Shown: positions 1 to 34,794 of the stretch, one piece after another
How positions within the stretch are numbered: the stretch's first letter is position 1
Layout of the letters: each line of letters opens with the position of its first letter
NCBI GenBank assembly: GCA_022842285.1
Contig: JALHPV010000042.1
Location: forward strand, 1 to 34,794
Length of the DNA: 34,794 nt
Reading direction: 5' to 3'
Source: Kofleriaceae bacterium
GTDB lineage: Bacteria > Myxococcota_A > Polyangia > Haliangiales > Haliangiaceae
The notes under the pieces: generated by a model
Told to the model about the DNA's origin: nothing
Seen by the model: only the letters and a program-made list of their open reading frames with translations
Database searches by the model: none
Position numbers and translations under genes: made by a program

Positions 1-240
1 CGACCAGTCGCGACGTGCGCGTCCGCCCTCGGGCGCGACCGACGGCGCGGGAGCCGCGCTCGGCGCCGTGGGGAGCGCATCGACGGGCCCGGCCGGCTCG
101 CCGCCTGCCGACGATGCTTCCGCGCCACCGGGGCGACGGCGACGTCGACGGCGTCGCTTGCGGGGTTCACCGTCCGGGCCGGCCGCGCCAGGGGCGTCGT
201 CCGGTCCGTCGTCAGGTCCGTCGTCGGTATCGTCGGTCAT
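1..240 (-). CDS. N-terminal fragment of a charged, Arg-rich protein (runs off the window)
   Basis: An open frame reads leftward from ATG at 240 to the window edge, about 80 codons with no stop. The ATG overlaps the holB stop by four bases (ATGA, 237-240), so it is probably translationally coupled to holB. The visible part begins with an acidic repeat (MTDDTDDGPDDGPDDAPG), then a basic block KRRRRRRRP, then Ala/Pro-rich linker; no folded domain is reached. I do not recognise it from this part. In many bacteria holB is followed by a PSP1-domain (RicT/YaaT) gene, so that is one possibility, but it is inference from gene order only. Confidence 0.6.
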   Translation of the reverse strand, partial: MTDDTDDGPDDGPDDAPGAAGPDGEPRKRRRRRRRRPGGAEASSAGGEPAGPVDALPTAPSAAPAPSVAPEGGRARRDWS

Positions 241-1094
241 GCGCTGGCTCCCGGTAGCTCATGGAGCTGGGCGATGAGGGCGTCGATGGCGAGCAGCGGG
301 TTCGCGTTGTGAATCGCGACCGCGGTGTGCCAGTTGATGATCGCATGGGCGCGGGCCGCGGCCCGCTGCGCCCGGGCGGCATCTCCGGCGGCGGCGGCCT
401 CGCGGGCCACCTGGTGCAGCACCTGCGCCGCGCCGATGATCACGGGGATGGCGTCGCCCTTGCCCTCGACGATGCGCTGGGGGAGGGAAGGGTCGTGGCG
501 GTCGCCGGCGAGCTCGTCGGCGAGCCCGGACAGGCGCGACGCGCGGGCCGGATCGGCATCGGCGACCGCCGTGCCGCCCCCGAAGCGGATGCGCTGACAG
601 CGGCTGCGGATGGTGGGCAGGAGCTGCTCGGGGGCCGTCGTGCACATCACGAAGACGGTGCGGTTCGGCGGTTCCTCGAGGGTCTTCAGGAGCGAGTTGG
701 CGGCGGGCGGCGCGAGCGCGGTCGCTTCCTCGACGATGAAGACGCGCGTGTCGGCCTCGTGCGGCGGCAGGCCGATCCGGCCGATCACCTGCGTGCGGAC
801 GCTCTCGATGGGGACGATGTTGGCCGCCCCCTCGCGGATGAGCGTCACCACGTCGGGGTGGATCCCCGAGGCGATCTTCGTGCAGGCGCTGCACTGGCCG
901 CAGCCGTCGCCCTCGGCGCGGGCGGTCGCGTCGAGGCAGTTGAGCGCCATCGCGAGCGCGAGGGCGGTATCGACGAGCGGCGCGCCCGGCGGACCCGAGA
1001 AGAGCAGCGCGTGGGGCACGCGGCCACGCGCGATCGAACGCTGGAGCTGCGCGACGACGCGATCCTGGCCGGTCAAGCCGTGCCACACCGACAT
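237..1094 (-). CDS. holB: DNA polymerase III delta-prime subunit
   Basis: Clamp-loader subunit of the replicative polymerase, 285 residues. The N-terminal AAA+ fold shows a degenerate P-loop (GPPGAPLVDT, about 34-43, without the Lys-Thr), as expected for delta-prime, which does not bind ATP productively. A zinc module has Cys53, Cys65, Cys68 and Cys71. The SRC motif (164-166) that supplies an arginine finger is present after the EEPPNRTVFVMCTT segment. ATG at 1094 is chosen because it begins the conserved SVWHGLTGQD start; an upstream in-frame start at 1133 would add 13 unconserved residues. It is divergent from the aminotransferase across 45 bp and overlaps the next gene by ATGA. Confidence 0.93.
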   Translation of the reverse strand: MSVWHGLTGQDRVVAQLQRSIARGRVPHALLFSGPPGAPLVDTALALAMALNCLDATARAEGDGCGQCSACTKIASGIHPDVVTLIREGAANIVPIESVRTQVIGRIGLPPHEADTRVFIVEEATALAPPAANSLLKTLEEPPNRTVFVMCTTAPEQLLPTIRSRCQRIRFGGGTAVADADPARASRLSGLADELAGDRHDPSLPQRIVEGKGDAIPVIIGAAQVLHQVAREAAAAGDAARAQRAAARAHAIINWHTAVAIHNANPLLAIDALIAQLHELPGASA

Positions 1095-1139
1095 GGCCGC
1101 CAAGCTAGCACGCAGGCCGAGTGTGTTAATCATGCCGCG

Positions 1140-2450
1140 ATGACTCAGTTTCCTCGCGCGAAGACGGCCACTGGACCCGGTGCGACCGCCCCCGAGCCCA
1201 CGTTCGCCGCGTTCCGCGAGGTGCCGCGTACCGGCGTCATCTTCGTGACCACGGAGGCGAGCAAGCGGGGCTACTCACCGTCCAACGACGACTGGGCGAA
1301 CCTGGGGCAGGGGATGCCCGAGGCGGAGAGCCTGCCGGGGGCGCCGCCGCGCATCACCGAGCTGCCGGTCCTCGCGGGCGATCAGGAGTACGCGCCCGTC
1401 GCGGGCCTGTGGGAGCTCCGCGAAGCGATCGCCGGCTTCTACAACGAGACCTTTCGCAAGGGCATGCCGAGCAAGTACTCGGCGGAGAACGTGGCGATCT
1501 CCGGGGGCGGTCGCACGGCGCTCACCCGCGTCGCCGCCTCCCTCGGGCACATCAACCTCGGCCACTTCCTCCCGGACTACACGGCATACGAGGAGCTCCT
1601 CGATGTCTTCCGCCTGTTCTCGCCGATCCCGATCCTCCTCGAGGGGGAGCGTGGCTATGCCTTCTCGGCGCAGGACCTGCGGCGCGAGGTGATGGGCCGT
1701 GGGCTCGGGGCGATCCTCGCCTCGAATCCCGCGAACCCGACGGGCAAGGTCATCGGCGGGAAGGATCTCTCCGACTGGGTCGCCGTCGGCCGCGAGCTGG
1801 ACTGCGCGCTCATCTTCGACGAGTTCTACTCGCACTACATCTGGCGCCCCGATCTCGTCGCCAACGGGATGATCGAGACGGCCGCGCGCTACGTCGAGGA
1901 CGTCGATCGCGATCCGGTCGTCATCCTCGATGGCCTCACCAAGAACTGGCGTTACCCGGGCTGGCGCGTCACCTGGACCGTCGCGCCGAAGAAGATCATC
2001 GAGGGCTGCGTCTCGGCGGGGTCGTTCCTCGACGGCGGCGGATCGCGCCCGCTGCAGCGCAAGGCCATCGAGCTCCTCCAGCCGGCGAATGCCACGGCGG
2101 AGACCAAGGCCATTCACACCGAGTTCGTGAAGAAGCGCGCCCGCCTCCTGAATGGCCTGCGCGACCTCGGGTTCACGATCGATCTGCCGCCCGAGGGCAC
2201 GTTCTACGTCTGGGCCTCCGCGCAGCACCTGCCGTCCTCGATCAGCGATGGCATGAGCTTCTTCCGGGCCGCGCTCGACAAGAACGTCATCACCGTGCCC
2301 GGCGAGTTCTTCGATGTGAACCCCGGCAAGCGCCGCGGTGGCCGGCCCTCGCGCTTCCGCAAGCACCTGCGCTTCAGCTTCGGCCCGCCCATGGCGCGCC
2401 TCGACATGGCCCTCGAGCGCTTCCGCGACGTGATCGCGAACGCGCAGTGA
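1140..2450 (+). CDS. PLP-dependent class I/II aminotransferase
   Basis: Fold-type I aminotransferase of 436 residues, a normal length for the family. Visible motifs are NPANPTGK near residues 196-203, the PLP-contacting DEFYSHY beginning at Asp227, and the Schiff-base lysine Lys268 in GLTKNWRYPGWR, followed by the conserved P-G-x-R. The C-terminus carries PEGTFYVWA and an arginine-containing RFSFG segment typical of carboxylate binding. ATG at 1140 is the only sensible start; upstream codons belong to the antisense of holB. The amino-acid substrate cannot be deduced: many such proteins are annotated as aspartate/alanine-type or valine-pyruvate aminotransferases. The downstream membrane-protein gene begins 20 bp later and is probably cotranscribed. 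Confidence 0.9.
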   Translation: MTQFPRAKTATGPGATAPEPTFAAFREVPRTGVIFVTTEASKRGYSPSNDDWANLGQGMPEAESLPGAPPRITELPVLAGDQEYAPVAGLWELREAIAGFYNETFRKGMPSKYSAENVAISGGGRTALTRVAASLGHINLGHFLPDYTAYEELLDVFRLFSPIPILLEGERGYAFSAQDLRREVMGRGLGAILASNPANPTGKVIGGKDLSDWVAVGRELDCALIFDEFYSHYIWRPDLVANGMIETAARYVEDVDRDPVVILDGLTKNWRYPGWRVTWTVAPKKIIEGCVSAGSFLDGGGSRPLQRKAIELLQPANATAETKAIHTEFVKKRARLLNGLRDLGFTIDLPPEGTFYVWASAQHLPSSISDGMSFFRAALDKNVITVPGEFFDVNPGKRRGGRPSRFRKHLRFSFGPPMARLDMALERFRDVIANAQ

Positions 2451-2470
2451 CTCTGCGCTAAGCTCCGCGC

Positions 2471-3622
2471 GTGGGAGCTGCACCGCCCGATCCTGCAGCC
2501 GCTGTCTCGCTGCCGCCCCCGGGCAAGCTGAAGCGGCTCGTCCAGCGCATCTGGTGGTTCCACTCGTTCTTCGCGCTGTTCTTCGGCGTGGGCGTGATGC
2601 TGTTCGCGCGGAACGGCCTCGCGCACGCGGACAAGCTGCTCATGGCGCTGTTCGTGTCGTGGCTCGTGATGTTCATCGCGCTGCGCTTCATCGTCGGTCC
2701 GGCGAATCGCAAGGAGAAGGAGCACGTCGCCCGCAAGGGCGTCCGCGTCGTCACGAACTACATCATCAAGCAGTTCTACCAGCAGATGTTCTTCTTCCTG
2801 ACGCCGCTCTACGCGTCGAGCGCGACGTGGTCGACCTCGTCATGGAACTGGTGGCTCGCGCCCGTGCTGCTCGTCTGCGCCGTCGTCTCGACGATGGATC
2901 TCGTCTTCGACAACTTCATCATGGAGCGCCGGCTCCTCGCGTCGGCGATGTACGGGCTCGCGATGTTCGCGCTCCTGAACGTGATGCTGCCGCTCGTCGT
3001 CGGGCTCGATCACTTCACGGGCCTCGTGATCGCGGCCGCCGCCACCCCCGCGTCCGTCGCCGTCCTGTCCTTCTCGATCAAGCAGGTGCTCTCCCCGCAG
3101 GGGGCGCTCCTGACGGTCACGCTCACGGGGGCGCTCCTCGGCGGCGTGTGGGTCGGTCGGCGCTTCATTCCGCCCGTACCGCTCGCGATGACGGAGACGG
3201 CCATCGGTCACGGCACCCACAGCTCGTACGAGTGTCTGCCGCCCAGCAAGCACGTCCTGCGATCGAATCAGCTCGACGGGCTGCGCTGCGGCTCGCTCTT
3301 GCGCGAGCCCGGCGGCCTCAAGGAGACCGTCGTCCATGTCTGGCGCCACGACGGCACCATCATCGACAAGATCACGCCGACGCGGGTCCCGTGCGATGGC
3401 GAGGGCGACGTGTTCGTCAGTACGCTGCCGCTCGAGCGCCTGCCGGCGAACCCGACGGGCAAGTGGTCCTGCACGACGGAGACGTACGGCGGCCAGCTCG
3501 TGGGCATCCGCAAGTTCGAGGTGCTGCAGCCCGTCGGCGAGCAACCGAAGCTCCCCGAGGGCTATCAGCCAAACTCGGGGTCGGGGTCAGCAGCGCCGGG
3601 TTCGGGCTCGGCGACCAAGTAG
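2471..3622 (+). CDS. DUF5924/DUF2914-type polytopic membrane protein
   Basis: 383 residues, starting at a GTG 20 bp after the aminotransferase stop. The first roughly 240 residues contain about seven hydrophobic segments (for example near 27-46, 55-76, 126-146, 160-180, 185-205 and 215-235). The C-terminal ~130 residues form a soluble domain with HVWRHDGTIIDK, cysteines near 257, 275, 312 and 339, and GKWSCTTETYGGQLVG, which resembles DUF2914. The last 20 residues are a Gly/Ser/Ala linker. The domain pair (DUF5924 membrane part plus DUF2914) is from memory of the family; its function is unknown. It converges on the 3625-4620 gene with only two bases between stops, so no conventional terminator fits. 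Confidence 0.75.
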   Translation: MGAAPPDPAAAVSLPPPGKLKRLVQRIWWFHSFFALFFGVGVMLFARNGLAHADKLLMALFVSWLVMFIALRFIVGPANRKEKEHVARKGVRVVTNYIIKQFYQQMFFFLTPLYASSATWSTSSWNWWLAPVLLVCAVVSTMDLVFDNFIMERRLLASAMYGLAMFALLNVMLPLVVGLDHFTGLVIAAAATPASVAVLSFSIKQVLSPQGALLTVTLTGALLGGVWVGRRFIPPVPLAMTETAIGHGTHSSYECLPPSKHVLRSNQLDGLRCGSLLREPGGLKETVVHVWRHDGTIIDKITPTRVPCDGEGDVFVSTLPLERLPANPTGKWSCTTETYGGQLVGIRKFEVLQPVGEQPKLPEGYQPNSGSGSAAPGSGSATK

Positions 3623-3624
3623 CG

Positions 3625-4620
3625 CTAGATACGGAAGGCGACGAACAGGTTCGGGCCGAACGAGCCCGCCTTCGAGAGGTCATCGAAGCCGAGGCCAAAG
3701 CCGAGGTCGAGGAACCGCTTGGGCGAGTGCAGGAGGCCCGCGCGGAGGGCCGTGGTCAGGCCGCCGAAGCCGGTGTCGCCACGGTTCGACGAGAAGTCGT
3801 CCATGATCACCGAGAAGCGCAGGCTGAACGACAGGTTCGGCTTGTGCTGGTAGATGCCGTAACCACTGAGGCGGAGGTCGCCGCGGCTCTGCGTCGTGTT
3901 CGTGTTGTAGAGCGCGGCGAGCGCGGCGTTCTGCAACTCGTTCTGATACTGCGGCGCGAACTTGCTGATCTTGATGTTCAAGAGGTCATCGAGGCCGCCG
4001 ATCGTGAAGCGATCGAAGATGAACCGCATCGGCGCGCCGAGCTGCAGCGAGACGGCGACGGGATCGATGTAGACGGGGACGCCGACCTTGATGCCGATCC
4101 AGTCCTGGAGCAGCACGGTCACGTCGAGGCCGACGGCCTTGCCGGGATGGAAGCCGACCTTGTCGCTCGTGACCGAGGCCGGGTCGTCGTAGATCGATCC
4201 GAGGACGTAGTTGAGCCCGAGCTGGATGGTGCGGGTGATGCCGTAGCGAGCGCGTAGGGTGGCGGTCGCCTGGAACTCGTCGACGTTGAGGTGCGGATCG
4301 ATCGCGACCTCCGACATGTTCGCCGGCAACGTGATCGGGCGGAGGGCGTCCTCGATCGGATAGCCCGAACGCGCTTCCTTCTGGGGAACCGCGATGACCG
4401 GCGCCTCGCCGATCACCTTGGGGGCGTCGGGGTCCTCGCTCGTGCCTTCCATGTCGGACGGCGGTGGATCCTCCGTCATCTCGACGGGGGCTCCGTCCGC
4501 GGGCGGCGCGGCAGGATCTCCGGCGGGGGCCGGGTCGGGCTGTGCCAGAGCGATCCCAGACGAGGCGACCAGGCACACGCTCAGGAGTGAAGCGATTCGG
4601 ACCGACATGGCGCGGACCAT
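3625..4620 (-). CDS. Outer-membrane beta-barrel-type protein with signal peptide
   Basis: 331 residues. A Sec-type signal (SVRIASLLSVCLVASSGIALA, cleavage about residue 26) precedes a Pro/Ala/Asp-rich linker to about 75. The rest is alternating amphipathic strand sequence (TATLRARYGITRTIQLGLNY, FGGLTTALRAGLL, LDLGFGLGFDDL) ending ...FVAFRI. The strand pattern suggests a barrel, but the final residue is Ile rather than the usual Phe, so membrane insertion is inferred. ATG at 4608 (fifth codon) is an equally good start. It is the last gene of the leftward block from 9420; 39 bp separate it from the microprotein. No specific family recognised. Confidence 0.7.
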   Translation of the reverse strand: MVRAMSVRIASLLSVCLVASSGIALAQPDPAPAGDPAAPPADGAPVEMTEDPPPSDMEGTSEDPDAPKVIGEAPVIAVPQKEARSGYPIEDALRPITLPANMSEVAIDPHLNVDEFQATATLRARYGITRTIQLGLNYVLGSIYDDPASVTSDKVGFHPGKAVGLDVTVLLQDWIGIKVGVPVYIDPVAVSLQLGAPMRFIFDRFTIGGLDDLLNIKISKFAPQYQNELQNAALAALYNTNTTQSRGDLRLSGYGIYQHKPNLSFSLRFSVIMDDFSSNRGDTGFGGLTTALRAGLLHSPKRFLDLGFGLGFDDLSKAGSFGPNLFVAFRI

Positions 4621-4659
4621 ACACGAGATCCGAGATCGCCTTGCAAGGGCTCCAGACGA

Positions 4660-4806
4660 CTAGCCGTGGCCAATCCACCGGGTCTTGGTGGGGCGCGGCA
4701 GGACGGAGGACGGGCCCGGCACGGGGACGACATGCCGGACCGTGAGGACCGCGGCGCCGGCCGTCACGAGCGCGAGGAACATGCGCCGGGTGGGCTTCTC
4801 GGTCAT
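4660..4806 (-). CDS. 48-residue Tat-signal-like microprotein
   Basis: Small gene whose ATG overlaps the stop of the amidase gene (ATGA at 4803-4806). The product begins MTEKPTRRMFLALVTAGAAV, matching the twin-arginine pattern S/T-R-R-x-F-L followed by a hydrophobic helix, then a Pro-rich tail (HVVPVPGPSSVLPRPTKTRW) and a short end. It is essentially a signal or anchor sequence with no mature domain. Coupled position, a proper stop and a clean Tat-like motif argue it is real. It could instead be the remnant of a longer Tat substrate. Function unknown. Confidence 0.6.
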   Translation of the reverse strand: MTEKPTRRMFLALVTAGAAVLTVRHVVPVPGPSSVLPRPTKTRWIGHG

Positions 4807-6842
4807 GGCGTCGGGGCTCCGCACTCGGGCGCATCGAAGCCTTCGACGAGCTCCTTCAGCGTGATCTGATCGTTGCACGGATCGACCTCGACATCGGTCG
4901 ACGCCTTCATCGACGAGCCATCGACGTCGTTCAGATCGTCGGTCACGCCATCCGGCGTCTCGAGCGCGAGCTCCCTTTTGAAGTCGTTCGTACCCGCCTT
5001 CTTGGCCGCGGCCTGGGCCTCGCGCATCTCCACGTTGAACCACGAGACGAACGCGACCGGGTGGTAGTGGTAGACGATGCCGTCCGGGGGCAGCTTGGCG
5101 TGCTGGGCGACGGGCCCGCTCCACCAGAGGCCGGGCTTGATCTGCTCCTCGTACTGAGCGTCGATCTCGTCCGGCTTCTTGTCGGCCATGTCCTTGGGCA
5201 GCTTCAGGGACTCGGGCCAGCTCGGCTCGTACGTCCACTCCGACACGTTGTACGTGACGAAGTAGCGCGTGCCGGCCGCGGAGCCCGCGCCGTAGAACGC
5301 CGCCAGCTCCTCGCGCTTCAACATGCCGTCGGAGTTGCTGTCGATGAGTCCGATGATCTCCGACGCGTCGGCGAAGCGGCCACCGCCACTACCGTCGATC
5401 ACCTTCCACGGCGAGCTGGGAATCGAGCCCTCGGGGAAGAGATCCGACTTGGAGAACAGCTCGACATGCACCTGCGCCCGCGACAGGTCGTCCGGGCCGG
5501 CCGTGCCGACGTGGCCGATGACCGAGCCGGCCTCGATCGCCTCGTCGAGGCCGATCACGCCGTTGTCGAACTTCGTGCCGCCCTTCTTCCAGCCGTCACT
5601 CTCGAGCCACGTCGCGGGCTTCGCGGCCTTGAGCGTCGGCTCGTCGCCGAGGTGCATGTACAGCGTGTAGAACTCGACCTTGCGCTCGCCGAGCGAGAGC
5701 TGGTGGCGGAGCAGCACGAAGTTCGTCGAGCCGACGGCCGTGTTCGGGCCCATCCGCACGGCCACCACGCGACCCGGGAACGGAGCGAAGACCGGATGTC
5801 CGACCTCACCGGTCAGGTGGACCCCGCCGTGCCAGAGGCGCGACTCGCCCCAGGGGCCGACAGGGAAGAAGCCCGCGTCGGCCTTCCCCTCGTTCATCGC
5901 GAACAGCTTCGCGCTGCCGGCCTCGACCTCGGACTTCGTGCCCGGGATGATCGGGCGGTGGACGGTGGTGTCCTTCGGCGGCGGCTCGGGCCAGACGACG
6001 TAGCAGAAGTCGCCGCGCAGCTTCCGGCAGAAGTCCGCGAAGTCGAAGTACCCCGGATCCCATTTGCGCTGGGTCAGGTGGTAGTGCCCGATGAACCCCG
6101 AGAACGCGGCGGACGCCGACTCGGGCATCGTGTCCCACGTCTGGACGCCGGGGCTCTTCTGCGGATACTCGGCGGGCAGGTTGGGGAAGATGCCGGTCAG
6201 CGCCTTCGAGAGCGCGGCGAGCGAGCGGTACTGCTCGTCGGTGTAGTCGAAGGCGAGGTACGTGTGCCCGTTGATCTTGCAGGGCTTCTCGCTGCGCTGT
6301 GGGCCGAACCGGTTGCCACTGTAGTAGTTCGGCTCCTTCTTCGCGTCGCCGCGGTTGCAGAGCTCGACCCCGATCGTATTGGTGTTCGCGTTCGCGGCGT
6401 GGAACGCCATCAGCGCGAGGTTCAGCGTCTGATAGATCGTGCCGTCGTTATCGATCAGGAAGTGACACGAGAAGCCTCGCTCGTTCTGGAGCACGTCGAA
6501 GCACATCGCCGACGTCGCGCAGCCGTCGTGATGAAACACGAACTGCTTGATGAGAGGACGCACGGCCTCGAACGGCGCCCGTTCCCCTTCGCCCCACTTG
6601 CCACCACGCAGGGCGGGACGGGAGGAGTACCGCTTCGCGCTCCGCCGGGGCACCTTGGGCGACCACGGCAACTGGCCACCCTCGGCCGCCATCTGGACAC
6701 AGCCGTGCGCGCCGTTGACCGACTGACAGTAGAGCGACGCCGCGTTCCACTTCGGCCCTTCCGTGTAGTTGATGATCGGCGCGTCGATCGTGATCTCTTG
6801 CGCGCCGATGAGCAACTTGCCGCTGGGCTTCCAGATGGTCAT
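4803..6842 (-). CDS. Amidase_2 / M23-like / EF-hand fusion protein
   Basis: 679 residues. Residues about 95-275 resemble N-acetylmuramoyl-L-alanine amidase (Amidase_2/PGRP): His104-His105 at the strand end, HFLIDNDGTIYQ, NTIGVELCNRGD, and His253/His255 followed by KWDPGYFDF. Residues about 320-480 resemble a LytM/M23 fold (HPVFAPFPGRVVAV, YTLYMHLG with His397, QVHVELF with His459), but the usual H-x-x-x-D is H338-x-x-x-H342 and the first His of H-x-H is Gln457, so this half may be inactive. A canonical EF-hand loop, DSNSDGMLKREE, lies at 501-512. No signal peptide is visible after the 6842 start, 10 bp from the VWA-FHA gene. Expected role: peptidoglycan amide hydrolysis, with location uncertain. 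Confidence 0.8.
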   Translation of the reverse strand: MTIWKPSGKLLIGAQEITIDAPIINYTEGPKWNAASLYCQSVNGAHGCVQMAAEGGQLPWSPKVPRRSAKRYSSRPALRGGKWGEGERAPFEAVRPLIKQFVFHHDGCATSAMCFDVLQNERGFSCHFLIDNDGTIYQTLNLALMAFHAANANTNTIGVELCNRGDAKKEPNYYSGNRFGPQRSEKPCKINGHTYLAFDYTDEQYRSLAALSKALTGIFPNLPAEYPQKSPGVQTWDTMPESASAAFSGFIGHYHLTQRKWDPGYFDFADFCRKLRGDFCYVVWPEPPPKDTTVHRPIIPGTKSEVEAGSAKLFAMNEGKADAGFFPVGPWGESRLWHGGVHLTGEVGHPVFAPFPGRVVAVRMGPNTAVGSTNFVLLRHQLSLGERKVEFYTLYMHLGDEPTLKAAKPATWLESDGWKKGGTKFDNGVIGLDEAIEAGSVIGHVGTAGPDDLSRAQVHVELFSKSDLFPEGSIPSSPWKVIDGSGGGRFADASEIIGLIDSNSDGMLKREELAAFYGAGSAAGTRYFVTYNVSEWTYEPSWPESLKLPKDMADKKPDEIDAQYEEQIKPGLWWSGPVAQHAKLPPDGIVYHYHPVAFVSWFNVEMREAQAAAKKAGTNDFKRELALETPDGVTDDLNDVDGSSMKASTDVEVDPCNDQITLKELVEGFDAPECGAPTP

Positions 6843-6852
6843 GAGCGGCTTT

Positions 6853-8391
6853 CTATTGTGCCAAGAAACAAAATTCCGTCGAGCCGATCTTCACGGTCAT
6901 GCCGTGCGTCAGGACGTACTCGGTGATGCGAGTCCCGTTGATGTAGGTCCCGTTCGTCGAGTTCCGGTCGTAGATGGTGATCTGGTCGCCGGACACCGCG
7001 AACTGGACGTGGTGTGACGACGTATAGCCATCGTCGAGCACGAAGCTGTTGTCGGGCGCCTTGCCGACGGTGAAGCCATGCGCGATCGGGATGACGCGGC
7101 CCGCGGAGGGACCGGCCATCACGAACATGCGGGGCCCCGTGACGGCGACGGGCGCGGCCGCGACGGGGGCGGGCGGAACGCTGCCGGGGACGGGCGCTGC
7201 CGGCGGGACGCTGCCCGGAACCGCGAAGCCCTGGGTTGGCTTCGGCTGCTTGGGGCGGCCCTTGAGCGACAGCAGATACGCGATGATCACGAGCACGACG
7301 AGGCCGCCGAGGGCGATCCCACCGACGAGCACGATCCAGCCGACGATGCCGCGGCTCTCGGGGGCGCGCACCTGCACGCATCCCGCCGTGCCGCAGTAGC
7401 CGGTCTCGCACTCCGTACCGCTGCACCCTTGCGCCGGGATCTTGACCTCGGTGGTCGCCTCGACGTTCACGCGTCCACTCAGCGCGACGGTGACCTTCTT
7501 GTTGTCGAGCTCGCCCGCGCCGACGAGATACGTCAGCACGTACTGCTTCATGATCTGGTCCCGGACCTGGGCGAAGTTGGTGGTCCAGCCCGTCGCGAGG
7601 CGCACCCACCGGAACGCGCCCCCGGATCGCTTGGAGAGCTCGCCGAGCGCGAGGAGCGGACGCCGGATGTCATCGGGAGCGAAGCCAATCGTGTGGATGC
7701 GTACGCCTTCCTTGGCCGCGCGCTCGCCGAGGCGGGTGACGCGCTCGCGATCCGCCGAGAGGTCACGGCCATCGCCGATGACGAGCACGATCTTGCGGAC
7801 GGGGCGCCCCGCCGGCTCGGACTTCGCCTTCTTGAGCAGCTTCATCGCGTGCTCGACCGCATCGAGCAACACGGGGTCACTCGCGCTGCTGTCGCTGGAG
7901 AGCCCCTTCACGGCGTTCACCGCCGTCTTCACGTCGACGAGCTTGCCCGGGGTCACCGACTCGCCGTAGCCGATGACCGCGAACTGGCCGCGCTCGCCGA
8001 TGCCGCCCAGGCCGCCGAGGAGCTGGGTCTCGAGACCCTCGAGGATCTGGGGGAGGGCAGGTTCGTACTGGGAGGTCGTCTGCACGACGATCGCGAGCGC
8101 GAGGTCGCCGCTCGTGGCGCCGTAGTAGCCGATGAACGGATCCGCGAGCTTGGTGCTACCCGCCGTGACGGCAAAGTCCTCGGGCTCGACGGGCAGAAAC
8201 GCGCCCGTCAGCGAGTACGCCGATACGAACACGCGCAGCGTCGCGCCCCCGAGGATGCTCGGCTCGAGCTCGGCCCGGTCGGTGACCACGCGGTACGTCG
8301 AGCTCGTGGCGGCGTCCTCGCCGTCGTCGGCCCGGGCGGGAGCCGGTCCGGCGAGCACGAGCGCGAGGCACGCGAGACAGCCCAGGCGCAT
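6853..8391 (-). CDS. VWA-FHA transmembrane protein
   Basis: 512 residues with a signal peptide (cleavage near ARA, residue 21). A von Willebrand A-like domain spans about 96-290; its MIDAS entry is VVQTTSQ instead of D-x-S-x-S, so metal binding there is doubtful. A four-cysteine cluster lies at about 323-338, a transmembrane helix at 349-374, a Pro/Val/Ala linker with two VPGSVPP repeats at 391-407, and an FHA domain at 421-509 with VGKAPDNSFVLDD, TSSHH and NSTNGTYINGTRI. The likely topology puts VWA outside and FHA, a phosphothreonine reader, in the cytoplasm. It sits 15 bp after the DUF1287 gene and 10 bp before the amidase, consistent with one operon. A Ser/Thr kinase partner is not in the window. 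Confidence 0.85.
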   Translation of the reverse strand: MRLGCLACLALVLAGPAPARADDGEDAATSSTYRVVTDRAELEPSILGGATLRVFVSAYSLTGAFLPVEPEDFAVTAGSTKLADPFIGYYGATSGDLALAIVVQTTSQYEPALPQILEGLETQLLGGLGGIGERGQFAVIGYGESVTPGKLVDVKTAVNAVKGLSSDSSASDPVLLDAVEHAMKLLKKAKSEPAGRPVRKIVLVIGDGRDLSADRERVTRLGERAAKEGVRIHTIGFAPDDIRRPLLALGELSKRSGGAFRWVRLATGWTTNFAQVRDQIMKQYVLTYLVGAGELDNKKVTVALSGRVNVEATTEVKIPAQGCSGTECETGYCGTAGCVQVRAPESRGIVGWIVLVGGIALGGLVVLVIIAYLLSLKGRPKQPKPTQGFAVPGSVPPAAPVPGSVPPAPVAAAPVAVTGPRMFVMAGPSAGRVIPIAHGFTVGKAPDNSFVLDDGYTSSHHVQFAVSGDQITIYDRNSTNGTYINGTRITEYVLTHGMTVKIGSTEFCFLAQ

Positions 8392-8406
8392 GGCGCGCCG
8401 AGCGTA

Positions 8407-9420
8407 TCAGTTACTGCGCGGCGGGATCCGAAAGCGATGCAGCACCGGCACGCTCCCCAGGAGATCCATTTCGGACTCGACGTACCCGACGGTCCAGTTG
8501 TTGACGACGAGGAGGTAGCCCGACTCGCCCATGGTGTCGGAGACGATACCGATGTGGTCGGGGCCCTTGCGGCTCGGGAACGTATCCATGAAGACGATGT
8601 CGCCGGGGCGGTATGGATCGCTCGCATCGTCGAGCGCGGCGGTGTGCTCCACCCACTGGCGCTTGAAGTAGGGCAGGAGCGTCTTCACGCGGCGGTGATC
8701 GATCTCGGGATTGCCGTTGCCCTTCACCATCGGATACGCGGAGCGCTTGGCCTTGATGTCCTTCTGGAGCGCCGTCTGGAGATCGATGCCGGCGTTCCGG
8801 ACCGCGCGAATGACGACGTCGGTGCAGACACCCTGGTCGCGGGGCACGTCGCCGTCGGGGTAGCTGATCTCCTTGTACCCCTCGGTGTAGGCCGCGCCGT
8901 TCAGCGTGACCTTCTTCGCGCCAACGAGCACGTCGAGCTCGTCCGGGATGCCATCGCGATCACGATCCGACGCGCCGGCGGTGGTGGTGATGCGATCGGC
9001 CGCCAGCAGCGGGGCGAGCTCGGCGCGGTCGCCCGGCCGCAGCGTCAGCACGTGCGGCCCCACCGTCAGCGTCGTGCTGCCCGTGAGCGGGTAGATCTTG
9101 CGCGGGTAGGTATCGATCGCGAGCACGAGGACCGCGTGATCGGCGTCGAGGGTGGCGGTCACGCGGCTCGGTGCGAGGTCAGGCGGAAGGGCGATCTGCA
9201 CCTGTGCATCGAGGTCGGCCCAGATGCCCTTGTCGGCGACACCGAGGCTGGTCTCCGGCTGCGCCGCGGGCGTCGACGGGCGATGGGTGGCGGGCCTGGG
9301 GCGTTCCGCCGCAGGTGGGACGGACTCCGAGCCAGGTGCGGGGGCGGCCTCGGCACTGCAACTGGCCGAAACCAGGAGGGAGATCGCGGCGAGCGAATAC
9401 CGGGAACCAAACGGCATCAT
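8407..9420 (-). CDS. DUF1287 family exported protein with a calcium-repeat segment
   Basis: 338 residues from ATG 9420; a second ATG is the next codon. The N-terminus (FGSRYSLAAISLLVSASCSA) is a signal peptide; Cys21 could be lipidated, but the preceding residues fit a lipobox poorly. After a disordered Pro/Ala stretch and a beta-rich region, a thrombospondin-3/EF-like segment DRDRDGIPDELD appears. The C-terminal half carries DUF1287 hallmarks: YPDGDVPRDQGVCTDVVIRA with Cys199, IDHRRVKTLLPYF, GDIVFMD and DHIGIVSD with His289. Cys plus His suggests an NlpC/P60-like hydrolase fold; the family has no settled activity that I know. First gene of the leftward block, with its promoter expected in 9421-9546. 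Confidence 0.82.
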   Translation of the reverse strand: MMPFGSRYSLAAISLLVSASCSAEAAPAPGSESVPPAAERPRPATHRPSTPAAQPETSLGVADKGIWADLDAQVQIALPPDLAPSRVTATLDADHAVLVLAIDTYPRKIYPLTGSTTLTVGPHVLTLRPGDRAELAPLLAADRITTTAGASDRDRDGIPDELDVLVGAKKVTLNGAAYTEGYKEISYPDGDVPRDQGVCTDVVIRAVRNAGIDLQTALQKDIKAKRSAYPMVKGNGNPEIDHRRVKTLLPYFKRQWVEHTAALDDASDPYRPGDIVFMDTFPSRKGPDHIGIVSDTMGESGYLLVVNNWTVGYVESEMDLLGSVPVLHRFRIPPRSN

Positions 9421-9499
9421 GGGTGTCCTACGGCCGCCCGCGGGGCAGGGTTGCGCCATCCGAGCTACCAACGCACGAGACACGCTGATCGACCTACGA

Positions 9500-9529
9500 T
9501 TGCACCCGGCGCGATTTCCAATTAATGAT
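9500..9529 (+). promoter_or_regulatory. Candidate promoter for the 9547 gene
   Basis: A TTGCAC (9500-9505) and AATGAT (9524-9529) are separated by 18 bp inside a short A/T-rich island (9512-9530) that stands out from the GC-rich surroundings. A good GGAGG ribosome-binding site (9538-9542) follows, four bases before the GTG start at 9547. Only part of each hexamer matches the sigma-70 consensus. Confidence 0.3.
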
Positions 9530-9546
9530 CCGTACTTGGAGGACCT

Positions 9547-9777
9547 GTGAACCACGTCGACTTCTCATCCTGGCCCCGTGAGCAGGAAGCATCTTTCGCG
9601 GTGTACGAGCACCGTGCGCAGGAGTCCACGAAGAAGGGCCTCGTCGCTGGTGGCATCGCCGGCGCGGTCCTGCTCGTCCTGATGATCGGCATCTATGCCG
9701 GCGTCGCGCCCGAGCACAAGGACATGACCAAGGGTATGAACATGGACAACCTGTCCAATCGGTCGACGGACAAGTAG
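9547..9777 (+). CDS. Small single-pass membrane protein
   Basis: 76 residues, GTG start preceded by GGAGG at 9538-9542, which fixes the start. The product has a hydrophilic N-terminus (about 1-30), one hydrophobic helix (LVAGGIAGAVLLVLMIGIYA, about 32-51) and a Met/Asp/Asn-rich tail. No family recognised. It is divergent from the DUF1287 gene and lies directly upstream of the TolB-like protein gene. Confidence 0.7.
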   Translation: MNHVDFSSWPREQEASFAVYEHRAQESTKKGLVAGGIAGAVLLVLMIGIYAGVAPEHKDMTKGMNMDNLSNRSTDK

Positions 9778-9791
9778 TCCGCCTCCTCGTC

Positions 9792-10862
9792 CTGCGGCTG
9801 CTCTGGTTTTGGTCCTGGCTGTGGCTCTGCGCGTGCGCTCCGCGCGCGCGTCCCACGCCGGCCGCGTCGTCGTCCCCGCGGATCGCGATCGTGGCCTCCG
9901 AGCGCGGAGCGGTCGGCGCCCGCCTCGTCGCGCTCGACGATGGTGGTAATCGCACCTTCGATCTGATCGCGACGGCCCGCGATGCCGGGCCCCTCCGCGA
10001 GTCCAACCCCACTGTCTCCCCCGACGGTCGCTGGGTGGTGTTCGCGTCGTCGCGGGAGGGCGACCTCCACCAGACGAAGCTGTGGATCGCCCCGCTCGAG
10101 GCAGATGCCGTCCCCCGGCGCCTGAACCCGCGCACGCCCGCGAGTGCGATCGAGAGTCATCCCGCGTGGACGTCCGATGGTCGCGCCGTCGTCTACGCGT
10201 CCACCATCGCCGGCACCTTCGATCTCTGGCGCGTGCCGGTCACGACCGGGGTCGCCGGGACGGCCGTGGCGCTGACCGATGCGGGCACGCACGAGCTGAC
10301 ACCCGCCCTCGCGCCCGATGGCTCGATCGCGTTCGCGGTGGTCTCGCTCGATGGCGCGAGTCATCTCGCGCTGCGCGCGCCCGATGGCCAGGTGTCCGCG
10401 CTCACGGCCGGGCCGAGCGATGTCGCGCCCACGTTCTCGCCCGATGGCGCGCAGCTCCTGTTCGCGCGCCCGGTCGCTCGCGAGGGCGGGCTCGTCGACG
10501 GCGACCTGTTCACGATGCGGCCGCACCCCGGCGCCGAACCGACCCGGCTCCTCGACGCCCCGTTCACCGACGAGAGTGGCCCGGTGATGTCGGCCGATGG
10601 CCGCTTCGTCTTCGCGACGTCGGTGTTGCGGGGCGAAGCGGACCGCGTGCTGTTCTCGTCGATCGTACACGTCGACCTGACCGAGACCCCGCGCGTCCTG
10701 CGCGTGCTGACTGATCGCCTCGGTGCGACACTACGCCTGACACCCGCTGTCGTCGTGCCTCATCTCGATCCGACAGCGCTGCATGCGGATCCAGAGTACG
10801 GTCCAGAGCTGAAGCGCATCATGGAAGCGATGATCGAAGCTCAGACGGCGGAGTCACCGTGA
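9792..10862 (+). CDS. TolB-like (PD40) beta-propeller protein, probable lipoprotein, rare start
   Basis: A propeller protein with recurring SPDGRWVVFASS-, TSDGRAVVYAST-, APDGSIAFAV-, SPDGAQLLFAR- and SADGRFVFATS-type PD40 units, placing it with TolB-like periplasmic proteins. The first canonical start is GTG 9891, but the frame is open upstream and encodes a lipoprotein-like leader, RLLWFWSWLWLCACAP, followed by a Pro/Ala linker. No ATG, GTG or TTG lies in frame between the leader and the upstream region, so CTG 9792 (or CTG 9798) is proposed. No Shine-Dalgarno is visible; coupling to the 9777 stop is possible. A frameshift or sequence error near 9780 would be an alternative. Its stop overlaps the start of the next gene (TGATG). 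Confidence 0.75.
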   Translation: MRLLWFWSWLWLCACAPRARPTPAASSSPRIAIVASERGAVGARLVALDDGGNRTFDLIATARDAGPLRESNPTVSPDGRWVVFASSREGDLHQTKLWIAPLEADAVPRRLNPRTPASAIESHPAWTSDGRAVVYASTIAGTFDLWRVPVTTGVAGTAVALTDAGTHELTPALAPDGSIAFAVVSLDGASHLALRAPDGQVSALTAGPSDVAPTFSPDGAQLLFARPVAREGGLVDGDLFTMRPHPGAEPTRLLDAPFTDESGPVMSADGRFVFATSVLRGEADRVLFSSIVHVDLTETPRVLRVLTDRLGATLRLTPAVVVPHLDPTALHADPEYGPELKRIMEAMIEAQTAESP

Positions 10863-11743
10863 TGAAGGCCGCGTGGCTCGTTCTCCTCGCCGCGTGTGGC
10901 GGCGCCCCGGTGGCCACGCCGATCTCACCGGAGGCCGCCGCGCTCGCCCCGCTGACGCTCACCGCCGAGGACAAGATGGTGACGATTCCGGCGGGCAAGT
11001 CGATCGCGGGCTCGACCCCCGAGGAGCGGGAGCAAGCCTACGCCGACTACGAGCGCGCGGCGGGCCACTCCACCGCACGCGATCAGCAATGGTTCGACGG
11101 CGAAGAGGACCGGCATCCGATCCGGCTCCCCGCCTTCAAGATCGACCTCCTGCCGGTGACGCAGGCGCAATTCGGAGAGTTCGTGGCCGCGGGGAAGGCC
11201 CCGCCACCGGCCATCACGGAGGCGGAGTGGAAGGCGCAGGGCTTTCGGCAGGACTACGCCACGCAGGTCGCGCGGTACGTGTGGAAGGATGGCCGGCCCC
11301 CGGTCGGCCGCGAAGATCACCCCGTGGTGCTCGTGACCTGGCGCGAGGCCCAGGCCTACTGCAAGTGGCGCGGCGACCTGCGGGGCGAGCCCCGGCGGCT
11401 CCCCACCGCCCAGGAGTACGAGCGGGCGGCTCGCGGCAAGCAGGCCTTCGCCTATCCGTGGGGCAACGTCTTCGACCCGACCAAGCTCAACAGCGCCGCC
11501 GCGGGTCCCGGTGATACCGAGGCGGTTGGCTCGCGGCTGGAGGGGGCGAGCCCCGACGGCGTGCTCGAGCTTGCCGGCAACGTCTTTCAATGGACGAGCT
11601 CGAAGTGGGACAACGACGAGATGACGGTGAAGGGCTCGGCCTGGGAAGACCACGCGGGGCTCGGACGCGGCGCGGCCGCCCATGGGCGCCCACCCTTCGC
11701 GCGCCACGTGATCATCGGCTTCCGCTGCGCCGGCGACGCGTAG
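10862..11743 (+). CDS. FGE-sulfatase-fold lipoprotein without catalytic cysteines
   Basis: 293 residues from ATG 10862; GTG 10859 would add one residue. KAAWLVLLAACGG is a short lipoprotein signal (LAAC). The rest matches the formylglycine-generating-enzyme/SUMF1 fold: VTIPAGKSIAGS, LLPVTQAQFGEFV, HPVVLVTWREAQAYCKWRG, RRLPTAQEYERAARG, YPWGN, LAGNVFQWTSS and terminal GFRCAGDA. In active FGE a cysteine pair follows the GGS(W/Y) motif. Here the corresponding stretch, KGSAWEDHAGLGRG from Lys257, has none, so sulfatase activation is unlikely. Such domains also occur in structural or ligand-binding roles. It overlaps the propeller gene by one base and probably works with it in the periplasm. Confidence 0.85.
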   Translation: MKAAWLVLLAACGGAPVATPISPEAAALAPLTLTAEDKMVTIPAGKSIAGSTPEEREQAYADYERAAGHSTARDQQWFDGEEDRHPIRLPAFKIDLLPVTQAQFGEFVAAGKAPPPAITEAEWKAQGFRQDYATQVARYVWKDGRPPVGREDHPVVLVTWREAQAYCKWRGDLRGEPRRLPTAQEYERAARGKQAFAYPWGNVFDPTKLNSAAAGPGDTEAVGSRLEGASPDGVLELAGNVFQWTSSKWDNDEMTVKGSAWEDHAGLGRGAAAHGRPPFARHVIIGFRCAGDA

Positions 11744-11914
11744 TCCTGGCCCCCTCGGGTGTGCCAAGCTGGCGCAGGCGGTGGCTGGACGAGCCACTGC
11801 GACAGGGGGTGAGACCACAAATTCGGCTCGTGATTCCATGTGGATCACCAGTGTCCTACATCGGCCTACCGCTTGCTCTTGGCGCGCTGCATCAAACCCC
11901 CGGAGCTAGCTTCC

Positions 11915-12883
11915 ATGCGCACCGCCGTCTTCGCCCTCCCGTTCGCATCCCTCCTCCTCGGCCTCGCTGCCTGCGCAGCCAACGGCCCCACCGACGAGCT
12001 CGCAGGTGAGACCGCCGAGGATCTCGCCGGCGACGGCAAGGCCGACTCGGCCGATGGCACGTACACGTACTTCGCGATCAAGTCCGACCTGCGCCGCTGC
12101 GCATCCCCGATGTGCGGCGGCTTCTTCCTCGAGCGCCTGAACCGTACGACGACCGTCTGCCACGACGGCTCGAAGGAAGCGGCGTGCTACGCGGCCGAGC
12201 TCGACTGGAGCGAGGCGGGCCTGAACGATCAGACGCGCGCGAAGCTCGTCACGGCGGCGGGCAACGGCGCCATCGGCGAAGGCGTCGACGCCATCGTCCG
12301 CGGCCGCTTCGCGCCCCTCGCCGCCGCGTCCAAGCAGGCGTCCGTCCAGGGCGAGCCGACGTACGGACGCTTCATCGTCACCGAGGCGTGGGTCTCGGAG
12401 AGCGAGGCGGTCGCCGACGGCGTCTTCGTGAGGGCGAAGGACAGCGGCGTTCGCTGCATCACCACGCCGTGCTCGAGCATCATCGAGAAGAACCTGAACG
12501 GATCGCGCTCCGCATCCATCGCCGGCATCGACTTCGACCCGGCGGGCCTCTCCGAGGCGAGCCTCTCGCGCCTGACACACGACCTGATCGCCAACGGCGG
12601 CATCATCGTCGCGGGTGATCGCTACACCATCAACGAGAACGGCTCGACGGCGAAGGGCCGCACCGCGACCGCCGTCTACTCGCGCCTCGTCGATCGCACG
12701 GACGGCGACTGCTTCATCGGCGGGTGCTCCGGCCAGATTTGCTCGGACCAGGAAGGCGTCATCACCACCTGCGAGTGGCGCGAGGAGTACGCCTGCTACC
12801 AGGAGGCCACGTGCGAGCGCCAGGTGGACGGCCAGTGCGGCTGGACCCAGACCGGCGAGCTCGCCGCCTGCCTTGGTGACTGA
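11915..12883 (+). CDS. Eight-cysteine-cluster lipoprotein (DUF6748-like)
   Basis: 322 residues from ATG 11915, with GGAG at 11902-11905 nine bases upstream; an earlier in-frame start at 11840 lacks support. RTAVFALPFASLLLGLAAC is a clean lipoprotein signal (LAAC). The middle begins YTYFAIKSDLRRCASPMCGG, followed by a VCHDG...CYAAELDWSEAGL segment that I associate with DUF6748. The last ~50 residues are an eight-cysteine cluster: GDC, GGC, GQIC, TTCEW, YAC, ATC, GQCGWT and AAC. These families are mainly myxobacterial and have no assigned function. 171 bp separate it from the previous gene, so it may have its own promoter. Confidence 0.82.
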   Translation: MRTAVFALPFASLLLGLAACAANGPTDELAGETAEDLAGDGKADSADGTYTYFAIKSDLRRCASPMCGGFFLERLNRTTTVCHDGSKEAACYAAELDWSEAGLNDQTRAKLVTAAGNGAIGEGVDAIVRGRFAPLAAASKQASVQGEPTYGRFIVTEAWVSESEAVADGVFVRAKDSGVRCITTPCSSIIEKNLNGSRSASIAGIDFDPAGLSEASLSRLTHDLIANGGIIVAGDRYTINENGSTAKGRTATAVYSRLVDRTDGDCFIGGCSGQICSDQEGVITTCEWREEYACYQEATCERQVDGQCGWTQTGELAACLGD

Positions 12884-12920
12884 GTCGCACGCGCGATCGC
12901 ATCGCGGACGCTAGCAGGGG

Positions 12921-12947
12921 TGTCGCAGGGGTCGGACCCCTGCGACA
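12921..12947. repeat. 27-bp perfect palindrome, copy 1 (REP-like)
   Basis: TGTCGCAGGGGTC, one G, then GACCCCTGCGACA: 13-bp arms around a single base. The flanking G and C extend this copy to 14-bp arms (12920-12948). No T-run follows, so an intrinsic terminator is less likely than a REP-type mobile palindrome. An identical core recurs 48 bp downstream. Confidence 0.85.
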
Positions 12948-12968
12948 CATGCAACCACGAGATCTGAG

Positions 12969-12995
12969 TGTCGCAGGGGTCGGACCCCTGCGACA
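12969..12995. repeat. 27-bp perfect palindrome, copy 2 (REP-like)
   Basis: Identical to the core at 12921-12947. The 21-bp spacer between the cores is unrelated to the palindrome. Pairs of such palindromes are typical of REP/BIME arrangements. Confidence 0.85.
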
Positions 12996-13229
12996 TGCTC
13001 CGACTGCCGGACCCGAAGACTCCTCGAGACGCATGTCGTCATGAGCCGCACCCGCGGCATGGCGGCGCGCACGTGCTCGGAGGCCGGGCGGCGACCATAC
13101 TTCTTCTGATCAGGCAGGCCGGCGGCGGCGCGCGGAGGGTCTATACGGGGAACCCTCATTGGTCGTATCGTCTTCTGTTGGTGGGCTTCTCGCTCATCCT
13201 GACGGCCATCCTCCAGAAAAACCGACCTG

Positions 13230-13688
13230 ATGCCTCCACAAGACGCGAGCCGGGCGCGTGACCTCGGCGACACCCTCCAATTCATGCAGACGATGTGGAA
13301 GCTGGCCCACGCGCTCGAGGTTCGCTCGAAGCGGATGGCCCGTGACCTCGGCGTCACCGGGCCGCAGCGGCTCGCGATCCGCGTCCTGGGGCAGCACCCG
13401 GATCTGACAGCGCGTGAGCTGGCGGATCTACTCGGTCTCCACCCGAGCACGCTGACCGGCGTCCTCGCCCGCCTCGAGGAGAGCAAGCTCATCACGCGGG
13501 CCGTGGATACCGAGGACCGGCGCCGCGCGCGGTTCAAGCTGACGGCTGCCGGCAAGAAGCTCGACAAGGAGCGCACGGGCACGGTCGAGGCGTCGGTGCG
13601 TCGCGCGATGACGAAGGCCGGCACCGCGAAGATCGCGACCACCCAGGCGACGCTCGCCTTGCTCGCCGACGAGCTCGAGCGCGAGTAG
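13230..13688 (+). CDS. MarR-family transcriptional regulator
   Basis: 152 residues, the usual length. The winged helix-turn-helix runs from about 43 to 110: VTGPQRLAIRVLGQHPDLTA, the ARELADLLGLHPSTLTGVLA recognition region, then the DTEDRRRARFKLT wing (about 93-105), which is the family signature. N- and C-terminal helices would form the dimer interface. Ligand and targets are unknown. It is convergent with the M36 protease gene (stops 4 bp apart), and the 346-bp region upstream leaves room for its own promoter. An obvious target would be a neighbouring operon, but no operator was recognised. Confidence 0.9.
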   Translation: MPPQDASRARDLGDTLQFMQTMWKLAHALEVRSKRMARDLGVTGPQRLAIRVLGQHPDLTARELADLLGLHPSTLTGVLARLEESKLITRAVDTEDRRRARFKLTAAGKKLDKERTGTVEASVRRAMTKAGTAKIATTQATLALLADELERE

Positions 13689-13692
13689 TCAG

Positions 13693-16600
13693 CTACCGGC
13701 GACGGCGGCGGCGCACGACGAGGGTGCCGAGCGCGAGGGCGCCGAGCATCAAGGCCGGGGAGGGCGGGTCGTTCTGCGTCTGGCAGCAGCCGCCACCATC
13801 GCCATCGCCCGCATCCATCCCGTCGTCCTCGGGCCCAGGCGGGAGGCAGTCGCCCGTCTCGTCGGCGTCGCTCGGGAACGGCGTACCGGTGATGCCCGTG
13901 AGCGCCACATCGTCGACGAGCCAGCCCGGTGAGCTCCCGAACTGCGCGGGGCTCGTGCGGAACCGCAGCTGGAAGGTCTGGCCGGCGAGCTTGGTGCCAA
14001 AGTCGAGCGTGAGGGTCTGGAGATTCGGGTAGTTCGTGCTCTCGCCGGTGAAGGCGCGCCGGCCGGACAGGGTCGTGCCGAAGCTACCGACGATGCCGTC
14101 GTACGGATCGATGCCGTAGTCGGCGCTGTTGATGTCCTTCCACGTCGCGCCCCCATCGACGGAGACCTCGATGACGCCACCCTCGGCGGCCTGGCCGTTG
14201 CGCTCGCTGAACGCGTAGCGGTAGGTGAAGCCGACCTTGACCGAGCCGCCGGGGGGCACGGTGAGCTCGGGCGAGACCAGGGCCGACAGCGGGGCCGCCG
14301 CCGGGGCCAGGGAGTGCCACGCCGAGTCCCCCACGTCGACGCGGACCTGCTGCCAGGCGTCGCCCTCCGTCGTCCAGATCGATGGCGAGTTGAAGGTGTC
14401 CGTCGCCGACGAAGCGGGCGTGGTGTCGACGTTCAGGCGCACCGGCAGCGGCACGCTCACCGTCGTCAGGCACGAGTCGGGCGTCTCCACGTCGAGGATC
14501 AGCTCCCCGCTCGCGAGGTCGTCGTGGGCGAGCGTCACCGGCACCGAGACCATCTGCGTCTCGTGAGGGGCGAGGGTCGCGATCGTCACCGCTTCGCTCA
14601 GGACGATGGCGTCGCCGTTGGCCCCCGCCGTGATGCGCACGTTCGCGAGTGGCTTCGTGCCGATGTTCGTGATCGGCACGACGACGGTCGCGGTCTCGCC
14701 GGCGTCGAGGTACGCGTCCTGATCGCAGCTCGTGCCCGCGGCGAGCGTCGCGACGCCGATGGCCGCGCGGCCCGTGACGGTGTCGCCGTCGACCACGCCC
14801 GAGAACGTCTCGTCGTTGCGTGCCCCGGACTCGGCACACGTGCCGAAGCCGCGCGATGCGAGGGCGGCGGCGGCGATCGCCGCATCGGCCGGATCGCTGG
14901 CGGCCATCGCCGCGAGCAGCGCATCACGCACCTCGGTGGCGGTGCCGTTGGCCGGCGCGAGGAGGAGGCCGGCGACGATGTACTGCGCCATCTTCTGCTT
15001 GGTGGCCTCGAACTCGCCCGGGTGGGCGGCGATGAGCGCGGCGTAGACCTCGAACATCGCGCTCGCCCAGACCTCGCCGGCGTTGTGCACCTGGCTATTC
15101 GGGTTGCCGAAGTCGTGCTTCGGGTTGGGCGGCAGCGCCGCGCCGTTGCGCATGTGACGGAACCGGAGGTCATTGATGGCGCGCCCCGTCGAGTACGGGA
15201 ACCGGCGCAGCCCGAAGTACGGGCTGTTCGCGAACTTGCTGTACGCATACGGCGCGAGCGGGAAGGCGCCCGTCATGTCGTCACCCTCGCGGACCTCGAG
15301 CAGCATGCCGAGCACGTCGCCCCAGCCTTCGCTGAGCGCACCGCAGAACCCGGTGTTGCCGCACTGCTGGAGGCGGTGGTGCACGTAGTGTCCGAACTCG
15401 TGGGCGATGACGGTCGAGTCGAGACCGCCGTCGACCCGCACGGCCTGCCGCACGCGGAGCCGCACGGAGACGGTGCCGCCCGCGATGTCGGCGCGGAGCT
15501 GGTCGCCTTCGGCCTTCGTGATGCCGTAGCTCGGGATCGTGATCGGCGTGGTGATGGCCGGATCGCGGGTCGGGCGCTCGGGCGGGCCGGCCACCGAGTT
15601 CGAGACCAGGACGCCGATCGCGCCCGCCTGCTGCGCGTGGAACACGGCGAGACCCTCGGCACACCCGAGGCGCGTCAGGAGCACGATCTTGCCGGTGACG
15701 TTGGTCGTGAGCGGCTCGCAGCCGTCGTCGGGATCCAGCCCCGCGCCGTCGGCACCGACGACGACCTGGCCGGTGACGTCGGCCGTCGTCGGGCCGAACG
15801 TCTTCGCGACGCGATGCTCGGGCGTGCGTCCGGAGGGGGAGATGTTCACGTAGGTGCGCGGCTCGCCGGGGCTCCAGACGAAGACGAACATGGTGGGCGA
15901 CAGGCCGTCGGCGGGCGTCGACATGCGCGCGTTGTCGCTGCTGCCGACCTCGGCCCCCGACTGCGCCTGGATGATGAGGCGATCGTTCTCCACGCCGCCG
16001 CGCCCGAAGTTGCTCAGCTGGCCGTTGCCCGCGGCCTCGGTGAAGCCGGCGTCGTACCAGAAGTCGTGGAGGTAGTTGACCGTGTAGAAGAGCTGCGTCA
16101 TCACGGCGCGCTGCTGCGTGGTGTCGAACAGCGCGTCCTTCGCCAGGTCGTAGGTGAAGTCGAACGTGGCGTTCGTCGGCTGCGCGCGGCCCTCGGCGAT
16201 GCCGTTGCCATCGAGGTCGAGGTAGACGTCGGCGTTGTTGCCGGTCGTGGTCGTCGCACCGGCAGCGAGCCACGGGTCAGGCGTGGTCGAGCCGGCGGGG
16301 TGATTCAGACCGTCGACCTCGCGGAGCGTGGGCGCGAGATCCTCGGGGAAGAGCTGGTCGGGAACCCCCGTCGGGTGCGGGGTGTAGTCCTCGAACGGTG
16401 CGTCGGCGGGCGTCGGATCCTCGCCGCCGTACGAGTAGACGCGGTAGCGATGCGGCGCACTCTGCGTGAGCGACTCGTGCGAGAGGATGGTGCCGTCGGC
16501 GCCGGCGAAGATCGTGCGGTATGCGACCTCGCGCTCCCCGGGGCGACGCGAGTACGCATCGATCGCCCAGGCGGCGACGAGGGTAGCGCCGCGCTGGATC

Positions 16601-17136
16601 CACACGCGGCGAGCGAGGCTGCTCGTCGCCACCGCATCCGTCGCCTGGTGCGTGTGCGCGAGGGCATGCGCGATCGCGGCCGCTTCGTCGTCGCGGAAGA
16701 CCGCCGGCGTGCGCGGCATGTCGAGGCCGACGAGGGTGCCGTTCACGGCCACGAGCTCGCCGGTGGCGCGGGTCATCACGCGGAGCTCGCCGAGTACGGG
16801 CAGGCCCTCGATCTCCTGGGCGAGGCGCGTGATCGTCCCGCCACGCACCGCGACCTCGCCGGCGGTCCGCAGGGCGGGCAGGGCCTTCGCATCGACGTGC
16901 CACATCGGGGCGAGTCGCACGATGTGAGCCCGCGCGCTGTCCGCAGGCGTCGCGCCGCGCAGCGCGAGCTGGGCCGAGGGAGCGGCCACGACGAGGCTCG
17001 GGAGTCCGGCCGCATCCTTCGCCACCGCCGAGACGCCGAGGTTGCTCGGGGCGGTCACGATCGGCGGCGCCGGATCTGCGCAGCCCGCCGCGAGCATGGC
17101 CGAGAGGAGGAAGCGTGACCAGCGCGCGCGACCCAT
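13693..17136 (-). CDS. M36 (fungalysin) metalloprotease with PA insert and MYXO-CTERM tail
   Basis: 1147 residues. The N-terminus RWSRFLLSAMLAAGC looks like a lipoprotein signal; an FTP-type inhibitory propeptide follows to about 200. The M36 core has ARMSTPADGLSPTMFVFVW, then a PA domain with GKIVLLTRLGCAEG, then the zinc motif His579-Glu580-x-x-His583 (HEFGHYVHH) and SEGWGD with Glu603. The C-terminal half has a CARDB-like beta domain and a lectin-like jelly-roll domain (SVDGGATWKDI, SSPGWLVDDVAL). The end is GGGCC, a hydrophobic helix and RRRRRR, a MYXO-CTERM sorting tail. Secreted proteolysis, probably nutritional or predatory. It lies 40 bp downstream of its paralogue. Confidence 0.9.
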   Translation of the reverse strand: MGRARWSRFLLSAMLAAGCADPAPPIVTAPSNLGVSAVAKDAAGLPSLVVAAPSAQLALRGATPADSARAHIVRLAPMWHVDAKALPALRTAGEVAVRGGTITRLAQEIEGLPVLGELRVMTRATGELVAVNGTLVGLDMPRTPAVFRDDEAAAIAHALAHTHQATDAVATSSLARRVWIQRGATLVAAWAIDAYSRRPGEREVAYRTIFAGADGTILSHESLTQSAPHRYRVYSYGGEDPTPADAPFEDYTPHPTGVPDQLFPEDLAPTLREVDGLNHPAGSTTPDPWLAAGATTTTGNNADVYLDLDGNGIAEGRAQPTNATFDFTYDLAKDALFDTTQQRAVMTQLFYTVNYLHDFWYDAGFTEAAGNGQLSNFGRGGVENDRLIIQAQSGAEVGSSDNARMSTPADGLSPTMFVFVWSPGEPRTYVNISPSGRTPEHRVAKTFGPTTADVTGQVVVGADGAGLDPDDGCEPLTTNVTGKIVLLTRLGCAEGLAVFHAQQAGAIGVLVSNSVAGPPERPTRDPAITTPITIPSYGITKAEGDQLRADIAGGTVSVRLRVRQAVRVDGGLDSTVIAHEFGHYVHHRLQQCGNTGFCGALSEGWGDVLGMLLEVREGDDMTGAFPLAPYAYSKFANSPYFGLRRFPYSTGRAINDLRFRHMRNGAALPPNPKHDFGNPNSQVHNAGEVWASAMFEVYAALIAAHPGEFEATKQKMAQYIVAGLLLAPANGTATEVRDALLAAMAASDPADAAIAAAALASRGFGTCAESGARNDETFSGVVDGDTVTGRAAIGVATLAAGTSCDQDAYLDAGETATVVVPITNIGTKPLANVRITAGANGDAIVLSEAVTIATLAPHETQMVSVPVTLAHDDLASGELILDVETPDSCLTTVSVPLPVRLNVDTTPASSATDTFNSPSIWTTEGDAWQQVRVDVGDSAWHSLAPAAAPLSALVSPELTVPPGGSVKVGFTYRYAFSERNGQAAEGGVIEVSVDGGATWKDINSADYGIDPYDGIVGSFGTTLSGRRAFTGESTNYPNLQTLTLDFGTKLAGQTFQLRFRTSPAQFGSSPGWLVDDVALTGITGTPFPSDADETGDCLPPGPEDDGMDAGDGDGGGCCQTQNDPPSPALMLGALALGTLVVRRRRRR

Positions 17137-17176
17137 GTGGTCACGCTACCACGCGTGGCCAGGCCCGAAAGCGCGA

Positions 17177-20100
17177 TTACCGACGACGACGGCGGCGGCG
17201 GATCGCGAGGCCGAGCACGCCGAGCGAGAGCAAGCTCGAGGCGGCGCCCGACTCGGTGTTCGCCTGGCAGCACCCACCGCCATCGCCATCGTCCGGCTGC
17301 GCGGGACCGCCTTCGCAGTCTCCGTTGTCCGGGACCTGCGACGTGAACGGCTTGCCGACGAGCCCGGAGACCGCGACGTTGTCGACGAGCCAGCCCTCGC
17401 TGCCCGTGCCGTTATCGGAGCCGAGGCGGAAGCGCACGCGGAACGTCTCGCCGGCCAGCGCGCGGCCCAGCTCGATGCGAATCGTCTCGCGCTCGGGATA
17501 CCCCTCGTTCGTGCCGACGAAGCCGGCCCGGCCCGCGAGCGGGTTCGCGGACTCCACCTCGTGAATGGTGCCGGCGTAGGGCATCGCGGGGAAGAAGTTC
17601 ACGACGTCGCTCCACGTCTGGCCGTTGTCACTCGAGATCTCGACGACGCCGCCGTCGTAGTTGTTGCCGTTCGCGGTCTCGAACGCGTACCGCTGCTCGT
17701 ACTCGATCGTCAGATCGCCGTCGCCGGCCTCGAGCTCCGGAGAGATCAGGATCGAATCACCCGACACCGACGGGCCGACGCCCATCCAGTGACCCTCGAG
17801 CGGGGCCGGGCGCTCCTGGCGCCACGTTCCCGCCGGTCCGCCCGACCAGTTCGAGGTCGCATCGAACGTGTCGGTCGTCGCCGTGTTCGGCGAGTCGTCG
17901 ACGTTGAAGCGCGCCGCGACGGGCACCGAGAGCACCGGGACGCACGTGTCGGCGGCGCGGATCTCGACGGCGAGGTTGCCCGCGATCGCGCCGCTCACGT
18001 CGCCGAGCGCGACCTCGGCCGTGAACGGCGTGTTCGTGTACGCGGGGAAGTTCGCGAGCGTGACGGGCTGCGAGGTGACCGACACGCCGTCCAGATCCGA
18101 GACGAGCTGGATGGTGACGTTCGCGACGTCGAGCGGGCCCGGGTTGCGGACCGACACGGTGATCTGCGCGGTCTCGTTCGCGTCGAGGATGTTGTCCTCG
18201 TCGCACGCCACGACGTCATCGGTGAGCGAGGTCGCGGTGACGGCGGGCTCGATCCGCCCCTTCACTTCGAAGCTCTCGACGGTGCCGGTGAACGTGGTGC
18301 TCGTGACGGGCGGCGCCACCGCGCAGCTGCCGAAGCCACGCCGGGCGAACGCGGCGGCGAGGGTGTCGTGATCGGCGGGCTTGGCCGCCCGCGCGGCCTC
18401 GAGGATCGCGTCGCGCGCCTGCGTGATCGAGCCGTCGGTGGGCGTCAGCAACAGGCCGCTCACCACGTATTGCGCCATCGCCGCGCGGCCGGCCTCGAAC
18501 GTGGGGTAGGTGCCGAGGAGGGCGACGAAGCCCTCCCACAGCATCGAGCTCCACACTTCACCGGTGTTGTGGACCTGGGAGTTGTTACCGCTGCCGCGGA
18601 ACGGGATGTCCGTCGGCAACGGCTCGCCCTCGGCGATGTGCCGCAGGGTCAGCGAGTTCTTGCGGAAGTCGACGCTGTAGGGCGCGCGGCGGATGCCGAA
18701 GTAGCCCGGGTCGGAGCCCGACTGCGTGGCGTACTGACCGATCGCGAAGGTGCCGGTCGCGAAGTTGTCGCCGGCCTCCGCCTGCATCATGAGTCCGACG
18801 AAGTCGCCCCAGCCCTCGCTCATGCCGCCGCAGATCGCGTTGCCGCAGTTCGTGAGGCGGTGATGCAGGTAGTGGCCGAACTCGTGCGCGATGACGGTGT
18901 TGTCGAGCGAGCCATCGCCCTCGGGCCCCGACAGCCGGAACATCGCCGCGGTCGTCGGGGTGCCCGCGAGCCGCGCGCGCAGGGCCTCGCCGTCGGCCTT
19001 CCGCAGCGACAGCACCGGGATCGTGATCGGCACCTGATTGTCGCCATCGGACATGCCCGGCGGCACGGGCGAGTCGACGTTGTCGAGCATGAGCATCCCG
19101 GCGCCGCCCGAGTTCTGGATGCTCAGCGCCTTCGTCTCGAACTGGCATTCGCCACGGGAGACGAGGACGATGCGCCCGGTGACGTTCCCGAGCTGCGGCG
19201 TGCAGCCGTCCGCCGGATTGCCGGCGACGACGGGGCCCGTGAAGTCGAAGTCGCGCGGACCGAAGGCCGCCCCACCCACGTCGGGCGTCGTCGGCAGCGC
19301 CGGCGTCAGCGTCAGCCTCCGCTCGTCTTTGCCCGTCCAGAGGAACACCTGCATCTTGGGCGACATGCCATCGCTCGGCGTCGACATGTTCGCGTTGTTG
19401 CGCGCTCCGGCGTTCGCCTTGTCCTGCGCCTCGACGAGGAGCGGATCGCCCTCGACGCCGCCTCGCCCGAAGTTGTTCACCTGCGCATTGCCCGCGGCCT
19501 CGTTGAACCCGGCCGCGTACCAGAAGTCGTGCAGCCAGTTGCTCGCGTAGAACAGCATCGTCGTCGCCGCCATTTGCTGGTCGACAGAGGACATCGGCTC
19601 GGCTTCGACGTTGTAGGTGCGGTCGAACACGCGTGGCCCGGTCGTCGTGGCGCGGAAGTCGCCGGCGGTCAGGCCGTCGGGCTCGTTCACGTCGACGTAG
19701 GCATCGACGTTGTTGCCGGCGGTCTCGGTGGCCGTGCCGGGGAGCCAGGGATCGGGCGCGCCATCGATGCGCACGAGGGGCGGAGGGATGAAGGCGGGAT
19801 AGCTCTTGTCGGGGGCGCCCGTCGGGTGGGGCGAGAAGTCGGCGATCGGCCCGTCCAGCGGCTTGCCCGCATCGACCCCGGAGCCGTCCTCGTGCGCCCA
19901 CACGCGATAGTCGAAGGCCTCGTCCGCCGTGAGCGAACGCTGCCGCAGCACGCGCCCATCCTCGCCCGCCAGCATCGTCTCGTAGAGGCGCGTGACGCCG
20001 TTGCGCGTGGAGTACGCCTCGACGCGCACCGCCGCGATCAGCCGCTCGCCCTCGGCGAACCAGCCGCGCTCGATCTTCGCATCGCCGACATCGACCCCGA

Positions 20101-20461
20101 GCTCGCTGCCGTACGTGCGGACCACCGCGCGCCGCAGGGCACTCGCGTCGTCATCGACGAACCGCTTCGCGGAGCGCGGCGTCGTGGCCGCGTACACGCG
20201 TCCGCGCGGCGCGACCGCGCCCTTGGCGTTCGGTGGGACCAGGGCCCGCAGCTCGCCGTCGAAGATCGGGAGGCCATCGAGCCGCTGCTCGAGCCGGACG
20301 ATCGTCCCCCCCGCGACCGGGACCTCGCCGAGCGTGACGCGCTCCGCCAGGCCAGGCGCCACGGACACGGCATCGTCGGTCGTCGCGACCCCGTCTGCAC
20401 ACGCCGCCACGAAGAGGATGGGAGCCAGGCGTCGGACCATCACGGTTTCCGACCCTAGCAT
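17177..20461 (-). CDS. M36 (fungalysin) metalloprotease paralogue with MYXO-CTERM tail
   Basis: 1094 residues if ATG 20461 is used; ATG 20440 gives the neater signal MVRRLAPILFVAACADG (lipobox VAAC) and follows an AGGG at about 20455-20458. Same architecture as the downstream neighbour: propeptide, M36 core with NMSTPSDGMSPKMQVFLW, PA insert (GRIVLVSRGECQFET), His526-Glu527-x-x-His530 with SEGWGD (Glu549), CARDB-like domain (ILDANETAQITVSVRN), jelly-roll domain (SSDNGQTWSDV, SEGWLVDNVAV) and a GGGCC-helix-poly-Arg tail. It starts directly after the stop of the 20462-21334 gene (TAG then ATG) and is probably cotranscribed with both neighbours. Tandem duplication followed by divergence is the simplest origin. 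Confidence 0.9.
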   Translation of the reverse strand: MLGSETVMVRRLAPILFVAACADGVATTDDAVSVAPGLAERVTLGEVPVAGGTIVRLEQRLDGLPIFDGELRALVPPNAKGAVAPRGRVYAATTPRSAKRFVDDDASALRRAVVRTYGSELGVDVGDAKIERGWFAEGERLIAAVRVEAYSTRNGVTRLYETMLAGEDGRVLRQRSLTADEAFDYRVWAHEDGSGVDAGKPLDGPIADFSPHPTGAPDKSYPAFIPPPLVRIDGAPDPWLPGTATETAGNNVDAYVDVNEPDGLTAGDFRATTTGPRVFDRTYNVEAEPMSSVDQQMAATTMLFYASNWLHDFWYAAGFNEAAGNAQVNNFGRGGVEGDPLLVEAQDKANAGARNNANMSTPSDGMSPKMQVFLWTGKDERRLTLTPALPTTPDVGGAAFGPRDFDFTGPVVAGNPADGCTPQLGNVTGRIVLVSRGECQFETKALSIQNSGGAGMLMLDNVDSPVPPGMSDGDNQVPITIPVLSLRKADGEALRARLAGTPTTAAMFRLSGPEGDGSLDNTVIAHEFGHYLHHRLTNCGNAICGGMSEGWGDFVGLMMQAEAGDNFATGTFAIGQYATQSGSDPGYFGIRRAPYSVDFRKNSLTLRHIAEGEPLPTDIPFRGSGNNSQVHNTGEVWSSMLWEGFVALLGTYPTFEAGRAAMAQYVVSGLLLTPTDGSITQARDAILEAARAAKPADHDTLAAAFARRGFGSCAVAPPVTSTTFTGTVESFEVKGRIEPAVTATSLTDDVVACDEDNILDANETAQITVSVRNPGPLDVANVTIQLVSDLDGVSVTSQPVTLANFPAYTNTPFTAEVALGDVSGAIAGNLAVEIRAADTCVPVLSVPVAARFNVDDSPNTATTDTFDATSNWSGGPAGTWRQERPAPLEGHWMGVGPSVSGDSILISPELEAGDGDLTIEYEQRYAFETANGNNYDGGVVEISSDNGQTWSDVVNFFPAMPYAGTIHEVESANPLAGRAGFVGTNEGYPERETIRIELGRALAGETFRVRFRLGSDNGTGSEGWLVDNVAVSGLVGKPFTSQVPDNGDCEGGPAQPDDGDGGGCCQANTESGAASSLLSLGVLGLAIRRRRRRR

Positions 20462-21334
20462 CTAGTCCACCCGAAGCTCACCCCTGATCGAGAGGTCCAC
20501 GCTGGGGCGGCGGTCTCCCCGTAGCCAGGTGGTCCCGAGGCGGTACGACCACCCCGGTCGCAGCGTCAGCGACGCTCCCGCCCGCCAGGCCACCGCATCG
20601 GGCCCATCCTCGTTCGCGGCCCACCCGCCACCCGCGTAGATGCCGATCGCTCGCCGGGGATAGAGGCCGGCGCCGGTGCGCCCACCGATGGTCCGCTCGA
20701 GGAGCAGCTCGCCCGATATGAGGTAGCGCCGATCAGCCGTCCGCCACGGGAGGAGCGCCTCCAGGGTCACTGCGGGCCGGAGGCGCACCGTCGGTGTCAC
20801 CCAGTGCGCGAGGCCGAACCCCGCATCGGCCCCCACGCCATCCGTCGACACCACGTTCGTCACGTGGAACCCGAGGCGAGGCTGGCGAAGCGGCGGCAGC
20901 GTGTCGATCTCGTCCGCGCTTACCAGCCGCCCGTCGCGCACGATCGGGCTGTGCAGGAGTGGGTCGGCGAGCCCCAGCACCCCGTCGCCCACCCCCGAGG
21001 CTGCCACGCCGGCACCGATCGCGACCAGCAGCATCCTCGCGAGGATCTCCTTGCCCGCATCCTCGAGCGTCCCCGTCACGGTCTCCGCATCACTCGGCTC
21101 CGCCGGCGCGTAGATCGCGAGGGCCGCGAGGGCCACCCCGGCGAGGATCTCGATCGGCGCGGCGATCAGCGCGTGCTTCCGCCGGATGCGTCGCCGCTCG
21201 TACTCCGCCTCGATGCTGGTCGGATAGTTCGTGTATCTGCCGCCGGCCCCCCGATCGAGGTTGTGCCGCATGTACATGCAGCCACCGAGGAGGTCGAACA
21301 CGATCAGAGTCGCCACGAGTCGCTGCCATCGCAT
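20462..21334 (-). CDS. Envelope lipoprotein with C-terminal strand-rich domain
   Basis: 290 residues from ATG 21334, chosen because RWQRLVATLIVFDLLGGCMY is a lipoprotein signal (LGGC); the frame continues upstream to 21529 through Arg-rich sequence that does not look coding. Near residues 50-70 a hydrophobic helix (HALIAAPIEILAGVALAALA) follows a basic segment, and another lies around 100-120. The second half is beta-rich and repetitive (FGLAHWVTPTVRLRPAVTLE, ISGELLLERTIGG, AIGIYAGGGWAAN, YRLGTTWLRGD), barrel-like in pattern. Not recognised. It is first in a three-gene leftward unit with the proteases. Confidence 0.65.
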   Translation of the reverse strand: MRWQRLVATLIVFDLLGGCMYMRHNLDRGAGGRYTNYPTSIEAEYERRRIRRKHALIAAPIEILAGVALAALAIYAPAEPSDAETVTGTLEDAGKEILARMLLVAIGAGVAASGVGDGVLGLADPLLHSPIVRDGRLVSADEIDTLPPLRQPRLGFHVTNVVSTDGVGADAGFGLAHWVTPTVRLRPAVTLEALLPWRTADRRYLISGELLLERTIGGRTGAGLYPRRAIGIYAGGGWAANEDGPDAVAWRAGASLTLRPGWSYRLGTTWLRGDRRPSVDLSIRGELRVD

Positions 21335-21518
21335 GGGGCCGCGCCCTGTCCACGGACCGTGCCGTCGCGATCGTGAACGCGCGCTGCGCCCGCGCTCCGT
21401 CGAGGATCGCGCCGCGTGTGGCGCGTACGCCACGTCGAGAGTTCGACGACCACGCGGCGACCTGTCCAACTTGCACCGATGACGTACCCCGCCGTGCTCG
21501 CCAGTCTCGCTGCAGAAC

Positions 21519-21767
21519 GTGCCCGACACCGGCTACACCACGAACAGCTTCGACACCACGTCGCCCGAGACGTCGACGCCCGTCGCCGACGCCGTGGTCA
21601 TCACGAAGATCGAGGCCGACGGTGAGGCCCGCATCGTGAGTGGGACGTTCTCCGCGACGACGTTCGCCACGCGCGGCTCGAAGGACCCGAAGGGCAAGGA
21701 CCACGTCGTGAAGGGGACCTTCCGCGTGCGCCACGAGTTCGGCGGGACGAGCACCGTGCGCTTCTAG
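21519..21767 (+). CDS. Short orphan frame, possibly the 3' remnant of a longer gene
   Basis: 82 codons from GTG 21519 with third positions almost all G or C, as in real genes here. The product (VVITKIEADGEARIVSGTFS, then KGTFRVRHEF) looks like the C-terminal strands of an exported beta-domain, yet there is no signal peptide, and an in-frame stop at 21480 blocks extension upstream. Either a small cytosolic protein or a 5'-truncated pseudogene. Its stop shares the CTAG tetramer with the stop of the convergent gene (21764-21767). Confidence 0.45.
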   Translation: MPDTGYTTNSFDTTSPETSTPVADAVVITKIEADGEARIVSGTFSATTFATRGSKDPKGKDHVVKGTFRVRHEFGGTSTVRF

Positions 21768-22048
21768 GGAGCGCTCGCGTCCAGGATGGCTTGGGCGCGG
21801 CGTGCGGCATCACGGAGCGAGTCGTCCGTCTCGTCGCTCTGCTCGTCGCGGTGCCTCGCCTCGACCCACACGAGATGCTGGAGGGCATTGCTGAGCTCGA
21901 TGAGGCGGACGCATCGCTCGTTCGTCTCCTGGAGGAGTGCCTTGACGTCCAACGCGAGGTCGTAGGCAGCCTCGTTCACGTGGCGACCGTTCTGGATCGC
22001 CGCTTCCGCCCGCTGTCTCATCACCTGGAGATTCCTCGCTGCCGCCAT
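21764..22048 (-). CDS. Small helical hypothetical protein
   Basis: 94 residues from ATG 22048, preceded by GAAAGGG six bases upstream; a TTG two codons earlier is less likely. The sequence is almost entirely amphipathic helix (ARNLQVMRQRAEAAIQNGRH, DLALDVKALLQETNERCVRL, DDSLRDAARRAQAILDA), suggesting a coiled coil or helical bundle. No signal peptide or membrane segment, one cysteine, no recognised family. It lies just downstream of the tRNA on the same strand. Confidence 0.6.
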   Translation of the reverse strand: MAAARNLQVMRQRAEAAIQNGRHVNEAAYDLALDVKALLQETNERCVRLIELSNALQHLVWVEARHRDEQSDETDDSLRDAARRAQAILDASAP

Positions 22049-22110
22049 GGCCAACCCTTTCGGGTGGCCGTGGGCCGTGGGCCCTGTCGCGGCTAAGTTT
22101 CTGAACGATC

Positions 22111-22185
<75 letters not shown>

Positions 22186-22198
22186 AAGTGCGGGCGTT

Positions 22199-22227
22199 TG
22201 AATAGTGGAAACGCGCCGGGAGCGCAA
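22199..22227 (-). promoter_or_regulatory. Candidate promoter for tRNA-Thr
   Basis: Reading leftward, TTGCGC (22222-22227) and TATTCA (22199-22204) are 17 bp apart, and the -10 ends 13 bp before the tRNA 5' end. Each hexamer matches only three consensus bases, but the spacing and position fit. Confidence 0.35.
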
Positions 22228-22251
22228 GGGCTAGGAGGTCGCAGGCTCGCG

Positions 22252-22803
22252 CTATGGGCGCCAGGCGTCCCGAATGGCGGCGATCGCGTCGGCGCCGGCC
22301 ACGCGGGCGGCCTCGATGTCGTGCGCGGCGGCCATCCCCCCGACCGCGACCAGCCGCGCCGCGGTGAGGCTGCGCGCGATGGCGAGCGCGGCCACCCCCA
22401 GGGCCGGACCCTTGCCGGGGGTCTCGAAGATGGGGCCGAGCTGGACGAGGTCGGCGCCGCAGGCTGCGTCCGCAGGGACGTGGATCGAGCGGCCGATGAC
22501 CAGCTGCGGCGCCAGGCGGCGGACGACCGCCACGGGGAGCCCGCGCTCGGGGAGGTGGACGGCATGCGCGCCAGCGGCGAGGGCGATGTCCACCCGGTCG
22601 TTCACCGCCACGCGCGCTCCGGTGGCGAGGGCCTCGCGCACGAGGGCGAGGAGGGCGGCGCCATCGAGGTCCTTCTCGCGGACCTGTACGAGCACGGTGC
22701 CGGCGGGCGAGCGGGCGAGGCGGCGCGCGATCGCGTCACCAAAGGACGGCTGCATGAGGCGGCGATCGGTGATCGCGACCTCGCGGATCTCGGAGAGCCA
22801 CAC
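22252..22803 (-). CDS. thiE: Thiamine-phosphate synthase (ThiE/TenI family)
   Basis: 183 residues, slightly short for ThiE, starting at a GTG that abuts the thiG stop. It would join HMP pyrophosphate to thiazole phosphate to give thiamine phosphate. Conserved pieces are VLVQVREKDLDG (the Q-x-R-x-K substrate motif), VNDRVDIALAAGAHAVHLPE, GRSIH, QLGPIFETPGKGP and VAVGGMAAAHDIEAARVAGA. TenI-type paralogues share this fold but lack synthase activity. The QVREK, ND and GPIF-T-K motifs favour ThiE. Last gene of the thiS-thiG-thiE unit. Confidence 0.85.
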   Translation of the reverse strand: MWLSEIREVAITDRRLMQPSFGDAIARRLARSPAGTVLVQVREKDLDGAALLALVREALATGARVAVNDRVDIALAAGAHAVHLPERGLPVAVVRRLAPQLVIGRSIHVPADAACGADLVQLGPIFETPGKGPALGVAALAIARSLTAARLVAVGGMAAAHDIEAARVAGADAIAAIRDAWRP

Positions 22804-23585
<782 letters not shown>

Positions 23586-23589
<4 letters not shown>

Positions 23590-23804
23590 CCTCCGCCGAC
23601 GAAGGTGACCAGCTCGAGGCGGTCGCCGGTGGCGAGCTGGGTGGTGGCGTGCTGCGCGCGCGGGATCACCTCGCGGTTACGCTCGACGGCGACGCGCTTC
23701 TCGCCGAGACCGAGCTCGATCAGAAGCGCCGCCACCGTGGTACCGGCCGGCAGTGACTTCGGCGCACCGTTGACGATCACGTCGATGAGGCCCGATCCCG
23801 ACAT
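23586..23804 (-). CDS. thiS: Sulfur carrier protein ThiS
   Basis: 72 residues, a ubiquitin-like fold: [36 protein letters not shown] and the C-terminal VTFVGGG. The terminal Gly-Gly is adenylated and thiocarboxylated to donate sulfur to ThiG. An N-terminal MSGSG extension precedes the first strand. First gene of the thiSGE unit, divergent from the Crp/Fnr regulator across 264 bp; no clear ribosome-binding site is seen. Confidence 0.92.
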
Positions 23805-23814
23805 CAGCGCGGAC

Positions 23815-23823
23815 CCTATACCA
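23815..23823 (-). promoter_or_regulatory. Candidate extended -10 promoter of thiSGE
   Basis: Reading leftward, TGG-TATAGG ends 10 bases before the thiS ATG (23804). TATAGG matches four of six -10 bases and is preceded by a TGn extension; no -35 is evident. If used, the transcript would start only about 3-4 bases before the ATG. Confidence 0.35.
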
Positions 23824-23861
23824 GATGGGCGCTATCCGCCCCTCACTGGACTGCGTGGGGA

Positions 23862-23893
23862 ACACCTCGGAGACTGGCTGCCAACCGAGGTGT
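23862..23893. promoter_or_regulatory. Inverted repeat in the thiS/crp divergent region
   Basis: ACACCTCGG (23862-23870) and CCGAGGTGT (23885-23893) are perfect 9-bp arms around a 14-base loop. It could be an operator for a dimeric regulator or an RNA hairpin in either leader. It does not have the conserved elements of a TPP riboswitch. Confidence 0.45.
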
Positions 23894-23944
23894 GACGACC
23901 GCGACATCGGGGTCGTGGTTGAACCCGAAAATGTGCAGATCCGG

Positions 23945-23961
23945 TCACGCCTTCCGCGTGA
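23945..23961. promoter_or_regulatory. Operator-like inverted repeat upstream of the Crp/Fnr gene
   Basis: TCACGC-CTTCC-GCGTGA, perfect 6-bp arms with a 5-base spacer, lies about 108 bp upstream of the regulator's ATG. A dyad of this kind would suit a dimeric helix-turn-helix protein and autoregulation, but it is not the canonical CRP site (TGTGA-N6-TCACA). Confidence 0.3.
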
Positions 23962-24068
23962 ACGCAGCGCGGCAACTGCTTGTAAACCGCCAAATCCCCC
24001 TCCGGGGCGCTCCCGGGCACGAAAGCCGCAGAAGGAAGTGCCGGACCGTCACCCGAGGAGACTTACCT

Positions 24069-24854
24069 ATGACGTTTGGCATCGCCCGCCCCATGGTCTC
24101 GAGTGTTCCGCCCGTCCGTCCGCTCATGCCGGCCGATCCCCGGATCGGCGGAGAGGACCCGGCGCGGATTCGCGCCACGATCGCGCGTGCGCCGCTGTTC
24201 GCGGCGTTGCCGATCAATGCCATCGAGGATCTCACCGCGCGGGTCACCGTGAAGAAGGTGAACGCCGGCTCCGCGGTCGTCAGCCAGGACGAGCCCGGCG
24301 ACGCGATGTTCGTGATCATGACCGGTCGGGTCAAGGTCGTCATCTTCGGCGAGAGCGGCCGCGAGGTGACGCTGTCGCTGCTGCGCGCCGGCGAGTCGTT
24401 CGGCGAGATGTCGCTGTTCGATCAGGCGCCGCGCTCCGCGCACTGCCTCGCGATCGAGCCCACGACCTTGCTCGTCCTCTCGCGCGAGGATCTCCTCAAG
24501 CACATCCAGGCGCACCCGCGCACGGGCCTGAACCTTCTCGGCGAGATGGCGCGTCGCCTGCGCCGCGCTGACCAGACGATCGCGCAGCTCGCGCTGTGTG
24601 ACGTCAACGAGCGCCTGATTCATCGCCTCGTCGGCCTGGCCCGCGAGGAGGGCGCCTCGGGCCCCGAGGGCCTCATGGTGCGCCGCCGGCCCACGCAGCA
24701 GGAGCTCGCGAACATGATCGGCTCGTGCCGCGAGACGATCTCTCGCGCCTTCAACCAGCTCGCGCGCGATGGCCTGATCATCCCGCGCGGCCGCTCGCTC
24801 GTCGTCACGCCGGCGCTGATCGAGCGGGCCGAGAAGAAGCAGAAGGCCGCGTAA
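24069..24854 (+). CDS. Crp/Fnr-family transcriptional regulator
   Basis: 261 residues from ATG 24069, supported by GAGGAG eight bases upstream; the frame is open further back but those codons look non-coding. The cyclic-nucleotide-binding beta-roll spans about 40-160, with the phosphate-binding cassette [17 protein letters not shown] retaining Glu113 and Arg122, the pair needed for cAMP/cGMP binding. The C-terminal winged helix carries [20 protein letters not shown], the Crp recognition helix. No FNR-type cysteine cluster is present at the N-terminus. So a nucleotide-responsive activator is likely, but the ligand is unproven. It is divergent from thiSGE. Confidence 0.9.
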
Positions 24855-24891
24855 GACCAGCCTCGTCGTCGCCGAAACGCCAGCCGCGAAA

Positions 24892-24911
24892 GCTGTCGGA
24901 TAGGCGACAGC
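24892..24911 (+). terminator. Hairpin after the Crp/Fnr gene
   Basis: GCTGTCG-GATAGG-CGACAGC: 7-bp perfect arms, 6-base loop, 37 bp past the stop codon. No T-run follows, so it may be a weak or Rho-assisted terminator or a 3'-end stabiliser. Confidence 0.4.
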
Positions 24912-24919
24912 CCGTTGCC

Positions 24920-24948
24920 TTGACAGGGACGGGGCCAGGGCCTCAGAT
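24920..24948 (+). promoter_or_regulatory. Sigma-70-like promoter of alr-mlaEFD
   Basis: Perfect TTGACA (24920-24925), 17-bp spacer, then TCAGAT (24943-24948), matching four of six -10 bases. The predicted start point (about 24955) falls only a few bases before ATG 24958, suggesting a nearly leaderless message unless translation begins at ATG 24973. Confidence 0.6.
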
Positions 24949-24957
24949 CGCCCGGTC

Positions 24958-26094
24958 ATGCACGCGTCGACGATGATCCGACGCACGCGTGTCGAGATCG
25001 ACCTCGCCGCGATCGTCGGCAACGCGCGGCGAGTTCGCGCGCTGACGCAGGCCGAGGTCTACGCGGTGGTGAAGGCCGATGGCTACGGGCACGGCGCGAT
25101 CACGGTCGCGCAGGCTCTCGCCAAGGCGAACGCCGCGGCGGGCTTCGCCGTCAGCCTGGTCGAGGAGGGCGTGGCCCTGCGCGACGCGGGGATCACGCTG
25201 CCGATCCTCGTGATGGGGCCGTCGCAGCACGGTGGCGAAGACGACATGGTCGGCACCCACCTGACCCCGGTCGTGTCGAGCGAGGATGACCTCGCCGCGC
25301 TGGTGCCCATCGCGCAGCGACGGGGTCCGTTCGAGGCGCACCTGAAGGTCGACACGGGCATGAACCGGCTCGGCGCGACGCCCGCCCAAGCCCCGAGCCT
25401 CGCGCGCGCCGCGGCCGACGCTGGCATTCGCATCGTCGGCCTCATGACGCACTTCGCGTGCGCGGACAGCGACGACCCCGCCGACCTCTCGTCGATGACC
25501 CGCGAGCAGCTGCGGCGCTTCCGCGACGTCGATCGTGCCGTGACCGCGACGGGGGCGCCGATCCGCATGCGTCATGCGGCGAACTCCAGCGGCGCCCTGT
25601 GGTTCCCCGAGGCGCGCTTCGACCTCGTGCGCACGGGCATCGCGATCTACGGCAACGGGCGCTGGCCCGATGGCCAGACTCCGACGCAGGCGATGCGCCT
25701 CGTCACGGAGGTCACGCAGGTCCGCGACATCGCGGAGGGCGACTCCGTCGGCTACGGCGCGACGTGGCGTGCGCCCCGGCGCAGTCGCGTCGCGGTGCTG
25801 CCCCTCGGTTACGCCGATGGCTTGCCGCGCCGGGCGACGGGAAACGCCCACGCCATCATTCGTGGACGACGTATGCCGTTGGTCGGGCTCGTCAGCATGG
25901 ATATCGTCATCGCCGACGTGACCGATCTGCCCGACGTCCAGATCGGAGACCCGGCGGTGCTGCTCGGCCGTGCGGCCGGCGGCGATGCGATCAGCGTGGC
26001 CGAGTACGGCGCGTGGTCGGGACTCTCCGAGTACGAGGTCACGTGCGGGATGTCCAAGCGCGTGCCCCGCACGTACGTCGGAGACGCCCCGTGA
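24958..26094 (+). CDS. alr: Alanine racemase
   Basis: Interconverts L- and D-alanine with PLP, supplying D-Ala for peptidoglycan. 378 residues, the usual length. Lys39 in AVVKADGYGHGA forms the Schiff base; Tyr266 in VGYGATWRAP is the second catalytic base; LKVDTGMNRLGATPAQ, GLMTHFACAD, VLPLGYADGLPR and GLVSMDIVIADVTD are family landmarks. ATG 24958 is used; ATG 24973 (IRRTRVEIDLAAI) is equally plausible. The stop overlaps a GTG (GTGA) that opens the first micro-ORF of the repeat region, leading into mlaE. No signal peptide, so cytoplasmic. Confidence 0.95.
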   Translation: MHASTMIRRTRVEIDLAAIVGNARRVRALTQAEVYAVVKADGYGHGAITVAQALAKANAAAGFAVSLVEEGVALRDAGITLPILVMGPSQHGGEDDMVGTHLTPVVSSEDDLAALVPIAQRRGPFEAHLKVDTGMNRLGATPAQAPSLARAAADAGIRIVGLMTHFACADSDDPADLSSMTREQLRRFRDVDRAVTATGAPIRMRHAANSSGALWFPEARFDLVRTGIAIYGNGRWPDGQTPTQAMRLVTEVTQVRDIAEGDSVGYGATWRAPRRSRVAVLPLGYADGLPRRATGNAHAIIRGRRMPLVGLVSMDIVIADVTDLPDVQIGDPAVLLGRAAGGDAISVAEYGAWSGLSEYEVTCGMSKRVPRTYVGDAP

Positions 26095-26171
26095 GCGAAG
26101 CGAACACTCCGTATAGCCGAGCGCTTCGCGAGGCGATGGGCGGGACCGTCGCCGTGGCGAGGGTCCCGTGA
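26091..26171 (+). CDS. Micro-ORF 1 in the alr-mlaE repeat
   Basis: 26 codons from GTG 26091, overlapping the alr stop by GTGA and ending with TGA that overlaps the next GTG (26168). It encodes MSEANTPYSRALREAM followed by GGTVAVARVP. Its first four codons, GTG AGC GAA GCG, are the same as those of micro-ORF 2 and mlaE. It may serve only to hand ribosomes on; a functional peptide is not implied. Confidence 0.4.
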   Translation: MSEANTPYSRALREAMGGTVAVARVP

Positions 26172-26224
26172 GCGAAGCGAACACTCCGTATAGCCGAGCG
26201 CTTCGCGAGGCGAGGGTCCCGTGA
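26168..26224 (+). CDS. Micro-ORF 2 in the alr-mlaE repeat
   Basis: 18 codons (MSEANTPYSRALREARVP) from GTG 26168, with GTGA overlaps at both ends: with micro-ORF 1 upstream and with mlaE downstream. It shares its first 15 codons with micro-ORF 1 and lacks the segment between. Coding status depends on whether ribosomes actually reinitiate here. Confidence 0.4.
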   Translation: MSEANTPYSRALREARVP

Positions 26225-27162
26225 GCGAAGCGCCGCCGCCGCCGCCGCCCGGCGAGACGAAGCCCGGCATGGGCGTGAGCGAGGTCTCGCATACGAAGCG
26301 CAAGGTCCCGCAGCCCTACCTGCAGGCCGCGGCGCCAGAGAAGAAGGTCACGGTCCCCGGTGCGCTCTGGCAGGGCGTGAAGGACACGGGGGCGCCGGTG
26401 CAGCGCTTCCTCGACATGTTCGGCGGGCACATGATCATGATGGCCAAGTCGCTGGCGTGGCTGCCGCGCCGGCCCTACCGCCCGAAGAACTACCTGGAGG
26501 CGGCCGAGTACATCGGCTTCGGCAGCCTGCCGATCGTCTTGCTCGTGGGCTTCTTCACGGGCGCCGTCATGTCGCTGCAGTCGATCTTCGCCTTCAAGGC
26601 GTTCGACCTCGAGTCGTTCTCGGGCGGCGTCACCGCCAAGGCGATCGCGAGCGAGCTCGGCCCCGTGCTCACGTCACTCATGCTCTCCGGTCGTGCGGGC
26701 GCGGGCATCGCGACGGAGCTCGGCACGATGCGCATCTCCGAGCAGATCGACGCGCTCGAATCGATGGCCGTCAATCCGCTCCAGTACCTCGTGTTGCCTC
26801 GTCTCGTCGCGGCGACGATCGTCACGCCCATCCTCGGCCTCCTGTTCTTCTGCATCGGCATGGGCGGTGCCTGGCTCGTCGCGATCATCCTCTACGACGT
26901 GCCCCAGGGGCAGTGGGTCGCGAACCTACGCAACATCACCGCGCCCATCGACGTGGTGCAGGGCATGATCAAGTGCGCCTTCTTCGGCTTCATGGTCACC
27001 CTCATCGGCTGCTATCAGGGCTTCAACGCCCAGGGCGGCGGTCGTGGCGTCGGCATCGGCACCACTCGCGCCGTCGTGCTCGGCAGCGTCTCGACGCTCA
27101 TCCTCGACTACTTCCTCAGCGACATCCTGCTGTCGATCTTTGGGTCGGGACGGGGCGGCTGA
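26221..27162 (+). CDS. mlaE: MlaE-family ABC transporter permease
   Basis: Inner-membrane permease of the Mla/MCE phospholipid transporter, 313 residues. A hydrophilic, Pro-rich N-terminal extension (about 1-80) precedes the conserved core: YLEAAEYIGFGSLPIVLLVG, FTGAVMSLQS, ELGPVLTSLMLSGRAGAGIA, ELGTMRISEQIDALESMAVN (the EQ-loop contacting the ATPase), LVLPRLVAATIVTPIL, and IKCAFFGFMVTLIGCYQGFN. Five or so membrane segments. The GTG start lies in the third copy of the repeat sequence and has no other obvious ribosome-binding site. ATG 26270 inside the extension is a possible alternative. The stop overlaps mlaF by one base. Confidence 0.9.
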   Translation: MSEAPPPPPPGETKPGMGVSEVSHTKRKVPQPYLQAAAPEKKVTVPGALWQGVKDTGAPVQRFLDMFGGHMIMMAKSLAWLPRRPYRPKNYLEAAEYIGFGSLPIVLLVGFFTGAVMSLQSIFAFKAFDLESFSGGVTAKAIASELGPVLTSLMLSGRAGAGIATELGTMRISEQIDALESMAVNPLQYLVLPRLVAATIVTPILGLLFFCIGMGGAWLVAIILYDVPQGQWVANLRNITAPIDVVQGMIKCAFFGFMVTLIGCYQGFNAQGGGRGVGIGTTRAVVLGSVSTLILDYFLSDILLSIFGSGRGG

Positions 27163-28034
27163 TGCGTACGTCCGAGATCATCGGTGATAGCCCGGCGGAC
27201 CAGAAGGACCCCCGCTGGCACATCCGTGTGCGGGGTCTCACGAAGAGCTTCGGCCCGCACCTGGTCCTGAAGGACGTCGACCTCGATCTCGAGCGCGGCA
27301 AGGTCAACGTGATCCTCGGCGCATCCGGCGCGGGCAAGAGTGTGCTCATCAAGCACTTCATGTGCCTCCTGCGACCGGACAAAGGTCACATCTATGTGGA
27401 CGGCACGGACGTGCTCTCGTTGTCGCCCAAGCAGCTGTCGTTGTTCCGGCGCAAGTTCGGTCTCGTGTTCCAGTTCGCGGCCCTCTTCGACTCCCTCACC
27501 GTCGAGGAGAACTGCGCCTTTCCGCTGAAGGAGCACACGAAGAAGAGCACCAGCGAGATTCGCGACGTCGTGAACGACAAGCTCGTCGCGCTCGGCCTCG
27601 ATGGTACGCAGAAGAAGTACCCGGGCGAGCTGTCGGGCGGCATGCGCAAGCGCGTCGGCCTGGCGCGTGCACTCGTGCTCGAACCCGAGATCCTCATGTA
27701 TGACGAACCGACAACCGGCCTCGATCCCCTGGCCACTCGGAACGTCGACGAGATGATCCTCGATACGTGCCAGCGGTATAACGTCACCTCCGTGGTCATC
27801 TCGCACGACATGGCATCCGTGTTCCGCATCGCGGACCGGATCGCGATGTTGCACGACAAGAAGATCCTCGAAGCCGGCCCCGCCGCCATGATCGCGAAGA
27901 GCCAGCAGCCGTTCGTCTACGACTTCCTGCACGCGTCCGGCGTGTCGGCCATCGATGGCGGGCGGACGCCCGACAGCAGCCACGCCGCAGGGCATGGCGG
28001 TTCGATCGACAAGCTCGGGGGCGATCCGACGTGA
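27162..28034 (+). CDS. mlaF: MlaF-family ABC transporter ATPase
   Basis: 290 residues. Walker A GASGAGKS at 53-60, Q-loop VFQFAALFDSLTVEEN, signature LSGGM at 157-161, Walker B ILMYDEP at 177-183 with catalytic Glu182, and the H-loop VVISHDM. The AALFDSLTV segment is typical of Mla/Ttg2A ATPases. The C-terminal ~35 residues (GGRTPDSSHAAGHGGSID) are a flexible tail. ATG 27162 shares its A with the mlaE stop; the mlaF stop overlaps the mlaD GTG (GTGA). It energises lipid movement together with MlaE. Confidence 0.93.
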   Translation: MRTSEIIGDSPADQKDPRWHIRVRGLTKSFGPHLVLKDVDLDLERGKVNVILGASGAGKSVLIKHFMCLLRPDKGHIYVDGTDVLSLSPKQLSLFRRKFGLVFQFAALFDSLTVEENCAFPLKEHTKKSTSEIRDVVNDKLVALGLDGTQKKYPGELSGGMRKRVGLARALVLEPEILMYDEPTTGLDPLATRNVDEMILDTCQRYNVTSVVISHDMASVFRIADRIAMLHDKKILEAGPAAMIAKSQQPFVYDFLHASGVSAIDGGRTPDSSHAAGHGGSIDKLGGDPT

Positions 28035-29659
28035 AGGCCCTCTCGGCGGGCGTACGCGTCGCCATTCTGTTCCTGCTGGTCGCGGTCGGCGGTTACCTGG
28101 TCTGGAAGAACCTCGGGCAGGATCCGGCCGGCGCGGACAACTACATCCTTTACGCACGCTTTCGCGATGCGTCCGGTCTGCCGAAGGGCAGCAAGGTCGT
28201 CGTCGCCGGCTTGCCGCAGGGCGAGGTGATCGACCTCTCCGTCGAGGGGCGCTACGCGAAGGTCACCTTCAAGGTGAACACGAAGGTGCGCGTGTGGTCG
28301 AGCGCCGTCGTGACGAAGAAGGCCGTCTCGCTCCTCGGCGACAACTATCTCGAGATCGATCCGGGCGAGGAAGTGAAGCAGATGCCGGACGGCACGAGCC
28401 GCACGTACACGCTGCTCGGCCCTGCATGTCCGACGTACGCCAGCGACGACAAGGACAAGCAGGCGGTCTGTCGCCAGATCCCGAACGTCGTCGAGGCCAC
28501 GACGCCCGATCAGCTCATGCACCGCATCGAGCAGACGCTGCCGAACGTCGATCGCGTCCTCGAGAGCGTGCGCGACCTCTCCGAGGACGTGCGCCGGATC
28601 GTGAACGGTCCGTTGCAGTCAGTGGCGACGCGGGTCGATGGCCTCGTGCAGCGCGAGGCCGGCACGGTCGCGCAGATCATCCAGCGCGCCGATCGCACGA
28701 TGGCGAACATCGAGCAGCTCACCAAGGATCTGCGCTCGATCGCGAACGAGTCGGATCCGAAGATCCAGGCGATCCTCACCAACCTCGATGCCGCGTCCGC
28801 AGAGGCCCGCGACGTCGTGGCCACGGCCAAGCGCGAGCTCGAGGAGACTGGCTCGACGGTCCGCGAGAAGCTCGATCAGCTCGATGGCGTGATCGGTAAC
28901 GCCGAGTCCATCACCGAGAAGATCGACACCGACAAGGGCACCCTCGGCCGGCTCGTGAACGATCCGGCGATCGCCGATAACGTCGAGTCGATCACCGAGG
29001 ATGCGAAGGGCTTCCTCGGGACGCTGTTCGGCCTCAAGGCCTACGTGGGGCTGCGCAGCGAGTACAACGTCTTCGCTGGCCTGATGCGGCACTACATCTC
29101 CGTCGAGCTGCACACGCGCCCGGACAAGTTCTATCTGATCGAGCTCGAGCGCGGTCCGCGCGGTGACTACCCGGACGTGACGCTGACGTTCGATCCGACG
29201 ATCGATCCGAACAACTGGGTCCGCCGCACGGTCATCCAGGACAAGATTCGCTTCACCTTCCAGTTCGCGAAGCGCTTCTCGTGGCTGACCCTGCGCTACG
29301 GCCTCAAGGAGTCGACGGGTGGCATCGGCGCCGACGTCGACGTGTTGACCTGGGGCGGCCACTCGCTGCGCTTCTCGGCCGACATCTTCGACGCCAACTT
29401 CGACCGGCTGCCGCGCATCAAGCTCTATGCCGCCTACGAGTTCTATCACCACCTCTACGTGCTGGCCGGCATCGACGAGGTGCTCAACTCGCCCGACGAG
29501 CTCCCCATCGTGACGGGCGGCTCGGGCGTGCCGATCCAGTTCGATACGTTCCGCTACGGGCGGGACATGTTCGCGGGCCTGATGCTGCGCTTCAACGACG
29601 AGGACCTCGCGGCTCTGCTCACCGTCGGCGGTTCGGCCCTCGGCGCCGCGACGGACTAG
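28031..29659 (+). CDS. mlaD: MlaD-family MCE protein with helical stalk and C-terminal strand-rich domain
   Basis: 542 residues, much longer than the E. coli protein (about 180). A membrane anchor (about 8-27) precedes one MCE domain (about 36-112: YARFRDASGLPKGSKVVVAG, VTKKAVSLLGDNYLEIDPGE). A small Cys-containing insert is followed by a long helical region (about 165-345) rich in heptad-like patterns (IEQTLPNVDRVLESVRDLSE, VVATAKRELEETGSTVREKL), probably a periplasm-spanning tube. The last ~195 residues are strand-rich (FQFAKRFSWLTLRYGLKEST, HSLRFSADIFDANFD, MFAGLMLRFNDEDLA). It binds and shuttles lipids between membranes. No mlaA, mlaB or mlaC is nearby. Confidence 0.88.
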   Translation: MKALSAGVRVAILFLLVAVGGYLVWKNLGQDPAGADNYILYARFRDASGLPKGSKVVVAGLPQGEVIDLSVEGRYAKVTFKVNTKVRVWSSAVVTKKAVSLLGDNYLEIDPGEEVKQMPDGTSRTYTLLGPACPTYASDDKDKQAVCRQIPNVVEATTPDQLMHRIEQTLPNVDRVLESVRDLSEDVRRIVNGPLQSVATRVDGLVQREAGTVAQIIQRADRTMANIEQLTKDLRSIANESDPKIQAILTNLDAASAEARDVVATAKRELEETGSTVREKLDQLDGVIGNAESITEKIDTDKGTLGRLVNDPAIADNVESITEDAKGFLGTLFGLKAYVGLRSEYNVFAGLMRHYISVELHTRPDKFYLIELERGPRGDYPDVTLTFDPTIDPNNWVRRTVIQDKIRFTFQFAKRFSWLTLRYGLKESTGGIGADVDVLTWGGHSLRFSADIFDANFDRLPRIKLYAAYEFYHHLYVLAGIDEVLNSPDELPIVTGGSGVPIQFDTFRYGRDMFAGLMLRFNDEDLAALLTVGGSALGAATD

Positions 29660-30195
29660 CGATCGTTCTGGATCCGGACCTTCGCGATCAGCTCGCGCAG
29701 CTCCGGGTCCTCGACGCTGCCGACCTCGCGCACGATCCGCTCGCGCGCTTCGATGGACGCGGGCGCGCGGGGGGGCGGGGGCGGCGGCGGCGGGCGCGGC
29801 TGGCGGCGGCGCGGATCGACGCGGGCCCCATCGGCGGCATTGCGGCCATCGCCCGAATCGCGGCGCGTGCGGCCGGCGAGGCGGAACTTCACGTCGTCGA
29901 ACATGCGCGGCTGCCCGAGGCGCGCCGTGAGATCGCGCACGAGCTGCGGGCGCAGCATGTTCAGCTCGTGGAGCCACGAGGACGTGGCCACCTCGACCCA
30001 GAGGATCCGGTCGGTGATGCCGTCCGCGCGCGTCTTCTCGGCGATCCGTGGGCCGACGAGCTCGGCCCACTGCGTGACGATCTGCCCGGCGCGGATGGCA
30101 CTCGTCAGCTTCAGCTGCTCGAGGAGCTCGTTGATCGCGATGCTCGCGGCGCGCATCTCCCGCGCGCGCCGCGGGCCGAACTTCTTCTTGATCAC
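29656..30195 (-). CDS. DciA-like DUF721 protein
   Basis: 179 residues from GTG 30195, whose TG is part of the TGA that ends the PilZ gene (GTGA overlap). The DUF721 domain covers about 15-110: SIAINELLEQLKL, VTQWAELVGPRIAEKTRADG, ILWVEVATSSWLHELNMLRP and QLVRDLTARLG. In bacteria without DnaC/DnaI, DciA-type proteins load the replicative helicase; whether this protein does so is inference from family. A poly-Pro linker (about 133-143) and a short C-terminal helix follow. Its stop and the mlaD stop share CTAG (29656-29659). Confidence 0.8.
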   Translation of the reverse strand: MIKKKFGPRRAREMRAASIAINELLEQLKLTSAIRAGQIVTQWAELVGPRIAEKTRADGITDRILWVEVATSSWLHELNMLRPQLVRDLTARLGQPRMFDDVKFRLAGRTRRDSGDGRNAADGARVDPRRRQPRPPPPPPPPRAPASIEARERIVREVGSVEDPELRELIAKVRIQNDR

Positions 30196-30812
30196 GACGC
30201 CCGGAGGCGACGCATCAGCTCGCGGAGACGGCGTTCGCCATCGCTGTCGCGGCTGACGAAGCGGATGCCGGTGCCGCCGGCGGGCGTGTGATACGAGACC
30301 TTGCTCGCGATCGCGATCGGAGCGGCTGCACCTGGCGGCAGCATCTCGACGGTGAGGTCTGTCTCGAGCGGCAGCGGCTGCGGGGTGGTGAGCAACGCCC
30401 CCCCGACGCCGATCTCCGAGATCTCGGACTCGATGTAGCTGGCGCTGTTCGCGAGGCGGTACTTCACGGCGACCGAGACGGGATGGCGCGGATGCCGGCG
30501 GCGCGGAACATCGGTCCGCTTCCCCTCGAAGACCTCGTGCAGGAACGTGAGCTTGGTCTGCTCGTCGCTCGCGATGTCGATCGTGGCGCCGGCACGGACG
30601 CGCATGCGGGGCAGGGCGGGGCGCCAGGTCTGCACGGTGCCGCGAATGAGCACCTTGTTCGGGAGCAGCTGCGACGCGACCTCGACGATCACGGGCTGCC
30701 CGGGCTCGACCTCGTCGGTCGTCGGCACGAAGACGGGGTCGGTGCAGGTCATTCCGGGCGCGAGCTCTCGCCACTCGTCCACCGACTTGATCCGCAGCTT
30801 CAAAATCACCAT
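30192..30812 (-). CDS. PilZ-domain protein
   Basis: 206 residues. The C-terminal PilZ barrel (about 104-206) shows the RxxxR c-di-GMP motif (Arg105 and Arg109 in RRRHPR) and an E-x-S-x-x-G strand (Glu130-Ser132-Gly135, usually D/N first), then GTGIRFV. The N-terminal ~95 residues form another beta-rich segment (PGQPVIVEVASQLLPNKVLI, VRAGATIDI) that may be a degenerate PilZ-like domain. No membrane segment, so a cytoplasmic c-di-GMP receptor is likely. The GTGA overlap with the DUF721 gene suggests linked expression. Upstream it is 87 bp from the mannosyltransferase stop. Confidence 0.85.
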   Translation of the reverse strand: MVILKLRIKSVDEWRELAPGMTCTDPVFVPTTDEVEPGQPVIVEVASQLLPNKVLIRGTVQTWRPALPRMRVRAGATIDIASDEQTKLTFLHEVFEGKRTDVPRRRHPRHPVSVAVKYRLANSASYIESEISEIGVGGALLTTPQPLPLETDLTVEMLPPGAAAPIAIASKVSYHTPAGGTGIRFVSRDSDGERRLRELMRRLRAS

Positions 30813-30899
30813 CGACCGCTGCTCAACGCTACCCCAGGCACCGACGGGTAGCCACCTGCGAAGATCACCCTCCCTGGGGCGTGGGCGGGTGTACGACGC

Positions 30900-31607
30900 T
30901 CAGCGCCGACCGAAACGTAGGCCCCACACCTTCGTGAGGGCCTCGAGGAAGATCTTGCGAGACATCTTCGACTGACCGACGCGGCGGTCGACGAAGATGA
31001 TCGGCGTCTCGACGATGCGCAGGCCCTTCTGGAGCGCCCGGTACTTCATCTCGATCTGGAAGCTGTAGCCGTTCGAGGTGATCGTCGCGAGGTTGATCGC
31101 CTCGAGGGCGGCGCGCCGCCAGCCGACGAAGCCAGCGGTGAGGTCGCGGACGTCGACGCCGAGTACGGTGCGGGCGTAGAGGCCTCCGCCCTGCGAGATG
31201 AGCTTGCGGCCCAGGCCCCAGTTCTCGGTACCGCCACCCGGGACGTAGCGCGAGCCGACCACCAGATCGGCGCCATCCTCGAGGAGGGCGTACATCTGGG
31301 GCAGGTACTTCGGGTCGTGGCTGCCGTCCGCATCCATCTCGAAGAGGTATTCGTAGCCGCGGGCCAGGCCCCAGCCGAAGCCCTCGACGTAGGCCGTGCC
31401 AAGGCCCAGCTTGCCGGCGCGGTGCATCACGTGGATGCGTGGTTCCGTGGCGGCGAGCTCGTCGAGGAGCTGGCCGGTGCCATCGGGGGAGTTGTCATCG
31501 ACGAACAGGAGCTCGACACCGGGCAACGCCGCCAGGAAGCGCTGCGCGATGTCACGGACGTTGTCGCGCTCGTTGTACGTCGGGACCACGATCAGCGACT
31601 GCGCCAT
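30900..31607 (-). CDS. Polyprenol monophosphomannose synthase-like GT2 glycosyltransferase
   Basis: 235 residues from ATG 31607 (MAQSLIVVPTYNERDN, the canonical GT2 start); an in-frame start at 31652 adds a doubtful 15 residues. Motifs: FVDDNSPDGT, GLGTAYVEGFGWG, MDADGSHDPKYLPQM with the metal-binding Asp92-x-Asp94, DLVVGSRYVPGG, DLTAGFVGWRRAAL, GYSFQIEMKYRA and IIFVDRRVGQSKMS. This is the soluble dolichyl-/polyprenyl-phosphate mannose synthase type, with no C-terminal membrane helices. It would make polyprenyl-phosphate-mannose for extracytoplasmic glycosylation. Divergent from the histidine kinase (67 bp apart). Confidence 0.88.
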   Translation of the reverse strand: MAQSLIVVPTYNERDNVRDIAQRFLAALPGVELLFVDDNSPDGTGQLLDELAATEPRIHVMHRAGKLGLGTAYVEGFGWGLARGYEYLFEMDADGSHDPKYLPQMYALLEDGADLVVGSRYVPGGGTENWGLGRKLISQGGGLYARTVLGVDVRDLTAGFVGWRRAALEAINLATITSNGYSFQIEMKYRALQKGLRIVETPIIFVDRRVGQSKMSRKIFLEALTKVWGLRFGRR

Positions 31608-31674
31608 CGGGCGCGGACCATACAGCCAAAGTCGCCCGAAGCGCGACGTCACACCCGCGCTATGCTCACCCTTC

Positions 31675-33807
31675 GTGCCGGCGTCGCGCGCGTGGATCTA
31701 CGTGCTCTCGGTGGCGGCCTTGCTGGTCCCTGCCGGTGGAATCGCGTACCTGGGCGCGGTGTCGTACCGCGACGACCGTGGTGCCATCGCCACGCAGATC
31801 GAGCGCCAGCGCGCCGTGGCCACCGGCATCGCGACCCGCATCGACCGGGCGATCGTCGAGGCGCTCGACGCGGTGGAGCGGGCCATCGCCGTCGACAGCA
31901 CCGCCGGGACCACGCTCGGCCCCCCCCTGGCGAGGCACTGGTTCTGGATCGACGGTGGGACGACCGCCGGAAGCGGCGCCGAAGGGCGACGTGGTTCGAT
32001 CGACAGGGACGACCAGCTCCGGGTGCCACGCGCCGCCCCGCCCGCCATGGAGCTCGGGGGCGCGCTCGACCGGGCCACATGCCGCGATACGAGCCGGCTC
32101 GAGCAGTGCGTGCGGGAGCTGTCCACCCGGCAGTCCCGGCTCGCCAAGCTGCCCGTCGCCCGGCGCGCCGAAGCGGCGGGGGCGTGGGCGGATGCGAAGC
32201 GGCAGTACACCGCGCTGGCGGCCGCCGATGACACGGGGCCCGAGGCCCTGCTGGGGCTCGCCCGCGTGCTGGCGCGGTCGGGAGAGGCGCCCCGGGTGGC
32301 GGGCGTCCTGGACGAGCTGGAGCGGCGCTTCGGCGACCACGCGTTCGATGGGGTGCCGGTGCGCATCGTCGTGGCCACCCTCCGGGCCGAGACCGCGGGC
32401 CCCTCCGAGCTCCTCGCCGCCGCGGAGCATGCGCTCAGCGGGAAGCTGACGACGGACCCGATCACGCAGGTCGGCGTGGTGACGCACCTGCGGACGCGGC
32501 TGGAGCTGGCGTCGCTCACCGCGGAGCAGCGGCGTCGGGTCTCCGAGGTCGATGAGCGGATCGTCGAGCTCCGGACCGAGGCGCGCGCTGCCGCCGGGCT
32601 CGCCGACGACGTCCCGGCCATCGCGACCGCCGCCACCGCCGAGTGGAGTGGGCGGCCGGCCGCCCGCGAGCCGGCGCGGACGTTGATCTATCGCCGCGTT
32701 CCGGCGGGGGTGGTCGGCATCGCCGTCGACGCGCCCATGCTCGAAGCGGCGGCGGGGCTGGAGCCGGGGGACGCGGTGACAGCGCATGCGCGGCCCCTGG
32801 TGCTGCCATCTGGCTCGTCACCGGCGCCCGGTCTGCGCAAGCTCGCCGAGGTTCCGCTCGGGACGGCGCTACCGCACCTCCAGGTCGCGCTGGTCAATCC
32901 CCTCCGCGACCCGGATCCCCTCGACGAGGTCATCCGGGCGCGCTCGCGGCGCCACGTCATGTACACGTCCGCGCTCGCGCTCGCCCTCGCCCTGGGCCTC
33001 CTGGCGACGATCCGCGGGGCGGTGCGGGCCCGCGAGCTGGCGCGCCTGAAGAGCGACTTCGTCTCCACCGTGTCGCACGAGCTGAAGACGCCGCTCACGT
33101 CGATCCGCATGTTCGCGGAGATGCTGGAGCAGGGGGTAGCGAAGGGAGATTCCGCCAAGATGGCCCGCTACCACGGTGTCATCGTGCAGGAGAGCCAACG
33201 CTTGGGTCTGCTCATCGCCAACCTGCTCGACTACGCGCAGATCGAGCGCGGCACCCGCCGCTACACCGCGACGCGCCATCTGGTGGCGCAGCTCGCCAAA
33301 CACGCCCTGTCGACGTTCGAGCTCCTGCGCGATCCCGATCCAGCCAGCCCCACCCCGGGCCGCAACCCGCTCTCGCTCGAGGTGTCTCCGTCCGCGGTGG
33401 ATGCGCACGTGGACGCCGACCGCGACGTGGTCGTCCAGGCCCTCTTGAATCTGCTCGCCAACGCGGCGAAGTACGGCGGGCCCGACAAGCCGATCGAGCT
33501 GCTCGTCGGCGCCGACGACAGCATGGCGTGGATCAGCGTGCGCGATCACGGCCCGGGGATCCCCGCCGCGGAGCAGGCCCGCATCTTCCGCGAGTTCTAC
33601 CGCGCTCCCGAGGCCTACCGGTCCAACGTCGAAGGTACCGGCCTGGGGCTCGCGCTCGTGAAGCGGCACATCGAGGCGCTCGATGGCCGCGTCGAGGTCG
33701 AGTCGATCGTGGGCGAGGGCGCCACCTTCACGGTGAAGCTCCCCCGCCTGGCGAACGAGGTCATCGCGGACGCCGATGCCGCGCCCGTGCCGCGGGGGGC
33801 GACATGA
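31675..33807 (+). CDS. Sensor histidine kinase with TPR-like extracytoplasmic region
   Basis: 710 residues from GTG 31675, chosen because it starts just before the first transmembrane helix (AWIYVLSVAALLVPAGGIAY). About 400 residues lie outside the membrane. They include TPR-like helices (GAWADAKRQYTALAAADDTG, EALLGLARVLARSGEAPRVA) and then a beta-rich section before the second helix at about 428-447. The cytoplasmic part has HisKA (VSTVSHELKTPLTSIRMFAE with His468), N-box LLNLLANAAKYGG, G1 DHGPGIP and G2 GTGLGLALVKRH. No HAMP domain is evident. The ligand is unknown. The stop overlaps the response-regulator start (ATGA). Confidence 0.9.
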   Translation: MPASRAWIYVLSVAALLVPAGGIAYLGAVSYRDDRGAIATQIERQRAVATGIATRIDRAIVEALDAVERAIAVDSTAGTTLGPPLARHWFWIDGGTTAGSGAEGRRGSIDRDDQLRVPRAAPPAMELGGALDRATCRDTSRLEQCVRELSTRQSRLAKLPVARRAEAAGAWADAKRQYTALAAADDTGPEALLGLARVLARSGEAPRVAGVLDELERRFGDHAFDGVPVRIVVATLRAETAGPSELLAAAEHALSGKLTTDPITQVGVVTHLRTRLELASLTAEQRRRVSEVDERIVELRTEARAAAGLADDVPAIATAATAEWSGRPAAREPARTLIYRRVPAGVVGIAVDAPMLEAAAGLEPGDAVTAHARPLVLPSGSSPAPGLRKLAEVPLGTALPHLQVALVNPLRDPDPLDEVIRARSRRHVMYTSALALALALGLLATIRGAVRARELARLKSDFVSTVSHELKTPLTSIRMFAEMLEQGVAKGDSAKMARYHGVIVQESQRLGLLIANLLDYAQIERGTRRYTATRHLVAQLAKHALSTFELLRDPDPASPTPGRNPLSLEVSPSAVDAHVDADRDVVVQALLNLLANAAKYGGPDKPIELLVGADDSMAWISVRDHGPGIPAAEQARIFREFYRAPEAYRSNVEGTGLGLALVKRHIEALDGRVEVESIVGEGATFTVKLPRLANEVIADADAAPVPRGAT

Positions 33808-34520
33808 CGCGGATCCTCGTCGTCGAGGACGATCCGTCGATCCGCCTGGGGCTCGAGGACACGCTCGTGGCCAAGGGCTACGAGGTCGAGGTCGTCGGCC
33901 GCGGCAGCGACGGGGCCGAGCGGGCGCTGACGGGCCGCTACGACCTCGTCGTGCTCGACGTGATGCTGCCCGACATCGACGGCTTCGAGGTCTGCCGGCG
34001 CATTCGCCTCAACAAGGCCACGCGCAAGTTGCCCGTCATCATCCTGTCGGCGCGCGGCGCGGAGCTCGATCGCGTGCGGGGCCTCGAGCTCGGAGCCGAT
34101 GACTACGTCACGAAGCCGTTCTCGCTCCTCGAGCTCCTCGCCCGCGTGGCCTCGGTGCTGCGGCGCGCGCAAACGGATTCGCCGGAGCCCGTCGTGCTCG
34201 CCTTCGGCGACGTGCGGGTGGACTTCGTCGGGCAGGTCGTGACGCGGGGGGCGGAGCGCATCGAGCTGCCGTCGCGCGCGTTCGCGATCCTGAAGGTGCT
34301 CGCCTGCCGGGCGGGCGAGGTCGTCTCGCGCGACACGCTCCTCGACGAGGCATGGAGCATGGACGAGTACCCGAACGCGCGCACCGTCGACAACCAGGTG
34401 GTGAAGCTGCGCAAGGCCCTCGAAGGCGACACCGACAAGCCGCGCTGGCTCGTGACGGTGCACGGTGCGGGCTACAAGCTCGACGTGCCCGCGACGGCCG
34501 TGCAGTGGGCGGCGCGATGA
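33804..34520 (+). CDS. OmpR/PhoB-family response regulator
   Basis: 238 residues. Receiver domain with acidic pocket Glu8-Asp9-Asp10, phosphoacceptor Asp52 (VVLDVMLPDIDG) and Lys104 (DDYVTKPFS). The winged-helix effector domain begins about 130, with ELPSRAFAILKVLACRAGEV, RDTLLDEAW, RTVDNQVVKLRKALE and VHGAGYKLD. It pairs with the kinase gene it overlaps, and its stop overlaps the following lipoprotein gene (ATGA), so all three are probably one transcript. Confidence 0.95.
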   Translation: MTRILVVEDDPSIRLGLEDTLVAKGYEVEVVGRGSDGAERALTGRYDLVVLDVMLPDIDGFEVCRRIRLNKATRKLPVIILSARGAELDRVRGLELGADDYVTKPFSLLELLARVASVLRRAQTDSPEPVVLAFGDVRVDFVGQVVTRGAERIELPSRAFAILKVLACRAGEVVSRDTLLDEAWSMDEYPNARTVDNQVVKLRKALEGDTDKPRWLVTVHGAGYKLDVPATAVQWAAR

Positions 34521-34794
34521 GGTGGCTCGCGTTCCTGCTCCTCGTCGGCTGCACGGGGGACGCGCCGACGGCCGAGCCCGCGCCGCCGTTCATCGAGCCC
34601 AGCCGCGTGGCCGCCGATCCGTCGGTCGGCGTGACCACCGAGCTCGATGGGCCGGCGCCCGAATTCGTCGACGCGGTCCTCGCGGAGCTGACGGGAGATA
34701 CCGAGGCGGCGCGCGTGGGCTTCGAGCGGGTCCTCGCCGCCCCGACGGCCGAGGGCGCGCTGACGGGGCGCGCCGCGCTGCACCTCGCGCAGAT
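34517..34794 (+). CDS. Lipoprotein, N-terminal part (runs off the window)
   Basis: ATG 34517 overlaps the response-regulator stop. RWLAFLLLVGCTGDAP is a lipoprotein signal (LVGC), followed by a Pro/Ala linker and helical sequence (PEFVDAVLAELTGDTEAARV, GFERVLAA, LTGRAALHLAQ) that resembles the start of a TPR-type repeat. At least 92 codons, with no stop before the window end. TPR-like helices also occur in the outer part of the neighbouring kinase, so it may be an accessory sensor for that two-component system. This is inference from context. Confidence 0.7.
   Translation, partial: MRWLAFLLLVGCTGDAPTAEPAPPFIEPSRVAADPSVGVTTELDGPAPEFVDAVLAELTGDTEAARVGFERVLAAPTAEGALTGRAALHLAQ

What the first reader, a model, noticed from the sequence alone, without database searches (positions are those of the whole stretch)
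3625..9420. Five-gene envelope module: DUF1287 / VWA-FHA / amidase-M23-EF / Tat microprotein / barrel
Five leftward genes with gaps of 15, 10, -4 and 39 bp combine a putative Cys-His hydrolase (DUF1287), a membrane protein that could sense phosphothreonine inside through FHA and ligands outside through VWA, a peptidoglycan amidase fusion, a Tat-like microprotein and an outer-membrane-type protein. I know of no described system with this set. A signalling-controlled cell-wall remodelling or prey-lysis device is one reading.
Basis: partly seen in the sequence, partly recalled or inferred. Interest (0 to 1): 0.62.

Follow-up and report, generated by a model that had tools for sequence, protein, structure and literature searches.

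The report
Injection-linked wall-cutting enzyme with Tat microprotein
A conserved five-gene cluster in soil myxobacteria makes a cell-wall-cutting enzyme related to bacterial injection-system weapons, together with a tiny export-signal protein and three envelope proteins, which suggests that it serves the cell's syringe-like injection machine.

Summary
In detail: five leftward genes at 3625-9420 with gaps of 15, 10, -4 and 39 bp. The module is real. Of 39 related loci, 32 also hold a VWA(-FHA) gene and 20 hold all five genes, in 4 of them with the outer two inverted. The 'Tat microprotein' is a conserved family: twin Arg, C-terminal WIGH, and a start codon overlapping the amidase stop in 23 of 25 loci.

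The amidase-'M23'-EF protein is an AmpD-type amidase fused to a module with WHxxxH, partly colinear with effector-like proteins, one beside PAAR and baseplate genes. It resembles the published T6SS cargo domain WHIX. In three relatives it shares a contig with T6SS genes. No T6SS sheath was found in this genome, which has an eCIS. Over 377 genomes, 43 of 45 with the enzyme have a PF04984 sheath, against 125 of 332 without (not corrected for descent).

Best reading: a peptidoglycan-cutting cargo or companion of a contractile injection system, the microprotein being its membrane partner (immunity peptide, or Tat signal in trans). VWA ligand sensing and FHA phosphothreonine sensing are doubtful: key residues are replaced. 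The last gene is an outer-membrane barrel by fold. New variant of a known kind.

The parts
8407..9420 (-). DUF1287 protein, 337 aa; papain-like candidate with invariant C199, H289, N307/N308; Ca-binding-type loop DxDxDGxxDxxD at residues 152-163; lipobox-like Cys at residue 21
   Evidence: Pfam 2.1e-41; alignment of 14; catalytic and lipoprotein roles inferred
6853..8391 (-). VWA - four conserved Cys - membrane span - FHA protein, 512 aa
   Evidence: Pfam; alignment of 20
4803..6842 (-). AMI: Amidase_2 plus WHIX-like module with EF-hand, 679 aa, no signal peptide by eye
6051..6551 (-). AmpD-type amidase domain of AMI (residues 98-264), H104, E160, H253, K260, D262 invariant in 20 of 20
5649..5891 (-). 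First WHIX-like region (about residues 318-398) with W337-H338-GGV-H342
   Evidence: WHIX motif from PMC12135965
5043..5405 (-). Second WHIX-like region (about residues 480-600): EF-hand loop, SEW and HYHP motifs
   Evidence: significant in two of three effector-like ORFs
4660..4806 (-). Microprotein, 48 aa: twin-Arg signal-like N-terminus, short linker, C-terminal WIGHG; start overlaps the AMI stop (ATGA)
3625..4620 (-). Outer-membrane beta-barrel protein, 331 aa, with a low-confidence N-terminal stretch
   Evidence: 17 homologues aligned

Best explanation
The cluster is a peptidoglycan-hydrolase module linked to contractile injection systems. Shown by sequence: the large enzyme (AMI) joins an AmpD-type amidase to a WHIX-like module and has no signal peptide by eye; it is overlapped by a gene for a microprotein with a twin-Arg signal-like start and a WIGH tail; both travel with a VWA-membrane-FHA protein. 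Inferred: AMI is made in the cytoplasm and loaded through its WHIX-like module onto an injection-system spike (a T6SS in some relatives; here the eCIS, since no T6SS sheath was found), and cuts the amide bond between stem peptide and glycan after delivery. The microprotein sits in the inner membrane, N-in and C-out, and its periplasmic WIGH tail holds or neutralises AMI (immunity-like). VWA-FHA is the membrane regulator or anchor. The DUF1287 protein and the barrel are envelope accessories of the Kofleriaceae version.
For: AMI residues ~315-600 match three effector-like ORFs at 1.1e-23, 1.6e-23 and 8.1e-16 in a set of 237 ORFs, one just after PAAR and baseplate-V genes with TssF and gp25 nearby; the amidase part alone matches none of them. 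WHxxxH is invariant in 20 of 20. T6SS genes share the AMI contig in L070, L071, L072, and in L070 and L071 AMI and microprotein lie in the T6SS gene row. PF04984 sheath in 43 of 45 AMI genomes against 125 of 332 others (p 1e-14); the exceptions are G035 (its AMI is in a T6SS row) and G128. Controls: VipB 10 of 45 against 59 of 332 (p 0.54); DUF1287 without AMI 8 of 18 with sheath (p 0.62). Own eCIS: two sheath genes, Pvc16_N and gp19-type tube on contig C109. Microprotein overlaps the AMI stop in 23 of 25 loci, the layout of effector and immunity genes.
Against: No AMI locus fetched carries the eCIS genes used as queries, and AMI and sheath are on different contigs in the rows I compared. The association is not corrected for descent; 125 sheath genomes lack AMI, and among near relatives G011 has the sheath but no AMI. 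The microprotein has no conserved domain beyond signal and tail, does not diversify as immunity proteins do, and was not found in 10 of 37 testable loci. The second WHIX-like region is weak in one of the three effector-like ORFs (i-E 0.12). AMI lacks the C-terminal toxic domain that most WHIX proteins carry (96.5%).
Confidence: 0.45

Rival explanations
1. Tat in trans. The microprotein is a free-standing Tat signal: its WIGH tail binds folded AMI in the cytoplasm and carries it through the Tat pore as a hitchhiker. AMI then opens the cell's own peptidoglycan where an injection system is assembled, fired or released, under VWA-FHA control.
For: RR invariant in 24 of 24 rows, S or T before it in 22 of 24, F or L two places after it in 24 of 24 (RR was not used to choose these rows). 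A 48-80 aa peptide with nothing to fold has no obvious need of Tat unless it carries a folded partner (inference). AMI has no signal of its own; TatC is present; hitchhiker export is known for other enzymes (PMC10924467, passages).
Against: No microprotein found in 10 of 37 testable loci, where AMI also starts without a signal. The fold of a natural microprotein-AMI stretch showed no docking, but the microprotein part had pLDDT about 30, so it says nothing.
Confidence: 0.28
2. Lysis module. AMI is an endolysin-like enzyme, the microprotein a holin-like membrane peptide, DUF1287 protein and barrel help to open the envelope; together they lyse the producer to release eCIS particles.
For: AMI matches phage endolysin families (phrog_1493, 1.5e-14); no signal peptide; eCIS co-occurrence.
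Against: The strict twin Arg and WIGH tail are not holin features (recalled); no spanin pair recognised; no phage record matches AMI.
Confidence: 0.1
3. Plain cell-wall maintenance module with no part in injection systems; its link to CIS genes is shared ancestry and lifestyle.
For: Mostly one copy per genome (tandem copies in G020), stable neighbours PD40, aminotransferase, DUF5924 in many loci, normal amidase residues.
Against: Effector-like module, T6SS rows in relatives, sheath association not shared by DUF1287 or VipB.
Confidence: 0.17

Closest known systems
WHIX-domain T6SS cargo effectors (PMC12135965; section 6 read, passages)
   Same: WHxxxH motif, two-part region, peptidoglycan enzyme fused to it, no signal peptide by eye, adjacent gene with an export-type signal; the paper's table lists one AmpD-like and one PGRP N-terminal fusion
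   Different: No C-terminal toxic domain; no T6SS sheath found in this genome; partner is a 48-80 aa peptide; travels with VWA-FHA, DUF1287 and barrel genes. The authors' WHIX model was not at hand
TseP of Aeromonas (PMC11893102; passages)
   Same: Amidase activity and an EF-hand in a T6SS effector with a cognate immunity protein
   Different: TseP has a C-terminal lysozyme; sequence relation to AMI was not tested
Tat hitchhiker pairs such as hydrogenase subunits (PMC10924467; passages)
   Same: Signal-less enzyme next to a partner with a twin-Arg signal
   Different: Known carriers described there are enzyme subunits, not a 48-80 aa peptide; co-export is not shown here
FapF, outer-membrane transporter of functional amyloid
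   Same: Best PDB fold match of the barrel, E 2e-8
   Different: TM 0.49 by query length, 11-13% identity; fap neighbours were not looked for

Membership tests
WHIX T6SS effector | WHxxxH motif | tested here: met
   W337, H338, H342 in 20 of 20
WHIX T6SS effector | Second conserved region after the first | tested here: inconclusive
   Colinear match significant in L087 (3.7e-9) and L089 (1.3e-4), weak in L088 (0.12); these ORFs were called WHIX-like by motif, the published model was not available
WHIX T6SS effector | Genome encodes a T6SS (more than 98% of WHIX genomes) | tested here: not met
   No VipB in this genome; 10 of 45 AMI genomes have VipB. So it is not filed as a T6SS effector here, only as a protein with a WHIX-like module
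WHIX T6SS effector | Secretion by a contractile system | not testable with these tools
   Needs secretion assay
Tat signal | [ST]RRx[FL] and a following hydrophobic stretch | tested here: met
   RR 24 of 24, S/T before 22 of 24, F/L after 24 of 24; the NCBIfam Tat model scores below its cut-off
Tat signal | Tat-dependent export | not testable with these tools
   TatC present
AmpD-type amidase | Zinc and catalytic residues (positions recalled from AmpD) | tested here: met
   H104, E160, H253, K260, D262 in 20 of 20; AmpD is the best PDB fold match (model of a second AMI copy)
Phosphothreonine-binding FHA | Arg of the G-R motif (recalled) | tested here: not met
   Lys in 18 of 20
MIDAS-type VWA | DxSxS (recalled) | tested here: not met
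   Q or E in 19 of 20 at the first position
eCIS in this genome | Sheath, tube, Pvc16-type protein together | tested here: met
   Contig C109; the contig ends at 22 kb, so completeness is unknown
Outer-membrane beta-barrel | Barrel fold with membrane-protein matches | tested here: met

The most novel reading that the evidence does not exclude
The 48-80 residue microprotein is a trans-acting Tat signal: a peptide whose job is to clamp a folded, signal-less peptidoglycan amidase by a C-terminal WIGH tail and carry it across the inner membrane in the service of a contractile injection system. Export could then be switched on or off without touching the enzyme, and the WHIX-like module would serve eCIS as well as T6SS.
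Probability: 0.22. Interest if true: 0.8.

Novelty: new variant of a known kind. Interest (0 to 1): 0.6.

Why it matters
WHIX was described as T6SS-specific, with a T6SS in more than 98% of WHIX genomes. Here 35 of 45 Myxococcota genomes with the amidase-WHIX-like protein show no VipB, and 34 of those 35 have a PF04984 sheath. If borne out, eCIS would use, or be served by, the same class of wall-cutting cargo. The microprotein, easily missed by annotation because of its size, is a conserved family with an almost fixed partner: either an unusually small immunity peptide or a signal peptide that works in trans. Both can be tested in laboratory E. coli.

Tried and rejected
Genome-wide sorting tail: W-I-G-H-[C/F]-stop occurs once per genome in 15 of 36 genomes, each time just downstream of AMI, and the backward control pattern never matched. 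This genome (WIGHG) does not match that pattern.

Defence system: no PADLOC match up to E 0.1 for four of the five proteins; the microprotein was not scanned there. Phage origin: no phage record matches AMI at 1e-3. Promoters and terminators: 0 sigma-70-like sites and 1 terminator-like site on the other strand, no more than in shuffles; this says nothing about transcripts.

Docking by fold: a natural stretch of L062 (microprotein, TAG, second AMI copy, in one frame) was folded as one chain; AMI modelled well, the microprotein at pLDDT about 30, so no conclusion. An alignment with the microprotein rows was dropped because MAFFT smeared them over AMI.

Limits of the counts. The 24 rows were chosen by a pattern W[IVL]GH near the stop, so the tail's W, G and H are partly by selection; independently, 16 of 18 loci screened by a twin-Arg pattern alone ended in WIGH (the other two are L032, broken by a run of N, and L035). 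In L052 (WFGHY), L071 (WLGH inside the tail) and L075 (WIGHGAP) the microprotein was seen by eye. The search looked at most 500 bp downstream of AMI (less in L076). L074 and L077 hold truncated AMI and were not testable. L080-L084 (amidase domain only) were left out; L001-L040 were not counted with L041-L079 because many are the same contigs. L072 and L074 come from one genome and L066 and L068 are near-copies.

Near-relative table, mended: with E up to 1e-3 it is 21 both, 1 AMI only (G035), 2 sheath only (G011, G031), 12 neither (p 9e-7); by Pfam cut-off 20, 2 (G009, G035), 1 (G011), 13 (p 6e-7). My first table (21/1/1/13) mixed the two rules; the odds do not change. The 12 strong AMI genomes alone: 11 of 12 with sheath against 157 of 365 others (p 0.002). 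No test is corrected for descent.

AMI tree: the T6SS-linked rows lie outside the Kofleriaceae-type clade, but that split is not strongly supported (92/77), L072 and L075 are long branches, and shuffles as low as the observed count for the T6SS label were 114 of 500.

Full report
1. What is there. Pfam gives DUF1287 2.1e-41, FHA 1e-15, VWA 6.1e-6, Amidase_2 1.2e-19 and M23 1.6e-5 (below its cut-off), and nothing for the barrel. The barrel was modelled (mean pLDDT 80.5) and its best PDB matches are FapF, NanC, a COG4313 channel and OmpG, so 'outer-membrane-type' is right as to fold.

2. Is it conserved? AMI is in 22 of 36 genomes searched, own included. A scan of named genomes gave 44 loci; 39 of them (L041-L079) match more than the amidase domain. 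Their titles name Myxococcota, Deltaproteobacteria, Myxococcales or Kofleriaceae, apart from L050, L078 and L079, titled Proteobacteria. In those 39 loci a VWA or VWA-FHA gene lies within the locus in 32, DUF1287 in 21, the barrel in 23, the WIGH-type microprotein in 24 by pattern, and all five in 20. In 4 of these 20 (L055, L057, L059, L073) the barrel and DUF1287 genes are on the other strand while VWA-FHA, AMI and microprotein stay in line. So the core is three genes with two looser companions. PD40, aminotransferase and DUF5924 neighbours are often kept too.

3. The microprotein. Its start codon overlaps the AMI stop (ATGA or GTGA) in 23 of 25 loci, window included. In 24 aligned rows only the first residue, the two Arg and W-I-G-H are invariant; the residue before RR is S or T in 22 of 24 and the one two places after RR is F or L in 24 of 24. 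These rows were chosen by the tail, so the tail's W, G and H are partly by selection; screening by twin Arg alone gave the WIGH tail in 16 of 18 loci. The linker varies, and the last residue differs (C, W, A, F, Y, G, I). The tail pattern was found once per genome in 15 of 36 genomes, always just downstream of AMI. Variants were seen by eye in L052, L071 and L075; none was found in 10 of 37 testable loci. A TatC gene is present in this genome.

4. The enzyme. The 20 aligned AMI proteins show no signal peptide by eye (L039 is incomplete at its start). H104, E160, H253, K260 and D262 are invariant, and a model of the second AMI copy of L062 matches AmpD and AmpDh2 best, then M23 folds. The 'M23' part has WHxxxH where M23 peptidases have HxxxD (recalled). 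A protein search of plasmids found this part in 7 records of Paraburkholderia, Cupriavidus, Photobacterium and Capnocytophaga at 2e-6 to 2e-4. With a profile of AMI, ORFs from three of these regions match at 1.1e-23, 1.6e-23 and 8.1e-16 (237 ORFs searched), over a first region that is clear in all three and a second that is significant in two; the amidase part alone matches none. The Capnocytophaga ORF lies just after PAAR and baseplate-V genes, with TssF and gp25 on the other strand nearby. Relatives of the Cupriavidus ORF, annotated 'M23 family metallopeptidase' in Buttiauxella and Pantoea plasmids, overlap the next ORF by one base; no VgrG is annotated beside them. The literature describes such a domain: WHIX, bipartite, named for WHxxxH, sufficient for T6SS secretion, carrying peptidoglycan enzymes, with neighbours that mostly have signal peptides; its table has one AmpD-like and one PGRP fusion (PMC12135965; section 6 read, other passages). 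TseP, a T6SS amidase-lysozyme effector with an EF-hand, is a looser parallel (PMC11893102, passages).

5. Link to injection systems. In L070 (Myxococcales HKST-UBA02, the same contig as G035:C526) the one-strand row is VipAB-like, VWA, PPC-domain protein, AMI, microprotein, Hcp, TssE, TssF, TssG, ClpV, TssB, TssC. In L071 it is VWA, PPC-domain protein, a 192-aa ORF, AMI, microprotein, TssE, TssF, TssG. L072 has TssB-, TssC- and TssF-like genes and a VWA-FHA gene on the other strand of the AMI contig. Among L021-L084 and the window no other AMI locus matched the T6SS or eCIS queries (sheath, tube, Pvc16, Hcp, TssB, E, F, G, ClpV; spike, hub and PAAR were not among the queries). No VipB was found in this genome or in the seven other genomes of its family listed. 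This genome has an eCIS: two sheath genes, a Pvc16_N protein and a gp19-type tube on contig C109. A relative's eCIS also shows CIS_tube, hub and baseplate-V genes.

6. Co-occurrence. In 377 genomes of the phylum, AMI (E up to 1e-60) is in 45; 43 of these have a PF04984 sheath, against 125 of the 332 others (p 1e-14). The exceptions are G035, with AMI in a T6SS row, and G128. Twelve of the 45 score over 600 bits (11 of 12 with sheath; p 0.002 against the rest); 33 are distant (205-306 bits), and in 23 of these 33 the match ends by model position 426, after the first WHIX-like region. VipB is in 10 of 45 and 59 of 332 (p 0.54). DUF1287 without AMI has a sheath in 8 of 18 (p 0.62); DUF1287 with or without AMI in 20 of 31 (p 0.02, carried by the AMI genomes). 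Among the nearer 36 genomes the table is 21/1/2/12 by E-value and 20/2/1/13 by cut-off. None of this is corrected for descent, and 125 sheath genomes have no AMI.

7. The regulator. VWA-FHA has a signal-like start, VWA, four conserved Cys, a membrane span and FHA at the end. The first MIDAS motif is lost and the FHA Arg is Lys in 18 of 20 (motifs recalled). It may still bind partners, but ligand and phosphothreonine sensing cannot be assumed. VWA and FHA domains occur in known T6SS regulators (PpkA, Fha/TagH; recalled, my search for a paper with all terms found none), and VWA genes sit in the T6SS rows of L070 and L071, there without FHA.

8. How it most likely works. Shown: architecture, conservation, T6SS embedding in relatives, eCIS co-occurrence. 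Inferred: AMI is a peptidoglycan-cutting cargo or companion of an injection system, and the microprotein its inner-membrane partner with a periplasmic WIGH tail. As immunity peptide this fits the effector-immunity layout (0.45); as Tat signal in trans it fits the strict twin Arg on a peptide with nothing else to fold (0.28). Plain maintenance (0.17) and a lysis module (0.1) are less likely.

9. Novelty. The enzyme is a new variant of a known class: amidase plus WHIX-like module, no C-terminal toxin, mostly in genomes without VipB. In the library searched two papers hold WHIX and type VI secretion (the second seen as a listing only); the defining paper has no mention of eCIS. Searches for eCIS with amidase effectors gave one unrelated paper, Kofleriaceae with contractile injection none, and contractile injection system with amidase and Myxococcota one paper seen as a listing only (PMC12923769). 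Most subscription papers and all preprints are outside that library.

Noticed in passing
L062 8998-13208 (G020:C471): Tandem AMI copies with the microprotein between them, in frame with the second copy and separated from it by a TAG stop.
   Followed up: partly
window 8407-9420, residues 152-163: Invariant DxDxDGxxDxxD loop before the DUF1287 domain in 14 of 14 homologues, like a calcium-binding repeat; AMI has an EF-hand too.
   Followed up: no
L085, L090, L091: The eCIS of this family has two sheath paralogues, about 404 and 600 aa, some 3 kb apart.
   Followed up: partly
L070 4197-6002: A 601-aa protein with weak VipA and clear VipB similarity lies in the T6SS row beside separate TssB and TssC genes, as if a second, fused sheath protein.
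   Followed up: no
L070 7130-8203 and L071 1448-2539: A PPC-domain protein of about 360 aa stands between VWA and AMI only in the T6SS-linked loci.
   Followed up: no
window 2471-3622: DUF5924 plus DUF2914 membrane protein, convergent with the barrel gene and 2 bp from it; often kept beside the module.
   Followed up: no
window 9891-10862: PD40 (TolB-like propeller) ORF divergent from DUF1287, kept beside the module in many relatives.
   Followed up: no
L057 14992: A second WIGH-like tail match on the other strand (WIGRE), most likely chance.
   Followed up: no
window 22111-22185: The only tRNA gene found in the window: tRNA-Thr (CGT), minus strand.
   Followed up: no

Follow-up and report, generated by a model that had tools for sequence, protein, structure and literature searches.

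A short repeat in the genome of an uncultured Myxococcota occurs systematically at the translation starts of protein genes. Ten copies were identified at six loci, and at each of these the array immediately precedes an RTGA start and points the same way as the gene that follows. Each unit provides a start codon (GTG in nine copies, ATG in one), is free of in-frame stops and closes with a TGA whose overlap with the next start reads NTGA. The explanation that we favour, and consider probable, is a lineage-specific, non-autonomous REP/MITE-like repeat acting as a translationally transparent passenger that preserves the hand-over of ribosomes. Where the genes of an operon overlap, extra DNA would seem to have nowhere to go; here, judging from the empty sites of a dozen relatives, an element appears to have entered a 4-bp stop/start overlap and to have restored it at either end.

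The alr–mlaE junction and the anatomy of the unit

The window, i.e. the whole stretch of 34,794 nucleotides that was analysed, contains two units between alr and mlaE (Table 1). The 12 bases GTGAGCGAAGCG are present at 26091, 26168 and 26221, and the starts of the two units are 77 bp apart. The units share 52 bp at 98% identity, the first 46 bp being identical, and the 8-bp stem GCGAAGCG/CGCTTCGC with its 19-nt loop is found in both, as described in the first-pass annotation. The third repeat claimed there, at mlaE, holds for the 12-mer only: this is accompanied by a short upstream match, but not by a full unit. The end of alr reads CCG-TGA, its stop codon (26092-26094) overlapping the GTG of unit 1, and the micro-ORFs, 26 and 18 codons long, do chain alr to mlaE, every junction being a GTGA overlap. 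Unit 2 has lost 24 nt of its tail between two GGCGA repeats, an in-frame deletion. A simple consensus scan of the alr–mlaE interval gave no promoter- or terminator-like site.

Table 1. Features of the alr–mlaE junction (positions in the window)
Feature	Position	Strand	Basis
alr (alanine racemase), upstream partner	24958-26094	+	Pfam PF01168 and PF00842
Unit 1, 77 nt: core 26091-26136, tail 26137-26167	26091-26167	+	
Micro-ORF 1, VSEANTPYSRALREAMGGTVAVARVP, 26 codons plus TGA	26091-26171	+	
Core palindrome of unit 1: GCGAAGCG (26095-26102), 19-nt loop, CGCTTCGC (26122-26129)	26095-26129	+	sequence, fold
Tail hairpin of unit 1, GGGACC...GGTCCC, abutting the next GTG	26142-26167	+	-19.8 kcal/mol, z -2.5
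Unit 2, 53 nt: core of unit 1, shortened tail, no tail hairpin	26168-26220	+	
Micro-ORF 2, VSEANTPYSRALREARVP, 18 codons plus TGA	26168-26224	+	
mlaE permease, beginning with GTGAGCGAAGCG at the stop of micro-ORF 2	26221-27162	+	Pfam PF02405

Alignment of the copies defines a full unit of about 77-80 bp, composed of a 46-nt core, GTGAGCGAAGCGAACACTCCGTATAGCCGAGCGCTTCGCGAGGCGA, and a tail of 31 or 34 nt. Examined by eye in the alignment, the core stem pairs fully at four loci, G-U pairs included, and retains 7/8 pairs at C469 and 6/8 at C383 (loci are named here by contig, C42 being the window). The tail forms a second hairpin, GGGxCC...GGxCCC, which ends exactly at the next start codon and is found in five of the six loci. 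Its folding energies elsewhere than in the window range from -13.9 to -23.9 kcal/mol, with z from -1.7 to -3.5 except at C336, where it is weak (z 0.1). Across loci the outer tail stem has 33 Watson-Crick pairs out of 36; when arms were exchanged between loci the mean was 28.3 pairs, and 33 was reached in 12 of 720 permutations. Maintenance of the tail hairpin thus has modest support.

Copies of the unit in the genome and empty sites in relatives

The source genome is a Kofleriaceae-like MAG of 7.9 Mb in 550 contigs. Searching it answered the question of whether the 46-bp unit is unique to alr–mlaE: a 69-base query returned the ten copies (E 1e-8 to 1e-29), after which the next matches are half-length. 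Chance does not explain the 52-bp repeat of the window: five other loci match it, at E 1e-8 to 5e-17. A profile built on the translated frame recovers 10/10 copies, with E 2e-12 to 1e-14 for nine of them and 1.5e-8 for the shortened second unit of the window.

The copies form arrays of one, two or three tandem units, with multiple units at three loci. The genes that follow are mutually unrelated in function: mlaE (C42, two units), a Ser/Thr kinase (C181, one), an FAD-linked oxidase (C31, one), a homocysteine S-methyltransferase (C336, one) and two short proteins without Pfam match (C383, three units, and C469, two). Unit spacings are 53, 77 or 80, all equal to 2 modulo 3, and every tandem unit is open and exits in NTGA; the proposal that duplication had kept an unbroken stop/start relay is therefore borne out beyond the window. 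Upstream, the stop of the preceding gene also overlaps the first unit at C42, C336 and C383, the ORF of C383 having weak similarity to histidine-kinase-like ATPases. A gap of about 20-35 nt separates the preceding gene from the first unit at C181 and C469, the gene at C469 being a long priA-like ORF, and at C31 the preceding gene appears to be divergent. As the upstream context varies in this way, the constant partner of the array is the downstream start codon and not the upstream stop.

A TATACT motif is present at C469 about 30 nt before the first unit, after the priA-like ORF, and similar motifs are seen in many relatives' spacers. Its position suggests a promoter with a very short leader, and the micro-ORF may open that transcript.

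No full unit was found in 15 members of the genus searched at E 1e-3, one of them having a half-length palindrome only. The alr–mlaE order is kept in 12 of these 15 congeners, and in all 12 the two genes meet in a direct NTGA stop/start overlap. At the C383 junction 8/8 relatives show the direct NTGA overlap; at that of C336 it is present in 6/9, the other three being non-overlapping, with a gap within about 15 nt. For C181, C469 and C31 the unit is absent among the orthologues listed. Since the relatives have the direct overlap and no unit, the arrangement of the source genome is derived. On this comparative reading, the insert is placed exactly in the stop/start overlap, rebuilding it on both sides, and the start of mlaE at the alr overlap is the ancestral one, rather than ATG 26270, which had been raised as an alternative. 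In the relative G007, the orthologue of the C181 kinase carries GCAGCGCGGTGAGTG in tandem at its start, a small start-region duplication.

Fainter traces were also recorded in the source genome. On the minus strand of C39, near 25160-25176, a truncated 20-nt look-alike, ATGAGCGAAGCGAACCCGGG, reads MSEANPG followed by a stop; its ATG overlaps the stop of the upstream ORF and its TGA the ATG of the next. This may be a decayed seventh locus, although the sequence match by itself (E 0.89) does not rise above chance. On C268, at about 8570-8600, GTGAGCGAAGCGGACC lies at an upstream stop and is followed by GTGAGTAAC, the likely next start; this 16-nt case overlaps the upstream stop, extends a few bases into the next gene and is a possible relic weaker than C39, again at chance level by sequence alone (E 3.1). 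Both are suggestive only. Look-alikes of 12-17 bases at C27, C21, C76, C64, C514, C39:2123 and C113 show no stop/start relay and were set aside as chance.

TCCGTAYAGSCGAGCGYTTCGCGAGSCGA, which forms the right half of the core, is found again just after stop codons in C37 and C434 of the same genome, and near gene ends in congener G014, where three matches correspond to loci of Kofleriaceae bacterium Bin8.14; C37, C434 and G014 thus share a related 29-bp palindrome beside gene ends. A family of REP-like palindromes in the genus is the probable source of the unit. A REP-like palindrome, TCCGTACAGGCGAGCGCTTCGCGAGCCGA, was also noted close to the ends of genes, sometimes immediately behind the stop, in the MAG Bin8.14 and in C37 and C434.

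In wider searches, a degenerate 45-nt pattern had no match in a named genome collection (from which the source genome itself was possibly left out). Plasmids, phages and viral contigs gave nothing relevant, the two Pseudonocardia plasmid matches being of 28 nt at E 8e-3, and Rfam gave no match at E up to 1.

A probable passenger in the ribosome hand-over, and other readings

We propose that, at six loci, the element either inserted immediately 5' of RTGA(GC) start codons or duplicated these sites, and that tandem amplification then took place at three of the loci. A new start codon would come from the left end of the unit and an open frame of 18-27 codons from its body, and the right end would place the TGA of the micro-ORF over the original start codon (NTGA). 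Because the ends recreate the stop/start overlaps, the termination-reinitiation geometry of the host genes would be rebuilt. Ribosomes leaving the upstream gene would then reach the downstream gene by way of the micro-ORFs, each melting on its way the tail hairpin that covers the next start. The peptide itself would do no work, and the unit may persist as a passenger because the arrangement costs the operon little. Natural junctions with one, two or three micro-ORFs, and with none in relatives, are material for tests of termination-reinitiation.

The route of insertion left few marks. Neither a transposase nor a donor nor a clean target duplication could be found for the unit; the bases common to both sides of the insert number about 5 to 16 and are variable, and the starts differ (GTG/ATG) at two loci. 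Dispersed copies (ten, at six loci) with empty sites in congeners are a feature of MITEs. Integron attC sites were considered and dropped. A bolder account, possible if doubtful in our view, is a mobile element specialised for translation starts, which would recognise RTGAGC and act as a portable relay cassette before arbitrary genes, its tandem copy number being an evolvable expression dial; such an element would bring its own start, micro-ORF and start-covering hairpin. In the pieces of the genome examined RTGAGC occurs about 1.6 times per kb, i.e. roughly 12,600 times in the genome. Either targeting or survivorship could account for the exact placement at starts, which was seen at six loci of one MAG.

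Alternatively, the unit could be a regulatory coupling cassette, kept as useful, that throttles or tunes translation of the next gene through reinitiation efficiency and the start-covering hairpin, a copy number of 1-3 setting the level; the repeat-number switch for mlaEFD raised in the first-pass annotation would be a possible case of it. The arrays of one, two and three units are all in frame for the relay, the tail hairpin abuts the next start with some covariation of its arms, and the 24-nt in-frame deletion removes this hairpin in one unit. We nevertheless judge such a cassette unlikely: the six downstream genes have no common function, no congener has the unit at these loci, and the covariation is modest, the hairpin not being kept everywhere.

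The genome contains two Y1_Tnp-like ORFs above the Pfam cut-off and one below, and a classical REP/REPIN family moved by a RAYT (Y1) transposase of the genome, the start codon being incidental to landing, was also considered. The unit is palindromic, dispersed and located at gene boundaries, and the genus has related palindromes near gene ends. However, the tetranucleotide at the foot of its hairpin is not GT[AG]G, its loop is long and its copies are few. The association with a RAYT-type transposase, which the first-pass annotation had proposed to look for, was not observed: in the neighbourhoods examined in this 550-contig draft, no unit-like sequence lies within 2-3 kb around the Y1_Tnp-like ORFs. 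This origin is improbable.

At the six loci, the micro-ORF frame has pS 0.08 and pN 0.16 in the core, and pS 0.27 and pN 0.37 in the tail. These values give no indication that the peptide is constrained; what is retained is the start, the openness of the frame and the stop overlap. A functional micropeptide family, i.e. a 26-27-residue VSEANTPYSRALREA... protein duplicated as a gene, has very little in its favour: start, frame and stop are retained in all ten copies and MS.A.....R..REA is invariant in the alignment, but these residues are invariant because the DNA is, and codon statistics (pN above pS in the coding frame) and missing homologues (none in congeners beyond chance matches, none in PHROGs, and no Pfam match for micro-ORF 1) count against it. 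Weak profile matches in relatives (E 0.009-0.035) were inspected and look like chance in unrelated sequence. As a DNA element carrying an open frame, the passenger repeat that we prefer would represent one way for new small ORFs to appear in bacterial genomes.

Comparison with known repeats and with translational coupling

The initial interpretation of a REP-like element whose end works as a translation start is partly supported overall: the unit is dispersed, contains a palindrome and always stands at an RTGA start, but the canonical marks of REPs are lacking. REP and REPIN, the GTAG- or CGTC-tagged repeats (PMC3733652, PMC3116915, PMC6006769), are likewise short dispersed palindromes found at gene boundaries, singly or in small clusters. 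The neighbouring ORF is reported often to take its stop codon (TAG) from the end of a GTAG REP (PMC3733652), whereas the unit supplies a start codon together with a whole micro-ORF, and does so at gene starts. At the foot of the REP hairpin stands the tag GT[AG]G (or CGTC), in place of which the unit has GTGA in nine copies and ATGA in one. REP hairpin loops are of 2-5 nt, against the 19 nt closed by the 8-bp core stem; the tail hairpin is short-looped but tagless. REPs often exceed 100 copies per genome, compared with ten here, and a RAYT gene is flanked by its repeat, whereas the Y1 neighbourhoods examined in the draft have no RAYT flanked by the unit.

Rickettsia palindromic elements (RPE) are selfish-looking, compatible with translation and carry an ORF (PMC10969869). 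The unit is also palindromic, translation-compatible and ORF-carrying, but RPEs fuse in frame inside host proteins, whereas the micro-ORF of the unit stands on its own between genes at 6/6 loci and leaves the host proteins whole. On these comparisons, the unit seems to resemble REPs in giving a codon to its neighbour and RPEs in its compatibility with translation, but lacks those defining features of both that were tested. A limited search of the literature found no element placed repeatedly at start codons and forming NTGA relays, which is not proof of absence.

Stop/start overlaps of the NTGA type are known from translational coupling (PMC12548453, PMC6728339), of which they are the commonest geometry (PMC12548453); every junction of the units has this same -4 NTGA geometry. 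The structure lying over the downstream start in the unit fits the RNA-unfolding model of coupling (PMC12548453, PMC6728339). Compared with ordinary NTGA coupling, the distinctive point would be the passage of ribosomes via one to three repeat-encoded micro-ORFs, which are absent from the relatives.
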